Shown one piece after another: positions 1 through 64,000 of a stretch of DNA of 64,000 bases (position 1 is the stretch's first letter; each line of letters starts with the position of its first letter). The notes under the pieces were generated by a model. The model was not told the DNA's origin, did not search any database, and was given only the letters and a program-made list of their open reading frames with translations. The stretch comes from Paraglaciecola sp. MB-3u-78 (GTDB lineage: Bacteria > Pseudomonadota > Gammaproteobacteria > Enterobacterales > Alteromonadaceae), in contig NZ_PJCF01000005.1 in NCBI RefSeq assembly GCF_002835935.1, forward strand, positions 248,001 through 312,000, read 5' to 3'. The translations under genes and the position numbers were made by a program.

Positions 1-1301
1 CTGAGTTAATCAACTTTTGGTTGCTAAATAATCTAAACGCTGGGCTTTGCGTGTTGCCAACTGCAAGTGGTAAAACGGTTGTTTTTGCCGAATTTATCCG
101 AGAAGCATTGTTAATTAAACCTGAAACGAAAGTATTGATTCTGGGACATACTCAGGAAATAGTTGAGCAAAACGCAGAAAAGTTAATAACGGTATGGCCA
201 GAAGCCAATGTAGGCATATATTGCGCAGGACTTAAGCGAAAAGAAATTAAGCAGGTCACTTCCGCCAGTCGAGATTCTATCATTAAAGAAATTGGTGAAT
301 TCGCAGACTGGGATATTGTTATTGTCGATGAGGCGCATCTAATATCCCCCGAACTCACAACCCGTTATCAGTTCATCATAAGTACAATTCAGCTCCACGG
401 TAAAAAGCCATTTTTACTTGGTTTTACTGCTACGCCATTTAGAACAAAATCAGGCAATATTTACGGCGATGATGACAATCAACTATTTAAAAAACTGATC
501 TACCAAAAGCGGATTGATGAATTGCAAAGTACTGGATATTTATGTCCGTTGCGGGCAGTGGTAACTGACTTCAAAGCCGTAGTGGATACCAGTAAAGTTA
601 GAAGAACAGAGCAGGACTTTGTGCAAACTGAGTTGCAAGCAGTAACCGCTATAGAATCAGTGGTTACAGGCATAGTGCAAGACTGGCTTAATAAAACCAA
701 TGCATCTCTACCCACAGTATTTTATGCCAGCTCAGTGCAGCAAGCAGAAATATTTGCCGACGTGTTAAAAATATTTGGGTTTGATTTTCCGCTTATTACT
801 GCCAAAACAGAAAAAACATTGCGTAAACAGTGGTTGAATGACTTTGAGGTTGGTGAGCAAAACGGGTTAATTAACGTTGCGACCTTGACCACAGGTTGGG
901 ATGCTCCAAGGTTATCTTGTATTGTGATGGCAAGACCCACTCTTAGCCCTGGTCTGTTTTTGCAAATTCTGGGACGGGGCTTGCGACTGCATAAATCAAA
1001 GTCCGAAACATTGCTATTAGACTATGGAGAAAACATACAACGTTTCGGTGTGATAGAGCGTATTGGACCAATCATGGAGTCCAGATTTTACCATGATGAG
1101 AAATCTCTGATAATTGTATGCCCTACTTGCGAAACCATAGCTTCGGTATACCAGTTGGAATGCGACGCGTGTACAGAAACGTTAAGACATGAAGATGATG
1201 TAAGTGTATGTTATGAATGTAATTCACCTAACGATAGGTACGCTAAATACTGTGAAGTGTGCGGGGTAGCGTTAGAAGAGAATATGGGTTTTTATCAATA
1301 A
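1..1301 (+). CDS. DEAD/DEAH-box helicase of a BREX locus (5' end outside window)
   Basis: This is a superfamily 2 helicase. The reading frame is open from base 3, before any start codon, so the N terminus lies outside the window. Visible motifs are Walker A (PTASGKT, about residues 19-25 of the visible part), DEAH box (VDEAH), motif III (GFTATPF) and motif VI (QILGRGLR). The C terminus has two cysteine pairs on each side (CPTC/CDAC and CYEC/CEVC), which look like two zinc ribbons. The stop overlaps the pglZ start by one base (TAATG), so the genes are probably translationally coupled. In known type 1 BREX loci the slot between pglX and pglZ often carries an accessory gene; a helicase in that slot is my reading of the context. 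It could also belong to a restriction system, but the coupling to pglZ argues for BREX. Confidence 0.8.
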   Translation, partial: ELINFWLLNNLNAGLCVLPTASGKTVVFAEFIREALLIKPETKVLILGHTQEIVEQNAEKLITVWPEANVGIYCAGLKRKEIKQVTSASRDSIIKEIGEFADWDIVIVDEAHLISPELTTRYQFIISTIQLHGKKPFLLGFTATPFRTKSGNIYGDDDNQLFKKLIYQKRIDELQSTGYLCPLRAVVTDFKAVVDTSKVRRTEQDFVQTELQAVTAIESVVTGIVQDWLNKTNASLPTVFYASSVQQAEIFADVLKIFGFDFPLITAKTEKTLRKQWLNDFEVGEQNGLINVATLTTGWDAPRLSCIVMARPTLSPGLFLQILGRGLRLHKSKSETLLLDYGENIQRFGVIERIGPIMESRFYHDEKSLIIVCPTCETIASVYQLECDACTETLRHEDDVSVCYECNSPNDRYAKYCEVCGVALEENMGFYQ

Positions 1302-4024
1302 TGAATATAGAACAAATAAAACAAGGCATCCTAGCCAAATTTGAAAAGAGCCGTTTGGTATTTTGGCAGGACGAAGACATAGAGTTTCAGGAACCGTTGC
1401 CTGAAATTGCTGCTGAATTGAATTTATTAGGTATTAATGTAATCGCCCTTGATGATGAGTCTCATTTTGAGGTTAAACAACGTATTGAGCTGTTAGAGCC
1501 ACAGCAGCAGTTTTTACTTTATAGTAATAAAGCGGTTAATGAACCCACAAGAGACTGGTTGTTCGATATCCGCTTATATGCTCAGCAGTTTTATGCCGAT
1601 TCCAGCTCGATGATTTTAAGTGAGCTAGGCATGAGGATGGAGTTTCGCCAGTTAGTTGGCCGTTACAAAAAATTCTTTGGCAATAAACAGCGTTATTCCA
1701 AACTAAAAAAATTATTACCTAACAACGCGGACAAAGATGTTTTAGAGCTTACGATGATAGCGACTTTGGTAAAAGTTGAAACTGTTAGTTTTAACGCAGT
1801 TTTACATGAGTTGATTAGTCGTTATAACGAGTCTGTTGAAAAATCTAAGGAATTGTTCGATGAGTTTGAAAAGTTCGGCTTAGACACAGTATTTTGGCAA
1901 TGTGCCATTGAAGACTTAGGCTATATTGGGCTTGGTCTTTGGCTAGAAGACAATAGCAAACCCACGTTAAAAGACCTTGTTACTAAGCTTTTGGTGACTG
2001 ACTGTTATCATGGTTTGCAATCATCGGGTGCCAATATAGCCCAGTCTAATTTTGCTCTGAGTTTGTCTGCACATATATTACCCATTGCGCTTGATAGGGA
2101 CATAAGTGAAAAATTGCCAAAAGAGATACAGGAAATCGTTGGCAATACTGCGGCTAAGAGAGCAGCGGTCATTAACTTTGTAAAAGTATGGCGTGAGAGT
2201 AGAACGCTTTCAGAATCGTATAATCAAATTGCCAGCGATGTTGCATACGAGTTAGAAATAAAGAATAAGTTAGCTGAGTTTACACAGCCTGAACATTTAC
2301 TTCATGTTGAAACCTTTGCTGATGCAGAGGAGGCGGTGCTTAAGTTGTTGGCTAGAGATTTACCCGCTTACCATTCGAATGATATTGCTGATTGGGTGTC
2401 TATTAGGCTGCGGTGCCATTGGTGTTACCAATATGAAAAATATGCCGCAATTTATAGAGCGCTGAAATCAGCTAAGCAATTTTATGAACTAAAAGATAAA
2501 TACGCTGATGGCTTTAGCTCCCTAGGTGCTAAAAACTTTGATCGTGCCAGTACCCTTTATAAAGCCTATGAGGATGAGATATACCGGTTTGATACCTCAT
2601 ATCGCGTATTTTCAGAAAATGCTTTGAGGGCATCTCAGAATGGCTCAGATATATTAAAATTAACTGGCTTGGTTGATGATATAGAAAGCTTATATGTTGA
2701 CTGGTTCTTACATGACTTTGCCATTGCTTGGGGTAAGTTAGTCGATAATGAGTCTTTACTCGAAAACTGGAAACTGCCATCCATAAATAATCAATACGAT
2801 TTTTACAATAGTGAAGTTAAAACGGTGCTTAGGCAGGGCAGTGTTAAGCGCGTTTTTGTTATTATTTCAGATGCATTTAGATATGAATGTGCTAAAGAAA
2901 TTCATGATTCAATTAATAACCGTAACCGCTATAAATCAGAATTAAAATCACAGTTGGGCGTTGTGCCATCCTACACCCAGGCGGGTATGGCTGCGTTGTT
3001 GCCACACACAAAGTTTACTGCTCACCTAAACAAAAATGTCGAGTATAAGCTTGATGGTTTATCTGTTCACGGGACTGAGAATCGCAATAAAATACTCCAG
3101 GGACACGGCGGTATAGCCTGTACTTACGACGACGTGATGAAATGGACAAATCAGCAGTATAGAGATTTGGCCCAAGATTCAACTGCAATTTACATTTACC
3201 ATAATAAAATTGACGCTATTGGTGATGATGGTGCTACTGAGAATGAGGCGTTCTTAGCTACGCGAGACGCCATAAATGAAATTGATAAACTCATTATACG
3301 GATTTTTGATAAGTTAAAAGGTGGCCGTGTTATTTTAACCGCAGATCATGGATTTTTGTTTAATCAAAGTGATGTAACAGCAACGGATAAAACCGAATTA
3401 AAATCAAAACCCGCAGGTACTAGGCTTTCAAAGAAACGTTATTTAATTGGTGAAAACTTGCCTAAGGGCGATAGCTATTGGGTTGGAAAAATGTCCAACA
3501 CGGCTAATGTTGCCCCAGATTCAGATGCTGAGTTTATAGTACCGCGAGGTAGCAATAGATTCCATTTTGTTGGCGGTGCTAAGTTTATTCATGGCGGTAT
3601 CATGCCCCAGGAAGTGTGTGTTCCGGTCATGCATTTAAGGGCAATTCATTCAACTGTAAAACAAAAACAAACTAAACAGAAAGTGGGTGTAGTGCCACTG
3701 AAGAGCCCAGTGAAGATCGTATCGAATATTGACCGCATCCAATTCTTGCAAGCTGATCCGATAGGTGAAAAGTATAAAGCGCGTGAGCTGGCCATCTGGA
3801 TTGAAGATCCTGATGGCAATAAGGTGAGTGCCAGTGAAAAAGTATTGTTCGATTCGTCTTCCGACAAAATGGAAGAGCGTAAACGCAACATACAAATCAA
3901 AATAGAAGGTAGTGGTTTTGACCGCACAATAAGTTACAAATTGATAATGGAAGACACTGAAAGCAAAACAAAAACGAGTCATTCAGTGACTATCGATTTA
4001 GCATTTGAAGATGATTTTTTTTAG
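1301..4024 (+). CDS. pglZ: BREX phosphatase-like protein PglZ (type A)
   Basis: Core BREX component with an alkaline-phosphatase-superfamily domain, 907 aa, near the usual PglZ-A size. The N terminus (RLVFWQDED, about residues 18-26) is typical of PglZ type A. Two metal-binding motifs of the phosphatase fold are visible: SDAFRYEC near residue 530 and LTADHGFLF near residue 685. The ATG at 1301 overlaps the helicase stop; a longer in-frame ORF starts at 1259, but it would run inside the helicase and lacks family resemblance. BrxL follows after 6 bases. In the known systems PglZ acts with the PglX methylase and BrxC; those genes would lie upstream of this window. Confidence 0.92.
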   Translation: MNIEQIKQGILAKFEKSRLVFWQDEDIEFQEPLPEIAAELNLLGINVIALDDESHFEVKQRIELLEPQQQFLLYSNKAVNEPTRDWLFDIRLYAQQFYADSSSMILSELGMRMEFRQLVGRYKKFFGNKQRYSKLKKLLPNNADKDVLELTMIATLVKVETVSFNAVLHELISRYNESVEKSKELFDEFEKFGLDTVFWQCAIEDLGYIGLGLWLEDNSKPTLKDLVTKLLVTDCYHGLQSSGANIAQSNFALSLSAHILPIALDRDISEKLPKEIQEIVGNTAAKRAAVINFVKVWRESRTLSESYNQIASDVAYELEIKNKLAEFTQPEHLLHVETFADAEEAVLKLLARDLPAYHSNDIADWVSIRLRCHWCYQYEKYAAIYRALKSAKQFYELKDKYADGFSSLGAKNFDRASTLYKAYEDEIYRFDTSYRVFSENALRASQNGSDILKLTGLVDDIESLYVDWFLHDFAIAWGKLVDNESLLENWKLPSINNQYDFYNSEVKTVLRQGSVKRVFVIISDAFRYECAKEIHDSINNRNRYKSELKSQLGVVPSYTQAGMAALLPHTKFTAHLNKNVEYKLDGLSVHGTENRNKILQGHGGIACTYDDVMKWTNQQYRDLAQDSTAIYIYHNKIDAIGDDGATENEAFLATRDAINEIDKLIIRIFDKLKGGRVILTADHGFLFNQSDVTATDKTELKSKPAGTRLSKKRYLIGENLPKGDSYWVGKMSNTANVAPDSDAEFIVPRGSNRFHFVGGAKFIHGGIMPQEVCVPVMHLRAIHSTVKQKQTKQKVGVVPLKSPVKIVSNIDRIQFLQADPIGEKYKARELAIWIEDPDGNKVSASEKVLFDSSSDKMEERKRNIQIKIEGSGFDRTISYKLIMEDTESKTKTSHSVTIDLAFEDDFF

Positions 4025-4030
4025 GGGTAT

Positions 4031-6232
4031 GTGGTTGTGAACGACGAGAATGAAATAAATGACGAAGACTCGAACAATAATAAGAACGTCAGTGTTGATG
4101 TGCATGTTCACCTTCATGACGATGAGCAAGCTGCGCAGCTTGATGAAGCTGAGCAAATAATAGAGCCACTACCACCTACCTACGCAGAAGAAAAATCTGA
4201 AATTCGTGCAATGGACTTAGATGAGTTAATGATCGCAGAATTTAACGGGCGTATCGTTCGTAAAGATTTAACTAAACAATTGAAAGAAGGCGCTAACGTT
4301 CCGGTTTATGTACTTGAATATCTGCTCGGCATGTACTGTTCCTCCGCTGAGGATGAACAGATCAATGAAGGCATGAAAACCGTTAAGAAAATATTGACGG
4401 AGAACTATGTTCGCCCTGATGAAGCAGAAAAAGCGAAGTCACTGATCCGTGAAAAGGGCACTTATAAAGTTATAGATAAAGTAACGGTTAAACTAAACCA
4501 GAAAAAAGATATCTATGAAGCCAACCTTTCAAATTTAGGTATTAATGATGCGGTAGTGCCAAGCGGCATTGTTAAGCAAAATGAAAAGCTTTTGACTGGC
4601 GGGATATGGTGCATTATTACGTTGAGTTATTTTTATGAAGAAGGGCAGAAAATATCGCCTTTTTCAGTATCTAACTTAAAACCTATTCAAATGCCGTCCA
4701 TGAACATGGATGAGATATTTGATGCTCGAAGAAAGTTCACCTTGGATCAGTGGATGGACTTGTTACTGCGCTCTATTGGAATGGAGCCCGCTAATTTAAA
4801 ACACCGAGCTAAGTGGCATTTAATCGCTCGCATGATCCCATTTGTAGAGAATAACTATAACGTTTGTGAACTTGGCCCCCGTGGTACAGGTAAGTCCCAT
4901 GTTTATAAAGAATGCTCGCCTAATTCACTGCTCGTCTCCGGTGGTCAAACAACCGTTGCCAACTTATTTTATAATATGACGTCACGCCAAATCGGTTTAG
5001 TGGGTATGTGGGATGTTGTCGCCTTTGATGAAGTGGCGGGTATGCGATTTAAGGATAAAGATGGCGTGCAAATCATGAAAGATTACATGGCGTCAGGATC
5101 ATTTTCTCGTGGCCGAGACTCTATTGAAGCTAAAGCATCCATGGTATTCGTTGGCAACATAGACCATAGCGTTGAAACGCTAGTGAAAACGAGTCATCTG
5201 TTAGCGCCTTTTCCTGACGAAATGATTGACTGTGCCTTTTTTGACCGTTTTCATGGCTATATTCCTGGTTGGGAAATACCCAAAATGCGCCCAGAATTTT
5301 TCACTGATCGTTTTGGCTTGATCACTGATTACCTTGCCGAATATATGCGTGAAATGCGCAAAACCACCTTCTCAGACTCTATTGATAAGTTCTTTAAACT
5401 TGGAAATAACCTGAATCAACGTGATGTTATCGGGGTGCGTAGAACCACATCAGGTTTACTTAAATTGCTAGTCCCGCACGGAGATTACACCAAAGAAGAC
5501 GTAAGAACCTGCCTAACTTACGCACTTGAAGTACGTCGGCGTGTGAAGGAGCAGCTTAAGAAGATTGGTGGTATGGAGTTTTTCGATGTTAATTTTAGCT
5601 ACATCGACAATGAAACGTTTGAAGAATTTTTTGTAAATGTCCCAGAGCAGGGCGGCTCAAATTTAATCCCCAAAGGTATTTCAAAATCAGGTGTGGTTCA
5701 TTTTGTAAGCAGTGGTGCAACGGGTAAGTTGGGTGTATATCGCTTAGAAAGTCAAATGACAGCGGGTAATGGTAAACATTCAACGTCTGGATTTGGCGCA
5801 GACACCTCAGCTAAAGAACAGGCCAGAGTCGGTTTTGAGTATTTCAAAGGTAACTTAAACCGAATTGCAGCAACATCTCGATTCTCTGATCATGAATTTC
5901 ACCTTCATTTTGTTGATTTACAAAGTTCAGGCAATAGCCATTCATCAAGCTTGTCATCATTAGTTTCTTGCTGTTCAATACTATTGAACAAGCCTGTACA
6001 GGAGCAAATGGTTGTCCTGGGGAGTATGACACTAGGCGGTGTTGTTAATCCGGTACAAGACCTGGCATCTAGCATGCAAGTAGCTTTGGAGGCTGGTGCA
6101 ACAAAAATCCTACTACCCATGGCCTCCGCAACAGACATCCCGACTGTACCTGCCGAAACGTTCACCAAATTCCAGGTAAGTTTCTATAGTGATCCGGTAG
6201 ATGCCGTTTATAAAGCGCTTGGGGTTCAATGA
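4031..6232 (+). CDS. brxL: BREX Lon-like AAA+ protein BrxL
   Basis: BrxL is the AAA+/Lon-like effector of type 1 BREX, needed for phage restriction but not for methylation. The 733-aa product has an acidic, low-complexity N terminus (about residues 1-55), an AAA+ domain with Walker A GPRGTGKS near residue 287 and an acidic Walker B-like VVAFDEV near residue 333, and a C-terminal Lon-type domain (GSMTLGGVVNPVQDL near residue 665). The serine-rich GNSHSSSL segment could hold the Lon serine, but the Lon lysine position appears to be non-lysine, so proteolysis is doubtful. The start is GTG at 4031, 6 bases after pglZ; a second GTG lies two codons later. Confidence 0.93.
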   Translation: MVVNDENEINDEDSNNNKNVSVDVHVHLHDDEQAAQLDEAEQIIEPLPPTYAEEKSEIRAMDLDELMIAEFNGRIVRKDLTKQLKEGANVPVYVLEYLLGMYCSSAEDEQINEGMKTVKKILTENYVRPDEAEKAKSLIREKGTYKVIDKVTVKLNQKKDIYEANLSNLGINDAVVPSGIVKQNEKLLTGGIWCIITLSYFYEEGQKISPFSVSNLKPIQMPSMNMDEIFDARRKFTLDQWMDLLLRSIGMEPANLKHRAKWHLIARMIPFVENNYNVCELGPRGTGKSHVYKECSPNSLLVSGGQTTVANLFYNMTSRQIGLVGMWDVVAFDEVAGMRFKDKDGVQIMKDYMASGSFSRGRDSIEAKASMVFVGNIDHSVETLVKTSHLLAPFPDEMIDCAFFDRFHGYIPGWEIPKMRPEFFTDRFGLITDYLAEYMREMRKTTFSDSIDKFFKLGNNLNQRDVIGVRRTTSGLLKLLVPHGDYTKEDVRTCLTYALEVRRRVKEQLKKIGGMEFFDVNFSYIDNETFEEFFVNVPEQGGSNLIPKGISKSGVVHFVSSGATGKLGVYRLESQMTAGNGKHSTSGFGADTSAKEQARVGFEYFKGNLNRIAATSRFSDHEFHLHFVDLQSSGNSHSSSLSSLVSCCSILLNKPVQEQMVVLGSMTLGGVVNPVQDLASSMQVALEAGATKILLPMASATDIPTVPAETFTKFQVSFYSDPVDAVYKALGVQ

Positions 6233-7125
6233 TGCCCAAAGGACGACAAATAAAAATCTATCTAGCCGATGGATCAGTGACGGGTATTCGTCACGCAGAA
6301 ATAGTGAATTGGACAGGGCAGGCGTTGGCCATACCCAGAAATAGAGTGAAAGAACTTGTAGAGTGGGAAGAAAGTCAGAAACCTGGGGTTTACTTTTTAT
6401 TCGGCGTGGATAGCGAAAGTGGTAACGATGCAGTCTATATTGGCGAAGCAGAACAAGTTGCTAGCCGAATACAACAGCATTTGTCAGGAAAGGATTTTTG
6501 GAACGAGATTATTTGCTTTACTAATAAAGATGAAAACCTCACCAAGGCCCATGTTAAATACCTTGAATCGAGACTGGTGGTCTTATCCGCTCAGGCCAAT
6601 CGGTATGAGTTACTTAATGCCAACCAGCCCCCAATTGCGGTATTGCCCAGAGGCGACCGTGATGCGATGGAAGAGTTTATTGATAACATTCGATTACTTA
6701 TTGGTGCTCTTGGTTACCGCGTACTTGAGCCTTTAGCTAAACTCCAGCCACTGATTGCAACAATGGACACGAGCGGAATCATTAACACAGTTGATACCTT
6801 CAGCTTAAAAGTAAAAAAATATAATGCACAAGCATTGCAAACCGATGAGGGGATTGTGGTGCTGGCCGGAGCGGAAGGAGCTCCAAAGGCTAATGCCAGT
6901 TTGTCAAAAGGTTACTCCAAAGTAAGAATTGACCTGATTGATAAAGGCATATTCAAAACAGTAGGAAATAAGTTAATTATGCAAGAAGACCGATTATTTG
7001 CCAGCCCATCACAAGCCGCAGCAGTATTGCTAGGTTACCCCTGTAGTGGTCCCGAATATTGGCTAGACCATAATGGCGTTAGTTTAAAGCAAAGAGAGAG
7101 TATTGCAGTGCAAGAGTCGTTATAG
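6229..7125 (+). CDS. GIY-YIG nuclease with C-terminal DUF4357, BREX-associated
   Basis: Probable DNA-cleaving accessory protein of the BREX operon, 298 aa. The GIY-YIG fold shows GVYFLFG near residue 47, VYIGEAE near residue 67, the conserved arginine in ASRIQQH and the catalytic-type glutamate in YLESRL near residue 105. The C terminus (SPSQAAAVLLGYPCSGPEYW) matches DUF4357, a domain often joined to nucleases in restriction and defence loci. The ATG overlaps the brxL stop by four bases (ATGA), with a second ATG directly after it, so it is the last gene of the coupled run. No strong terminator follows. The link to BREX rests on the overlap alone; GIY-YIG/DUF4357 proteins also occur singly. 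Confidence 0.82.
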   Translation: MMPKGRQIKIYLADGSVTGIRHAEIVNWTGQALAIPRNRVKELVEWEESQKPGVYFLFGVDSESGNDAVYIGEAEQVASRIQQHLSGKDFWNEIICFTNKDENLTKAHVKYLESRLVVLSAQANRYELLNANQPPIAVLPRGDRDAMEEFIDNIRLLIGALGYRVLEPLAKLQPLIATMDTSGIINTVDTFSLKVKKYNAQALQTDEGIVVLAGAEGAPKANASLSKGYSKVRIDLIDKGIFKTVGNKLIMQEDRLFASPSQAAAVLLGYPCSGPEYWLDHNGVSLKQRESIAVQESL

Positions 7126-7381
7126 TCACCTAAGGAAATGGTTGCAGTGTTAGTTTGGACAATAAATCAATGCTCTTCTGGGACTTATTAAAACGCACCT
7201 TTAGTCTACGAAAGAGCGTCACTAAATATCAAACCTTCAAAAGTATTTTGGTCTAATAGCTAATACGAATAATTAACTATAGATAATCACTCGCCACATC
7301 ACAATTAGTTAGAAGAGCGATTTGTGATGCTATCCTCGCCATCACACACTCACTAACTGTCATCAAGTGCGACGAGAAAAA

Positions 7382-7825
7382 ATGATTGACGAAAGCCTAA
7401 TAAATGCATATCGGTTGGCTAAATATATAGTGACTTATAAAGATGAAGAATGTCGACTTCAAGTTGGAAGTACCTCCGAGTTTGTTGACCGCATGCTTCA
7501 TCAACAAAATATAAAAACTGCTTATTTTATAACCCCTGAAAACCCATTCAGTTGCACAGTCTCTGAACAAGAAAATTCACTACGTCATAGGCGGTTGCGC
7601 AAAGAGATAGACAAGCTTCAATACTTCTATCTGGCAGGGTATGGCACGGACGAAGCTGAAAAATGGCCGAAAGAGTCCAGTTATTTAATTTTTACCGATG
7701 ATGAATCTGCGATGCATAACTTGGCCGCTCGCTTTGGCCAAAATGCCTTGTTAAAAATCGCATACAAAACACCGACGCAATTATTGTTACTTGAGCCAAT
7801 GCATTATATCGTAAGCGCCAAATAA
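7382..7825 (+). CDS. DUF3293 protein, last codons replaced by IS66 insertion
   Basis: Small cytoplasmic protein of unknown function matching DUF3293: the N-terminal AYRLAKYIVTY, a TAYFITPENPFSC segment, GYGTDEAEKWPKESSYLIF and a C-terminal RFGQNALLKIAY are the conserved blocks. I prefer the ATG at 7382 (MIDESL) because homologues begin this way; a GTG at 7367 is possible. The IS left end begins at 7811, so the final four codons (Val-Ser-Ala-Lys) and the stop are IS sequence. Rejoining the flanks across the target duplication gives Gln-Ser-stop at 10244-10252 instead, so the insertion changes only the extreme C terminus and the gene may still work. Confidence 0.8.
   Translation: MIDESLINAYRLAKYIVTYKDEECRLQVGSTSEFVDRMLHQQNIKTAYFITPENPFSCTVSEQENSLRHRRLRKEIDKLQYFYLAGYGTDEAEKWPKESSYLIFTDDESAMHNLAARFGQNALLKIAYKTPTQLLLLEPMHYIVSAK
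7803..7810. repeat. IS66 target site duplication, left copy
   Basis: The eight bases ATTATATC directly precede the left inverted repeat. The identical octamer directly follows the right inverted repeat at 10236-10243. An 8-bp duplication is the known signature of IS66-family transposition, and two perfect copies indicate an undisturbed, fairly recent insertion. Confidence 0.95.
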
Positions 7826-7832
7826 ACCCACG
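7811..7832 (+). repeat. IS66 left terminal inverted repeat
   Basis: This 22-bp end begins GTAAGCGCC and matches the reverse complement of the right end at 19 of 22 positions. It also supplies the present stop codon of the DUF3293 gene at 7823-7825. Confidence 0.93.
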
Positions 7833-7894
7833 GTCTTATTTTACCATTACCGCTGGTGCATAATTTCGTCACTGAAATCAAGTGAGGAAATGAC

Positions 7895-8197
7895 ATGTCA
7901 AAACAACCCATCATCTTTTGGCAGCAACACGTAAGCCAATGGAAGGATTCAGCATTAACACAAACGCAGTATTGTAAAAAGCATCAACTAAACCCGCAGC
8001 GACTAAGTCACCATAAGCGTAGATTAGAAACGCAAGAAACAGCACCGGTCAAAACGGGTTTCATTGCATTGCCTATTCCAGAGTATTTACCCAAGCCAGA
8101 ATTATTAACGCTGCACTTCGCCAATGGCCTGTCGTTATCGGGTATTGCGCCCAATAATATCGATGTGGTGAAACAGCTAACGGCGGCATTGTCATGA
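7895..8197 (+). CDS. tnpA: IS66 accessory protein TnpA
   Basis: The 100-aa product has the helix-turn-helix-like N terminus of IS66 TnpA proteins (WQQHVSQWKDSALTQTQYC). TnpA is required for transposition of IS66-type elements, though its exact role is unsettled. A GAGGA ribosome site lies about 8 bases before the ATG. Its TGA overlaps the tnpB ATG by four bases, which is the usual coupled arrangement. Confidence 0.9.
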   Translation: MSKQPIIFWQQHVSQWKDSALTQTQYCKKHQLNPQRLSHHKRRLETQETAPVKTGFIALPIPEYLPKPELLTLHFANGLSLSGIAPNNIDVVKQLTAALS

Positions 8198-8559
8198 CAA
8201 GTGCGATGCGCCCGTGCATGTCGCTTACGCATATTTATCTATATCCGCAGGCAATTGACTTCCGTAAGTCATTTCGAGGCATTAGCGCCATTGTCGAATG
8301 TGAGTTGGGTCACAACCCTTTTTCGGGTCACTTGTATGTGTTCACCAATAAACGGCGCACTAAAATCAAATGTCTGTTCTGGGAAAACAATGGTTTCGTG
8401 CTGTATTACAAAAGCCTAGAGGAAGATAGATTCATTTGGCCGAGGTGTGAAAAGGAGGTGATAACACTCAACGGCCAGCAAATAAACTGGCTACTTGATG
8501 GTCTTGATATTAGTGCCATGAAGGGCCATAAAAAGTTGCATTTCGACAGTGTTTTTTAG
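8194..8559 (+). CDS. tnpB: IS66 accessory protein TnpB (IS66 Orf2)
   Basis: The 121-aa protein is of the IS66 Orf2 family, recognised by YLYPQAIDFRKSF, GHLYVFTNKRRTKIKCLFW and the following NGFVLYYKSLEEDRFIWP block. This TnpB is unrelated to the RNA-guided TnpB of IS200/IS605. It starts inside the tnpA stop (ATGA) and precedes tnpC by 35 bases. The length is normal for the family. Confidence 0.93.
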   Translation: MTSAMRPCMSLTHIYLYPQAIDFRKSFRGISAIVECELGHNPFSGHLYVFTNKRRTKIKCLFWENNGFVLYYKSLEEDRFIWPRCEKEVITLNGQQINWLLDGLDISAMKGHKKLHFDSVF

Positions 8560-8594
8560 GGCTTTTTAGCCTCAAGTTTAGTATAATATCGGGC

Positions 8595-10211
8595 ATGAAA
8601 TTACCGCCCAACACCCATAAAAACAAGGCTTTTAGCGACACCGATACCATGTCAAGGTTGCAAGCTATGCTGTCTGAAAAAGACGGGGTGATTGGGGAAA
8701 AAGAAACACTGATTGCAGAGCAAAGTGACATCATCGAAAAGAAGTCTGATGTCATCGATTCACTTAAAAAGCGCGTTGAGTTACTCGAAGAGTATTTACG
8801 CTTATCTAATAGCAAACGCTTTGGCAGCAGCTCTGAACAAACCCCGCCAGAGCAAGGTAACTTGTTCAACGAAGCCGAAGCGACCAGTGAGCCAGAACAA
8901 ACTGAGCCTGAGTTACCGACCACAAGCGAGCCTAAAGCCAAAACCGGTCGCAAACCCTTTGCTAAAAACCTACCACGCACCCAAGTGTTTGCGTATTTGT
9001 CAGATACTGAAAAAGAAGGCGCAATCAATACCTTCTTTGTGAAAGTCAGAGAAGAGCTAGATATTATCCCTGCCAAAGTACAGGTACTAGAGTACATGCA
9101 GGAAAAGGCGGTGTTTAAAGACGAACAAGGCACAACCACCATGAAAGCGGCTGAGGTCATTAAACACCCTGTACCCAAAGCCATGGGCAGTATCAACTTA
9201 ATGACCTACATCATTATTGCTAAATACGCCGATGGCATGCCGCTTTATCGATTAGAGGGGATTATCGAACGATACGGGGGCAGCATATCAAGAACAACAC
9301 TCGCCAACTATGTCATTGCGCTAGGCAAACAAATCCAACCCTTAATTAACTTATTAAGGGAGACTCAGCATGCCGGCTCACTCATTATGGCGGATGAAAC
9401 CCGCATTCAGGTATTAAAAGAGCCAGGGCTTGCGCCCACGGGCGATAAATTTATGTGGGTGACACTCGGCGGTAAAGCCGACCAACAAAGCGTGCTGTTT
9501 GACTATGACCCATCGCGTGCTCGCCATGTGCCTATGCGCTTGCTACATGGATTTACTCATGGCTACCTGCAAACCGACGGTTATGCAGGTTACAACGAAG
9601 TGTGCCGCAAAAACCAGCTCATTCAATTAGGCTGTATGGATCACGCTCGCCGCAAATTCATCGAGGCACAGCAATCACAACCTAAAGGGAAAAAAATAAA
9701 AGCCAGCAAAGCCGACATGGCCTTGAGCCTGATTAACAAGCTCTATGGGATTGAGCGCACCATCAAACATGCTAGCAATGAGAAAAGACTGGCCGTTCGC
9801 CAAGCTAAGAGCATGCCGATATTAAACACACTGCAGGCATGGCTCACGGCAAACAAACCGCGCGTGGCCACCGACAGTTTAACTGGCAAGGCCATGACCT
9901 ACTTGCATAATCAGTGGGATAAACTCACTGTGTATTGCACAGATGGGCAGCTTCGCATCAGTAACATTATGGCTGAAAACGCCATTCGCCCTTTTGCCGT
10001 TGGGAGGCGTGCATGGTTATTCGCCGACACACCTGCTGGCGCAAACGCCAGTGCCGCACATTACAGCTTGATTGAAACCGCTCGGTTACATGGCATTGAG
10101 CCATACGCATATCTCAATACTATATTCAAAGCGATACCCTATGCGGAAACGGTGGAAGATTTTGAAGCGTTATTGCCGTGGAACTATAAGCGCAGTATTA
10201 CGACTGTTTGA
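8595..10211 (+). CDS. tnpC: IS66 DDE transposase TnpC
   Basis: Transposase of 538 aa, full length for IS66. The N terminus is a coiled-coil leucine-rich region (about residues 15-75) followed by SNSKRFGSSSEQ, typical of IS66. The catalytic DDE residues are visible: Asp in MADETRIQ near residue 266, Asp in QTDGYAGYNE near residue 328 and Glu in AENAIRPFAVGRR near residue 461. The C-terminal motif LLPWNY is also characteristic. No frameshift or internal stop is present, so the enzyme is probably functional. Confidence 0.96.
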   Translation: MKLPPNTHKNKAFSDTDTMSRLQAMLSEKDGVIGEKETLIAEQSDIIEKKSDVIDSLKKRVELLEEYLRLSNSKRFGSSSEQTPPEQGNLFNEAEATSEPEQTEPELPTTSEPKAKTGRKPFAKNLPRTQVFAYLSDTEKEGAINTFFVKVREELDIIPAKVQVLEYMQEKAVFKDEQGTTTMKAAEVIKHPVPKAMGSINLMTYIIIAKYADGMPLYRLEGIIERYGGSISRTTLANYVIALGKQIQPLINLLRETQHAGSLIMADETRIQVLKEPGLAPTGDKFMWVTLGGKADQQSVLFDYDPSRARHVPMRLLHGFTHGYLQTDGYAGYNEVCRKNQLIQLGCMDHARRKFIEAQQSQPKGKKIKASKADMALSLINKLYGIERTIKHASNEKRLAVRQAKSMPILNTLQAWLTANKPRVATDSLTGKAMTYLHNQWDKLTVYCTDGQLRISNIMAENAIRPFAVGRRAWLFADTPAGANASAAHYSLIETARLHGIEPYAYLNTIFKAIPYAETVEDFEALLPWNYKRSITTV

Positions 10212-10213
10212 TA

Positions 10214-10235
10214 CGTGGGTTGATTAGCCGCTTAC
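10214..10235 (-). repeat. IS66 right terminal inverted repeat
   Basis: This 22-bp end terminates in GCCGCTTAC and pairs with the left end at 7811-7832. It starts just after the tnpC stop and is followed at once by the second copy of ATTATATC. Confidence 0.93.
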
Positions 10236-10243
10236 ATTATATC
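10236..10243. repeat. IS66 target site duplication, right copy
   Basis: ATTATATC, identical to 7803-7810. The next nine bases (10244-10252) read Gln-Ser-stop in the frame of the interrupted DUF3293 gene and represent its original end. Confidence 0.95.
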
Positions 10244-10373
10244 CAAAGTTAACGGCTTTTAGTCGTCATGCAATGATAGTAAGTTGCTAATAAAATAATC
10301 ATGGATTGGCATATAGTGCGGTTATTGAAATCTGTATTTGGCTAGTAAGGCGTTTACGCTAGGCGAAGAAATT

Positions 10374-10481
10374 TTATATGTTTATTTTGTTATTGCGACA
10401 AAACTTCACAATGCTCAAACCAGCAGATTGTTGCCGCTCAAAAACATTTTCCCAGTGTTTGGTTTTTTGTTGAATATCCAT
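10374..10481 (-). pseudogene. Relic of a second IS66-type tnpA (N-terminal fragment)
   Basis: A 35-codon minus-strand ORF begins at the ATG 10479-10481 with a GAGG ribosome site upstream. It reads MDIQQKTKHWENVFERQ, then SAGLSIVKFCRNNKI, which is the N-terminal HTH block of IS66-type TnpA proteins (the W, SGLS and FC positions are kept), and then stops where a full TnpA would continue. It differs from the intact copy next door, so it comes from another, older element. No tnpB or tnpC remains are visible beside it. Confidence 0.6.
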
Positions 10482-10606
10482 AATTACCTCATGTTAATTT
10501 ACTGAGATAATTACACCCTGTCACAGATAATCCCCCGCTACTGTTTGAAGATTCTTGCATCGGTAGTATGTATTTCCATGTGTTTGTATTCCTCCCCTTT
10601 GATTTA

Positions 10607-10786
10607 TCACTTAATTGTTTCTAACCACTCACCAACGTCAGATTCTAAATAGTCACAGAGTTTTTCAAGCGTTTCAAAATCAATACTAGAAGTACTTTCG
10701 TGGTAAAGCCGATTGGCTGTACTCCTATTTATTCCGGTATCTCTGACTACATCTAAAATTTTTAGACGTTGCGGACCTTTTAGTTC
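10607..10786 (-). pseudogene. Broken small XRE/Cro-like HTH regulator
   Basis: The minus strand encodes KILDVVRDTGINRSTANRLY, then HESTSSIDFETLEKLCDYL and ESDVGEWLETIK before a TGA, a typical small HTH repressor of the type that reads DxGI-N-T-x-x-LY and ends in a dimerising LEKLCxYL segment. The frame has no start codon: it closes upstream at a TAA (10787-10789). An ATG with MYFIRT occurs one frame off at 10797-10799, so a one-base frameshift near 10787 probably broke the gene. Its position, divergent from the excisionase-like gene and next to a palindrome, suits an old island repressor. Confidence 0.55.
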
Positions 10787-10803
10787 TTATAAAATACATT
10801 TTA

Positions 10804-10838
10804 TGTCGTTAAAGCAACTAAAAGTGTCTTTAACGACA
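10804..10838. promoter_or_regulatory. Operator-like palindrome before the AlpA-like gene
   Basis: Two perfect 11-bp arms, TGTCGTTAAAG and CTTTAACGACA, are separated by 13 bp. The site lies 10 bp before a consensus -35 element and between the broken HTH gene and the AlpA-like gene. That is where a repressor controlling a divergent switch would bind. The binding protein is unknown. Confidence 0.6.
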
Positions 10839-10847
10839 CAAAAGTAC

Positions 10848-10877
10848 TTGACATGCATCCTATAAGTGTAATATTGT
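10848..10877 (+). promoter_or_regulatory. Sigma-70-type promoter for the AlpA-like gene
   Basis: A perfect TTGACA -35 box lies at 10848-10853. TAATAT (15-bp spacing) or TATTGT (18-bp spacing) can serve as the -10 box. Transcription would start about 45 bases before the ATG at 10923. Confidence 0.55.
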
Positions 10878-10922
10878 ATCTCTAGCGAAACAAAAACACT
10901 TTAAATTACTAGGAGATTACGA

Positions 10923-11156
10923 ATGAGTCAGCACTATTTAACAACCTGTGAGTTATCAAAACTCATCAAATACGATAGCCGTACGATCCGCGAACGGCTC
11001 AAAGATTCTGTTTTAATTGAAGGGATCCATTACATCCGGCCGTTTGGTGGACGTAAAATTCTTTATGTTTGGGAAGCTATCCAAAAGGATATGTGTAAAT
11101 TTTCACAGAATGCCATGGCTATTCCAATGACCAGTAGAGGTGTTACTCATGTCTAG
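10923..11156 (+). CDS. AlpA/excisionase-like HTH protein
   Basis: A 77-aa protein with a winged-helix-like N terminus: LTTCELSKLIKYDSRTIRER, followed by a YIRPFGGRKILYVWEAI block. Such proteins occur beside tyrosine integrases in islands and integrative elements, where they act as recombination directionality factors or activators. A strong AGGAG ribosome site precedes the ATG. It is the first gene behind the palindrome and promoter at 10804-10877. Its role here is inferred from family and position. Confidence 0.65.
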   Translation: MSQHYLTTCELSKLIKYDSRTIRERLKDSVLIEGIHYIRPFGGRKILYVWEAIQKDMCKFSQNAMAIPMTSRGVTHV

Positions 11157-11250
11157 TATTAACGTAAGAAAAGATAAAAGTAAGCCGACAATTTGTCTCT
11201 TCGAATTCTTAATCAGCCCACTCAAACTAACTTTTACGATACGTATTTAG
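11149..11250 (+). pseudogene. 33-aa ORF, possible start of a lost integrase
   Basis: The ORF overlaps the AlpA-like gene by 8 bases and begins MSSINVRKDKSKP. That resembles the start of phage-type integrases with an arm-binding domain (MxSxxVRK...SGK), which often follow an excisionase gene. After about 13 residues the resemblance ends and a TAG closes the frame. The TAG sits directly on the AGGAG ribosome site of the next gene. It may instead be a small coupling ORF; the similarity is short. Confidence 0.3.
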
Positions 11251-11259
11251 GAGACATTT

Positions 11260-12177
11260 ATGAAAAATTTTTCAACAGATTCAATGCAGCCGTTATTAGA
11301 AGATGCAACAGAGTTCCCACGTTTTATGGGCCGGTACTTCGTTACAGCATTAAAAGTATCGTCTGATTCAAAAGGTAAGCCCTGTAAGGTATTAACCCTT
11401 TCTGATGCATCGGGCGATTTGCGGGTATTTTGTAATGCTAAACACTTGATAGATTTACCTGTAGCGGTTAATCAATTAGTTCATGTTGAAGCCGCATTAA
11501 AACAGGATCATGGCGCAGCGTACTATCGATGCAAAGATTTAGCGCAAAGTTTTCCCGATAAACGTGTTGGCCATGATTTGTCGGTGTTACCTCGCTCACT
11601 ATGCCCTGTTATAGATGCTTTTGATTGCCTTTTGGTGATGTTCAGTCGTATCAAAAATCCGCTTCTCAAACAATTTGTCAGGGACGTCTTACTACAACCT
11701 GATGTGGGCGTTAATTACTTACTTTGTCCAGCTAGTCTGAATTATCACCACAATTTCAAAGGTGGACTAATAAAACATTCGCTCGAGACTGCCTGGAATA
11801 TTGCAGGTGTTCACGAATTGTCAACATTGGAGCGCGATGTCGCTGTAGTTGCTGCGTTGTTACATGATATCGGTAAAGTTAAAACAATGAGCCCTGACAT
11901 TAAGCGCACCCCAACCGGTCGGCTAGTCGATCATTCTCAGTTAACCCTCGAAATATGCGCTTGGCCATTAAAAAACTTAGCTGATTTTGCTCCTGTCATT
12001 GCCGATCAGTTGCGTCATGCTTGGACGTGCTATTCACCTAAATCACGATATGGTTTCAAACCTAAAACCAGAATTGCCCACTTGTTACAAAGAGTCGATA
12101 ACGCCAGTGCTAGCGGAAAAGTGCGCGAAGGATTCTTACCTGTTTTCGGGAATTCAGCTAAAGCGCTCAGTGCATAA
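11260..12177 (+). CDS. YhaM-like OB-fold/HD-domain nuclease
   Basis: A 305-aa protein with an N-terminal OB-fold-like region (about residues 20-100, with GRYFVTALKV and VLTLSDASGDLRVFCNA) and an HD domain: HHNFKGGLIKHSLETAW near residue 163, the HD pair in ALLHDIGKVK near residue 203 and DHSQLTLEI near residue 227. This layout matches YhaM-type 3'-5' exonucleases, which degrade RNA or single-stranded DNA. Related proteins are common on integrative elements. An AGGAG ribosome site lies 6 bases before the ATG. The substrate cannot be told from the sequence. Confidence 0.72.
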   Translation: MKNFSTDSMQPLLEDATEFPRFMGRYFVTALKVSSDSKGKPCKVLTLSDASGDLRVFCNAKHLIDLPVAVNQLVHVEAALKQDHGAAYYRCKDLAQSFPDKRVGHDLSVLPRSLCPVIDAFDCLLVMFSRIKNPLLKQFVRDVLLQPDVGVNYLLCPASLNYHHNFKGGLIKHSLETAWNIAGVHELSTLERDVAVVAALLHDIGKVKTMSPDIKRTPTGRLVDHSQLTLEICAWPLKNLADFAPVIADQLRHAWTCYSPKSRYGFKPKTRIAHLLQRVDNASASGKVREGFLPVFGNSAKALSA

Positions 12178-12223
12178 GCATTGAATTAATTTAATTAAAG
12201 TTATTATTGATTAAGGAGCAAGT

Positions 12224-12787
12224 ATGGCCCGACATCCAGAAGTATCAGAAAAATCGATCATCCAAGCGGGTACCGAGCTTGAATCTGCAGGAAAGATGCC
12301 AAACCCAGGCGCGATCCGCGCCTACCTTGGCTATCGAGGCGGTTTGATGAGGATCAAATCTGTCTGGACAGTGTTCACACAAAAGCGTGATGAAAAACTG
12401 CTCCCCGAGGGTAACTTAGAGCTGACAATTGAGGCGCTTCCTGAAAAGTACGCCGAAAATGGTAGTGAGTTAATGAAGCGCGTTAACAACGCACTTGAAC
12501 AGCTTATCCTTGAAGCTTATCAACACAGTCAGCAAGTGTTTGAAAAGCGGATGCAAAGCATGGAGATAAGTCAGCAAAAAGCCCTTAAATCCTACCAAGA
12601 CGCTGAGACTGACGCAGATAGATCTGTAGCAAAGCTAGAGGACGAATTGCATAGCTTAAATAAGGAGGTATCAGGTTTGGCTGAGCAAAATGCCAACCTA
12701 GTCATTGGCAATGCTGAATTACGCGGGCGGATTGCTGCGCTAGATGAACATTTTGGCGATAAAGTAAGCCAACAATCAACCACATAG
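12224..12787 (+). CDS. KfrA-like DNA-binding coiled-coil protein
   Basis: A 187-aa protein with an N-terminal KfrA_N-type DNA-binding region (about residues 1-60, VSEKSIIQAGTELESAGKMP, AIRAYLGYRGG) and a long coiled coil (about residues 90-175, rich in Glu, Gln, Ala, Leu). KfrA proteins bind plasmid DNA and can form filaments or regulate replication and partition; island copies are common. It has a good AGGAGC ribosome site and lies 12 bases before the next ORF, so the two are probably co-transcribed. Confidence 0.75.
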   Translation: MARHPEVSEKSIIQAGTELESAGKMPNPGAIRAYLGYRGGLMRIKSVWTVFTQKRDEKLLPEGNLELTIEALPEKYAENGSELMKRVNNALEQLILEAYQHSQQVFEKRMQSMEISQQKALKSYQDAETDADRSVAKLEDELHSLNKEVSGLAEQNANLVIGNAELRGRIAALDEHFGDKVSQQSTT

Positions 12788-12799
12788 GAGATAAAGACA

Positions 12800-13303
12800 A
12801 TGACTATTGCAAGAATTGATTTTACTGAGCTGGCGGGTATTTCTACGCTAGAAAAATTAGAAAATGAGTTTCAGTATCAAATGGACCTGTCAGACGGTTG
12901 CTATTTTTTCTGGCACCATACCGACTTTCTCGAACATGCGATATACCCAGCCAAAAATGCAAAGGCACAAGCTATCCTGCAATTTTTAGCTCATTGTGCT
13001 TGTCCAATAAGTTTACTTCGGCTGGCTTGCTCACTCTCCCCAAGAAATTTTGACCACGGCCCGATTACATCTGATGAATTTACAGTTCATTACATGCTGT
13101 ATTGTTTTGAGGTAGTAAGCAATTGTATCCATGATCCCAAAATCAGGGATATCATCAACATCTACCGCAAAACTACAGAGTTTCGCTCTGCATGCGAATT
13201 GCTCATAACCTATCAAAGTGACATCATTAGCAGTAATATTTGCCCGACAGTTTTGAATATGATTACAGAAAGCTTGTCATCAACAGAAAGCCGCGTGCAT
13301 TAA
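12800..13303 (+). CDS. Hypothetical island protein
   Basis: A 167-aa protein I do not recognise. It starts at an ATG preceded by AGGAGATAAAG, a good ribosome site. The sequence has an aromatic stretch (GCYFFWHHTDFLEH, about residues 33-46) and seven cysteines but no clear metal-binding pattern, signal peptide or membrane segment. It is the last gene of the plus-strand run 10923-13303 and faces the recombinase operon across a perfect hairpin. Confidence 0.65.
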   Translation: MTIARIDFTELAGISTLEKLENEFQYQMDLSDGCYFFWHHTDFLEHAIYPAKNAKAQAILQFLAHCACPISLLRLACSLSPRNFDHGPITSDEFTVHYMLYCFEVVSNCIHDPKIRDIINIYRKTTEFRSACELLITYQSDIISSNICPTVLNMITESLSSTESRVH

Positions 13304-13321
13304 ATCTAACTGGTCGTCTGG

Positions 13322-13358
13322 CGCCTCTACAAAGCACCATTTTTCCTTTGTAGAGGCG
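13322..13358. terminator. Perfect 13-bp hairpin between converging operons
   Basis: The arms CGCCTCTACAAAG and CTTTGTAGAGGCG are exact complements around an 11-base loop containing five T. It lies between two converging gene runs, so a bidirectional terminator is likely, although a T-run after the stem is missing. It could instead be a recombination-related inverted repeat. Confidence 0.5.
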
Positions 13359-13436
13359 TTGCGTAGTTCTGCACAATAATAATTTCCAGTCTCAACGAAT
13401 TTAAGAATGCACTCATTTACCTTTATGAGCTCCAAG

Positions 13437-16226
13437 CTAAGTTAGAAAGTGTTCTGATATCGAATTTGAACGTATTTTTTTTGCTTGTTCAGCTTTGATC
13501 ACGATCTCGGCTAAGTGCAACAAACAACGAATTAATCGCGAACCCTTTACCACGTTTTTATCACTATCCTTTGCAGTAATAAAATACAGTTTGCCTAACA
13601 AGTTGAGGTCGGTTTCGCAGAAATTCTGCTCAAATGAGACTTGACTAAATCGTTGCCACTTTTTGCTACCTATTTGTGCCTTTTCGTTTCCAGCTAGGAT
13701 TAACCGCCATTGGTGACCTGGAGCAATCTTTAACATAGCTTTCATAAACCGCTGGTAGTCGTTTACCGATCTAAACTGGATATAAACTTTTGTATCGAGG
13801 ACGTGGGATAATGCGTACTCAATACACCACTGAATCTCATCCCGATGTTTCCTGTACTCAGCTTTAAAAGCTATTCGGATTAAATCTAGGTCTGCCATTT
13901 CACTTGAACGAAGGCGTGGGCAAATTCTTCCTACTTTAGATACCAACCTTGGATATTTTTGTTGAGTTAAGTAACGTTTCACAACGTCCTGTGCCGCGTT
14001 AATCCAAGCTTCAACTGAAAGCTCATCTACGGGCGAATTTAATTTGATCTCTGCCATGCTTCTGCCGTCATCGACCTGCTGCAAAACTTTCAGGCATTGG
14101 ATCATATCCGGTTCAACGACGTTTAACTCAATAGTATCCTGTCCAAACTTTCTTCTGTCTCTTACTGAGGCGTTAGTAACAAACTTTCTTAATTTGCTTT
14201 GCAGTAAAGGGTAAATATCATTAGCAGATAGTAGTTTCGTCTTATTTGCGATTTGGGCGATGGCTCTTGCCGGTAAGCCAGACAGTTCCAACCAAAATTG
14301 GGGTGTGTAATTGTGTTGTTGATGGCAAAGACGGTCGTGCAGCAACAGATCCAGACAATGTATGTAGGAGAAGAGTGTAGTTTTTGGCGTTTGATGCCCC
14401 AACAGTGCTGCGATTGACCATAATTTGTCACGTCGCCGACTCCCGATGAGGACATGTTTGATATTGATTGCCTGTTCTAAACAGTATGGTGTGTATTGTT
14501 CTATCAATTCGTCCGACCCAAAAATTACAATTGCTAGATTAGTCGCGCAGGTATGTCTGAATTGATAAACTGGAACATACATTTTCATGTATTGGGAAAC
14601 AAGGCTACCAATATGTTCCTCAAGTTCAGCGTTGCTAAAAGCTTGATTGTTAAATTCGTCTTTTGAGAACAAATTTTGCTTAATTTTGTTACCTAACTGT
14701 TGCTTTCTAAATGCAAGGAAGTTCCGAAATAAGATCCGTTCATCAGGTTTGAGTAGTACTCCAAATGGAACTTTCCTTTTTGATTGGATGGTTTTGAGGG
14801 CTATGCGGTTCCTCGGACGTATTAAAATCCATCCTTGCTCAGACAGTTCCACGTCTTTAATAAGTAATCGAGTCCAGTCGGTTGTCCGACCGCCGAGCCT
14901 AGACATCAATACAAACATGGCATCCATAGTGTCTTGAAAGTGTTTTCCTCTGCTGGTGTTATTGCGATGCAGATCAAGCCCAACCTGATGAACAACTTGC
15001 TCAGGAATAATGGTGGTTCGGACATATTTTTCAGCGTCTTTGATGGTGTAGTATGGATCGTCGGGGGCGGTTATAGCAAAGTGGCCTACGGCATAAATTA
15101 TTAGGTCCCGCAGCCGGCTGGGAGTCTCAGATGTAGCATCCTTGTCTTCGATGACGGCTTGGCAGAGCACATCCATTTCTGCACCATCAAGACTACTGAG
15201 TTCAATATCCGTTAAAAGGTTGAGCCAACTTTTACCTATAGTTTTTAGGTATTTTTTCGGAGTTTCAGCATGTTTCCATTTTTTACCTTTAAGGCACTCT
15301 ATAAACCAAGAGAGTAAGATAACTGCAGACTGAGGTAGTGATGTGAGTTGCGTAATTCGACTCTCCAAATAATCGATCAGTTTGCTTATCTCATCAGGTT
15401 GGTGAGCATCCCGGTTAACTTTGAGCATGTCGTTTAACCTTAAATACAATGCATCAACTATGATGTCATACTCGTAATCAACATTTGTTGGCGTACTTTC
15501 ACTTGATTTGTATCGTTGCTCTCTTTTTGATACGTGCCTTAGCGGAGGAACCTGAAACTCTGATTTCGTTACTCGATCATGGAAAAGGTGCAATGAAATC
15601 AGTGGCATAGCGTGACTTATATTATTTCCTTTCGCAAATTCAGCTAAAAATACCGGGATTGATACATCAGAATTTCTTCTAAGCAACTCTACTGCCGCAT
15701 TGCAAAATGTCTTTATCGCTCCGAAGGGGCGACTGTCGCAGGTAGACAGTAATCTGTTGATTAAAGACAATAGCTTATCTTCACTGCTTTCAATTTGTGG
15801 ACAGTCATCGCTAATCAGATACTTGTGCAGGGCAGACATCGCAAGTGGATCCAGATAACCACAAAAAAGTGTTGTGCGCTGTTCACCATCGTTCGAATTG
15901 CTGCCCATCCCATCTAACTTTTGGTTCAATTTAATGTGAAAACGCCCTCCGTTTTCATGGAGTTCTAATTCGTTGGAGAGGGCTAACTTAAACAATGCGA
16001 AAAGCCCGCTTGGTAAGCAGATAAGACTGCTAACAGCAGCATAAAAAATAAATAAGGTGAGATTTAGTTCTGCTTTGCTAAGTTCGTCAATGGCTAAATT
16101 TCCAGTTTCAATTTTACTGGTTAGAACTTCTTTTGCGTTCATCAGCTCAAGGCTTCGAGCGAAAACCTGCTGGTTTACACAAACAGGTGTAATCGCCGCC
16201 ATACTCTCGCCAGTGAATGCGTTCAC
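13437..16226 (-). CDS. Large tyrosine-recombinase-like protein (third gene of recombinase trio)
   Basis: A 929-aa protein whose second half is a phage-integrase-type catalytic domain: GGRTTDWTRLLIKDVEL (Arg I), SKRKVPFGV (possible Lys), YQFRHTCATNL (box II, with Tyr where most members have His) and LLGHQTPKTTLFSYIH (His/Tyr region). The long N-terminal part has no recognised domain. I chose the GTG at 16226 because GGAGG lies 6 bases before it and it starts one base after the stop of the preceding gene; an ATG at 16274 would overlap that gene. The large size and trio setting recall the integrase GmtZ of gamma-mobile-trio islands, but the gene order may differ. Confidence 0.72.
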   Translation of the reverse strand: MNAFTGESMAAITPVCVNQQVFARSLELMNAKEVLTSKIETGNLAIDELSKAELNLTLFIFYAAVSSLICLPSGLFALFKLALSNELELHENGGRFHIKLNQKLDGMGSNSNDGEQRTTLFCGYLDPLAMSALHKYLISDDCPQIESSEDKLLSLINRLLSTCDSRPFGAIKTFCNAAVELLRRNSDVSIPVFLAEFAKGNNISHAMPLISLHLFHDRVTKSEFQVPPLRHVSKREQRYKSSESTPTNVDYEYDIIVDALYLRLNDMLKVNRDAHQPDEISKLIDYLESRITQLTSLPQSAVILLSWFIECLKGKKWKHAETPKKYLKTIGKSWLNLLTDIELSSLDGAEMDVLCQAVIEDKDATSETPSRLRDLIIYAVGHFAITAPDDPYYTIKDAEKYVRTTIIPEQVVHQVGLDLHRNNTSRGKHFQDTMDAMFVLMSRLGGRTTDWTRLLIKDVELSEQGWILIRPRNRIALKTIQSKRKVPFGVLLKPDERILFRNFLAFRKQQLGNKIKQNLFSKDEFNNQAFSNAELEEHIGSLVSQYMKMYVPVYQFRHTCATNLAIVIFGSDELIEQYTPYCLEQAINIKHVLIGSRRRDKLWSIAALLGHQTPKTTLFSYIHCLDLLLHDRLCHQQHNYTPQFWLELSGLPARAIAQIANKTKLLSANDIYPLLQSKLRKFVTNASVRDRRKFGQDTIELNVVEPDMIQCLKVLQQVDDGRSMAEIKLNSPVDELSVEAWINAAQDVVKRYLTQQKYPRLVSKVGRICPRLRSSEMADLDLIRIAFKAEYRKHRDEIQWCIEYALSHVLDTKVYIQFRSVNDYQRFMKAMLKIAPGHQWRLILAGNEKAQIGSKKWQRFSQVSFEQNFCETDLNLLGKLYFITAKDSDKNVVKGSRLIRCLLHLAEIVIKAEQAKKIRSNSISEHFLT

Positions 16227-16227
16227 T

Positions 16228-17661
16228 TTAAACCTCCAGCAATGGGCTAGTTTGTGCTGATATTCCAAGCTCATGAAACAATTCGTCGACAGTTGTGGCG
16301 ACCATTTCTAAATCTTTGTTCTCAAACGCACTATAACTACCGAATGAGTGATCACACTTGCCTTCGTGCCCCATAAACCAGTCCGCAAGATCAGTGGCAA
16401 GCCCAACTTGTTCAAAATGCGTGCGCAATAGGTGTCGATAATAATTATTCTCACCAGGTAAATCAGGGAGCTGACCCAAAGGCGGTGATAGAGGTGAGTC
16501 AAATTGGAATGCCTCATTGCTGATGTAGCTTAGCAGGGGAGCGCTACTGTCCAGTATTTTTTGCGTTCCACTAGCAATGTCAGGATATTGAAACTCTGTG
16601 TTGCACTTCAGTAGTCGAATATGATCAACAAAGTTAAGAAGTTGTTGATGCGCAACGGTGCATAATTTAACGATACGTCTATGGTTGTGACCTGACTCTT
16701 TGTCATCAATAAATATGTAACCATACCTCAAGTCAAATACTGATAAATCGCCAAATGCATCTCGCTCTGGTCGGTGTCCCGTAGCGAGTTGTAGGACTCC
16801 TAAAGTGTAAGCTACATAACAATTTGCAGATGTCAGCAGGTCCAATTGCCTAGCACTCTTTTTTGAAAGTACATACAAATCCCTAAAATATTTGGAAACG
16901 TCATTTTTATTGGGCACTCTCAGGCTACCCCAACGGTTTTCATTTTTGGCCACCGGAAAGGTTAATTTGAGTGATGGATAAAGTGACCGCAGGTATTCAC
17001 TGTAGCTGGCTAGTAAGGTCAATATTTGTGCGTTTTCATGAGCTGTATAGTGGATACCTGCATGAAACTCCAACTCTTTTCCTGCAATAGCTGCATAGCG
17101 CACCTCAGATATACCCCGATGAGCACAATATAATCGCAGATGTCGGGCCACCCTTACGTACGATAACCTTGTCCCTTCCTTGTGATTAATATCAGAAAGA
17201 TTGTTTCTTGCAAAGGTAACTATATTTCGGATTGCCTCCTCGGTTAGTTGTACATTCTTAATGTCTGAAAATTGCTGAACGAGCTCTCTAGGGACTGGTA
17301 TGTAACCTTTGTTTGATTTGTCAGAATAAGGCTTAACTTTTTTAAGGTGTTGACTGGCATATGGCCTATCAACGACGATAAAACCAAAACCTGCATTTTC
17401 ATCAAGTTCGGATGGCATAGCAAAATCTATGCTTTCATCCAGCAGGTTTTCTACTTTTCTGCCCATTATCAGGCTAAGCAGAATTAGAGTTGACGTCAAA
17501 GATGGGTTTTCATTTGTATGTTTCAATAAACATAAAACCTCATGATCCGTTAGAAGCTCATAGTCACAGACATTTTGCTTCTCTGAGCGTGCAATAGACT
17601 TTTGAATTCTCTTACGCTTTATAGCAGCGTGCACGAGGCTATCCACTATTGGCTTGCTCAT
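16228..17661 (-). CDS. Tyrosine recombinase (second gene of recombinase trio)
   Basis: A 477-aa site-specific recombinase. The catalytic set is visible in the C-terminal half: Arg in ATGHRPERDAFG near residue 300, a possible Lys in DDKESGHNHRR, His-x-x-Arg in YYRHLLRTHF near residue 413, a further His in FMGHEG near residue 433, and the nucleophile candidate Tyr in SFGSYSAF near residue 445. The ATG overlaps the stop of the upstream small gene by four bases. Its closest described type may be GmtY of gamma-mobile-trio islands, but I cannot confirm family membership. It probably catalyses excision and integration of the island together with its two neighbours. Confidence 0.78.
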   Translation of the reverse strand: MSKPIVDSLVHAAIKRKRIQKSIARSEKQNVCDYELLTDHEVLCLLKHTNENPSLTSTLILLSLIMGRKVENLLDESIDFAMPSELDENAGFGFIVVDRPYASQHLKKVKPYSDKSNKGYIPVPRELVQQFSDIKNVQLTEEAIRNIVTFARNNLSDINHKEGTRLSYVRVARHLRLYCAHRGISEVRYAAIAGKELEFHAGIHYTAHENAQILTLLASYSEYLRSLYPSLKLTFPVAKNENRWGSLRVPNKNDVSKYFRDLYVLSKKSARQLDLLTSANCYVAYTLGVLQLATGHRPERDAFGDLSVFDLRYGYIFIDDKESGHNHRRIVKLCTVAHQQLLNFVDHIRLLKCNTEFQYPDIASGTQKILDSSAPLLSYISNEAFQFDSPLSPPLGQLPDLPGENNYYRHLLRTHFEQVGLATDLADWFMGHEGKCDHSFGSYSAFENKDLEMVATTVDELFHELGISAQTSPLLEV

Positions 17662-18173
17662 TCTTCGTCTCGCTTGTTGCGGTAATCTTCAACGTTCATC
17701 CGAACAGGCGAACGAGACTCATCAGAGTAAAACCGACAAAGTGTCTCCAGAGAGTTGCTTTTTGTGATTTGGCGAAACTTCGATTGAGTATGCTCTGGTG
17801 CGATATCGATAAAGTGAGCCAGTCGATACAACACAGATTCCCGATGAATGGAGGAATCGAGTAAATCAGCCACATAGCGCCAGGCTAATTCTTCAATGTC
17901 AGTTTCCGCAGACTGCCAGACCATAACCTTAAGCAATGTATCTTGATTTCTGCGACGCGGTAGTAATGGTTTCCAGTGATTGAACACCGAATAGTTTTTG
18001 TTGTCCTGGGCGAATATCACCCAAGGCGGGGAAACTTCGCTTAGGGTCAATATTTTGCCCCAGTCAGATTTCAATTGAAAAGCTAATGCTGTGGTAAATG
18101 CATATGCTGTTTTTGCCTCAGGATGGATGTTACACCCTCTTAGTGACACGTATTTGATCTTGACGGTAGCCAT
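17658..18173 (-). CDS. Small first gene of the recombinase trio
   Basis: A 171-aa protein without a domain I recognise. It starts at an ATG after a GGAGATAAGGA ribosome site and is coupled by a four-base overlap to the tyrosine recombinase. The sequence is basic near the C terminus (RKxRDEE end) and contains WRYVADLL and VLYRLAHFIDIAPE. In comparable trios a small accessory protein assists two recombinases (TnpC in Tn554, GmtX in gamma-mobile-trio elements); that role is inferred only from size and position. Confidence 0.65.
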   Translation of the reverse strand: MATVKIKYVSLRGCNIHPEAKTAYAFTTALAFQLKSDWGKILTLSEVSPPWVIFAQDNKNYSVFNHWKPLLPRRRNQDTLLKVMVWQSAETDIEELAWRYVADLLDSSIHRESVLYRLAHFIDIAPEHTQSKFRQITKSNSLETLCRFYSDESRSPVRMNVEDYRNKRDEE

Positions 18174-18297
18174 TCCTTATCTCCATTAACTTTGCCGTTC
18201 TTACCCTAATAAATGGAGGGCCTGATTGATAATGTCAAATCTTTTTATTCTATATTTTCTATGTATTTCAATGAATTACAAAAAAAATGATATTTTT

Positions 18298-18337
18298 AAG
18301 GTTTTTTTTGGAAAAATTATTTTTGAGAAAAAACCTT
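18298..18337. repeat. Nested palindrome upstream of the recombinase operon
   Basis: Outer arms AAGGTTTTTT and AAAAAACCTT are exact complements, and inside them lies a second short palindrome, AAAAATTATTTTT. The site is 125 bp before the first trio gene. It could be an operator or a recombinase-binding site. Confidence 0.45.
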
Positions 18338-18941
18338 CGAAAACTAAGTAACAACGTTTTAATCGCTAAAGTTACATCAAGCTATTTTCAAAAATAGGGA
18401 TTTCGGGGGTATGCATTGTTTAAGGAAGTGCTATCCACTTAGTTCGACCAACTACTACATGTTGTGTTTACTAGATTTAAGCTCGTCGATCTCCTGTGGT
18501 AAAGCGGACGTTTGGCAATACCAAATTACTGATAATTTAATTCGATAGTGGGCACCAATATCAATATAGTATTATTCTTTTTCAGGGCAAAAAACCACCA
18601 TTGCGGAGAGTCGGCGTTTTCAGTAGATAGCCTCTTGAGTGTCAATACCCGTCACTCGGAGTCACTAAAGTTAAACTGATTTTCGCGATGAATTGTCAGT
18701 CTGGTTCGCAGCCTCAAAGGGCAGCTAACGACCTAAAGCGGTCGTAAAAGAATTCGAACTATCAGACTATATTGAGCGAAAAATCATGCGATTAATCAAA
18801 CTTGACTGACGGCAATGAGCGATCAGCCGCCATACAATGTTTATAATTTGAATTTGAGGTCTGACGCTATAGCAGACGTTTGATTTATTTTAAAACGGAC
18901 GTTACACAATCACATTCGTCGAATACCGCAACTTTACGAAC

Positions 18942-18973
18942 AAAAAAAAGCACCTACCAAACTGGAAAGTACT
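18942..18973 (-). terminator. Terminator of the PEP-CTERM gene
   Basis: On the minus strand a stem of about 10 bp (two or three G-U pairs, one mismatch, 5-base loop) ends in GGTGCT followed by eight T. It lies directly after the stop of the PEP-CTERM gene. Confidence 0.65.
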
Positions 18974-18996
18974 TCTTGATGTTTTCTAAACTAAGA

Positions 18997-19608
18997 TTAT
19001 TTCTTAAATCTACGTGATGCTAAACCCACTAAACCTAATCCTAAAATAGCTAGTGTCGATGGTTCTGGTACGTTGGATACATCTAGCTGGACTGCAGATA
19101 TCTTAGTAGTAAAAAATGCATTTGTATTTATATAGTCAGGCCATGTGTTTGCTCTGAATATGTTTTCGGTTGTTGAATCGAATGATCCTGCGTAATTATT
19201 CCCAACATTTACTGGCGCATTAACCATATTCGACAGGCTCGTACCCCAAAGCCAATCTACCTTATTCGTACCTAACGTTTGTGTACCATTTACAAACTCA
19301 TGAGTAGTCCCGTCGATATTGAATTCGCCTATTATGTTGTTTGGATAATTACCACCGTCAACGAAAATGTGGATGAAATAATCAACATCAGCCAATAACG
19401 TAAACCCAGAGAAATTTGCGGGGCTGTTCCAGATATTTGTGGAGGCTACTGTTGTACCTTGTACAACATCATTTGTGCTTATAGCAATAAAACCTTTGTC
19501 ATCTATATAAGAATTACCTGACAGTGATGTAATTAAAGCAGCGTTTGCAAATGCTCCTACAAACAAAGATGTTGCGATTAATAATGTCTTTAAAAATTTA
19601 AATTTCAT
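18997..19608 (-). CDS. PEP-CTERM sorting-domain protein
   Basis: A 203-aa exported protein. It has an N-terminal signal peptide (KFLKTLLIATSLFVGAFANA, cleavage likely after residue 23) and a C-terminal PEP-CTERM signal: VPEPSTLAILGLGLVGLASR, then a basic tail. Such proteins are processed by exosortase and are linked to exopolysaccharide or biofilm matrix in Gram-negative bacteria. The middle part has no recognised domain. It is a single-gene unit with its own terminator, next to the island boundary. No exosortase gene lies in the window. Confidence 0.88.
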   Translation of the reverse strand: MKFKFLKTLLIATSLFVGAFANAALITSLSGNSYIDDKGFIAISTNDVVQGTTVASTNIWNSPANFSGFTLLADVDYFIHIFVDGGNYPNNIIGEFNIDGTTHEFVNGTQTLGTNKVDWLWGTSLSNMVNAPVNVGNNYAGSFDSTTENIFRANTWPDYINTNAFFTTKISAVQLDVSNVPEPSTLAILGLGLVGLASRRFKK

Positions 19609-20266
19609 TTGATATTCCTAATTTAACTCTTTCCAATTTTTTGGAAGGAAAACGTTAATAAAACAAGTCACTATCCATATGCAAATTAGATGCCAAATAT
19701 TAAAAATGCTTTTGTTTCAATATTATAGAGGTTTATGGTGTTTTTTATAAAGCTAATCTGTAAAATAACCTGACAATAATGGTGAGCTAATCTGTTGATT
19801 CAACATGGATATATAAATAAATACTCAACCTTAAAAATATGGCGCTGTAAAAAGCCAATGAGTTGTTTAATTAACGTGTGAAACTGGAAAGTAAGCCACA
19901 TAATTTCATGTTTAAGCTTATAAAACGATTAATTCAGAGATATGGCTGCTCAAACCATTAGCGATAAGCATTACAGGGGTTTTCAGACTAACACAAAGAC
20001 TGCTTTAGGTGGGTTTACTTCCACTTCGCGCTATAAACTGATATTGATTAAACTCTCTCAAACGTTTTTGTGACTTGCTCATCAATCAATAAGTGTAGAA
20101 AACCCTGACAGTCCGCTTACAAGGTAAAGTCTAGATACAAAATAGGCTTAAAATCAAATGCGTATGACGGCTTATGGCACAAACCAGTAGTTAAAATTAT
20201 ATTTCAACTCATCCATCAATAGGCATATGTGGGCTGACAAATCATGCCTAGCCCACTTGTTACAGA
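19609..20266. other. Intergenic region without a recognisable gene
   Basis: AT-rich at first, where the PEP-CTERM promoter should lie, then ordinary sequence. I see no ORF with a ribosome site, no RNA gene and no clear repeat. The far end contains the region downstream of the minus-strand oxidoreductase gene. Confidence 0.5.
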
Positions 20267-21442
20267 CTATTCTTGCGTAAAAGTTAAGCCCGCATTCGCA
20301 ACAAGGCGTTTAATTAACTTGTCGCCCATGGCAGGCGCCGATGTCCAAATGCCACCTTTAGTCTCATTTGCGTCTTTTACTAAACAGATAGCGGCTTCGG
20401 CTATAATTTTTGACGTAGAGCCGTATCCGGGATCTCTGTCACCTGTCACGGCTACCTTAATGACATTACCTGTTTCGTCAGAGCCTACATATACCATGTC
20501 GTACAAACCTGCTTCCCGTTCTTCTTTACTGGGGCCTTCACCTGGTTTAGGTCCACCGTCACCGCCCATGCTTTTGTCATTCGCCATAGCGTTGGCAATA
20601 GTTTCGCCTTTTTCACCTGGTCCTGTCATAAACATTTCGTCATATACAAAATCGTCGCCATATTCACTTTTCAACAGAAAGTTAGAACGCTGAACGTTGC
20701 GTGTGTTAATGGCTGCCATCACAAAAGGTGTCACCCAAGAGCCTAAGTCTTCTTCGTAGTAAGGTTTGTTGCCGTATGGTTGATCGGCACCTTTGAAGCC
20801 TGGGGTGAGAGAAAATGGGTTAAGTAACGCCTGCATTTTGGCGGGGTCTTTTTTGGCCGCTACTAGGGTGGCTTTAAAGCTAGCAGCTGTGCCGCCAGAA
20901 AAAGTCCCTTTCATTTTTCTAACTCGGCATCTTACTCTGGGCATAACATGACCAAATTTTTCTTTGGCTAGTTGTTGCAAGTGATAAACACCTAGGTCCG
21001 ATGGTATAGAGTCAAAACCACAAGAGAACACAATACGTGCGCCACTGGCTTTAGCTGCTTCTTCATGGGCAGGGATCATTTCACTCATCCATACCGGCTC
21101 ACCACATAAATCTACGTAATCTACACCAGACTTAGCGCACATTGCCACCAAATCAGAGCCGTACAACTGATAGGGGCCCACAGTCGTCAATACCAATTTG
21201 GTATTGTCTAACATAGCTTGGATCGAGCTTAAATCTTCAGAGTCGGCGACAACCAAAGGTGTGTCTGGCGGTGCACCAATTTCATCTCGAACTTGAGCGA
21301 GTTTTTTATTGCTTCTGCCGGCCATTGCCCATTTCACCGAACTATCGCCGGGGTACTGTTTCACCAAATACTCGGCCACTAATCGGCCTGTAAACCCAGT
21401 TGCACCATAAATAACAATATCGAATTTTTTATTTTTACTCAT
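20267..21442 (-). CDS. Saccharopine-dehydrogenase-like NAD(P)-binding oxidoreductase
   Basis: A 391-aa Rossmann-fold protein. The nucleotide-binding motif is IVIYGATGFTGRLVAEYL near residue 9. The family resemblance is to saccharopine-dehydrogenase-like proteins related to mycobacterial trans-acting enoyl reductase (VLTTVGPYQLYGSDLVAMC and GVDYVDLCGE are the typical blocks). The substrate is unknown. It forms its own transcription unit, with a purine-rich ribosome site before the ATG, and lies beyond the pyk terminator. Confidence 0.82.
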   Translation of the reverse strand: MSKNKKFDIVIYGATGFTGRLVAEYLVKQYPGDSSVKWAMAGRSNKKLAQVRDEIGAPPDTPLVVADSEDLSSIQAMLDNTKLVLTTVGPYQLYGSDLVAMCAKSGVDYVDLCGEPVWMSEMIPAHEEAAKASGARIVFSCGFDSIPSDLGVYHLQQLAKEKFGHVMPRVRCRVRKMKGTFSGGTAASFKATLVAAKKDPAKMQALLNPFSLTPGFKGADQPYGNKPYYEEDLGSWVTPFVMAAINTRNVQRSNFLLKSEYGDDFVYDEMFMTGPGEKGETIANAMANDKSMGGDGGPKPGEGPSKEEREAGLYDMVYVGSDETGNVIKVAVTGDRDPGYGSTSKIIAEAAICLVKDANETKGGIWTSAPAMGDKLIKRLVANAGLTFTQE

Positions 21443-21623
21443 TAGACACTTCCTTCACTTTTTTATTACTTTTAGTGTCTTGAGTGTAATGGGGATTATC
21501 TATAATTTTAATTTATTTGGGTAATAGCTAACTATATTCTTTAGTAATAAATAGATGCGTTATTAATTGAATTGATTGATAAGGAGTTGGGGTCATGATT
21601 CATAAAAAGATGAATAACAGCGC

Positions 21624-21652
21624 AAAAAAAACGAGTCATCATGACTCGTTTT
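21624..21652 (-). terminator. Rho-independent terminator of pyk
   Basis: A near-perfect stem, ACGAGTCAT against ATGACTCGT, is followed on the minus strand by about seven T. It lies some 45 bases after the pyk stop. Confidence 0.88.
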
Positions 21653-21695
21653 GTATTCAGAAGATTCACTAAAGCACTCTAGTTACCAATGTTTA

Positions 21696-23129
21696 TTAAG
21701 CTGTAACAATCTTACAAGCATTAGTACCACCGATTGTTTCCATTACATCGCCGTAGGTCATAATGAACTGGTCACCGGGTTCTAAAATACCTTTTTCTAA
21801 TAAAATGGCCACCACATCATTTTTCAGTTGACCCGGATCACTGCCTCTTGAATCAAAAAATACTGGCATCACACCACGGTATAATGCCATTTTATTAAGC
21901 GTACTTTCGTGTCTAGACATCGCATAAATGGACAGAGAGGTTGTCATTCGTGACATTAACAAAGGTGTGCTACCACTTTCGGTTAAAGAGACAATTGCCT
22001 TTATCGTACTTAAGTGGTTAGCTGAATACACCGCGCTTAGGGCAACTGTTTCGCTAACAGAGCTAAAGGATTCATCCATTCTATGCTTTGAAATAGTCAC
22101 GCTTGGATGCGTCTCTGCGCCAACGCAGACACGTGCCATAGCTTGTACCGTTTCTACTGGGTATTCACCTGCGGCTGTTTCGGCTGATAACATGACGGCG
22201 TCAGTGCCATCTAATACTGCATTCGCTACGTCCATCACTTCAGCACGAGTAGGCATAGGGCTTGTTATCATTGACTCCATCATTTGGGTGGCGGTAATCA
22301 CGACTTTATTCAGCTGCCTAGAGCGAGCGATGAGTTTCTTCTGCACACCGACTAATTCGGCATCGCCAATTTCAACACCTAAGTCGCCACGAGCCACCAT
22401 CACTGCGTCAGATGCTTCGATAAGGTCGTCAATGGCTTCGTCAGAGGCAACTGTTTCTGCACGTTCTACTTTTGCGCATATCATGGCATAACAACCGGCT
22501 TTTTCAGCAAGTTGACGGGCATAACGCAAATCGTCACCAGAACGAGGAAAAGACACTGCCAGATAGTCCACACCAATCTTTGCTGCGGTCACAATATCTT
22601 CTTTATCTTTGGCGGTGAGTGCTTCAGCAGATAAACCACCACCTTGACGGTTAATGCCTTTATTATTTGATAATTTGCCAGCTACTGTGACTTCGGTATG
22701 TACTTTATTACCTTCAACACTCGTCACTTTGAGTTGAATACGCCCATCATCAAGTAACAATAAATCGCCATTGATGACGTCTTGGGGTAAGGCTTTATAA
22801 TCAATGCCAACTGCTTGCTGGTTGCCATCATCACGGCCCATATCTGCATCTAGAATAAAGTGATCACCAATCTTTAAGATAATCGACCCATCAACGAATT
22901 TAGCTACACGAATTTTTGGCCCTTGCAAGTCACCCAAAATAGCGACGTATTTACCTAATTTTTTTGCTGCTGTGCGAACTTTTTCCGCTCGGTTAATATG
23001 ATCTTCGGCCGTTCCATGGGAAAAGTTCATGCGAACCACATTGGTTCCAGCTTTAATAATCGCTTCAATTTGTTCCACTGTATCTGTAGATGGACCTAAG
23101 GTAGCAAGTATTTTTGTTCGTCTTAACAT
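21696..23129 (-). CDS. pyk: Pyruvate kinase
   Basis: Converts phosphoenolpyruvate and ADP to pyruvate and ATP, the last step of glycolysis and of the lower Entner-Doudoroff route. The 477-aa length fits the PykA (type II) class. Visible motifs are [14 protein letters not shown] at the N terminus, MNFSHG near residue 35, the active-site lysine region [10 protein letters not shown] near residue 218, and [12 protein letters not shown] near residue 245 followed by [10 protein letters not shown] perfect HexR-type palindrome lies 158 bp before the start. Its position beside hexR and zwf suggests joint control with the Entner-Doudoroff operon. Confidence 0.96.
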
Positions 23130-23286
23130 AGGTTGGTTACTCTGTTGTTATGGCGTATATGTTGCCTCTCTTCGCAATACGTACTGCTTAGAATTGGCGG
23201 AGTTCAATAAATTAAGCATAGCCTCTCTAAAGCTTTAGTTCTCATTGTAGAGATCTTAAAATTAGATAGTTATAAATTAACAAAAC

Positions 23287-23301
23287 TGTAATTTTATTAC
23301 A
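23287..23301. promoter_or_regulatory. HexR-type operator before pyk
   Basis: TGTAATTTTATTACA is a 15-bp palindrome that matches the known HexR consensus of gammaproteobacteria (TGTAAT-N3-ATTACA). It lies upstream of pyk and next to hexR. Confidence 0.8.
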
Positions 23302-23342
23302 AAAATAATAGTGCAAAATAGTCAGAAAGTGAAATTATTCTA

Positions 23343-23366
23343 ATAAAAAAGAGCCTGTTGGCTCTA
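23343..23366 (-). terminator. Terminator of hexR
   Basis: On the minus strand AGAGCC-AACA-GGCTCT is followed by six T. It lies about 30 bases after the hexR stop. Confidence 0.85.
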
Positions 23367-23394
23367 TATTAGAAAAAATAGACAGGTTATTAAT

Positions 23395-24246
23395 TTAATC
23401 ACCGCGTTTATCAAATCTTGAACCCCGTAAGGTATCTTTCACACGTTTAAGGTTTTCTCTGAATTTATTACCTCTTCTGAGGGTGAAACCTGTTGCCAAA
23501 ATATCAATGAGTACAAGCTGAGCAATACGGGATGCCATAGGCATATACATATCGGTATCTTCTGGGACTTCTAGGGATAACACCAAACTACACTCTTTAG
23601 CTAGTGGGCTATCTTTAGAAGTAATACCCATGACAGTTGCATCATTGCCTCTGGCAATTTGGGCTATTTCTACCAAACTTTTTGTTCTGCCAGTGTGAGA
23701 AATTAAGACGACTACATCACCTTCACCGGAGTTCATGCAGCTCATACGTTGCATGATAATATCTTCAAAATAAATTACCGGAATGTTGAACCTAAAAAAT
23801 TTGTTTAATGCATCGTGGGCTACTGAAGCGGAAGCACCTAAACCAAAAAAAGATATTTTTTGTGCTTGAGTTAACAAGTCTACTGCACGGTTAATAGTGG
23901 CAATGTCAACTGATTGGCGTGCTACTTCGAGAGAGGCCATAGTGGATTCAAATATTTTATGGGTATATTCTTCGGGGCCATCGTTTTCTTCAACATGACG
24001 ATTGACATAAGGTGTTCCATTAGCGAGGCTTTGTGCTAAATGTAATTTAAAATCTGGATAGCCTTTAGTATCCAATCTGCGACAAAAGCGATTCACTGTG
24101 GGTTCACTTACCCCTGACATTTTTGCTAGCGTGGCAATACTACTGTGTATCGCCGTTTGTGGATTCGCTAATATGACTTCTGCAACTTTGCGCTCAGACT
24201 TACTAAAAACAGAATTATGTTGGGTTATTTTTTCTAGAATATTCAT
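23395..24246 (-). CDS. hexR: HexR, RpiR-family regulator of central carbon metabolism
   Basis: Transcription factor of 283 aa with an N-terminal RpiR-type HTH (SKSERKVAEVIL, SGVSEPTVNRFCRRLD, about residues 15-65) and a C-terminal SIS sugar-phosphate domain (SFFGLGASASVAHDAL near residue 133, VVLISHTGRTKSLVE near residue 178). HexR is known to sense 2-keto-3-deoxy-6-phosphogluconate and to control zwf, edd and pyk genes. I chose ATG 24246 (MNILEKI) because homologues begin there; a TTG four codons upstream is also in frame. It is divergent from zwf, with candidate sites in the shared region. Confidence 0.93.
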   Translation of the reverse strand: MNILEKITQHNSVFSKSERKVAEVILANPQTAIHSSIATLAKMSGVSEPTVNRFCRRLDTKGYPDFKLHLAQSLANGTPYVNRHVEENDGPEEYTHKIFESTMASLEVARQSVDIATINRAVDLLTQAQKISFFGLGASASVAHDALNKFFRFNIPVIYFEDIIMQRMSCMNSGEGDVVVLISHTGRTKSLVEIAQIARGNDATVMGITSKDSPLAKECSLVLSLEVPEDTDMYMPMASRIAQLVLIDILATGFTLRRGNKFRENLKRVKDTLRGSRFDKRGD

Positions 24247-24327
24247 GCGCGCATCCAAAACTTCATTATAATGGTCCCACTCAACTGCGAGTATTGAGCT
24301 TGGCTTTTACACTCAGAGTACTATATT

Positions 24328-24342
24328 TGTAATTTTTTAACA
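24328..24342. promoter_or_regulatory. Candidate HexR site near hexR
   Basis: TGTAATTTTTTAACA matches the pyk site at 13 of 15 positions. It lies 80 bp before the hexR start, a suitable place for autoregulation. Confidence 0.5.
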
Positions 24343-24412
24343 GGAATTCTTTCGATTTAATGGACTAAACCACTCATGATGACAATTTTACCCGTCAAAA
24401 ACGCGTAAAAGT

Positions 24413-24427
24413 TGTAAACTTACTACA
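24413..24427. promoter_or_regulatory. Candidate HexR site before zwf
   Basis: TGTAAACTTACTACA keeps both outer half-sites (TGTAA and CTACA) of the HexR palindrome. It lies 100 bp before the zwf start. Confidence 0.62.
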
Positions 24428-24526
24428 AATGATGTTAAGTTTTACGTTATGCGTTGGTGATTGGGTTGTAACGACTATTTGTTATGACAATTAACACTAT
24501 CTATCAAAATAAAGTAGGCAGAAAAA

Positions 24527-26017
24527 ATGGTTTTGGAAAATTCATTCGAACCTTGTGATTTCGTGTTGTTTGGTACAAAAGGCGATTTGGCCAGACGTAA
24601 ACTTTTACCTTCTTTATATCAACTCGAAAAAGCTGATTTGATGCATGCCGAAACAAAAGTGATCGGTGTGGCGCGTCAAGATATCAGTAAAGAAGAGTAC
24701 GTGGCACTCGTAAAAGAAAATATTGAAAAGTTTTCTAAAGAGGCGCTCTGCGAAAAAACTTGGAAGCGATTCTCTGAAAAATTAGACTATGTATTAGTCG
24801 ACATGAAAAACGCAGAGAGTTACAAAGCGTTTAAAGAACATGTCGATCCCAAGCGGTTGATGGTTTGTTACTTTGCCACGCCTCCTGCCATTTTTGGTGA
24901 TATTTGTCTTGGGTTGAAAGCGGCTAAGATTATCGATAAAAGTATGCGTGTTGTCTTAGAAAAGCCCATTGGTCACGACTTAGCATCATCTAAAGTGATC
25001 AACGATCAAGTTGCAGAGTTCTTTGATGAAAGTCAGATTTACCGAATTGATCATTATTTGGGAAAAGAGACGGTTCTGAACTTGATCGCATTGCGTTTTG
25101 CCAACTCGATATTTGCGACTAACTGGGATCATAATTGCATCGACCATGTGCAAATTAGTGTCGCTGAGTCTGTAGGCATTGAAGGCCGTTGGGGATACTT
25201 TGACGAAGCTGGGCAAATGCGCGACATGGTGCAAAACCACTTGTTGCAAATCCTGACTCTGGTTGCCATGGAGCCTCCTGCCAATTTGGATGCGGATAGT
25301 ATTCGCGATGAAAAACTCAAGGTACTTAAAGCATTACGCCCTATTAATGCGAGCAATGTTCGTCAGAATACTGTTCGTGGTCAATATGTCGGTGGATTTG
25401 TTAAAGGTCAAGAAGTACCAGGTTATTTAGACGAGCCTGATGCGAATACATCCAGCGAATCGGAAACCTTTATTGCATTAAAGGTCGAATTGGATAATTG
25501 GCGTTGGGCTGGGGTGCCATTTTATTTGCGTACCGGAAAACGTTTACCCAATAAAACCAGTGAAGTGGTGATCTATTTCAAACGTCAACCTCATAACTTA
25601 TTTAAAGACAGTTTCCCAGAATTACCACCGAACAAATTAACCATTCGGTTGCAGCCTGATGAAGGGGTTGAAGTGACTGTCATGAATAAAGTGCCAGGAC
25701 TCACTGGAAGGGGGTCAATGGACTTGCAAAAATCTAAGTTGAATTTGAGCTTTTCTGACACATTCAAAGATGATCGCATTCCTGATGCCTATGAAAAGCT
25801 GTTATTGGAAGTCATGTTGGGTAATCAAGCCTTATTTGTTCGTCGTGACGAAGTAGAGGCCGCATGGAAGTGGGTTGATGGTATCCTAGCTGCTTGGAAA
25901 AACAGCAACGAACCACCTGAACCTTATCAGGCCGGTACATGGGGGCCAGTAGCGTCAATTGCGTTACTCGCTCGTGAAGACAGAGCTTGGTATGAAAGCC
26001 GCATGGGAAAAAAATAA
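24527..26017 (+). CDS. zwf: Glucose-6-phosphate 1-dehydrogenase
   Basis: Oxidises glucose-6-phosphate to 6-phosphogluconolactone with NADP+. The 496-aa product has the nucleotide-binding motif FVLFGTKGDLARRKL near residue 13, the active-site block YRIDHYLGKETVLNL near residue 173 and the EKPIGHDL motif near residue 146. It heads the run zwf-pgl-edd-glk-eda, which provides the whole Entner-Doudoroff route. The stop overlaps the pgl start by one base (TAATG). A HexR-type site lies upstream. Confidence 0.97.
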   Translation: MVLENSFEPCDFVLFGTKGDLARRKLLPSLYQLEKADLMHAETKVIGVARQDISKEEYVALVKENIEKFSKEALCEKTWKRFSEKLDYVLVDMKNAESYKAFKEHVDPKRLMVCYFATPPAIFGDICLGLKAAKIIDKSMRVVLEKPIGHDLASSKVINDQVAEFFDESQIYRIDHYLGKETVLNLIALRFANSIFATNWDHNCIDHVQISVAESVGIEGRWGYFDEAGQMRDMVQNHLLQILTLVAMEPPANLDADSIRDEKLKVLKALRPINASNVRQNTVRGQYVGGFVKGQEVPGYLDEPDANTSSESETFIALKVELDNWRWAGVPFYLRTGKRLPNKTSEVVIYFKRQPHNLFKDSFPELPPNKLTIRLQPDEGVEVTVMNKVPGLTGRGSMDLQKSKLNLSFSDTFKDDRIPDAYEKLLLEVMLGNQALFVRRDEVEAAWKWVDGILAAWKNSNEPPEPYQAGTWGPVASIALLAREDRAWYESRMGKK

Positions 26018-26709
26018 TGGCGTTATCGCAATCTAAATTTAGAACAACCGCACAACTCAATACTGCATTCTCTCGTAAAATCACGAAGTTACTGAGAGAT
26101 GGCATCGAAGAAAATGGCCGAGCAAGCCTAGTCGTATCCGGTGGGAGAACTCCCGCTGACCTGTTTAATATATTGTCAAAATCGAACCTAGAGTGGGACA
26201 AAGTTGATATCAGTTTGGCAGATGAACGCTGGGTAGATAATACTGACGATGCATCTAACGAAAAAATGCTTCGCACCCAGTTACTTATCAACAATGCTGC
26301 TAATGCTAATTTTGTGCCGTTGAAAACGCAACATAGCGATGCCGAAGAGGCAGTATTAACCTGTACCGAGAATTTACAAAAAATGCGCACTCCCTTTGAT
26401 GTGCTGATTCTAGGTATGGGTGAAGATGGCCACACTGCGTCGTTGTTTCCTTGCTCAGAACAAATTGCCCAAGGCTTAGATCTTGAGTCAGGCAATTCAT
26501 TTATTGCGGTTCAGCCTATCACCGCACCCAATCAACGTATGTCATTGACCTTGCCAGCATTATTAAACAGCAATCAAATATTTTTGCATCTCACCGGTGA
26601 AAGCAAAAAAGAGGTGTTAAATAAGGTTCTGTCAGATGAAGACCCCTTTGCTATGCCGATTAGAGCCGTCATCAATAACGCTGATGTCGAGCTTTTGTGG
26701 GCCCCCTGA
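26017..26709 (+). CDS. pgl: 6-phosphogluconolactonase
   Basis: Hydrolyses 6-phosphogluconolactone to 6-phosphogluconate. The 230-aa DevB-type protein shows SLVVSGGRTPADLF near residue 37, DISLADERWV near residue 67 and the catalytic-type block GMGEDGHTASLFP near residue 132. It is coupled to zwf by a one-base overlap and lies 26 bases before edd. Confidence 0.95.
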   Translation: MALSQSKFRTTAQLNTAFSRKITKLLRDGIEENGRASLVVSGGRTPADLFNILSKSNLEWDKVDISLADERWVDNTDDASNEKMLRTQLLINNAANANFVPLKTQHSDAEEAVLTCTENLQKMRTPFDVLILGMGEDGHTASLFPCSEQIAQGLDLESGNSFIAVQPITAPNQRMSLTLPALLNSNQIFLHLTGESKKEVLNKVLSDEDPFAMPIRAVINNADVELLWAP

Positions 26710-26735
26710 TTCAATTTAAGTTATAGGAAAAATCG

Positions 26736-28556
26736 ATGAACCCTGTTATCCAAGAAGTCACAGACCGAATTATTCAGCGGAGCCAAAGTACGCGGAAAAG
26801 TTATTTAGAAAAGATTGAAAGTGCACGCTTGCAAGGCCCTCATCGAGGCTCATTGTCTTGTGGCAACTTAGCTCATGGCTTTGCTGCTTGTGGCACCGAA
26901 GATAAAACCGACTTGCGTAGCATGACTAAATCGAATATTGCGATAGTGTCTTCTTATAACGATATGCTCTCGGCTCATCAACCTTATGAAGCCTTTCCGG
27001 CTCAGCTAAAACGGGCGATTAATGCGGTGGGTAGTGTCGCCCAATTTGCTGGTGGCGTACCTGCTATGTGCGACGGTGTTACTCAAGGTACGCCGGGCAT
27101 GGATTTGAGCCTGATGAGCCGTGATGTGATTGCAATGGCCACGGCTGTTGCGCTTTCACATAATATGTTTGATGGCACCTTGATGTTAGGTATTTGCGAC
27201 AAAATCGTCCCTGGTTTATTGCTTGGTGCCTTGAGTTTTGGTCATTTACCTACGGTATTTGTCCCTGCAGGACCCATGCCTTCGGGTCTCCCGAACAAAG
27301 AAAAGGCGCGAGTACGCCAAGCTTATGCTGAGGGTAAAGTCGGTCGCGAAGAGTTGCTAGATGCTGAATCAAAGTCTTATCACTCAGCCGGTACTTGCAC
27401 CTTTTATGGCACCGCGAATAGTAATCAATTGGTAGTGGAAATAATGGGTCTACATCTCCCTGGTTCGTCATTTGTTAATCCAGGCACACCTTTACGTGAC
27501 GCATTAACAGATGCCGCTGCAAGGCAAGTTACCCGTATTACTGATTTAGGTGACGACTATCGTCCGATTGGTCACATAGTGGATGCCAAAGCCATTGTAA
27601 ATGGTTTGGTAGGTCTGTTGGCTACTGGTGGTTCAACAAATCACACTATGCATTTAGTTGCTGTGGCTAGAGCCGCAGGATACATCGTCAACTGGGATGA
27701 TTTTGCAGATATTTCTAGCGCAGTACCCTTATTAACTCGCATTTACCCTAACGGTTCAGCCGACATTAACCACTTCACTGCAGCAGGCGGTATGGGATTG
27801 TTGATCAGAGAATTGTTAGAAGGTGGGTTACTGCATAACGATGTGCAAACCATATGTGGTCAAGGGTTAGAGCAATATACTAAAGAGCCAATAATAGAAC
27901 ATGGCGAACTGGTATGGCGCGACGGGCCAAGAGAATCATTTGATAAACAAGTCGTTGCTACTGTTAAAGAGCCATTTAAGGCTGACGGCGGTTTATCTGT
28001 ATTGTGCGGTAATTTAGGCCGTGCAGTTATGAAAACCTCTGCTTTACGTGAACCACATTGCAAAATTAAAGCGCCAGCTGTGGTATTTGAAGACCAGTTT
28101 GAGTTGCACGCGGCGTTTAAAGCCGGTGAGCTAAATAAGGATTGTGTGGTGGTCGTGCGCTTTCAAGGGCCCTCTGCTATTGGTATGCCTGAATTACACA
28201 GTTTGACTCCACCTTTAGCGGTATTGCAAGACAGGGGTTTTAAAGTTGCATTAGTTACAGACGGACGTATGTCTGGCGCTTCAGGTAAAGTGCCAGCGGC
28301 TATCCATGTCACTCCTGAAGCATTAAAAGGCGGTATATTAGCTAAGGTACAAAATGGTGATATGCTCGAACTTAATACTGAAACTGGTGCGATGGATATT
28401 CTTATCAGTGAAGAAGAATTAGCCAAGCGCGAGGCTAAGGTGCCCGACGTTGCAAAACATCAAATTGGCATGGGCCGTGAAATGTTTGCTGGTATGCGCT
28501 CAACATTAACCGGTGCAGAGCAGGGAGCTTGCTCATTGTTCGTTGGCCAGGACTAA
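26736..28556 (+). CDS. edd: 6-phosphogluconate dehydratase
   Basis: Converts 6-phosphogluconate to 2-keto-3-deoxy-6-phosphogluconate (KDPG). The 606-aa protein belongs to the IlvD/Edd family and probably binds a [4Fe-4S] cluster: conserved cysteines are visible in [12 protein letters not shown] near residue 111, in [13 protein letters not shown] near residue 154 and in [14 protein letters not shown] near residue 218. [10 protein letters not shown] near residue 510 is the C-terminal signature. GGAAAA before the ATG serves as ribosome site. It is in the middle of the zwf operon, 4 bases before glk. Confidence 0.97.
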
Positions 28557-28560
28557 TCAA

Positions 28561-29511
28561 ATGTCAAAATTTGTTGCGGATGTAGGTGGTACTAATATTC
28601 GTTTGGCACAATTAGATAGTGGCAGACTGTGTCATATCAAAAAATATTTGTGTAGTGATTATAAGACCATAGGGACTGTTATTGGAGCATATATAGCTGA
28701 ATTTCCTGAGGTGAGTTTTACTGCGGGATGTTTAGGTGTCGCTTGCCCAGTAAATGGTGATGTGATTTCTATGACCAACAATGACTGGCAGTTTTCTATC
28801 TCCCAATTACAAGCTGAGTTAGGCTTAGATTGGTTAGGGGTGATTAACGATTTCACTGCAGTTGCCTATGCCGTTACTGTATTAACCAATCAACAGAAAG
28901 AACAAGTTGGTCAAGGGCATGCAAATGATTTTGACAACATGGCTGTTTTTGGTCCTGGTACTGGACTTGGGGTGAAACACTTAACTCATACATCAGAAGG
29001 TTGGTTGGCATTAGATGGTGAGGGTGGTCATGTTGATTTTGCTCCAGTGGATGAGGTGGATATCGCTATTTGGCAATTTTTAACCAATAAATTTGGCCAT
29101 GCTTCTGCTGAAGAAGTGCTTTCCGGTCGTGGTTTGGTGCATATATATCAAGCTATTGCCAAGCATAAAGGATTATTAGCACCATTGGATGAGCCTGCTG
29201 ATATCACTGAACGAGCCCTTGACGGTAGTTGCCCATTAAGCGTGGCTACATTGTTACAATTCTGCAAAATCTTGGGTAGCTTTGCAGGAAACCTTGCCCT
29301 TAATTTAGGGACACGTGGTGGCGTGTATATTGGAGGTGGCATTGCCCCTCGTTTCACCAATTTTATTAAACAAAGTGATTTTCGGTTACGTTTTGAGGCC
29401 AAGGGTCGATTTCGTGACTATGTAGCTTGCATACCGACTTTCATTATTACTGAGCCGGATCATGGTTTGATTGGTGCGATGGCTTATTTAAATCAAAATT
29501 GTAAAGGTTAA
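28561..29511 (+). CDS. glk: Glucokinase
   Basis: Phosphorylates glucose with ATP, feeding glucose-6-phosphate to zwf in the same operon. The 316-aa protein is of the E. coli Glk type: [16 protein letters not shown] at the N terminus (phosphate binding), GVACPVNGD near residue 61, [12 protein letters not shown] near residue 97 (catalytic Asp) and [13 protein letters not shown] near residue 258. I chose ATG 28561, four bases after the edd stop; an in-frame upstream codon at 28513 lies inside edd. Confidence 0.94.
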
Positions 29512-29516
29512 GTTCA

Positions 29517-30158
29517 ATGACAAAAAAATGGAAAATCACATCGGAAGAAATATTCAGTCAAGGGCCTGTTGTGCCTGTATTGGTGATTAAAAATATTGAA
29601 CACGCGGTGCCATTGGCTAAAGCACTTATCGCTGGAGGTATTCGGGTATTAGAAGTGACTTTACGTACAGACGCTGCCCTAGAAGTGATTGCAAAAATTG
29701 CTAAGGAAGTACCAGAAGCGATTATCGGTGCAGGTACAGTGACAAATCGTGCTCAATTACAACAAGTCATAGATGCAGGTGCTAAGTTTGCGATTAGCCC
29801 GGGATTAACCTCTGATTTACTCAAGGCTGGAAACGAAGGCAATATTGCGCTTATTCCTGGTATTTCATCTATTTCAGAATTGATGACAGCTGTTGATCAT
29901 GGTTATACCCATTTGAAATTTTTTCCTGCTGAAGCATCAGGTGGCGTGAAAGCCCTTAAAGCTATCGGTGGTCCTTTCCCTGATATTAAATTCTGTCCAA
30001 CAGGTGGTATTAGTCCAAGCAATTACAATGATTATTTAGCATTACCTAATGTTTGTTGTGCTGGTGGCTCTTGGTTAGCTCCAGAAGATGTCATGATCAA
30101 TGGTGAATGGGATAAAATTACTGAGCTTGCAAAACAAGCGGTAGCTGGCGTTAAATAA
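29517..30158 (+). CDS. eda: KDPG aldolase (2-keto-3-deoxy-6-phosphogluconate aldolase)
   Basis: Splits KDPG into pyruvate and glyceraldehyde-3-phosphate, ending the Entner-Doudoroff route. The 213-aa protein has the family blocks [16 protein letters not shown] near residue 41, the Glu45-type catalytic residue in it, [11 protein letters not shown] near residue 70 and the Schiff-base lysine in [14 protein letters not shown] near residue 137. It starts 5 bases after glk and is followed by a terminator, so it is the last gene of the operon. Confidence 0.97.
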
Positions 30159-30179
30159 TTTTAATTCCAGTAATGCTAA

Positions 30180-30205
30180 AAACGCCGCATTAGTGGCTTT
30201 TTTAT
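30180..30205 (+). terminator. Terminator after eda
   Basis: The stem GCCGC-ATTA-GTGGC (one G-U pair) is followed by six T about 25 bases after the eda stop. Confidence 0.75.
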
Positions 30206-30268
30206 TGTCTATGAAAAAGTGTTAATGCTAACTTGGTTATTCCAAATTAACATTAACATGTCCTACAC

Positions 30269-30931
30269 TTATTGAATCAAAATAGTTGCTTTAACGATTG
30301 CCACTTCTTCGCTAGTTTTGCCACTTCTCGATCCGATTTTTTCCATACGTTCAAGCACTTCCATGCCCTGTACAACTTGACCAAATATAGTGTGTTTTCC
30401 ATCTAACCAAGGCGTAGCCGTGAAGGTTAAGAAAAATTGACTACCGTCGGTAATTGGACCGGAATTCGCCATACTCAGTAACCCTCCCTGAGTATGTTTG
30501 ATGTCATCACTAAATTCCCCTGCATATTTATAACCTGGGTTACCCCTACCATTACCTAAGGGGTCGCCACCTTGAGCCATAAAGCCAGGGATAATTCGAT
30601 GGAATAGGGTGTTGTCGTAAAAACCTAAAGTGGTTAAATATAGTGTGCTAGACACATGCATGGGGGCAATGTCTGGCATAAGTTCGATAACAATCTCACC
30701 CTTATTAGTTGTTAATTGCCAGAGGTAAGTTATATCTTGGCTAAAGGTGAATTCGGTGGGTTGCGGTAACGTTGTTTTCCAGTCTTCTTGGGTTTTATCA
30801 ATCTTTTGTTGGTTGATAAATTGTTGTGCATCCTTGATGGCTTGGTCTTGGAATAAGTCGCAGCCAGATATTATGAAACTAATAAAAAACACAACCAAAA
30901 GTTGTGTTTTGGGGATCAGATATGCATTCAT
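30269..30931 (-). CDS. Cyclophilin-type peptidyl-prolyl isomerase, probable lipoprotein
   Basis: Catalyses cis-trans isomerisation of proline bonds, probably in the periplasm. The 220-aa precursor has a lipoprotein signal with a lipobox ending in IISGC near residue 24. The cyclophilin domain covers about residues 75-218: FHRIIPGFMAQGGDP, GLLSMANSGP, DGSQFFLTF and TIFGQVVQGMEVLE are its standard blocks. It lies 22 bases after argA on the same strand, so it may be partly read from the arginine operon. Confidence 0.9.
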   Translation of the reverse strand: MNAYLIPKTQLLVVFFISFIISGCDLFQDQAIKDAQQFINQQKIDKTQEDWKTTLPQPTEFTFSQDITYLWQLTTNKGEIVIELMPDIAPMHVSSTLYLTTLGFYDNTLFHRIIPGFMAQGGDPLGNGRGNPGYKYAGEFSDDIKHTQGGLLSMANSGPITDGSQFFLTFTATPWLDGKHTIFGQVVQGMEVLERMEKIGSRSGKTSEEVAIVKATILIQ

Positions 30932-30953
30932 TGCGGGCCTAATTTACGAGTAT

Positions 30954-32264
30954 TTAAACCGCTAGCTTAAACACTTTAGATTTTCGTTGAAAGTTGTAAA
31001 GCAGTTTTTTCTTGGTTGGCAATTCGTCTAGGCTGATTTCAACAAAGCCTTGCTCTTGAAACCAGTGGGCTGTAACAGTAGTGAGCACAAAAATGAAGTC
31101 CAAGCCTTGTTCTCGTGCCTGTATTTTGATGGCATCTAATAGCCGTTCGCCACGATTGCCACCACGATAGTCGTTATGGGTAGCAACACAGGCTAGCTCA
31201 CCCATTTTCTCTTCTAAATAAGGATAGAGCGCGGCGCAAGCTATAGTCATACCGTCTCGTTCAATCAAGGCAAATTGTTCGATTTCTTGCTCTAGATGTT
31301 CCCTTGAGCGTTTAACCAAGATACCAGTTTCTTCTAAAGGCTTGATCAGTTTAAGAATACCACCTACATCTTCTATATTGGCTTGGCGCAGTTGTTCATA
31401 TAATGCTTGGGATACTAGTGAGCCTGCGCCATCACGGGTAAATAGCTCTTGTAGAAGCGCACCATCTTGACGATAACTAACAGTGTGACAACGGCTAATG
31501 CCCGCTTCTAAACTAGAGACTATGGCTTGTAATGACTGTTTTTCAGAGGCGTAAAAAGGCTCATTCAACATGGCGTAGAGCGCGTCTAATTCTAAATTTC
31601 TTAGGAGTTTTCCATCTTGGTTAACTATGCCGTCTTGGTAGTTAAATAATATGAGTTTGTCGGCTTTAAGTGCGATCGCAGCTTTGGTGGCCACGTCTTC
31701 ATGAGATAAATTAAATATTTCGCCAGTGGCTGAGTATCCCATTGGGGATAACAACACAATGGAGCCGTCATTTAGATGGTCGTTTATGCCATCTACATCG
31801 ATACGGCGAACTAGGCCTGTATTTTCAAAATCTACCCCATCGCGGACACCTATAGGCATCGCAACCACTAGATTACCGGAACACACACGGATATGTGAGC
31901 CGTGCATGGGCGAATTAGCCAGCCCCATAGTTAATAACGCTTCTACCTGAGCGCGCAGCGAACCTGCTGCGTCTTTTACACATTCAAGGGTTTGTTTATC
32001 GGTGATGCGAATACCTTGGTGAAAGCGAGATGGCAAGTTACGTAGTATCACGCGCTGATCGATTTGCGGTCTTGCACCATGTACTAAAACTAAACGCACA
32101 CCTAAGCTGTTTAACAAGGCAATATCATGAATGATATTGGCAAAGTTAGCTTCTTCAATGGCTTCGCCACCAAACATCAAAACAAAGGTTTTACCCCTGT
32201 GGGCATTGATGTATGGCGCCGAGTTACGAATAATTTTGACGCTGTCGATATGTGAAACGACCAC
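30954..32264 (-). CDS. argA: N-acetylglutamate synthase
   Basis: Makes N-acetylglutamate from glutamate and acetyl-CoA, the first step of arginine synthesis and usually arginine-inhibited. The 436-aa protein has an amino-acid-kinase-like domain (about residues 1-280, VLVHGARPQIDQR near residue 59, SHEDVATKAAIALKAD) and a C-terminal GNAT acetyltransferase domain (IACAALYPYLEEKMGELACV, YRGGNRGERLL near residue 380). The GTG start at 32264 has AAGGA eight bases upstream. It is 10 bases after argH. Some relatives have this activity fused to argH; here it is a separate full-length gene. Confidence 0.94.
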   Translation of the reverse strand: MVVSHIDSVKIIRNSAPYINAHRGKTFVLMFGGEAIEEANFANIIHDIALLNSLGVRLVLVHGARPQIDQRVILRNLPSRFHQGIRITDKQTLECVKDAAGSLRAQVEALLTMGLANSPMHGSHIRVCSGNLVVAMPIGVRDGVDFENTGLVRRIDVDGINDHLNDGSIVLLSPMGYSATGEIFNLSHEDVATKAAIALKADKLILFNYQDGIVNQDGKLLRNLELDALYAMLNEPFYASEKQSLQAIVSSLEAGISRCHTVSYRQDGALLQELFTRDGAGSLVSQALYEQLRQANIEDVGGILKLIKPLEETGILVKRSREHLEQEIEQFALIERDGMTIACAALYPYLEEKMGELACVATHNDYRGGNRGERLLDAIKIQAREQGLDFIFVLTTVTAHWFQEQGFVEISLDELPTKKKLLYNFQRKSKVFKLAV

Positions 32265-32274
32265 AAATAAATCC

Positions 32275-33648
32275 TTACTTAATTTGCGCTAATTCAGCGT
32301 TTAGCGCTTTTGTTACTGGGTCAATCCCCGTCCCACCCAAGATGCTGCGTTTATTCACTAAATATTCTAGTTGCAATATTTCGTAAACATCGTTTTCAAT
32401 TAAGTTTGAGAATTGCTGCAACTCAGTAATGCTTAACTCTTCGATGGCTTTTTTCTTCTCTAGCGCGGCTAATACCACTTGACCTGAAATATCATGAGCG
32501 GTTCTAAAGGGGATACCTTTAGCTACAAGATAATCGGCCAGTTCAGTGGCATTCGCATAACCTTCACGAGCTGCCTTAGCACATCGCTCTGAGTCCAACT
32601 TGATACTGTCAATGACTTCGCAGGCAATACATAAACAGATATGCCACTGAGTCACCGCATCCAGCAAACCTTCTTTGTCTTCTTGCATGTCTTTGTTGTA
32701 AGCAAGGGGTAAACCTTTCATGGTCACTAACATGCCTTGTAAACTTCCAAATACACGGCCACATTTACCACGCATCAGTTCTAGGGCATCGGGGTTTTTC
32801 TTTTGTGGCATCAATGATGAGCCAGAGGTCACTTCATCACCTAATGTAATAAATCCGGCTTCACCTGAGTTAAAGAAAATCAAGTCTTCGGCCATACGCG
32901 ACATGTGCATCATGCTGGTGCTGGCAGTAAATAAAAGCTCCAATACAAAATCCCGGTCCGACACCGCATCTAAGCTATTTAAACAGGGACTATCAAAGCC
33001 TAACTCACTGGCAATTTCATAACGATCAATAGGGTAAGTTGTCCCTGCTAACGCGCCACAACCAAGGGGTGACTGATTTAAACGCACTCTTAAGTCACGT
33101 AAGCGACTAATGTCACGTTTAAACATTTCCACATAGGCTAAACACCAGTGTGGGTAACGCACAGGTTGCGCCCGTTGTAAGTGAGTATAACCGGGCAATA
33201 TAACCGTTTTATTGTTATTAGCCGTGCCAACTAAAGAGGCCTTGACGTTTTCTAAGTCGTCAATCAATAAGTCAACGTGTTCACGTGTCCACAATCTAAA
33301 GTCTGTGGCCACTTGATCATTACGGCTTCGACCCGTGTGCAGTTTGCGGGCTATATCACCAAGTTGTTCTATCAGCGTGGCTTCAACAAAGCTATGAATG
33401 TCTTCTTCATCGCTTGCATCAAAGTCCAAGGTGCCTGCTTCGGCTTTAACTAACAATGCTTGCAGCGCTTGTTCAAGCTGCTGTTGTTCGTCTTGGGTTA
33501 ATACACCGGCTTTATATATCGCTTTTGACCAAGTAATAGAACCGAGGATATCTTGGCTAGCGAGTGCACGGTCGAAGGGTAACGAATCGTTCACCTTTCT
33601 AAACATCGCACTGCTGCCATCTTGGAAACGCCCGCCCCACAAGCTCAT
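32275..33648 (-). CDS. argH: Argininosuccinate lyase
   Basis: Splits argininosuccinate into arginine and fumarate, the last step of arginine synthesis. The 457-aa protein carries the fumarase/lyase signature GSSLMPQKKNPDALELMRG near residue 276, LHTGRSRNDQVATD near residue 107 and TYPIDRYEIASE. Its ATG overlaps the argG stop by one base (TAATG). Length and motifs are normal. Confidence 0.97.
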   Translation of the reverse strand: MSLWGGRFQDGSSAMFRKVNDSLPFDRALASQDILGSITWSKAIYKAGVLTQDEQQQLEQALQALLVKAEAGTLDFDASDEEDIHSFVEATLIEQLGDIARKLHTGRSRNDQVATDFRLWTREHVDLLIDDLENVKASLVGTANNNKTVILPGYTHLQRAQPVRYPHWCLAYVEMFKRDISRLRDLRVRLNQSPLGCGALAGTTYPIDRYEIASELGFDSPCLNSLDAVSDRDFVLELLFTASTSMMHMSRMAEDLIFFNSGEAGFITLGDEVTSGSSLMPQKKNPDALELMRGKCGRVFGSLQGMLVTMKGLPLAYNKDMQEDKEGLLDAVTQWHICLCIACEVIDSIKLDSERCAKAAREGYANATELADYLVAKGIPFRTAHDISGQVVLAALEKKKAIEELSITELQQFSNLIENDVYEILQLEYLVNKRSILGGTGIDPVTKALNAELAQIK

Positions 33649-34895
33649 TATTCGCTACCTGTATTTTTAAAGGCTAAGCCTTTTTTATTCATGGCTTCGA
33701 TACGGCTAGATAAGCTGTATAAACGGATGAAACCTTCGGCGTGGCTTTGGTCGTATACGTCATCTGCGCCAAAAGTAGCAAAGTCTTCCGAATATAAGCT
33801 GTTAGGAGATTTTCTTTGGGTAACTGTAGCTTGGCCTTTGTAGAGTTTAACTACAATTTCACCTGTGACCTTTTCTGCGAAACTGGCGGCGCCTGCTAAT
33901 AAGGCATCATTTAATGCAGTAAACCAGCGACCGTCATACATCACATGTGAATATTCAAGACCGATTTGTTCACGGTATTTAAGTGATGCTTTGTCTAAGA
34001 CCAAACACTCAAGGGCTTTATAAGCTTTCATCATGACTGTGCCGCCTGGCGTTTCGTAACAACCACGAGATTTCATGCCAACTAAACGGTTTTCAACAAT
34101 GTCAATACGGCCTACACCATGGGCTGCTGCAATTTTGTTAAGGGCCATTAAAACGCCGTAAGGTGTTAATGATTCACCATTTACTTTGGTTAACTTGCCT
34201 TCTTCGAAGCTAAGTTGCACACGTTCTGACTTATTTGGAGCGTCTTCTGGATCAACGGTTAACGTCCAGATCCCTTTAGTGGGTTCACACCAAGGATCTT
34301 CTAACTCACCACCTTCGTGAGATATATGCCAAGCGTTTGCGTCACGGCTATAAATTTTAGTTAAAGATGCTGAGCATTCAATGTTACGTTCGGCTAGGTA
34401 ATCAAGTAGATCTTCACGCGATACCATGTCCCACTCACGCCAAGGGGCTATCACCGCCAATTGTGGCGCAAGAGCTGCAAAGGTGCCTTCAAAACGAACT
34501 TGGTCGTTACCTTTACCAGTACAACCATGACAAAGGGCATCCGCACCCACTTTAAGGGCAATTTCGACTTGCGCTTTAGCAATGATAGGTCGAGCCATAG
34601 ACGTACCTAGTAAGTACTCACCCTCGTATACCGCTCCAGTAGTAATGGTTGGGTAAATATAGTCAGCAACAAACTCTTCTTTCAAGTCAACGATATAACA
34701 TTCACTTGCGCCAGTGGCGAGAGCCTTTTCACGAAGCCCAATTAATTCCTCATCGCCTTGACCTACATCGGCTGCAAAAGCGATAACTTCACAGTTATAG
34801 GTTTCGATTAACCAAGGAATGATAGCTGATGTATCTAGCCCACCTGAATATGCCAACACTACTTTTTTGAATTCTTTGTTTGCTTTAATAGCCAT
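33648..34895 (-). CDS. argG: Argininosuccinate synthase
   Basis: Joins citrulline and aspartate with ATP to argininosuccinate. The 415-aa protein shows the PP-loop-type [14 protein letters not shown] near residue 12, the [13 protein letters not shown] block near residue 124 and [14 protein letters not shown] near residue 282. It is separated from argF by 217 bp containing the 7-bp tandem repeat and a partner segment able to pair with it just upstream of the argG start. An AGGAAA ribosome site lies 5 bases before the ATG. Confidence 0.97.
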
Positions 34896-34916
34896 GATAT
34901 TTCCTGTTTAAAGGCA

Positions 34917-34931
34917 GCTGCGAGCTTCGAG
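34917..34931. repeat. Inverted partner of the argF-argG tandem repeat
   Basis: GCTGCGAGCTTCGAG matches the complement of two repeat units of the array at 35029-35108 at 13 of 15 positions. In the arg mRNA it lies about 22-36 bases before the argG start, so a long-range stem with the array is possible. Confidence 0.5.
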
Positions 34932-35028
34932 ATAATGGCCACGAGCTAACACATTGCTGCATTAATTTAATCTGATTTAATAAAGTGATTTATGATTGAC
35001 ACTCTATCTACAATATTTTTTACACTCT

Positions 35029-35108
35029 GCTCGTAGCTCGTAGCTCGTAGCTCGTAGCTCGTAGCTCGTAGCTCGTAGCTCGTAGCTCGTAGCTCGTAGC
35101 TCGTAGCT
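35029..35108. repeat. 7-bp tandem repeat, 11.4 copies, between argF and argG
   Basis: The unit GCTCGTA is repeated eleven times without a single change and ends with GCT followed by seven T. The array begins 5 bases after the argF stop in the direction of transcription. Such perfect short repeats are prone to copy-number change by slippage. No ORF crosses it. Confidence 0.97.
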
Positions 35109-35112
35109 TTTT

Positions 35113-36042
35113 TTAATTTCTTGGTTCGAAATCGCTAGCTAGTAAATGTACCAAAATAGCGTTTTGTCCATGCATACGATTTTCAGCTTGTTGCATTAAT
35201 AATGATGCATCACTGTCGATCAAACTGCCGCTGATTTCTAAATCTCTGTGGGCTGGTTGACAATGTAATACATATTCAGCACCGGTTTTTTCCATCAACG
35301 CTTCGTTAATTTCATAACCAGCGAAAGTGTCTTTGATATCGGCTAATGGCGTCTCGTCACCCATCGATAGCCAAGTGTCTGTATACAGAACTTGTGAACC
35401 ATTTGCTGCATTGATGTCAGTGCTAACGGTTAGCTTTCCGCCAAACTGTTGGGCACGCGCTTGGGTTAGCTTTATGATATTTTCGTCAACTTCGTAACCT
35501 TCTGGAGTGATGACAACCACTTCACAGCCCAGTGCAACGCCGACTAACATAAGTGAATGGGTTACGTTATTACCGTCACCGATGTAAGCTAGTTTAACTT
35601 TACTTAAGTCGCCGTAGTTTTCGCTGATAGTGAGGTAATCAGCTACCGCTTGGCAGGGGTGATACATATCACACAAAGCATTGATGACGGGTACTTTAGA
35701 TGACTCAGCTAATTGTTCTAAGGTTTGATGTGAAAAAACACGAGATACAATTGCATCTGCCCAACAGGCCAAGTTTGCGCCCATATCTTTGACATCTTCT
35801 CTGCCAGCCAATTTATTTGATTGGGTGTCTAGGTACACCATATGGCCGCCTAACTTATTGATACCAATGTCAAAACTCACACGGGTACGCAATGAAGGTT
35901 TTTCAAATAAGGCAACAATTGACATGCCATCTAAAGCCCTGCGATAACCTGCAGGATTGTTTTTGATGGTTTTAGCCAAAGCTAATAAACTGTGTAATTG
36001 GTCTGCATTCCAATCTTTAAATGAAAGAAGATCTTGTTTCAT
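35113..36042 (-). CDS. argF: Ornithine carbamoyltransferase
   Basis: Transfers carbamoyl phosphate to ornithine to give citrulline. The 309-aa protein has the carbamoyl-phosphate site FEKPSLRTRVSF near residue 49, the ornithine-site block YIGDGNNVTHSLM near residue 154 and HCQPAHRDLEIS near residue 267. I chose the ATG at 36042 (MKQDLL), two bases after the argB stop with AAGG upstream; a TTG two codons earlier would overlap argB. The tandem repeat follows directly downstream. Confidence 0.96.
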   Translation of the reverse strand: MKQDLLSFKDWNADQLHSLLALAKTIKNNPAGYRRALDGMSIVALFEKPSLRTRVSFDIGINKLGGHMVYLDTQSNKLAGREDVKDMGANLACWADAIVSRVFSHQTLEQLAESSKVPVINALCDMYHPCQAVADYLTISENYGDLSKVKLAYIGDGNNVTHSLMLVGVALGCEVVVITPEGYEVDENIIKLTQARAQQFGGKLTVSTDINAANGSQVLYTDTWLSMGDETPLADIKDTFAGYEINEALMEKTGAEYVLHCQPAHRDLEISGSLIDSDASLLMQQAENRMHGQNAILVHLLASDFEPRN

Positions 36043-36044
36043 AA

Positions 36045-36848
36045 TCAAGCCTTGTAACTAGATGTATTTATTGGGGGGGCGATTTTGCTGCCTATTGTTT
36101 GTTGTTGCAATAAGCCGAGCAAATTTTTTGCATCTTTCCAACTGGCAATAGTGACGCTGCGGCCTAAGCTATTCGCCGCTTTTAATGCGGCATGTACTTT
36201 GACTAGCATGCCGTCACGGATTACGTTTTGTGTGATGAGCGTTTCGATTTGCTCAGTGTCTAAGTTTTGAATAAGGTTTTTGTTGGCATCTAACACGCCA
36301 GGCACATCGGACAATAACAGTAACTCTGCATCTAATAACTGGGCAATAACCGTGGCAGCTTGATCAGCATTCACATTGAGTAAATTGCCCTGGCTATCTG
36401 CACCGATGGAACTGATGATAGGCAGCATATGTGTGGCGGCCAATGCCTTCAATAAGGTTGCATCACCAGGCTCTACTGAACCCACAGCTCCCAACTCTTC
36501 ACGCATAACGGTTGCAATACACATTTTTCCATCTAACAAACTCAAGCCAACTGGGCTAAGACCTGCTCGAATGGCCAATCCACATAGTTGTTTATTAGCG
36601 GTACCTGCAAGTGCACCCGTGATGAACGGCATGTGCTCTTTAGGGGTCACCCGTAAACCATCAATTTTTTGGCTGCTAAGGTTAAGCGCACTCAGTAACT
36701 CTTCTACCATAGCGCCGCCGCCATGTACTAAGACTACAATAAAGTTTCTCTGTAACTCACTAATGGTGGTTAGCAATGCTAAAGCGGCATCTTCAGCCTG
36801 CATAAACGCGCCGCCGACCTTGATGACTAAAATATTTCTATGACTCAT
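36045..36848 (-). CDS. argB: Acetylglutamate kinase
   Basis: Phosphorylates N-acetylglutamate, second step of arginine synthesis. The 267-aa protein is of the amino-acid kinase family: VIKVGGAFM near residue 8, VVLVHGGGAMVEELL near residue 39, NVNADQAATVIAQLL near residue 158 and LLLSDVPGVLD near residue 175. It starts two bases after argC and ends two bases before argF, so the three genes form one translation unit. Confidence 0.95.
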   Translation of the reverse strand: MSHRNILVIKVGGAFMQAEDAALALLTTISELQRNFIVVLVHGGGAMVEELLSALNLSSQKIDGLRVTPKEHMPFITGALAGTANKQLCGLAIRAGLSPVGLSLLDGKMCIATVMREELGAVGSVEPGDATLLKALAATHMLPIISSIGADSQGNLLNVNADQAATVIAQLLDAELLLLSDVPGVLDANKNLIQNLDTEQIETLITQNVIRDGMLVKVHAALKAANSLGRSVTIASWKDAKNLLGLLQQQTIGSKIAPPINTSSYKA

Positions 36849-36850
36849 TG

Positions 36851-37879
36851 TTAATTTACCAATCCCCTGTGAGACTCAAAACCAAAACGCAAATTAGCAC
36901 ATTGCATCGCTTGCGATGCCGCACCTTTCAATAAGTTATCAATGGCACTGGTGATAACAAGGTAGCCAGTTTTGCTATCTAATTTCCAGAAAAGGTCACA
37001 GAAAGGTGTGCCGACTACATCGTCAATTTTAGGCCAGCTATTTCTGAGCCTTACAATAGGATTGCCTTGGTATGCTTGCTGATAGGCGTCGCTAATCTGT
37101 TGCTCAGTAACACCGGCTGCCGTTTTTACCGTGATCGTTGCTAATATACCGCGCTTAAAATTGCCTAAATGGGGTGTGAAAATGACATCAGTGCCTAAAT
37201 AGTCAGAAATTTCAGGCTGATGTCTATGTCCCAATACCCCGTATGCCTGCAAGCTGACTTCAGTAAAACTGCTATTCAACGCTGCTTTTCTTCCTGCCCC
37301 AGAGACCCCAGATACTGCGTTGATAATAGGAAAATGTGCAGAATCAATTAGGGCATTTTGTTGTAAAGGCTTAAGCGCAGTTAAAGAGGCTGTGGGGTAA
37401 CAACCCGGTACTGCGACTAAATTTGCATTTTTAATTTGTTCTTGATGCCAATCAGCCAAACCATATACTGCCTCGGCTAATAATTTATCAGCCTGATGTT
37501 CGAAGCCATAAAACGCTGCAAATTTGTGTTTGTCTTTTATTCTAAATGCACCTGATAAGTCCATGATCACTGCTTTTTTGCCACTTTCTTTACCACATAG
37601 CTCCTGCATCCATTTATGGCTTGCTTCATGGGGTGTGGCTAAAAATATTAGGTCAAAGCTGTCTGCTAAGACAGATAAATTGCCTTCATCGATAGGCTGC
37701 AGTGGTAAATCAATGATGTTAAAAAATTGCGGGTGAAGTTCGCCCAAAGATTTACATGCATCAGCACTATTAGTGGAAACATACAAAGCGGCTAATTCAA
37801 ATTGGGTATGGCGATGAACGAGTGCGGCCAATTCAGCGCCAGTATATCCACTGGCTCCAATAATACAGGTTTTGATCAT
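36851..37879 (-). CDS. argC: N-acetyl-gamma-glutamyl-phosphate reductase
   Basis: NADPH-dependent third step of arginine synthesis. The 342-aa protein has the nucleotide-binding IIGASGYTGAELAALV near residue 6 and the catalytic cysteine in VAVPGCYPTASLTAL near residue 155. HRHQPEISDYLG near residue 218 is also conserved. It heads argC-B-F-G-H-A. A terminator hairpin and a short ORF ending in two arginine codons lie in its leader, and an ARG-box-like site lies further upstream. Confidence 0.96.
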   Translation of the reverse strand: MIKTCIIGASGYTGAELAALVHRHTQFELAALYVSTNSADACKSLGELHPQFFNIIDLPLQPIDEGNLSVLADSFDLIFLATPHEASHKWMQELCGKESGKKAVIMDLSGAFRIKDKHKFAAFYGFEHQADKLLAEAVYGLADWHQEQIKNANLVAVPGCYPTASLTALKPLQQNALIDSAHFPIINAVSGVSGAGRKAALNSSFTEVSLQAYGVLGHRHQPEISDYLGTDVIFTPHLGNFKRGILATITVKTAAGVTEQQISDAYQQAYQGNPIVRLRNSWPKIDDVVGTPFCDLFWKLDSKTGYLVITSAIDNLLKGAASQAMQCANLRFGFESHRGLVN

Positions 37880-37931
37880 GGGGAATTTCTCTAAAGGCTC
37901 TATATGAGTCGTGTATTAAATATTGAAGGCG

Positions 37932-37984
37932 AAAAATAAAAAAAGCACTCTTTGCAAAAAGTACATAGTTTAAAGCAAAGAGTG
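37932..37984 (-). terminator. Terminator hairpin in the argC leader (candidate attenuator)
   Basis: The arms CACTCTTTGC (37946-37955) and GCAAAGAGTG (37975-37984) are exact complements around 19 bases. On the minus strand the stem is followed by GC and seven T, then a further T-rich run. It lies 53-105 bases before the argC start. No minus-strand gene ends before it, because the upstream neighbour argE is divergent; so it stops transcripts in the leader of the arg operon. Confidence 0.75.
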
Positions 37985-38005
37985 AGCTATACGCTAACGA
38001 TTCGA

Positions 38006-38083
38006 CTATCGTCGATACAGCATGCTGGCGAAGCTAGGCAGGGATATCAACTGGGAAATTAAATGGGAAATTAAATAGTACAT
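38006..38083 (-). CDS. Short leader ORF ending in Arg-Arg-stop, before argC
   Basis: A 25-codon minus-strand ORF begins ATG TAC TAT and reads MYYLISHLISQLISLPSFAS, then MLYRR and TAG. A shorter version begins at the inner ATG (38021-38023) and reads MLYRR. Both arginine codons are CGA. The Arg codons lie in a small hairpin, TCGAC-GATA-GTCGA, and the terminator hairpin follows 21 bases later. This is the order found in leader-peptide attenuators of other amino acid operons. The ribosome sites of both possible starts are weak, and only two Arg codons are present, so translation is not certain. Confidence 0.45.
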   Translation of the reverse strand: MYYLISHLISQLISLPSFASMLYRR

Positions 38084-38200
38084 ATTCGTTATCTAACCAA
38101 AACAAGTTACAGTAATAAACAATGACATTGAAACGACTAATTTATTTATCGTTTCTGATTAGGCTATAGCATGCCATGTGTTATATATTTATGCAATAAA

Positions 38201-38218
38201 AGTGAATAATTATTTAAT
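38201..38218. promoter_or_regulatory. ARG-box-like ArgR site between argC and argE
   Basis: AGTGAATAATTATTTAAT matches the ArgR consensus (TGAAT-N4-ATTCA) at 9 of 10 core positions. A weaker box may lie just upstream (TGCAATAAAAGTGA). It sits 10 bases before the argE start and upstream of the argC leader, so it could serve both divergent units. Confidence 0.55.
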
Positions 38219-38227
38219 TGGGTGGTT

Positions 38228-39373
38228 ATGCCAAATTTATCTTTCTTAGAACGCTACGAAATTATCATTAAAAGCCCGTCTATTAGTGCCTTTGATGAAA
38301 AAATTGATCAATCAAATAGGCCCCTAATTGACATATTGGCAGGGTGGTTTAGTGAGCTGGGATTTTCCATAACTATTCAACAAGTCCCTGGTACTCGCAA
38401 CAAGTTTAATCTGTTAGCTAAAATGGGCAGCGGTGAGGGGGGATTGTTGCTTTGTGGTCACTCAGACACAGTGCCTTTTGATGAGGGACGTTGGCAATCC
38501 GATCCCTTTAAAGTCAAACAAGCGGATGGCAAGCTGTTTGGTTTAGGTAGTTGTGATATGAAGGGGTTTTTTGCCTTTATTCTTGAAGCATTAAAAACGA
38601 CTCCACTTAATAAGTTGAATAAACCTTTGTACATATTGGCCACGGCAGATGAAGAAACATCCATGGCTGGCGCACGATTTTTTGCTGAGCAACAAATGAT
38701 TAAGCCAAGTATGGCGATTATTGGTGAGCCGACTGAACTTGTACCCATCTATAAACACAAAGGGCATATTGCCCAAAGTTTAAATATTCAGGGTAAAGCG
38801 GGGCACTCGAGCGACCCTGATAAAGGTGTCAACGCCATTGAAATCATGTATCAGGCGATTGGTCAGTTGATGGATTTGCAAAGCAGACTCAAAACTCAGT
38901 TCCATGATGAAGCTTTCAGTGTGCCCCATGTCACCATGAATTTAGGTCACGTTCATGGCGGCGATGCTGAAAATCGCATTTGTGGGCATTGTAAGCTTAA
39001 CTTTGATTTTCGTGCTGTACCTGAATTAAGCGATGAGCAAGCTCTTGCCATGATTGATGAAGCGTTGGCTCCAGTATTCGCAAAATACCCCAACCGTTTA
39101 AGTTTGGATTTGATGTATCCCACAGCGCCCGCTTTTGCATGTCGTGATGAACAAAATATTTTGGCGCTAGCTGAACAACTCACCGGTAAAAAATACCAAA
39201 GTGCCAACTATGCCACCGAAGCGCCATTTATCAATCAACTAGGCTGCGATACGATTGTTTTGGGCCCAGGTAGTATTGACCAAGCCCATCAACCTGATGA
39301 ATTTATTTCTCTGGATTACGTTAATCCCACTGTGAATATTTTGCAGCAAATGATCAACAAGGTGTGTTTTTGA
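38228..39373 (+). CDS. argE: Acetylornithine deacetylase
   Basis: Removes acetate from N-acetylornithine to give ornithine, fifth step of the linear arginine route. The 381-aa protein is a zinc-dependent M20-family enzyme: LLCGHSDTVPFDEG near residue 77 (His metal ligand), GSCDMKGFFAF near residue 107, TADEETSMAGAR near residue 140 and the C-terminal VLGPGSIDQAHQPDEFI. I chose the ATG at 38228; a GTG two codons upstream is also possible. It is divergent from argC. Confidence 0.94.
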   Translation: MPNLSFLERYEIIIKSPSISAFDEKIDQSNRPLIDILAGWFSELGFSITIQQVPGTRNKFNLLAKMGSGEGGLLLCGHSDTVPFDEGRWQSDPFKVKQADGKLFGLGSCDMKGFFAFILEALKTTPLNKLNKPLYILATADEETSMAGARFFAEQQMIKPSMAIIGEPTELVPIYKHKGHIAQSLNIQGKAGHSSDPDKGVNAIEIMYQAIGQLMDLQSRLKTQFHDEAFSVPHVTMNLGHVHGGDAENRICGHCKLNFDFRAVPELSDEQALAMIDEALAPVFAKYPNRLSLDLMYPTAPAFACRDEQNILALAEQLTGKKYQSANYATEAPFINQLGCDTIVLGPGSIDQAHQPDEFISLDYVNPTVNILQQMINKVCF

Positions 39374-40512
39374 TACTCCCAACTATTTCAACTCAATATG
39401 GTTTACACCTAGCAGCTATTTTTCTTAGTTTTTCATTCAATACTGCTATCGCCCAACCTTTGCCAGATTTGCCGGAGCCCGTGAGTAATAACGCCGTGGC
39501 ACTTGTAAAAACTGAAGGCGGCGAGTATTTATTGAGTTTTATGGGCTTAGGATCAGGAAAAACGTATCTGGATGTGCACAACAAAGTGTGGTCCCTTAAG
39601 TTGTCTGATGTTGCCTCGAAACAAATCAGTTGGCAGGCAAAATCCCCTGTGCCTTCGTCGCTAACTTTAAAAGGTCGTCTGGCCAGTATCGCTGTCGGTA
39701 TCAAGAGTAAAGCTTACATATTTGGTGGTTATACGGTCGATAAAAGCCATAACGAAATTTCTAGTCCAGACAGTTATGCTTATGATGTATTAAACGACAG
39801 TTATAAAAAATTAGCACCTATGCCAGTGCCTGTGGATGATGCTGTAGCTTTGGTTTATCAACAAAGGTACATCTATTTGATCAGTGGTTGGCATAACGAC
39901 GGTAACGTCAATTTGGTGCAAGTTTACGACATACAAACTAATAGTTGGCATCAGGCTTCGCCATTTTTGGGTGCATCTGTGTTTGGTCACGCTGGTGGCA
40001 TAGTCGATAACAATATGTTGATTTGTGATGGGGTCAAGGTTCAAGCTCAAGTATCGAAAAGACGCACTTTTATTGCAGAGGCTGCCTGTTATTCAGGTAC
40101 TATCAGCGATAAAAAACCGTTCAAAATAGACTGGCGTAAAGTCTCTCACCCTACAGGTACTGCAAGATATAGAATGGCTGTTGCAAGTGACTCTACATCT
40201 AACCGTATTTGGTTTTTTGGTGGCACTGACAATCCCTATAACTACAACGGTATTGGTTACGATGGCAAACCATCAGAGCCAAGTAACCAGTTGTGGGAAT
40301 TTGAATGGCATAGTCAAACATGGAAAATTAAAACACTACCTGTGGCCTCAATGGATCACCGTGGCGCCATAATATTGCCAATTTCAGTGGCTGAAGGGCA
40401 AAATAAAGAGGCACAAATAGTGGTGATTGGTGGTCTGGGCCCTAAACAAAAAAGCTTAGGCCAGGTATCCTCTTTTTCACCTACCATCTTACCCATTAAC
40501 CATCGTCAATAG
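39364..40512 (+). CDS. Exported kelch-repeat protein
   Basis: A 382-aa protein with an N-terminal signal peptide (cleavage probably after TAIAQ, near residue 31) and at least four kelch-type repeats ([48 protein letters not shown]), which suggest a beta-propeller. The nearest described relatives are NanM/YjhT-type sugar mutarotases, but that function cannot be assigned. The GTG start at 39364 lies inside the last codons of argE, so the genes overlap by 10 bases and may be co-transcribed. It ends 13 bases before mgsA. Confidence 0.75.
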
Positions 40513-40525
40513 GGTTCCAATTATA

Positions 40526-40933
40526 ATGCAAAAAACCATCGCACTGGTTGCTCATGACCATAAAAAGCCTGATTTAGTTAAATGGTCTTTGGCGCACAAA
40601 GCTGAATTAAGTAAACATAAGCTCGTCGCAACAGGGACTACTGGCGGTATATTGAAGAAAGAATTGAATTTGAATGTGCATTGTTTTAATAGTGGTCCCT
40701 TAGGTGGTGATCAACAAATAGGTGCTTTGATTGCTGAACGCAAATTAGATTGTTTGATATTCTTTTGGGATCCCTTGAACCCTGCACCTCATGATCCCGA
40801 TGTAAAAGCGTTGCTACGATTATGCTCAGTTTGGAATTTACCCGTCGCTTGTAATGTCGCGACAGCGGATATGTTAATTACGTCACCTTTGTTTTTTGAA
40901 ACAGATTACCAGCGAGATATTCCTGACTTATAA
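40526..40933 (+). CDS. mgsA: Methylglyoxal synthase
   Basis: Converts dihydroxyacetone phosphate to methylglyoxal and phosphate, a bypass of lower glycolysis under phosphate stress. The 135-aa protein has the MGS-fold blocks [15 protein letters not shown] near residue 6, GTTGG near residue 37 (phosphate binding), [11 protein letters not shown] near residue 56 and the catalytic-type Asp in [15 protein letters not shown] near residue 81. It follows the kelch gene after 13 bases. Confidence 0.95.
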
Positions 40934-41166
40934 TTACATTGTGATGATGGTGAAAGTTCGATTTAAGTGCCTTTTTAAGGATGTTGACACCTTTATTCGC
41001 CAGTAAATAAAGCATATGAAAATTGACGTTTCACTTTTCTATTTATGGTTTGAATACCATAAGTTAAGCACTAAGTTTGAGTGAATGGCTGATATTACAT
41101 AGACCAAAAAATCTCAAAAAAAGCGCCTAATTTTATGGTTCTTTAAAGTGATATGATGTTTTTAGT

Positions 41167-44100
41167 TTACTCTACCTGTCTGATGGTTAATAAGTGATTC
41201 AACGCTGAAATGATGAAGGTAGTGCTATGCACGGGTGATTGCTGGTAAAAGAGCTCCCAAGCATGGCTTTTGTGTTCGTCGTAGTGTTGTTGCCGTTCAG
41301 GGAATTCTTTGACATATGCAAGGTTCACTGCATGACCAATGGTCACGTCAATGACTATCGCTTCTTCCACTATTAAACTTGGATTTTGTTCAAAGAAGCT
41401 AGCTAACGCAGTGAGTGTTTCAATAGTCAGTTGACGATATTCTGCTGCATGAATGTTGTTAAACATGTGTTCAATTAATAACGCAAAAGCTTTCTCTCCC
41501 TCAGTCATATCACTTAAAACTAAGTCACTACTAATACGGTTGCGTTTATCCATTTTGTTGCCAATAACCAGGCCGCTGGTATGTTTCAAAACACTCCAAA
41601 TTTTTGCTAAAAATTCTGTTGAACGCCGGTCGAGTACACCTTGGTGCTGACGCCAAACCAGCCAACCATCAACTGGAGTTTCGAGCTGCTCCAAGCCCAA
41701 ATTTTGCTGCCAATTTAGTTGTTCAGTATTGCCTTGAGCATGTAATGTTTCGAGCTTTTGTGGAAGTTCAGCTAAAGTTTGATAATTTTCTAGCACCGCT
41801 TCTAAGCGTGATTGAATTTCTGATGGTGGCAAGTTCATCAATATTTCATAGGCCTCATCAGTCGTGGTATTTTGTGATCTGGTAATTTGACTCGTTAGCA
41901 AAATGATCAAAAGACTTGCACGCAAAGTTAATAGCTCGCTAAATAACTCTGGCCTAGCTTTGATTAACAGACCCAAGTACAGCAACACCTCTTGGGTTAA
42001 AATTTGATCGCGCACATCTTCGCGGCAATATTGCACAATTCGCTGCATCAACTCCTCGTCACTGATTGGGCGAGTGATCAACGACTCATCATGATATGAA
42101 CGACCTACCTGAATAAACTTTTGTGCGACTAATAAGTCACCCACTGCTAGGCCAATGTCTCCATCAATTTTGCCTTGTAATCCAGACGCTTGTCGCAACA
42201 CTGACCAAAGTCTCAGCCTACCTGCTTGGGTATATACTTCTTCAATCAAGTCGAGCAAGCTGCGCTGCTGATTGTGGATGTGGATTTTAGTGTCCATAGA
42301 TTCAAGCTCGACTAGTTTAGTCAGTAGCGCTATTTGTTCGTAAAGATTGGTCGCTTGTCCTAATCTAGATTCTAATATGCCAGTCTCTTTTTGTAATGCG
42401 ATTTCAAGTTCTTCACTTGGTGATAATTGTTCATGCTCACCTGCTAAGGTTAATACGCAAGATTGAGACAATAGAATAGCTAAGGGTTGGTCAGGTAAAA
42501 TTAAGTCTTTTAGGTGCTCCACATGCTCAACCGCTGCCGTATTTAATAACTGCGCCATTATATCGTGGCGCACAGGTATACCGTCTACTTCACCGCTGGC
42601 AATCTGTTTCATCAATGCATAAAAGGTACTACGATCCGTGTCCAGCAAATTGTGAGTCAGCAACACTGTAACCGAAGGGCGACCTAATTCAGTCCAATGC
42701 CGGTGAAGATAACTCAGCTCTGACTTAAAGCGGCGCACTAAAAATTCGATGTCATAACTGAGGAAAAAATCTTTTTGGATAAAAGAAGGTGTCAGGCATA
42801 TGGCGCGTTTTTTGCCCATCATATAAACACGGCTGGTGGTTAGACTTTTCAATTTTCTAGGAATACGCCCGGTAAGACCTAGTTCATCACATTTACCAAT
42901 TTGTGCATGTATGCTGGCAATATCCTCGGGTCGATACACTTGCACGGGCGAAATATCTTGAATAGTTTGTGTCGGCACGCCAAAGGTTTCCAACTCTTGT
43001 TGTAACACTTCATCCTCAGCCAAAAACATAAGCTGGACCACAGGCTTTTTAGGTATTTTGTGATGCCTACGCCCGAGAGGATCTAAATCACCTGGACGTA
43101 ATAGCCCATCTTCGAGTAAACAACCTAGCAAATATAAACTTTGGGCCCACACCAGAGGCACGTTGTCATTCGGAATACGCACTTGAGAGCCAGGCTCAAG
43201 GCGTTCTTTTTCAACACAGTCTTCGGCGACAAAATACAATTCAGGTAGCAGTTTTTGACCATTTTGTTCTACTAACACTGCATCAAGACGAGCTCGGTAA
43301 TGACTTATCTGTTGTGTATCATCGCGAAAAATCGCATCCAAATATAAATACGTATAAAACAGTGGCCATTCTGACTCAATATGCTCAAACTGTTTCAGCT
43401 CCTGCTCTTCGTAATGCAGGCGGCCCTCATCTTCGAGAGCGGTTTGATGTCCGTCACGCAAAAAACGTTTAAGCCCATAGTTACCCTCTAACTTAGCAAT
43501 GATGTCGTTACGCACTTTATTGGCAAGTATTGGGTCGTCGACAGCAAAAGCCGGATAGCCCACTATGCTAAGTAGGGCTGCATCTGTTTCTTTAGTATTG
43601 GACTCACGGGGTAACATTGAAGTTAACGTAATATTAGACTGTGCAATGTTATCTGGAATGACATGAATAACGCTCGATCGTGACCCTTTAGCGCCGAAAA
43701 GATTAAAACCAGATAGTGCCTCAAGTGCGGCCTTGGCCATACCTAACGAGCTGGCATTAAGTTCGACATTGCCGCTATTACTTTTAGCACCTCGCTCCCA
43801 CATACCAAAATCGGGTGTGCGGTAGGCACGTTCAATGTAATACACTAAATTTTGTATAAAACTGACTTCTTCATCGGTCCAGATAATTTCCAAACCTGAG
43901 GCAATCATTTGCGTAAGAGTCAGTAGAAATACAGACGTTGCATCAACCTGTAAATGACCCCATTCACCATCACCTACAACGTTATCACCTGTTGCAGTAT
44001 CGTATTTGGCATGTAAAGCGTCTATGGGTTGGCGAGTTCGTTTGAATTTCTCTACTTTTGCCGATTGCGCCATCATCGAACGTAATAATGCACGCATCAA

Positions 44101-44355
44101 TTTTACGGTACGTTGCTGTAATTCAAAGCCTCGCCCACCATCATCATCTAAGTTACGGTAGGCCAGTGCTAGTCCCCACACGGCCAAAATACTGTAAACG
44201 TTGTCTCGTACCCAAGCATCTTGGTAATTGCCATGCACTGTGACAGCCGTGCTGGCAGGAAGTAACCCAGATATGGGGTGTTGTTTGTTCAAAATGACCG
44301 ATTTTATTTGGCCATAATATTGGTCAAGACGAGTGCGTAGTTCGATGTCTTGCAT
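41167..44355 (-). CDS. Large GH15-like / phosphorylase-kinase-regulatory-subunit-like protein
   Basis: A 1062-aa protein without signal peptide. The N-terminal 400 residues form an (alpha/alpha)6 GH15-type domain: NYQDAWVRDNVYSILAVW near residue 43, GDGEWGHLQVDATS near residue 126 and FGMWERG near residue 182. The remainder resembles the C-terminal regions of eukaryotic phosphorylase b kinase alpha/beta subunits, and proteins of this architecture occur in marine gammaproteobacteria and cyanobacteria. A role in glycogen or other alpha-glucan metabolism is plausible but unproven. It forms a single-gene unit on the minus strand. Confidence 0.75.
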   Translation of the reverse strand: MQDIELRTRLDQYYGQIKSVILNKQHPISGLLPASTAVTVHGNYQDAWVRDNVYSILAVWGLALAYRNLDDDGGRGFELQQRTVKLMRALLRSMMAQSAKVEKFKRTRQPIDALHAKYDTATGDNVVGDGEWGHLQVDATSVFLLTLTQMIASGLEIIWTDEEVSFIQNLVYYIERAYRTPDFGMWERGAKSNSGNVELNASSLGMAKAALEALSGFNLFGAKGSRSSVIHVIPDNIAQSNITLTSMLPRESNTKETDAALLSIVGYPAFAVDDPILANKVRNDIIAKLEGNYGLKRFLRDGHQTALEDEGRLHYEEQELKQFEHIESEWPLFYTYLYLDAIFRDDTQQISHYRARLDAVLVEQNGQKLLPELYFVAEDCVEKERLEPGSQVRIPNDNVPLVWAQSLYLLGCLLEDGLLRPGDLDPLGRRHHKIPKKPVVQLMFLAEDEVLQQELETFGVPTQTIQDISPVQVYRPEDIASIHAQIGKCDELGLTGRIPRKLKSLTTSRVYMMGKKRAICLTPSFIQKDFFLSYDIEFLVRRFKSELSYLHRHWTELGRPSVTVLLTHNLLDTDRSTFYALMKQIASGEVDGIPVRHDIMAQLLNTAAVEHVEHLKDLILPDQPLAILLSQSCVLTLAGEHEQLSPSEELEIALQKETGILESRLGQATNLYEQIALLTKLVELESMDTKIHIHNQQRSLLDLIEEVYTQAGRLRLWSVLRQASGLQGKIDGDIGLAVGDLLVAQKFIQVGRSYHDESLITRPISDEELMQRIVQYCREDVRDQILTQEVLLYLGLLIKARPELFSELLTLRASLLIILLTSQITRSQNTTTDEAYEILMNLPPSEIQSRLEAVLENYQTLAELPQKLETLHAQGNTEQLNWQQNLGLEQLETPVDGWLVWRQHQGVLDRRSTEFLAKIWSVLKHTSGLVIGNKMDKRNRISSDLVLSDMTEGEKAFALLIEHMFNNIHAAEYRQLTIETLTALASFFEQNPSLIVEEAIVIDVTIGHAVNLAYVKEFPERQQHYDEHKSHAWELFYQQSPVHSTTFIISALNHLLTIRQVE

Positions 44356-44541
44356 AAAGATCCCTTGTTGCCTGATTGAGTCAAAAATACAAAACTTATT
44401 ATTTAAAATAAGGCATTTATAAATATGCGCAGAGCATAAAACAAATTTACATTCAGTGCTAAATGAATCTATTTATTTTCAAGTCGTCATGTTGTGTTAA
44501 TAGCCTGTTAATAGAGGGACTGAGGTTATTTAGAGTTAAAC

Positions 44542-44570
44542 AAAAACGGCACCTCTTTGGTGCCGTTTTT
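44542..44570. terminator. Bidirectional terminator after the CpxP-like gene
   Basis: AAAAACGGCACC and GGTGCCGTTTTT form a perfect stem around TCTTT, with T-runs on both strands. It lies 20 bases after the stop of the CpxP-like gene. Confidence 0.85.
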
Positions 44571-44590
44571 AGATTTGTACTGGTAGAAAG

Positions 44591-45418
44591 TTAAACTGAC
44601 TTTTGGTTTTGGTGCTCTTTACCTTTCTTTCTATGTTTTCTTTTTTTACTGCACATTTCTTCACCTGCATCGGCTTGTTGCTCTGGAGTAAGCTGATTCC
44701 AAATGTCATGTTTGGTTTTCGCTTTTAATACCGCCATTGCCAGAAAATTAGTTTGGTATTCATTGCTAAGGGCTTGCCAAACATCAGACTTAAAGTCAGT
44801 TCTATGAATTAATAACCGCTCTGCTTGCTTGTAGGTTTTTAACTTTATCTCAATTTCTTTAGCACTTGCTTTGCTTACATCTTTAATAACTTCGATGGCA
44901 GTAAGTTGCGCTTCAGTTAGATCTAAACGTTTTAGCTTGTAGTCATTACGTTTACCCTTTCTTTTACCTTCTTTACGTTTTTCATCCCGCTCAGCCTTGC
45001 GTGTTTCTAACTGCCCAGCAAATTCAGTTTGCTGGGTTTCAGTTAACATATTCCATACTAGGTTTTTGTTGGTAGCCCGTTGTAACGCTTTTTCTTGGTG
45101 TAAAGCCTGGCGTTGAGTAATGGCACTCTCTATTGCTGTTTGATCCCATTCAGTAGATTGCACAAGGTTACGTAGCTGTGTTCTTAGGGACTTAGCATCG
45201 GTGTTAAATAGGCCTCTGTCTTCCCGGGTTTGTTTTAAAATTTGTCTAATATCTTGCTTTTGTGAATCCGTTAGAGATAACTCAGACAAAATTTGGCGCA
45301 TGCCATCATGTTTTTGATGATGCCCTTTTTGAGCTGTAGCAGGTGCAGCGACGGCAAGGGAAAGACAAAGCGCGATGGGTGTAAGTGTTGTTTTAAATAA
45401 TGTCTTAAATGTTGTCAT
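44591..45418 (-). CDS. Spy/CpxP-like periplasmic protein with two LTxxQ regions
   Basis: A 275-aa exported protein with a signal peptide ending in APATAQ (near residue 29). LTxxQ-type motifs occur four times: LSLTDSQKQD near residue 47, MLTETQQTEF near residue 124, LDLTEAQLTA near residue 166 and QLTPEQQADA near residue 243. Normal CpxP or Spy proteins have about 150 residues and two motifs, so this looks like a tandem duplication joined by a highly basic linker (RKAERDEKRKEGKRKGKR). It is divergent from cpxRA with a CpxR-type site between, so it is probably the CpxP of this system. The C terminus is very basic. Confidence 0.8.
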   Translation of the reverse strand: MTTFKTLFKTTLTPIALCLSLAVAAPATAQKGHHQKHDGMRQILSELSLTDSQKQDIRQILKQTREDRGLFNTDAKSLRTQLRNLVQSTEWDQTAIESAITQRQALHQEKALQRATNKNLVWNMLTETQQTEFAGQLETRKAERDEKRKEGKRKGKRNDYKLKRLDLTEAQLTAIEVIKDVSKASAKEIEIKLKTYKQAERLLIHRTDFKSDVWQALSNEYQTNFLAMAVLKAKTKHDIWNQLTPEQQADAGEEMCSKKRKHRKKGKEHQNQKSV

Positions 45419-45486
45419 TTTTTTTATCCTCTTGTTGAACTGTCAACAAGTCTAGCCAAAGTAATGCAAAGAAACGCAAAGGGAGT

Positions 45487-45502
45487 GTAAAGCTTGTGTA
45501 AA
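45487..45502. promoter_or_regulatory. Candidate CpxR box between cpxP-like gene and cpxR
   Basis: Two GTAAA half-sites (45487-45491 and 45498-45502) are separated by six bases, close to the known CpxR consensus GTAAA-N5-GTAAA. The divergent region is 150 bp long, so both units could respond. Confidence 0.6.
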
Positions 45503-45568
45503 TGTATCGTGTTGCACAATATGCTGTGAGTTATAGTGTGGCTAGCCTAAGAATACCCAAGGAAACAT

Positions 45569-46264
45569 ATGTCGGCTAAAAAACTATTATTGATTGATGA
45601 TGACTTAGAACTGACAGAATTGCTTAAAGAATATCTTACCCCGCAGGGATACGAATTAGATGTAGCTCACGATGGCGAAGCGGGTTTGAGTTTAGCGACG
45701 TCACACAAACACTACGACCTAATCTTATTGGACGTGATGTTGCCTAAACTTGACGGATTTGAAGTTTTAAAAAAGTTACGTACTAGTCATCTCACCCCCG
45801 TTTTGATGTTGACTGCTAAGGGGGATGACTATGACAAAATTTTTGGTCTAGAAATGGGGGCCGATGATTATTTAGCGAAGCCCTTTAACCATAGGGAGCT
45901 GTCAGCAAGAATAAAGGCCTTAGTGCGCAGAATGGCGTTGCTTCCTAGTAGTAGTGTGCAGCAGAATTTGAAGTTAGGTAATGTAGAGCTCTCCCCCCCA
46001 GCACAACAAGTGTTTTGTGCTAACAATCTGGTTGAACTGACGGCCACTGAATATTCTATTTTGCACCTGTTGATGATTAACCATGGGAGTTTGGTTAGTA
46101 AGCAGAATATTAGTGAAAAAGTATTAGGTAAAAAGCTAGCCGCTTTTGATCGCAGCATAGATATGCACGTGAGTAATCTTCGTAAAAAATTAGCGGCCTT
46201 CAGCCCAGAGGAAAAAATCAAGACCCATCGTGGTGCTGGTTATCTTTATTTGGTATCGACATGA
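45569..46264 (+). CDS. cpxR: CpxR-like response regulator
   Basis: Two-component response regulator of 231 aa. The receiver domain (about residues 5-118) has the acidic pair LLIDDDLELTE, the phosphorylated Asp in LILLDVMLPKLDGF near residue 55 and the Lys in MLTAKGDDYD near residue 87. The C-terminal OmpR-type winged helix ends in RKKLAAFSPEEKIKTHRGAG. It is coupled to the following kinase by a four-base overlap (ATGA). Assignment to CpxR rests on the divergent CpxP-like gene. Confidence 0.88.
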   Translation: MSAKKLLLIDDDLELTELLKEYLTPQGYELDVAHDGEAGLSLATSHKHYDLILLDVMLPKLDGFEVLKKLRTSHLTPVLMLTAKGDDYDKIFGLEMGADDYLAKPFNHRELSARIKALVRRMALLPSSSVQQNLKLGNVELSPPAQQVFCANNLVELTATEYSILHLLMINHGSLVSKQNISEKVLGKKLAAFDRSIDMHVSNLRKKLAAFSPEEKIKTHRGAGYLYLVST

Positions 46265-47667
46265 AAAGATTGGGTCGGTTTAATCCAGCTCAGAGTTTAT
46301 TCTTTAGAGTGTTTTTATGGTTTTGGTTGGCCGCTTTATTGATTTTTTTTAGTTCAGTCTGGCTTGCAAAGCAACTTGGCTCTGAAGCCAGATATCAGCC
46401 ATTGAATCCGCAGCAGCAAAGAGATTTAGTGACCATGACTGACAAATTGCAAAATCAAATTGATCAGCGTGATGGTAATGTCGTGCTTAAAAGGTTGCTT
46501 GATCACGTGAGTAAACGTAACCGTTTTGGTTTGATTTTGATTGATCTCTCCACACGAGAGACTGTGCATAATGTCAATAGGCACAGGCCACTCAAAGACG
46601 AAGTGTTTGATGATTTTAATCAGCAAAGTGCGCCGCTGATGTTAGAAGTAGAAGGTATCAACTTTATTGGACCCGGTATGATAAAAACCAATCAATCTGA
46701 ATATATGTTGTTTTTGGTTAAACCGAGGGCAGGGGGAAATCTAGGTGTTATACGGCATGAATACCCAGGCATTTTTATACTCTTTATGATTTCCCTTAGT
46801 TTGGGTCTGTGTTACTTATTTGTACGGGGATTACTTAACCCTATTGCGCAACTCAGGCATGCCTCTAAACGCATGGCAAAAGGCGAGATGGGGGTGCGTG
46901 TAGGCAATGCTAGTAAGCGCTTAGATGAAATTGGTCAACTTGGCCGTGACTTCAATTTTATGTCTGAACAAGTTGAGAGTTTGCTAAATAGCCAGAAAAG
47001 ATTACTGGCCGATATCTCACATGAGTTACGTTCACCCCTTACGCGTTTGCAATTATCTATTGGTATTGCATTGCAACAGAATGAGTCTGATATGTCAGTC
47101 AATATGCTGGCAGCCTTGGAAAGGATCGAAAAAGAGTCGCAACAAATTGAAAATATGATAGCTCAAGTATTGCTGTTATCTAGATTGGATAATAAGCAGC
47201 CTATCCAAAATTTACAGTCTGTTAGTCTTGAGCAAATTATGACTCCTATTATTGACGATGCTCAATTCGAGGCTGAGCAAAAAAATAAAGAATTGTTTTA
47301 TCAGGCACAGGAAAATATTAGTTTGTATGCAGAACCCCAATTATTAAGTAGCGCGATTGAAAATATCCTACGCAATGCGATTTATTATTCTAATCATCTC
47401 ATTCAAGTTTCTGTGTCGGTGCAAGATACACATATAGAGTGGATCATTGAAGATGATGGTAATGGTATTGAAGAAAGTCAGTTAGATAGAATATTTGAAG
47501 CCTTTTACCGAGAATCTACCGCTCGAGACAGAAATAGTGGAGGAGTAGGGTTAGGCTTAGCTATTGCCCATCATGCTGTAGCTAAACACCAAGGTTTTAT
47601 TCAGGCAAGCAACAAACCCCAAGGTGGATTACATGTCAAAATATCCATACCTTTTATAAGGGCTTAA
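46261..47667 (+). CDS. cpxA: CpxA-like sensor histidine kinase
   Basis: Membrane sensor of 468 aa: TM1 (about residues 14-34), a periplasmic region to about residue 160, TM2 (IFILFMISLSLGLCYLFV near residue 171), a HAMP domain (RHASKRMAKGEMGVRV), the phospho-acceptor His in LADISHELRSPLTRLQ near residue 256, and a HATPase domain with NILRNAIYYS near residue 370, IIEDDGNGI and GGVGLGLAIAHH. It pairs with the upstream response regulator and should sense envelope stress through the CpxP-like protein. Confidence 0.88.
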   Translation: MKRLGRFNPAQSLFFRVFLWFWLAALLIFFSSVWLAKQLGSEARYQPLNPQQQRDLVTMTDKLQNQIDQRDGNVVLKRLLDHVSKRNRFGLILIDLSTRETVHNVNRHRPLKDEVFDDFNQQSAPLMLEVEGINFIGPGMIKTNQSEYMLFLVKPRAGGNLGVIRHEYPGIFILFMISLSLGLCYLFVRGLLNPIAQLRHASKRMAKGEMGVRVGNASKRLDEIGQLGRDFNFMSEQVESLLNSQKRLLADISHELRSPLTRLQLSIGIALQQNESDMSVNMLAALERIEKESQQIENMIAQVLLLSRLDNKQPIQNLQSVSLEQIMTPIIDDAQFEAEQKNKELFYQAQENISLYAEPQLLSSAIENILRNAIYYSNHLIQVSVSVQDTHIEWIIEDDGNGIEESQLDRIFEAFYRESTARDRNSGGVGLGLAIAHHAVAKHQGFIQASNKPQGGLHVKISIPFIRA

Positions 47668-47752
47668 ATAATGTTTAAGCATTTGTAATTAAAGATAAAA
47701 TTATACTTTCAATATTTATGATCTTTAATTAACTTAGGTAAGTTTATTGCTC

Positions 47753-47988
47753 ATAAGTAAAGAGTTAACAGCCGCAGAATTAACCCCTACAAAGACTAAC
47801 GTTTGTAAAGGTTTGAAGCCAGGCGATACAGTTGAAGTGCATTGGGTGCATAGTTCTGCTGATGTCACACCAGATCAAACATTAATAGTTTAGCTACTTG
47901 GTGTGACAGCAATGAGTTTGGAGAAGACCATGGCCATGGTGTGCGTAAACTTGTTACCAATCCTGCGTTACTATCTAAAATAGAATAG
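47753..47988 (+). pseudogene. Remnant of a delta-class carbonic anhydrase gene
   Basis: Two fragments in different frames are recognisable. The first (47753-47893) reads ISKELTAAELTPTKTNVCKG, then LKPGDTVEVHWVHSS and ends in a TAG. The second (47911-47988) reads NEFGEDHGHGVRKLVTNP, then ALLSKIE and a TAG. They resemble two conserved blocks of bacterial delta-class carbonic anhydrases, with the middle 60-70 residues and the N terminus missing. The gene has clearly decayed. The family assignment is from memory of the motif pattern. Confidence 0.6.
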
Positions 47989-48136
47989 TTTGAGTACCCT
48001 ATTGTAGAAAATACACTGTGTAGCCATAAGCGACAAAATTTTGCAGAGAATTAAATTATGTCGTTTTTTATTGCATCAGACCCAAATTTGCGGTTAGCTT
48101 TATTTCGATTGTAACTTAGGGTAAATAAGGCAACAC

Positions 48137-48568
48137 ATGTTAATTGAGCGGATCATGAGTAAACCCGTGGTGACGGTGACATTGGATGATACTTTGCGCA
48201 CGGTTAAACAGATTTTTGAAAACGCTAAGTTTCATCATTTACTCGTGGTAGAAAAGGGTAAATTGTACGGTGTGATTTCAGATCGCGATTTGCTAAAATC
48301 CATCAGTCCTTTTATCGATACGCTTCAAGCAACAGCCCATGACAAATTTACTTTGAATAAAAAAGTGCACCAAATCATGAGCCGAAAGCCCATTACGTTG
48401 CCACCCTCAGCGGATGTGTATGCGGCAATTAGCCTATTCAATCAACATAATATCTCCTGTATCCCTATTGTGAATGAAAAAGATGCCCCCGTTGGAATTA
48501 TTAGTTGGCGCGATATCCTTAGGACAATTGAAGTCAATCACAACAAAAAACTCAGTCGAGCCAAATGA
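48137..48568 (+). CDS. CBS-domain-pair protein
   Basis: A 143-aa protein made of two CBS domains: ERIMSKPVVTVTLDDTLRT to about residue 58 (GVISDRDLLKS) and QIMSRKPITLPPSADVYAAI to about residue 133 (GIISWRDILRT). CBS pairs bind adenosine nucleotides and usually regulate a partner; free-standing pairs of this kind (AcuB-like) have unknown targets. It forms its own unit. Confidence 0.88.
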   Translation: MLIERIMSKPVVTVTLDDTLRTVKQIFENAKFHHLLVVEKGKLYGVISDRDLLKSISPFIDTLQATAHDKFTLNKKVHQIMSRKPITLPPSADVYAAISLFNQHNISCIPIVNEKDAPVGIISWRDILRTIEVNHNKKLSRAK

Positions 48569-48653
48569 GCTAGTTTTCAGTCACTGCTATGTAAATAGTG
48601 GGTACTAGTTTGCGGCAGGTATTTCACATCGAATTTCAAAATAGGTTTTTTAC

Positions 48654-49625
48654 ATGTCTCAGTTTGTCCTTTGCTCTGAAGATAACTTAGCGTCAAAGTA
48701 TGTAACCGCTATTCAACCATTCTGGAAAAACAGCGTTCAACACGGAACGTTTGATGGAGTGGGGGAAGTGGGGAAAATGGAAAAAATAGATATTGCGTAT
48801 GCTTATGCACTGCATCCACAGGCACTCGGAGCTGTAGTAATTGCATCTGGCCGCATCGAAAGTTTAATAAAATATAAGGAAGTAGTGTACGACCTCTATC
48901 AAAATGGATATTCGGTATTTATTCATGACCATAGAGGGCAGGGTTTGTCAGGGCGTATGTTAGAAAATTCACAAATAGGCTATGTGGCGGACTTTTCTGA
49001 ATATGTGTCCGATTTCAAAAAATTTATTGATGAAGTGGTCACTGAAAAAACACCGCACAAACCCAACTTGTTGTGTCATTCAATGGGTGGGACCATCGGA
49101 GCTTTGACAGTTTCACGTTATCCAGAATTATTTGAAAAGGTCGCGTTTTCGGCCCCTATGTTTGGCATTCGTCCGCCATTACCTGATTGGTTCGCCAAGT
49201 TATTGCTCGATTTACACGCCATTTTAAATAACAAAAACAGCTATTTTTTTGGACAAAAAAATTATGAGCATCAGCCATTTGCAGCTAATGAGTTAACTCA
49301 CAGTGAAATCAGGTATCAACTTTTTCGTCAAGAGTATCAAGCAGCACCTCAATTACAGTTAGGTGGCGTCAGCGGACAGTGGCTAAAAATGGCGGCTCAA
49401 GCAATGGACCAAGTAGAGCAAAATGTGCACTGTTTCCCCATTCCCGCCTTAGTTATTCAAGCCGGAGCTGATCAAGTCGTTGATAACAAACGCCAGAGCA
49501 GGGTAGTGGCAAAAATGGCAAATTCTAAACTGATGATAATTGAAGGCGCTAAGCATGAATTGTTAGAAGAACAAGATAAATTTAGAGTGCCTTGTTTCAC
49601 GGCAATTTTGGACTTTTTTAGATGA
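48654..49625 (+). CDS. pldB: Alpha/beta hydrolase, lysophospholipase-like
   Basis: A 323-aa serine hydrolase. The fold markers are FIHDHRGQGLSGR near residue 97 (oxyanion region), the nucleophile elbow LCHSMGGTIGAL near residue 142 (Ser in HSMGG), a late Asp in IQAGADQVVDN near residue 273 and His in GAKHELLEE near residue 302. It matches lysophospholipase L2 (PldB), which degrades lysophospholipids at the inner membrane; monoglyceride lipases look similar. No signal peptide is visible. Confidence 0.82.
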   Translation: MSQFVLCSEDNLASKYVTAIQPFWKNSVQHGTFDGVGEVGKMEKIDIAYAYALHPQALGAVVIASGRIESLIKYKEVVYDLYQNGYSVFIHDHRGQGLSGRMLENSQIGYVADFSEYVSDFKKFIDEVVTEKTPHKPNLLCHSMGGTIGALTVSRYPELFEKVAFSAPMFGIRPPLPDWFAKLLLDLHAILNNKNSYFFGQKNYEHQPFAANELTHSEIRYQLFRQEYQAAPQLQLGGVSGQWLKMAAQAMDQVEQNVHCFPIPALVIQAGADQVVDNKRQSRVVAKMANSKLMIIEGAKHELLEEQDKFRVPCFTAILDFFR

Positions 49626-49730
49626 TCGTTCTCAAAAGACACATCCAAAAGATAAAGACCCACTAAGTGTTAAACCTTCTAGCTGGATTTTGTTAATATG
49701 CCTCTATTATAGATAACTGAAATTATACCC

Positions 49731-50195
49731 ATGCTCGATATCGTTTTATACCAACCTGAAATCCCTCCCAATACTGGCAATATTATCCGTCTATGTGCGA
49801 ATACTGGTTTTGCATTACATTTAATTGAACCTCTAGGATTTGATTGGGATGACAAAAAAGTACGCAGGGCGGGGTTGGATTATCACGAGTTTGCCAATGT
49901 ACAACGTTATCCAAATCTTGAAGCTTATATTCAAGCTCGACAGCCTAAACGAATTTTTGCATGCACAACCAAGGGCAAGGCGTTCTTTGCCGAAGCTAAG
50001 TATCAATCCGGCGATGCATTGTTATTTGGGCCCGAAACCCGAGGTCTACCCGATGAGGTTATTGAGTCTCTGCCACCCGAGCAGCGAGTGCGTATTCCTA
50101 TGCTGCCACAAAGTCGTAGCATGAACTTGTCAAATGCGGTGTCAGTGTTTGTGTATGAAGCTTGGCGGCAATTGGAGTTTGATGGCGCGGTGTAA
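49731..50195 (+). CDS. trmL: tRNA (cytidine/uridine-34 2'-O)-methyltransferase
   Basis: SPOUT-fold enzyme that methylates the wobble ribose of leucine tRNAs. The 154-aa protein shows the family blocks [21 protein letters not shown] near residue 6, [14 protein letters not shown] near residue 98 and [20 protein letters not shown] near residue 122, which form the knot and bind S-adenosylmethionine. The length is typical. Confidence 0.95.
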
Positions 50196-50225
50196 TTGCT
50201 ATTTATCCAGAGCTCAGGTTATTTA

Positions 50226-50245
50226 GGAGCTTGTTTTCAAGCTCC
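50226..50245. terminator. Hairpin between converging trmL and fre
   Basis: GGAGCTTG-TTTT-CAAGCTCC is a perfect 8-bp stem with a TTTT loop. It lies between two converging genes. A T-run after it is missing, so termination may be weak. Confidence 0.5.
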
Positions 50246-50260
50246 CTCATCAATTATTCC

Positions 50261-50959
50261 TTAGATAAATGCATATGCATCACCAAACAAAGAGGTTATC
50301 GGTAATCCTTGTTTAATGAAATCATCACGCACCACTTTAGCCATCTCAAAACGTCCGGCCACATACACTTGATAATTGCTCAAGTCTTGAATGTCTTCAA
50401 GTACGGCTTGATGTACCCACCCCGTTTTGCCTGTCCAATCTTTTTCTGGAAGCTCTACTACTGGGATGAAGGTAAAAAGAGGGTGTTGTTTGGCAAGAGT
50501 GCTAAGTTCGTCGAAGGCATACATGTCATTAACCGTTCGTGTTCCCCAATACAAAATCACAGGAGCCATTAATGGTTTGCTTAGTAGTTGTTGCAGTATA
50601 GATAAGGTATACGAAAATCCAGTGCCGCCAGCTAACAAAATAGTAGACTGTGCAGCGGCTTGATTAAGAAAGGCTTCCCCTAATCCACCCTCTACTTTTA
50701 TTTGTGCATCTTTGGTCATTTTTTCTAAGACTTGCCCTGCATATTGATTGCCTGGTTCAGCACCAATATGTAATTCAATACTGCCATCCGCTCGAGGCGC
50801 GTTAGCAATAGAAAAGGGGCGTTTGTCATCCTCGCCCATGACTACTTGCAAATATTGACCGGCAATAAAACTCAGGGGTAAACTTGGAATTAATACGATA
50901 CGTTTAATTGAGTCTGTAAGGGATTCAATTTTTTCTACCTTACATTGGATTATTTGCAT
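50261..50959 (-). CDS. fre: NAD(P)H-flavin reductase
   Basis: Reduces free flavins with NAD(P)H. The 232-aa protein has an FNR-like fold: GQYLQVVMGEDDKRPFSIANA near residue 39 (flavin binding, RPFSIA), ILLAGGTGFSYTLSIL near residue 106 (NAD binding) and VYVAGRFEMAKVV near residue 200, where most Fre proteins have YVAGPFEMA. LuxG is a close relative, but no lux genes are nearby. It stands alone on the minus strand. Confidence 0.92.
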   Translation of the reverse strand: MQIIQCKVEKIESLTDSIKRIVLIPSLPLSFIAGQYLQVVMGEDDKRPFSIANAPRADGSIELHIGAEPGNQYAGQVLEKMTKDAQIKVEGGLGEAFLNQAAAQSTILLAGGTGFSYTLSILQQLLSKPLMAPVILYWGTRTVNDMYAFDELSTLAKQHPLFTFIPVVELPEKDWTGKTGWVHQAVLEDIQDLSNYQVYVAGRFEMAKVVRDDFIKQGLPITSLFGDAYAFI

Positions 50960-51206
50960 GGATCTCTTCTGGTTAGATTAATACGACTTGAATATGATTA
51001 TTTGAAATAACCTTTGATATTCATCTGTTTGAGCTTTAGGCTCAGTGGTGGATTATAAACATATGACTGCTTTTATACGAGTCGTAATTAACTGAAAATA
51101 CTAGGTTTTGGTGGAAGTTCTGTAAATGAATGCCTTGTTCCGCTTAAATCTAATATGAGCCCGCTCTGTGCACGGGAATTAAGTGCATAATTTTTGAGGA
51201 AGAAAC

Positions 51207-51443
51207 ATGACATTTACGTCTGAGATGGTTGCAGAACTGAACTTATTATTGAAGTTTCCTAACAAGAGTCTGATGCAAGGTTTGAAAATTCATAATGACG
51301 CAGAATCAACAGTGGTTGATGCTGCGAAGCGATTGTTCGAAAAAGGTATCGTGACCTTACCTGATGGGGGATATTTAACCGATTTAGGGCATGATTTATT
51401 CGAACATGCCCAGGTTATAAAAATGGCGTTAACCCATAAATAG
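51207..51443 (+). CDS. TIGR02647-family small protein
   Basis: A 78-aa protein of unknown function that matches the TIGR02647 family, seen in many gammaproteobacteria: ELNLLLKFPNKSLMQGLKIH and AAKRLFEKGIV, then LPDGGYLTDLGHDLFEHA. The ATG has a GAGGAAG ribosome site. No signal peptide or membrane segment is seen. Its single-gene setting gives no hint of a role. Confidence 0.8.
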   Translation: MTFTSEMVAELNLLLKFPNKSLMQGLKIHNDAESTVVDAAKRLFEKGIVTLPDGGYLTDLGHDLFEHAQVIKMALTHK

Positions 51444-51585
51444 AAAGTGGTCGAACAGTTGTTAGCATAATAATTGGTCTTGCATATAATTTAGGGTCTA
51501 TGGCCCTAAATTATTTATATAAAAAATTTTGTTGCCGATACAAAAGAAATGCTAAAAGTCAGATACTAAAAGTCAGATAATTTTT

Positions 51586-52215
51586 ATGCCCTTATTCAAA
51601 TCTTTATCAATATTATGTTGTGTCTTGTCATTTGTTACTGCTACTCATGCAGCTGATGAAATTAAAGCTGTGCAGCTTTATTCACAGAATGAGTTACTGG
51701 ACTTAATTAATAGAAATGAACATTTGAGCCGTGTGGTGTTAGATGATTGCCAGTTGGTGCAAGATATTCAGGCACGGGCAGAAGTACTCAAAATTCCCAG
51801 TTATCAGTTTTTGTGGGGCGACATGCTTGCTTGGGGAGTCTGCGTGGACGCAGAGCCAGAGCGAGGCATAAACTTTATGCATCAAGCTGCTGAGCAAGGT
51901 CTTTCAGCTGGATTAGAACAATTAGGTCGGTATTATTCTCAAGGTAAACTTGTGCAACAGGATAAAGAAAGAGCTGTGGTTTTTTTACGTGAGGCCTCTG
52001 TACTGGGCGACTTAAAAGCACAAATTCAATTGGCAGAATTATTTATTGAAGGATATGGCAGCCCTTATGATTATGAAGACGCTTATCACTGGTTGTACAA
52101 TGCAATTACCGCAGATAAATCCACGCACCGTAAAATTGCCCGTTGTATGCAAAGCTTAGAAAAACTGATGCATCCCAAAGCAGTACGTAAGGCGAAAAGA
52201 CCACTTAATTCCTAA
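51586..52215 (+). CDS. motX: Sodium-type flagellar motor protein MotX
   Basis: Component of the T ring of the Na+-driven polar flagellum, where MotX and MotY hold the PomA/PomB stator. The 209-aa precursor has a signal peptide ending in ATHA (near residue 22), the typical MotX block DCQLVQDIQARAE and FLWGDMLAWGVCVDAEPERG near residue 75, and Sel1-type repeats (AAEQGLSAGLEQLGRYYSQG, EASVLGDLKAQIQLAELF). MotX genes are usually not inside the flagellar clusters, as here. Confidence 0.92.
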   Translation: MPLFKSLSILCCVLSFVTATHAADEIKAVQLYSQNELLDLINRNEHLSRVVLDDCQLVQDIQARAEVLKIPSYQFLWGDMLAWGVCVDAEPERGINFMHQAAEQGLSAGLEQLGRYYSQGKLVQQDKERAVVFLREASVLGDLKAQIQLAELFIEGYGSPYDYEDAYHWLYNAITADKSTHRKIARCMQSLEKLMHPKAVRKAKRPLNS

Positions 52216-52286
52216 TCTCACTTTATGTGGGTAAAGATTGTTGTCTCTTCCCTTTATCCCCTTTATAGGGATCCTACCTTATAAAA

Positions 52287-52583
52287 ATGCCTAAAAATAA
52301 TCGCCAAGTAGGCAGTAATTCACGTGCTTTTGATAAAGATAAACAACAATGGTTGATGGCATGGATAACCAAAGCGGGGAAAACAATTGATCTCTATAGC
52401 GCAGTGTCAGACAGCAACCAGATAGTGATGTTATCTAAACATAAAACGCCACAGGGCAAATATGCTTGCATTACATTTTTTGACATGCAACAAGACTCAT
52501 TTGAATGGAAATTGCAATGGTCAAATGATGGCAAGAGCAACTGGTTAGAGGTGCATCGTATTCATGGTAAAAGAGTTAAATAG
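52287..52583 (+). CDS. Hypothetical 98-aa protein
   Basis: I do not recognise this protein. It is basic, has no signal peptide, and contains WLMAWITKAGKTIDLYSAV and a tryptophan-rich C-terminal part (FEWKLQWSNDGKSNWLEVH). It lies between motX and rnr in the same direction, with 70-100 base gaps. The ribosome site is poor, so expression is not assured, but the length and composition look like a real gene. Confidence 0.6.
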   Translation: MPKNNRQVGSNSRAFDKDKQQWLMAWITKAGKTIDLYSAVSDSNQIVMLSKHKTPQGKYACITFFDMQQDSFEWKLQWSNDGKSNWLEVHRIHGKRVK

Positions 52584-52679
52584 TGAAACTAAGACAGTAT
52601 CTGTTAAAAAGTCTTATTTGGGCGGCTCATTTAGTTATACTGGACAATTATATTTATTAGTTAGGAATTTCCTCGCCCT

Positions 52680-55070
52680 ATGAGCGACGACCCATTTTAC
52701 CAACGCGAAAAAGAAAAATACGAAAAGCCGGTTGCTAGCCGCGAATACTTACTCGAACTTTTAGTCGAAGCTAAACAACCTTTGTCTTTCCTAGAATTTT
52801 GTCAGTTGCTTGATGCAAAAGATGAGGACAGTCGCATTGGCATTCAGCGTCGCCTTCGAGCCATGGAGCGTGAAGGACAAGTTGAGTTCAATCGTGACAA
52901 AAAGTACGCAAAGCTTAAAACAGAGGATCTTATTCAAGGCCGAGTAATAGGTCATCGTGATGGCTTTGGTTTTTTAAAACGCGATGATGGTGAAAAAGAC
53001 TTATTTATTCATAATGCACAAATGTCCACGGTATTCCACGGCGATGTGGTGCTTGTTAAAGAAAGTGGCACAGATAACCGTGGTAGACGCGAAGCCAGAA
53101 TTGCCAAAATTGTCGAGCCTCGCACCGAGCCCATAGTGGGTCGTTATTTTTTTGAAAATGACGTAGGTGTAGTGATCCCCGACGACAGCCGTATTAATCA
53201 CGAAATCATGATCCCCAAAGAACAAACCAACGGTGCCCGTCAAGGGCACATTGTTGTGGTTGAAATTGTGCAGCGTCCTCGAAAGCGGGTGAATGCTATC
53301 GGTAAAATTATTGAAGTGTTGGGTGAACATATGGCTCCCGGCATGGAAATCGATATGGCGCTGCGTACTTTTGATATTCCACATCATTGGCCAAAAGGTG
53401 TCGATAGGCAAGTGAAGGGACTAAATGAACAAGTCCCCGAAGAGGCGAAGGAAGAGCGTATTGATTTAAGACAATTGCCACTGGTCACTATTGATGGTGA
53501 AGATGCTCGTGATTTTGACGATGCGGTTTTTTGTGAACCATTAGATGACGGTGGTTGGCAACTATGGGTGGCGATAGCTGACGTGAGTTATTATGTGCGC
53601 CCAGGCACGGCACTGGATAGCGAAGCACAAAATCGTGGTAACTCGGTATACTTCCCTGAACAAGTTATTCCCATGTTGCCAGAAGTATTGTCTAACGGTC
53701 TATGTTCATTAAATCCTCAAGTTGACCGTTTATGTTTGGTGTGTGAAATGACTATCAGCAAAACAGGCAAGCTGGTGGAGCATCAATTTTACGAAGCGGT
53801 AATGAACTCCAAGGCAAGATTAACCTATACAAAAGTGTGGGACCTTTTGAAAGAACAGGGAACACAAGGTAACCCTGAACTACATAAACGTTATGCTGAG
53901 CAAGTCCCTCACCTGAAAAATTTACACCAAATGTATCGTGTTTTGAAACGCACTCGCAAACAACGTGGTGCGATTGAGTTTGAAACTCAAGAAAGCAAGT
54001 TTGTATTCAACGCTCAACGTAAAATTGATAATATTATACCGGTGACGCGCAACGATGCGCATAAGCTAATTGAAGAATGTATGATTTTGGCGAATGTGTC
54101 AGCGGCGCAAACCTTAACTAAAAATAAAGCCGAAGCTTTGTATCGTATCCACGATGAACCTGATTCAGATCGCTTAGGTGCATTTTTGTCGTATCTGGGT
54201 GAAGTGGGCATCACTCACAAAATTGGTAGTGACGTATCCCCGCAAGATTTCACCGACGTGATTGAAAAAATTCAAGGTCGAGCTGATCAAGAACTCATTC
54301 AAACCATGTTGTTACGCTCGATGAAACAAGCAGTATACGATCATGAAAACATCGGTCATTTTGGTTTGGCATTGGAGGCTTACGCACATTTTACCTCGCC
54401 TATTCGTCGCTATCCCGACTTAGTAGTGCATCGAGCCCTTAAAGGCATTATCGATAAACAACAGCAGCGCAAGAGTAAATCAGGCGGCAAAGCTTATACC
54501 GCTGATGAAGTGGAGACCTTAGGTGAACAGTGTTCGATGACAGAACGCCGTGCTGACGATGCGACTAGAGACGTTTCCGATTGGCTCAAATGTGAATTTA
54601 TGCTGGACCATGTTGGCGACGTATTTGAAGGTGTGATTGCTTCAGTGACTAACTTTGGGTTTTTTGTGCGTTTGAGCGAATTCCATATTGATGGTTTGGT
54701 GCATATTACTTCTTTAGAAAAAGACTATTTTCGTTATGACGAAGTTAAGCAGCATTTAATTGGCGAGAGTTTTGGTACGGTTTACCGCTTGGGTGATCCT
54801 GTTGAAGTTAAAATCGCTGCAGTCAATTTAGATGAACGAAAAATAGACTTTTTATTGGATGGCGTTGCAGGCAAAAATATTAGAAAAACAGCGGGTAGGA
54901 AACCTTCTAGGTCTAAAAAGTCGGAGCAAGGTAAAAAAGTCACAGAAGCTAAACCAGCTACCGCTGCTAAAACCACTAAAAAGCCAGCGACTAGAAAAAG
55001 CCGCACATCATCTAAAACTAAGTCTGTTCGAAGCAAGCCGGCAAGTTCGTCAAGAAAGGGGAGCAGTTAA
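52680..55070 (+). CDS. rnr: Ribonuclease R
   Basis: Processive 3'-5' exoribonuclease of 796 aa that degrades structured RNA. Domain order: N-terminal HTH (about residues 20-85), two cold-shock/OB regions ([22 protein letters not shown] near residue 90), the RNB catalytic domain with the acidic motif [15 protein letters not shown] near residue 271 and [17 protein letters not shown] near residue 569, an S1 domain ([20 protein letters not shown] near residue 649) and a Lys/Ser/Thr-rich basic tail from about residue 735. It is followed after one base by rlmB. Confidence 0.97.
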
Positions 55071-55071
55071 T

Positions 55072-55809
55072 ATGGCTCAACAAGAATGGATATATGGTAT
55101 CCACGCCCTTGAATCCATTCTCCTGCGTGAACCTGAGCGTTTAATTGAACTCTTTGTATTGAAAGGCCGTGATGATAAAAGTATTCACGATATTGTTAGC
55201 CAAGCAAGGGGCTTTGGGACCTCTGTGCAATTTTGTCAACGTAAAACCTTAGATGACAAGGTAGACGGTGGGCAACATCAAGGTGTAGTCGCAAAAGTGA
55301 AACCTGCTAAGCAATATAATGAAAATGACCTGGCAGCAATTGTAGAGTCAAGTAAATTACCCTTTTTGCTTATATTGGATGGCGTGACTGATCCTCACAA
55401 TTTAGGGGCTTGTTTGCGTACAGCCGATGCGGCTGGTGTGGACGCGGTGGTTGTACCTAAAGACAAATCTGCTGCTCTGACGCCAGTGGTACGAAAAGTG
55501 GCCTGTGGTGCGGCTGATGTTATTCCTTTAGTTCAAGTCACCAACCTCGCTAGAACCATACGACACTTGCAAGACGCTGGAGTGTGGATAGTTGGCACCT
55601 CAGGGGAAGCAGAAAATAATATCTATGATTGTAAATTCAATGGGCCAATGGCCCTTGTCATGGGGGCTGAAGGTAAAGGCATGCGCCGCTTAACTCGTGA
55701 ACACTGTGACGAGCTGATCAAGCTGCCTATGGCTGGTTCAGTTTCAAGCCTAAATGTCTCGGTCGCAACAGGCGTGTGTTTATATGAGATTCTTAGGCAA
55801 CGAAGTTAA
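55072..55809 (+). CDS. rlmB: 23S rRNA (guanosine-2251-2'-O)-methyltransferase
   Basis: SPOUT-family enzyme that methylates G2251 in the ribosomal P loop. The 245-aa protein shows [16 protein letters not shown] near residue 8, [21 protein letters not shown] near residue 100, [19 protein letters not shown] near residue 195 and the terminal [21 protein letters not shown] chose the ATG at 55072, one base after the rnr stop with GGGGAG upstream; the frame is open back to 54859, but that part lies inside rnr. The rnr-rlmB pair is a known conserved order. Confidence 0.96.
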
Positions 55810-56793
55810 CACACAGCTATGTGCCAGTTTTAAGATCTAAACCTTAGGTATGGCTTATCCCGAACTCAGGTTAGTTAATATCATCAGACACTGCAGGCGG
55901 CAATTATTTTGTTGCTTGCATTCTTATCAATACCTCTACCATAGGTACTGAAGACTCAATTTTGGCTTCTCTTCTCTAAGATTTAGCGTCTAAAGCCGTT
56001 TTTGCTCAAATTTAAATGCTTGCCACTAAATGGCTCTAAGCCTATACATAAAATGGTTTTCGCATTATTTTCTTTCACTATGGTCAATGTGCTACTACAT
56101 CTGAACAATAGATCACAAGCCTGTCTAATCCAGTGGTTTACACTACTTTCCAAGACCGCCTAATATCAATCAGTATAAAGAATTGCCCCCTCAGAAAGCC
56201 TCCCTTAAACCAAAAGTCAAAAAACACCTAGGGTTTATGTCTTGCGTTAGGCCATTGAGAGTCACGTCAGGTATGTAAATGCAGCTACAGCTACAGCTTC
56301 AGCTTCAGCTAACACTAACACGCATCATGATGAGTGGTATTTGCTTATATGTATTTTATAGACCCTTCCTTGCTGCACAATACGCTTCCAACGTCAAATT
56401 CCCCGGTTTTTTGACGCTCAGGTAGCGTATTTTATCGCGATTGGGTAAGGCTTAGGTCCTCAAAAACTTGCTCTGGCTAGTAAATGTGTTCGCCACTAGG
56501 ATTACATCTAATAATCGTTAGTGACCACTAAGCTAACACTGGCGAGTGTGAGTATATCGACTATAATCAAAAGGATGTGAGGTTATAGTATTTATCTGAA
56601 ATGCTAAGTAAAACAACAACGTCCAGTACTGAGCACTCAAATCATTAATATCCTATATGACAAAAATTGATTTGTATCAATAGTTTTTAAAGTGCTGAGA
56701 TAGATACTGTATTGGGTGTTTGAAATTGATCTTCATCTTAATAGCTAAACGGATTGTTTGTAGTCAAACAGGGATAAGATCAGGTAAGGGGAT
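55810..56793. other. Long intergenic region with a degenerate hexamer repeat
   Basis: Nearly 1 kb without a convincing ORF or RNA gene. It contains the short GCTACA/GCTTCA repeat at 56282-56310. The last 100 bases before the CheB-CheR gene are AT-rich and should hold its promoter. I see no tRNA-like folds or terminators with strong T-runs. The region might include decayed genes, but no protein motif could be recognised. Confidence 0.5.
56282..56310. repeat. AGCT-containing hexamer repeat
   Basis: About five units of CAGCTA or CAGCTT follow one another (CAGCTACAGCTACAGCTTC and two more). The unit shares an AGCT core with the 7-bp array of the arg operon. It is short and imperfect. Confidence 0.8.
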
Positions 56794-59700
56794 ATGATGG
56801 CAGTAAAAAAAACGAGTAACAGGTCATTGAATAAGACCGACAAAGTGTCACCCAAAGTCAGCAGTGAAGCGAAGGATCACGAGAAGGTGTCCAATCTAGA
56901 AGCAGATCCTTTTTACGTCGTCGGTATAGGAGCTTCAGCGGGGGGCTTAAAAGCCTTTCAAGATTTTTTCTCTGGGATACCGGACACTTCTAACCTGAAC
57001 ATGGCCTTTGTGTTAGTGCAGCATCTGGCGCCTGATCACAAGAGTATTCTTAGCGATCTCATTCGCCGTTATACGTCCATGCAGGTATTCGAGGTAGAAG
57101 ATTGTATGGAGGTTCATAGCAAATGCATTTATATCATTCCACCTAAGTATGACATGGCATTTATCAATGGCAAGCTGCAATTGTTAACCCCTGTCGCCCC
57201 TCATGGGCAACGTTTAGCTATTGATTTTTTCTTCCGTTCACTCGCCCATGATCAGCGAGAGCGGGCCATCGGCCTTGTGTTATCGGGTACCGGTAGTGAT
57301 GGTACCCTGGGGGTTAGGGCAATTAAGGGGGAGGGCGGGATGGTAATGGTACAAACTCCCTCCACAGCTGAATTTGATGGCATGCCTCTCAGTGCCATTG
57401 CCACTGGGATGGTCGATTACGAGTTGTCTCCTGCTAAAATGGGTAATCGACTCATTGCTTACACCTCACATTTTAATAAGACTTCAGACGTTTCCTTTTT
57501 GTCTCATCAAATGCAAACTGATAGTAGCTTGAATCAAATATTTATTCTGATACGTGACCAGACCGGTCACGACTTTTCTCAGTACAAGCCAAGTACAATT
57601 AACCGCCGTATTGAGCGCCGCTTAGCGGTCCATCAGATCAGTGATATTAAAAATTATGTCCAGTTTCTTCAGCATACGCCTTTGGAAATACAAGCTTTGT
57701 TTTATGACCTCCTCATTGGGGTGACCCATTTTTTCAGAGACCCTGAAACTTTCAAGTCTCTCGAAAGGGATATTATCCCTGGTCTGTTAAAGGAAAGGGA
57801 CACGGACAAAGTGATTCGGATTTGGTCAGTGGGCTGTTCCACTGGCGAGGAGGCTTATTCTATTGCCATCCTGTTGCGTGAGCGGATGGAGAAAATAAAA
57901 CAAGAATATAAGGTGCAGCTATTCGCTACTGACATTGACGGGCGGGCAATCATCACCGCCCGAAGCGGGCTTTATCCAGCCAGCATAGTGAATGATATAT
58001 CGTCAGAACGCCTTGGACGCTTTTTTACATCTGAACCCGATGGCAGTGCTTATCGTATCAATAAAGTGGTCCGTGACATGCTTATTTTCTCCGAGCAGGA
58101 TGTCATCAAAGATCCTCCGTTCTCGAGGTTAGACCTGCTCATTTGCCGAAACCTTTTGATCTACCTAAATACCACACTACAGGAGAAATTGATCAATCTA
58201 TTTCACTATGCTCTAAATCCCCTGGGCGTATTAATGCTGGGAACGTCCGAGGGTATTGGCAAAGGCGAAATGCTATTTGAATTACTTAACCGTAATAGTA
58301 AATTGTTCAGGCGCAAAGTTGATTTTCCGGGCATGACCATTATGTCCTTCAGCGGTTTTAGGTCAAAAAATATGGGAAGTCTCTCCCATGGAACAGCCTC
58401 CTCTATTAAATCAGGCCTAAGCTGTCCATTATCCTTCCGTGAACTGACCGAAATGACGTTAATCAACAAGTTATCCCCTGCCGGCGTGTTGATTAGGGCC
58501 AACGGCGATATTCTTTATTTGCATGGGCAAAGTGGCATGTTTCTATCTCTCAACCCTGGGAACGTTATCATCAATAATGTCTTGAAAATGGCCCGGCCCG
58601 GCCTAAAAAATGAGCTGAAGAGCGTCCTATATAATGCAATTAAGTCTAAAAATATCGAACGACACTCAAACGTGAAAATCAAGTCCAACAAGCACTTTGA
58701 ATACTTCAATCTGATCATCTGTCCCATTAAGGTTGATAGCGAATTGTCAAATGATAAGTATCTGTATTTGATGGTTATGGAAAATCGGCTATTGGAGCAA
58801 AAGCCTGAAGACGTGGCCAAAATTGAAACTAATGTAACCGACTCTAAGCTCAAACGGCTAGTGTTGGATCTCCAAGAGGAACTAAAGAAGAAAGACGAAT
58901 ACCTCCAGAACACGCAGGAGCAATTAGATGCGTCTAACGAAGAGCTGAAGTCCTCTAATGAAGAAATGCAATCGATTAACGAGGAGTTGCAATCCACCAA
59001 CGAAGAGCTGGAAACCTCTAAAGAAGAATTACAGTCGATCAACGAGGAACTGAGTACGGTCAATAGCGAGTTGCAGACTAAGGTGCGCGACTTGTCAATA
59101 TCCAATAACGACATGAATAACTTGCTGGCAGGCACTAACATCGCCACTGTGTTTGTCGATCATAAACTGCGGATCATGCGCTTCACCCCTACCGCCCATA
59201 CTATCCTCAACCTGATAACCGGCGATGTTGGCCGCCCAGTAGGGCATATTGTGTCTAATCTGGTCGACTATAGCAGCCTGGTTACTGACATTCAGCAAGT
59301 GCTGAACACACTTCAGCCTAAAGAGACCGAGGTGCAAACCCCAAATGGCAAGCGTTTCAACATGAGTATTCAGCCCTATAGAACCCTTGATAATGTCATT
59401 GAAGGGGCTGTAATCAGTTTTATCGACATAACTGAGGTCAAACAAATAAAAGGTAAATTGCAGGAATCGGAGAGCAGATTTCACACCATATTTGACAATG
59501 TTCCCTTTGGTGTGGCCTACCATGAAATGATCTATGACAGTTCAGGTAAGGCCGTCGATTATCGCTTTCTTGGGTCGAATGAAAGTTATAGAGTTCTCAT
59601 AGGCATCGACCCCTTAGGGAAAACCATGAGAGAGCTGGATCTCGGTACTGAGAAAGATAACTTTGACTGGATAGGCACCTTTGAACATGTCGTCAAGACA

Positions 59701-59898
59701 GGAGAAAAAGTCCAATTTGAAACGCTTATTCAACCCAGTAACTGCTGGTGTGAATGCATGGCCTTCAGAGATGCACCGCAACATTTCGTTGCCGTTTTTA
59801 ACAATGTGACCGACCGTAAGCAGGCCGAGGATGCTTTGTGCGAAAAAAAACGTGAGCTGCAGCAACTTAAGCTCGCCTCACCATCCATAAAAAATTGA
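56794..59898 (+). CDS. CheB-CheR-PAS fusion protein
   Basis: A 1034-aa soluble signalling protein. Domain order: CheB-type methylesterase (about residues 40-230, with GIGASAGGLKA, VLVQHLAPDHKS and LSGTGSDGTLG giving the Ser-His-Asp set), CheR-type methyltransferase (about residues 240-510, IWSVGCSTGEEAYSIA for SAM binding), a PAS-like part, a coiled coil made of NEELxS repeats (about residues 680-770), and two PAS regions to the end. Such fusions are found outside chemotaxis clusters and act in signalling of unknown output. ATGATG starts at 56794; either may be used. It lies 10 bases before the GGDEF-EAL gene. Confidence 0.9.
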   Translation: MMAVKKTSNRSLNKTDKVSPKVSSEAKDHEKVSNLEADPFYVVGIGASAGGLKAFQDFFSGIPDTSNLNMAFVLVQHLAPDHKSILSDLIRRYTSMQVFEVEDCMEVHSKCIYIIPPKYDMAFINGKLQLLTPVAPHGQRLAIDFFFRSLAHDQRERAIGLVLSGTGSDGTLGVRAIKGEGGMVMVQTPSTAEFDGMPLSAIATGMVDYELSPAKMGNRLIAYTSHFNKTSDVSFLSHQMQTDSSLNQIFILIRDQTGHDFSQYKPSTINRRIERRLAVHQISDIKNYVQFLQHTPLEIQALFYDLLIGVTHFFRDPETFKSLERDIIPGLLKERDTDKVIRIWSVGCSTGEEAYSIAILLRERMEKIKQEYKVQLFATDIDGRAIITARSGLYPASIVNDISSERLGRFFTSEPDGSAYRINKVVRDMLIFSEQDVIKDPPFSRLDLLICRNLLIYLNTTLQEKLINLFHYALNPLGVLMLGTSEGIGKGEMLFELLNRNSKLFRRKVDFPGMTIMSFSGFRSKNMGSLSHGTASSIKSGLSCPLSFRELTEMTLINKLSPAGVLIRANGDILYLHGQSGMFLSLNPGNVIINNVLKMARPGLKNELKSVLYNAIKSKNIERHSNVKIKSNKHFEYFNLIICPIKVDSELSNDKYLYLMVMENRLLEQKPEDVAKIETNVTDSKLKRLVLDLQEELKKKDEYLQNTQEQLDASNEELKSSNEEMQSINEELQSTNEELETSKEELQSINEELSTVNSELQTKVRDLSISNNDMNNLLAGTNIATVFVDHKLRIMRFTPTAHTILNLITGDVGRPVGHIVSNLVDYSSLVTDIQQVLNTLQPKETEVQTPNGKRFNMSIQPYRTLDNVIEGAVISFIDITEVKQIKGKLQESESRFHTIFDNVPFGVAYHEMIYDSSGKAVDYRFLGSNESYRVLIGIDPLGKTMRELDLGTEKDNFDWIGTFEHVVKTGEKVQFETLIQPSNCWCECMAFRDAPQHFVAVFNNVTDRKQAEDALCEKKRELQQLKLASPSIKN

Positions 59899-59908
59899 GT
59901 ATATCATT

Positions 59909-62185
59909 GTGACTAAAAAACAAGATAAATCATCTTCCTCTGACATAGACTTACGTCAGCGAGCAGAGGATATAGCCAGCAGAATAGATGATGCTCAACA
60001 GGAAAATATTGGAGTCCTGTCAGCGCTAGAAGTCCAGCAAATAGTGTACGATCTGAGAGTACATAAGATCCAGCTGGAAATGCAAAATGAAGAGTTGAGG
60101 ACTGCACAGTCAAATATTGAAATATCACAGGCACGATATTTCGAGCTCTATAATATGTCCCCAGTAGGGTATTGTACACTTAACGAAACGGGCATTATCC
60201 AGGAAGCCAACCTCACCATTGCGACCATGCTTGATATTCCCAGAAATCAACTAGTTAGGAAGTCCTTTAGCCGCTTTGTCTTTAAGGCTGACAAGGATAA
60301 TTTTTACTTAAAAACAAAAAAACTGTTGGTAAACCAGCAAACTATGTCCTGTGATCTAAGAATGTTGACCTCGAATAAAGGGACCTTATGGGTGCATCTG
60401 ACTAGCACTAGCAGAAAGAAAGCCGACGGCACAGTTGAATTACACCTCGGGGTGAGCAACATCACAGAACAACGGCTGATACAACAACAACAACGGATCG
60501 CAGCGATTGCTTTTGAGTCACTAGATGGCATGTTAATTACTGATGCTGAAGGTCTGATTTTACAGGCTAATCGGGCTTTTATGACCATGAGTGGCTATAG
60601 CGATGAAGAAATTGTTGGGCAGACCCAGGATCTCTTCAATTCGGGGCGGCATACCAGCTCTTTTTTTGTTGAAATGAAAACACAGTTAAAACAGCAAGGT
60701 AAATGGTCAGGGGAAATCTGGGCTCGCCGTAAAAACTCTGAGGTATATCCAATATGGATGACGGTCAACGAAGTGAGAAATAACGAAGACGATGTTTCTC
60801 ACTATGTATACACAATAAGAGACATTACTGCGAAAAAAGTGGCGGAAGAACAAATTTTAAACCTTGCCTTCTATGATCCGTTGACTAAATTACCTAATAG
60901 GCGACTAATGCTTGACCGCCTAGAACATGCCCTGTCTAGCCGTGCTCGCCACAAAAGACTGGGGGCAGTGATGATGATTGATCTGGACAATTTTAAAACC
61001 CTCAATGATTCTTTGGGACACGATGTCGGTGATCAGTTGCTGATCAGTGTCGCATCACGCCTAGAATCATGCATGCGAGAGGGGGATACCGTATCGCGCA
61101 TTGGCGGGGACGAATTTGTAGTGATTATCGAAGATCTGTATGAAACGATTTTAGTTGAGAGGCAAGTCGAGGCTGTGGCGAAAAAATTCATCTTTCACCT
61201 GAACGAGCCGTATTTTTTGCAGCAGAGTGTCAGTAGAGATTCACAGAGCAAGATCGAGTACCACTGTTCCTGTAGTGTCGGTATAGCCCTATTCAGTGAA
61301 GACACCACCACAGTTGACGAACTGATAAAGCAGGCCGATACCGCCATGTATGCTGCCAAAGCAGATGGTCGCAACACCCTGCGTTTTTTTGCCCCCGAGA
61401 TGCAGACATTGATGGTCGCTCGTATAAAAATGGAAAATGATTTACATGAAGCAATAAAAAAAGAGCAGTTCGTCCTTTATTATCAGCCAATAGTGACCTG
61501 TAAAAATAAGCTAATAGGCGTAGAAGCCTTAATCCGCTGGCTACATCCTAAGCGGGGTGTAATAATGCCCGGAGATTTTATCCCCATCGCTGAAGCAAGT
61601 GGTATTATTTTACCCATTGGGTTATGGGTAATACAAAATGCTTGCGACCAACTTGTAAAATGGGCTTGTGTCCCAGAAATGGCAGAACTGAGCATGGCTG
61701 TGAATGTCAGTGTCATGCAATTTCACCAGACTGACTTCGTTAGCCAAGTATTGACAGAACTTAAACGCAGCGGTGCTAATCCACTGCGTCTTAATCTGGA
61801 ATTGACAGAAAGTGTGTTGATTTATGACATGAACGATGTGATCGACAAAATGATAACCTTAAAGGCTAGTGGTATCCGCTTTTCTCTTGATGACTTTGGT
61901 ACGGGTTATTCGTCCCTGTCGTATTTGAAGCGGCTACCGCTGGATAGGTTAAAAATCGATCAAAGTTTTGTCCAAGAAATCAACAGCGATCAGGACGATG
62001 CGGCGATAGCCAAAATGATTATTGCTCTTAGCCAAAATTTGGGGGTGGAGGTCAGCGCTGAAGGTATAGAAAACCATGCCCAGCTGGACTACCTCGAGGA
62101 TCTAGGATGTCATGTGTATCAGGGCTATCTGTTTAGCAGACCGTTGTCACTCCAGAAATTTGAGAGCTTCGCTCAGCAAGTTTAA
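59909..62185 (+). CDS. PAS-PAS-GGDEF-EAL cyclic-di-GMP protein
   Basis: A 758-aa cytoplasmic protein predicted to make and/or break cyclic-di-GMP. Two PAS regions (about residues 75-190 and 200-310) precede a GGDEF domain with intact IGGDEF and an RxxD inhibitory site (REGD) five residues before it, then an EAL domain with GVEALIRW, LNLELTES, DDFGTGYSS, KIDQSF and VSAEGIEN. All key catalytic motifs are present, so both activities are possible. The GTG start lies 10 bases after the CheB-CheR gene, which suggests co-transcription and joint signalling. Confidence 0.92.
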   Translation: MTKKQDKSSSSDIDLRQRAEDIASRIDDAQQENIGVLSALEVQQIVYDLRVHKIQLEMQNEELRTAQSNIEISQARYFELYNMSPVGYCTLNETGIIQEANLTIATMLDIPRNQLVRKSFSRFVFKADKDNFYLKTKKLLVNQQTMSCDLRMLTSNKGTLWVHLTSTSRKKADGTVELHLGVSNITEQRLIQQQQRIAAIAFESLDGMLITDAEGLILQANRAFMTMSGYSDEEIVGQTQDLFNSGRHTSSFFVEMKTQLKQQGKWSGEIWARRKNSEVYPIWMTVNEVRNNEDDVSHYVYTIRDITAKKVAEEQILNLAFYDPLTKLPNRRLMLDRLEHALSSRARHKRLGAVMMIDLDNFKTLNDSLGHDVGDQLLISVASRLESCMREGDTVSRIGGDEFVVIIEDLYETILVERQVEAVAKKFIFHLNEPYFLQQSVSRDSQSKIEYHCSCSVGIALFSEDTTTVDELIKQADTAMYAAKADGRNTLRFFAPEMQTLMVARIKMENDLHEAIKKEQFVLYYQPIVTCKNKLIGVEALIRWLHPKRGVIMPGDFIPIAEASGIILPIGLWVIQNACDQLVKWACVPEMAELSMAVNVSVMQFHQTDFVSQVLTELKRSGANPLRLNLELTESVLIYDMNDVIDKMITLKASGIRFSLDDFGTGYSSLSYLKRLPLDRLKIDQSFVQEINSDQDDAAIAKMIIALSQNLGVEVSAEGIENHAQLDYLEDLGCHVYQGYLFSRPLSLQKFESFAQQV

Positions 62186-62510
62186 AGAAGTCATCGAGCA
62201 TCTGATTTATCTTTAAATTAGGGGGGGATCTAACGGCGCGCACTAAGAGCGCACGTAGCAGTGAGGTTGAGACTAAATCCCCTAAACCTGCCTCAGTAAG
62301 TAAGCTTTTGGCCCTAGAGCATTCGTTTACAACTAATTGTTCAAAATTGGGATGAAGTTCACCACCAAAACTATTGAATGCTGTCATTGCGTAGACGAGT
62401 CTTGTGGGTGCTTGTTGCATTGGCACTTCCAGACTTATTACTGGAGCCCCAAGGATTGGTTCCCTTAAATCATGAGACATACTTCCTTGTTTAGCGAATA
62501 CACAAAACAC
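62133..62510 (-). CDS. Doubtful hypothetical ORF, 125 aa
   Basis: A minus-strand ORF overlapping the end of the GGDEF-EAL gene by 53 bases tail to tail. It starts at GTG 62510, or at an ATG at 62477 that has AAGGA very close to it. I recognise no domain. The composition (SLEVPMQQAPTRLVYAMTAF) could be a real protein or a fragment of one, but there is no supporting context, and the overlap speaks against it. Confidence 0.25.
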   Translation of the reverse strand: MFCVFAKQGSMSHDLREPILGAPVISLEVPMQQAPTRLVYAMTAFNSFGGELHPNFEQLVVNECSRAKSLLTEAGLGDLVSTSLLRALLVRAVRSPPNLKINQMLDDFFKLAERSSQISGVTTVC

Positions 62511-62618
62511 GCTCTTGCCAACGATGTGTTTGAATATATCAGATTTGTGCTGTGGGCGTGGTTTATGATGTATTTGATGCTTTGTGATAAGTGGCTGAAT
62601 GTATGAAAAGTGGCTTAT

Positions 62619-62726
62619 CGAAACGTTAGCTGATATCCATTAATTTGGGATGGTTGGGCTTCAATCTAAGATAATTTTTGTTTTTTTGCAGATAAGTTTA
62701 GAAACTTGTCGCTTGCTAACGTTTCG
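62619..62726. repeat. 12-bp inverted repeat pair enclosing about 84 bp
   Basis: CGAAACGTTAGC at 62619-62630 and its exact complement GCTAACGTTTCG at 62715-62726. The part between has no strong self-complementarity. The size of 108 bp would fit a small MITE-like element, but no target duplication is evident. Confidence 0.5.
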
Positions 62727-62780
62727 CTAATTAATCGATATTAGACTATACCAACGGAAAAAACTGATGATTACTTCTGA

Positions 62781-62806
62781 AAAAACAGCTTGTTGGCAAG
62801 CTTTTT
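62781..62806. terminator. Hairpin with T-runs on both strands
   Basis: AGCTTG-TTGG-CAAGCT is a perfect stem preceded by A5 and followed by T4, so it could terminate from either side. No complete gene ends directly before it. Confidence 0.5.
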
Positions 62807-62895
62807 CATTCGTTAACAACTTGTTATGAAAGAACAATTGACCTATTTACTAACAATCGTTATAAATAACTTAAGACCCACAATAGGTATTCACT

Positions 62896-64000
62896 ATGTC
62901 ATTAAAAACACCCTTAGAAATGTTTTACCAATGGGAAGAGACTCATCCCGAAACTATTTACTTAAAACAGCCTATTGATGGTGCCATCAAAGATTTCACT
63001 TGGCGTGAAACTAGCCAACAAGCTCGAAAAGTTGCTGCAAGTTTATTGGCAATGGATTTGCCTAAAGCTAGCAATATTGCCATTTTATCGAAAAATTGCG
63101 CTGAGTGGTTTATTACCGATTTAGCGATTATGTTAGCAGGTCATGTGTCTGTACCTATATATTCAACGGCTGGTGAAAAGACCATTCGTTATGTTCTGGA
63201 TCATGCTAAGTGTCCGGTGATATTTGTTGGTAAGTTGGACAATACTGAAAAACAAGTCGCCGCTATTGATGATGGGATTGTTAAGCTCGCTTTTCCTTAT
63301 CCGAATATTCCTGCTGATAAACAGTGGGATGAATTATTACAAGCGACTCCCTTTCTTGACAAACCGATACCAGCTCTAGATTCAGTGATGACTATCGTTT
63401 ATACATCCGGCAGTACGGGAAATCCAAAAGGTGTGGTGCACACTTATCAATCTATTTGTTGGGCAGCATCGAATTCATTAAACGAACTGGGAGTGAATCA
63501 AAACGATCGTATTCTCAGTTATTTACCTTTGGCGCATATTACTGAAAGAGTATTAGTAGAAATTGCTAGTTTATACTCTAGTACACGTATCGACTTTATT
63601 GAATCTTTGGATACCTTTGCCCGTGATGTTAGGTCTACGCAGCCCACCTTGTTTATTTCTGTTCCTCGTTTATGGACACGTTTTCAAATGGGCGTATTAG
63701 CTAACATGCCGCAGAAAAAACTCGATTTATTGTTACATATCCCAATAGTGGGGAGCTTGGTTAGTAGAAAGATCCGCAATAAATTAGGTTTGGGGCAAGC
63801 AAGGCTGTGCGCAAGCGGTTCAGCCCCCATTCCTGCTACTACACTAGAATGGTTTAGAAAAATTGGTGTCAACATTTCCGAAGGTTGGGGAATGACTGAA
63901 AATAGTGCATATGGCACTTGCTGTGTGCCTTTTAGGGCCGATAAATTAGGCTCCATAGGGCGTGCTTATGCAGGCGTGGATATACGCATAGCCGAACAAG
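62896..64000 (+). CDS. AMP-forming long-chain acyl-CoA synthetase (3' end outside window)
   Basis: Activates fatty acids to acyl-CoA via an acyl-adenylate. The frame is open from the ATG at 62896 to the window edge (368 codons). Visible motifs are the P-loop YTSGSTGNPKGVVHTYQ near residue 171, SYLPLAHITERV near residue 211 and EGWGMTENSAYGTC near residue 331. The form of these motifs fits long-chain-fatty-acid ligases of the FAA1/FadD15 type. The C-terminal domain is cut off, so the substrate class is not certain. Confidence 0.9.
   Translation, partial: MSLKTPLEMFYQWEETHPETIYLKQPIDGAIKDFTWRETSQQARKVAASLLAMDLPKASNIAILSKNCAEWFITDLAIMLAGHVSVPIYSTAGEKTIRYVLDHAKCPVIFVGKLDNTEKQVAAIDDGIVKLAFPYPNIPADKQWDELLQATPFLDKPIPALDSVMTIVYTSGSTGNPKGVVHTYQSICWAASNSLNELGVNQNDRILSYLPLAHITERVLVEIASLYSSTRIDFIESLDTFARDVRSTQPTLFISVPRLWTRFQMGVLANMPQKKLDLLLHIPIVGSLVSRKIRNKLGLGQARLCASGSAPIPATTLEWFRKIGVNISEGWGMTENSAYGTCCVPFRADKLGSIGRAYAGVDIRIAEQ

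Follow-up and report, generated by a model that had tools for sequence, protein, structure and literature searches.

The question raised by the argC upstream region of Paraglaciecola sp. MB-3u-78 is whether a translating ribosome takes part in the control of arginine synthesis. The arginine genes of Gammaproteobacteria are, in the usual account, controlled by the ArgR repressor, and a preliminary description of this sequence had proposed leader-peptide attenuation in addition. That proposal gains support from the comparative analysis below, in which the tandem arginine codons, the short open reading frame around them, the terminator and a helix termed H1 all recur in related genomes. The window analyzed here is a stretch of 64,000 nucleotides (positions 248,001 to 312,000 of contig NZ_PJCF01000005.1), and all positions are those of the window.

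Organization of the argC leader

The argC gene (36851..37879, minus strand; product assigned to TIGR01850) heads a row argC-argB-argF-argG-argH-argA that runs on one strand down to 30954 and probably represents a single operon. On the other side of the leader, argE (38222-39373, plus strand) is divergent from argC, and the leader terminator can therefore serve no upstream gene, as had been argued from the start; a terminator of an upstream gene was thus ruled out. The parts initially reported, namely a reading frame ending in CGA CGA and a stop, a small hairpin, and a terminator with a 10-bp stem followed by seven T, are all present on the minus strand. The leader ORF (38006..38083) has 25 codons encoding MYYLISHLISQLISLPSFASMLYRR and ends with a TAG stop at 38008-38006, directly behind the CGA CGA codons (38009..38014) that we propose as the sensor and that are conserved in relatives. 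The small hairpin H2 (TCGAC-GATA-GTCGA, 38002..38015), read directly from the sequence, spans the arginine and stop codons; in the computed fold, these nucleotides take part in a longer and shifted helix rather than in H2. The intrinsic terminator hairpin (37946..37984) has a perfect 10-bp stem and a 19-nt loop, its arms being CACTCTTTGC (37984-37975) and GCAAAGAGTG (37955-37946), followed by a C and by seven T (37938..37944) read from the sequence. The spacing between stop codon and terminator is 21 nucleotides. Helix H1, predicted by RNAalifold, joins a 5’ arm GCT-T-CGC (38028..38034) to a 3’ arm GCG-TAT-AGC (37986..37994) that adjoins the terminator, and in the window it consists of merely two three-pair blocks flanking an internal loop. 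A conserved nucleotide motif, TCCCTGCCT (region 0, 38036..38044), lies just ahead of H1. No Shine-Dalgarno-like site was seen by eye upstream of the leader ATG in the window sequence.

Folding of the 204-nt window leader alone gave a z of −1.0, with 33 of 200 shuffles folding equally well, and no terminator was detected in it by a scan that considered loops of 3-8 nucleotides. Such single-sequence statistics are not convincing, and the case was decided by comparison, because CGA CGA leaders occur in 71 of 104 family regions versus 2 of 144 controls. Comparison at the sequence level confirmed that the leader elements are genuine and go beyond chance.

The CGA pair and its reading frame are conserved

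We compared 144 argC upstream regions, comprising 22 from the genus, 82 more from the family and 40 from other families; family counts (n = 104) include the 22 genus regions. An ArgC match was obtained in 22 of 22 genus genomes searched and all 22 were used, whereas the 82 further family regions (22 best matches plus 60 chosen by hand) came from the 190 of 196 genomes with a match, and the 40 other-family regions were chosen by hand from 130 of 148 (ten of those belonging to the family of the window). Controls were 144 upstream regions, slightly shorter (mean 258 nt), from 20 segments of 20 kb of 20 family genomes and from the window. L-numbers denote argC upstream loci, g-numbers genus groups (g1 being that of the window) and G-numbers genomes.

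A leader was scored when the last 300 nucleotides contained an ORF, 5-60 codons long, that carried in-frame CGA CGA and had its stop at least 15 nucleotides before the gene. This rule identified a leader in 19 of the 22 genus regions, in 71 of the 104 from the family and in 11 of the 40 from other families; among controls, it did so in 2 of 144, which rules out a chance ORF. The family leaders are spread over 27 of 42 genera, and the 11 from other families come from eight genera in seven families. Any Arg-Arg pair was present in 21/22, 77/104 and 21/40 regions, respectively, and also in 27/144 controls, so that the CGA form alone gives a clean signal. CGA makes up 13.9% of 5,471 arginine codons counted. 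Short ORFs upstream of argC in the 144 regions contain 128 tandem arginine pairs, 98 of them CGA.CGA. The weakness initially seen in there being only two arginine codons is thus eased by the near-constant CGA identity and the broad conservation. CGACGA was absent from all 20 argC upstream regions of other orders of the class, picked from 85 matching genomes besides the window’s own.

The reading frame of the pair is kept open as well. In the 45 nucleotides upstream of the CGA pair in 20 genus leaders, the CGA frame contains no stop codon, while the two remaining frames contain 7 and 23. For the 30 nucleotides before the pair, the corresponding counts are 2 versus 32 and 17 for 52 further leaders of the family, and 1 versus 15 and 6 for the 11 from other families. 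The genus leaders align with a gap of 12 nucleotides, which is divisible by three. After the CGA run, the stop follows immediately in 41 of 82 runs and after one codon in 17, and a Tat-like signal is ruled out by this C-terminal position of the arginine pair. SLPSFA and (Y/F)RR are well preserved among leaders of the genus; between genera, the peptide differs except for the arginine pair, the preceding residue being for instance V, K, M, G, L, S, N or Y. The leader peptide found no match in Pfam (searched at E≤10 with the window peptide) or NCBIfam.

Eight of the nine positions of TCCCTGCCT are invariant among 24 aligned leaders from six genera, and its frame, read by eye, differs by genus (TCC CTG CCT in g1, CTC CCT GCC in g33 and CCC TGC in g51). 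Being read in different frames, TCCCTGCC is conserved as RNA, and TCCCTGCCT accordingly looks like an RNA-level element. When pairing partners for TCCCTGCC were sought in 28 leaders (the L002 and L004 rows being unusable), the 3’ arm of the terminator ranked first or second in many of them, though not in all. We do not claim this pairing because several invariant bases would oppose variable positions.

Terminator and helix H1 in relatives

A rule asking for a hairpin and a T run 15-75 nucleotides behind the CGA pair, which is strict, particularly at short distances, was passed after a CGACG(A/G/T) pair in 48 of 144 regions, namely 47 family CGA.CGA leaders and L009. The rule misses L066 and L073, and it accepts weak cases in L083, L103 and L104. 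Expressed by group, 47 of 71 family leaders and none of the 11 from other families passed; the 24 and 11 failures include L078, L082, L094, L097 and L100. The distance between the CGA pair and the terminator is 28-40 nucleotides in the window and in g9, g15, g16, g24, g37, g43 and g11.

RNAalifold, applied to 24 of the 48 leaders, returned the terminator together with H1, the latter unprompted. Both-side changes occurred in 16 of the 22 consensus pairs across these 24 leaders from six genera, and 15 of the 16 belong to the terminator, such that 15 of 16 consensus terminator pairs vary on both sides in at least one leader. A hand-drawn structure placed on 10 leaders of five other genera had 95.9% of its cells paired and showed double changes in 12 of 22 pairs (10 in the terminator and two in H1). 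With these 10 leaders, none of 500 shuffles, which ignore relatedness, reached any of five measures, and slid versions of the structure were far worse.

H1 was further examined by exchanging arms among 27 of the 48 leaders, hand-picked to represent nine genera (the segment being shifted for g51): own arms gave −10.6 kcal/mol and arms from different genera −8.7. When each genus contributed one leader, the values were −11.6 and −9.3 kcal/mol, respectively, and a fraction of 0.0015 of derangements was as low. In 30 of the 40 leaders, the GCT that starts H1 lies 20 nucleotides ahead of the CGA pair; in one, it was not found. It lies at 17 nucleotides in three g3 leaders and at 20 or 23 in six g24 leaders, which have two GCT each and call for a choice by hand. 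The distances of 20, 17 and 23 nucleotides all share one codon phase. On the basis of footprint size, the H1 5’ arm would be covered when the ribosome holds the first CGA in its A-site and would be free when it has reached the stop codon.

The leader defines a searchable RNA structure

A covariance model, R1, was built from the 10 leaders of five other genera with the genus of the window left out. It detected the window leader with an E of 3.7e-12 in the window and 3.8e-10 in the whole genome, where no second match at E ≤ 1 appeared (150 of 2842 candidates scored); on 400 kb of control sequence, the best hit had an E of 2.6. At E ≤ 0.01, R1 hit 30 of 196 family genomes, at a single place in each and 18-67 nucleotides from the ArgC match, and it matched all eight genus members in that draw, the genome of L016 among them. 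Across the order, 5 of 197 genomes gave a hit, four of which are argC leaders and one of which has an E of 0.009, and the structured form is therefore restricted to part of the family. The marginal hit (G461:C1:409045-409134, L196, E 0.009) lies in another family of the order. Rfam gave three sub-gathering hits for positions 37000-39000 of the window at E≤5, none of them inside the leader, and no match, T-box included, for six leader loci at gathering scores.

Exceptions among relatives

Within the genus, L009 has CGA.CGG instead of CGA.CGA, L012 has the ORF and no terminator by scan, and L013 lacks the leader entirely, with nothing similar in its place. L016 has a stop ahead of the arginine position and has CGACTC, while the H1-like sequence and the terminator are kept. 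Among the 22 genus genomes checked for loss of the ORF or arginine codons with the hairpin retained, which would speak against attenuation, L016 is the single instance. In another genus, g6, tandem arginine codons are absent from the three leaders read (L051, L061 and L062), and the leader may sense something else or be decaying. R1 hits in G026 (L062) and G108 show that the RNA structure is retained in g6. L106 and L107, from one genus, carry TGACGA and CGACGA, respectively; CGA is one transition away from TGA, which may explain such losses of the arginine pair. In five of six g24 leaders (L041, L042, L050, L056 and L059), the stop lies 2 nucleotides from the terminator, a geometry unlike that of classical attenuators. 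In the same five, the stop is located inside the H1 3’ arm and the terminator loop is very long.

Promoter, ARG-box-like site and antiterminator search

A putative promoter (38168..38196, minus strand) was read by eye as TTGCAT (38196-38191), a 17-nt spacer ending in TGG, and CATGCT (38173-38168), which predicts a transcription start near 38161. A sequence resembling it is present in relatives, and a scan with a promoter consensus did not pick it up. The ARG-box-like site of the preliminary description, ATTAAATAATTATTCACT (38201..38218, minus strand), is indeed found just upstream, with 15 of 16 scored positions agreeing with WNTGAATWWWWATTCANW, which we take to be the ARG-box consensus; ArgR would be expected to bind there. 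A best score of at least 13 of 16 was reached in 22/22 genus, 94/104 family and 33/40 other-family upstream regions versus 37/140 controls. In several members of the family whose ArgC is about 50% identical (among L077-L104), the last 40-50 nucleotides before argC also hold a TGAATARAATTGCA-like sequence, which may be another ArgR site, located downstream of the leader.

An alternative antiterminator fold had been expected along with conserved arginine codons and a conserved terminator. Upstream alignment bore out the codons and the terminator; for the antiterminator, folding found no strong candidate in the window (−3.8 kcal/mol, z −0.2). Folding of 40 leaders revealed a clear antiterminator in merely six, all of them in L017-L023, a subclade of the genus of the window, where AGGUCUG/CAGACCU starts at the point that the front of a ribosome stalled on the first CGA would reach. 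The z-scores, from shuffles that preserve base composition only, range from −2.3 to −3.7 in these six and reach −0.9 in L021. For the window, the best supported reading is an antiterminator that is weak and kinetic, which we rate above H1 itself acting as the switch.

A model for arginine attenuation and its rivals

We reasoned that the argC leader is, in all probability, a ribosome-mediated transcription attenuator that senses charged tRNA-Arg through CGA, on top of ArgR control, as judged from the sequences compared. With plentiful arginine, the leading ribosome would clear CGA CGA, reach the stop codon and depart, allowing H1 and the terminator to form and transcription to end before argC. 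By contrast, when charged tRNA-Arg is scarce, the presumed translating ribosome would pause on CGA CGA and mask the H1 5’ arm; without H1, the downstream RNA would refold, the terminator would fail, and argC-B-F-G-H-A would be transcribed. Such attenuation would act in addition to ArgR repression at the promoter. CGA is read by an inosine tRNA. A broader version of the model is possible, although we hold it to be rather doubtful. It describes an old and widespread arginine attenuator in marine Gammaproteobacteria related to Alteromonas that is CGA-specific, poor I:A wobble making two codons near the stop sufficient, and that mostly works without a classical antiterminator, the ribosome controlling an H1 that abuts the terminator; in family members and other families that lack a recognizable intrinsic terminator, the CGA sensor would drive another output, such as Rho.

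An arrested nascent peptide could also stall the ribosome, with arginine or ornithine rather than tRNA shortage as the signal. The preservation of SLPSFA and (Y/F)RR within the genus fits this idea, as does ORF34 of Salmonella speF, which likewise depends on two consecutive arginine codons, rare or frequent, according to PMC6386406. There, rare and frequent codons were equally effective, such that codon identity need not matter, which counts against CGA sensing, whereas in the Salmonella his leader CGA in Arg-Arg pairs is slow and de-attenuates (PMC4046918). Several features of the argC leaders make peptide arrest very improbable: the arginine pair alone is common between genera and the residue before it varies, the conserved TCCCTGCC stands in differing frames as expected of conserved RNA, the preference for CGA over the five other arginine codons points to decoding rather than to the residue, and the peptide matches no Pfam or NCBIfam family.

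In another scenario, the terminator is constitutive or otherwise regulated, the ORF sets a basal level through slow CGA decoding, and arginine control is left to ArgR. The ARG-box-like site in all 22 genus members, the lack of a strong antiterminator in the window, and the retention of structure without the arginine pair in L016 and g6 would all be accommodated. The scenario is nonetheless highly unlikely, as it does not account for a codon identity that fits the product of the operon, for an in-frame CGA pair in 27 of 42 genera, or for an H1 spacing locked to that pair. Given that 24 of the 71 leaders from the family and all 11 from other families fail the terminator rule, one may further suppose that CGA stalling acts mainly on mRNA decay or on the access of Rho and that the intrinsic terminator is peculiar to part of the family; ORF34 does work with Rho (PMC6386406). 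This we regard as improbable too, given the terminator 28-40 nucleotides behind the CGA pair in the window and the seven genus groups named above, and its covariation in tests that took in six genera.

Relation to known leaders

Like the his, trp, leu, thr, ilv and pheA attenuators, the argC leader combines a short ORF in which codons for the end product stand in tandem, a protector-like helix (H1 here) with its 5’ arm ahead of these codons, and an intrinsic terminator before the first biosynthetic gene with a stop spacing just above 20 nucleotides. Unlike them, its amino acid is arginine, usually with two or three codons that are mostly CGA; the codon run sits near the stop, with 0-1 codon after it in 58 of 82 runs; no general antiterminator was found in the argC leaders; and an ARG-box-like site is added. 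The fungal arginine attenuator peptide (arg-2/CPA1) is an upstream peptide giving arginine-specific control of an arginine pathway gene, through eukaryotic nascent-chain arrest of translation that stalls at high arginine and involves no terminator. The two are alike in peptide-based arginine control and differ in that the fungal one lacks the terminator. A T-box binds tRNA directly without a leader peptide. It shares RNA-level control by an amino acid with the argC leader, which itself matches neither the T-box nor any other Rfam family.

T-box control of arginine genes is named in PMC1262725, and PMC4824070 places the terminator of amino-acid attenuators more than 20 bp away. The nearest arginine-sensing leaders that we found in the literature, as far as the sources were accessible, are rbfL (PMC13009471) and ORF34 (PMC6386406). 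SpeFL/ORF34 of Salmonella speF likewise couples the arginine level to downstream transcription via consecutive arginine codons; it differs in that speF encodes ornithine decarboxylase, Rho is used, and the peptide has a conserved core HIRRT and belongs to PF10940 (PMC6386406). By contrast, the argC leader peptide has no Pfam match (DUF2618, PF10940), sits before argC and is followed by an intrinsic terminator. In rbfL of Staphylococcus aureus, rare arginine codons of an upstream ORF also sense arginine limitation by ribosome pausing, although the target is translation initiation of rbf through an occluded ribosome site, the codons are AGA/AGG, and both gene and phylum are different (PMC13009471). 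For Pseudomonas aeruginosa carA, a leader peptide and attenuation are mentioned in the part of PMC4997734 at hand. This leader resembles ours in having a leader RNA, a terminator and an ArgR site at an arginine-pathway gene, and differs in its pyrimidine control, in the gene concerned and in that no tandem arginine codons are described there (PMC4997734).

The accessible portions of PMC1262725, PMC2659441, PMC3223726, PMC1382215, PMC4997734, PMC8632094, PMC2965389 and PMC1183508 contain no account of an arg biosynthetic operon with an arginine leader peptide, and several of them mention attenuators of his, thr, leu, ilv, phe or trp; the Shewanella ArgR regulon is described in PMC3223726. Among the matches listed in the literature search, judged by title and abstract, none describes the argC leader element, and an earlier report may exist. 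The same device precedes argC in many related bacteria, and the ribosome very probably gauges arginine supply through it. If the model holds, arginine would join the amino acids sensed by leader peptides ahead of their own biosynthetic operons, and the argC-B-F-G-H-A row would be under ribosome control. It would also provide a natural case of one synonymous codon, CGA, seemingly selected as a sensor, making theories of regulatory codon choice directly testable. The R1 model offers a starting point for an RNA-family entry. Within the row itself, a gap of about 220 nucleotides between argF and argG (window 34896-35112) leaves room for a second promoter or control site.
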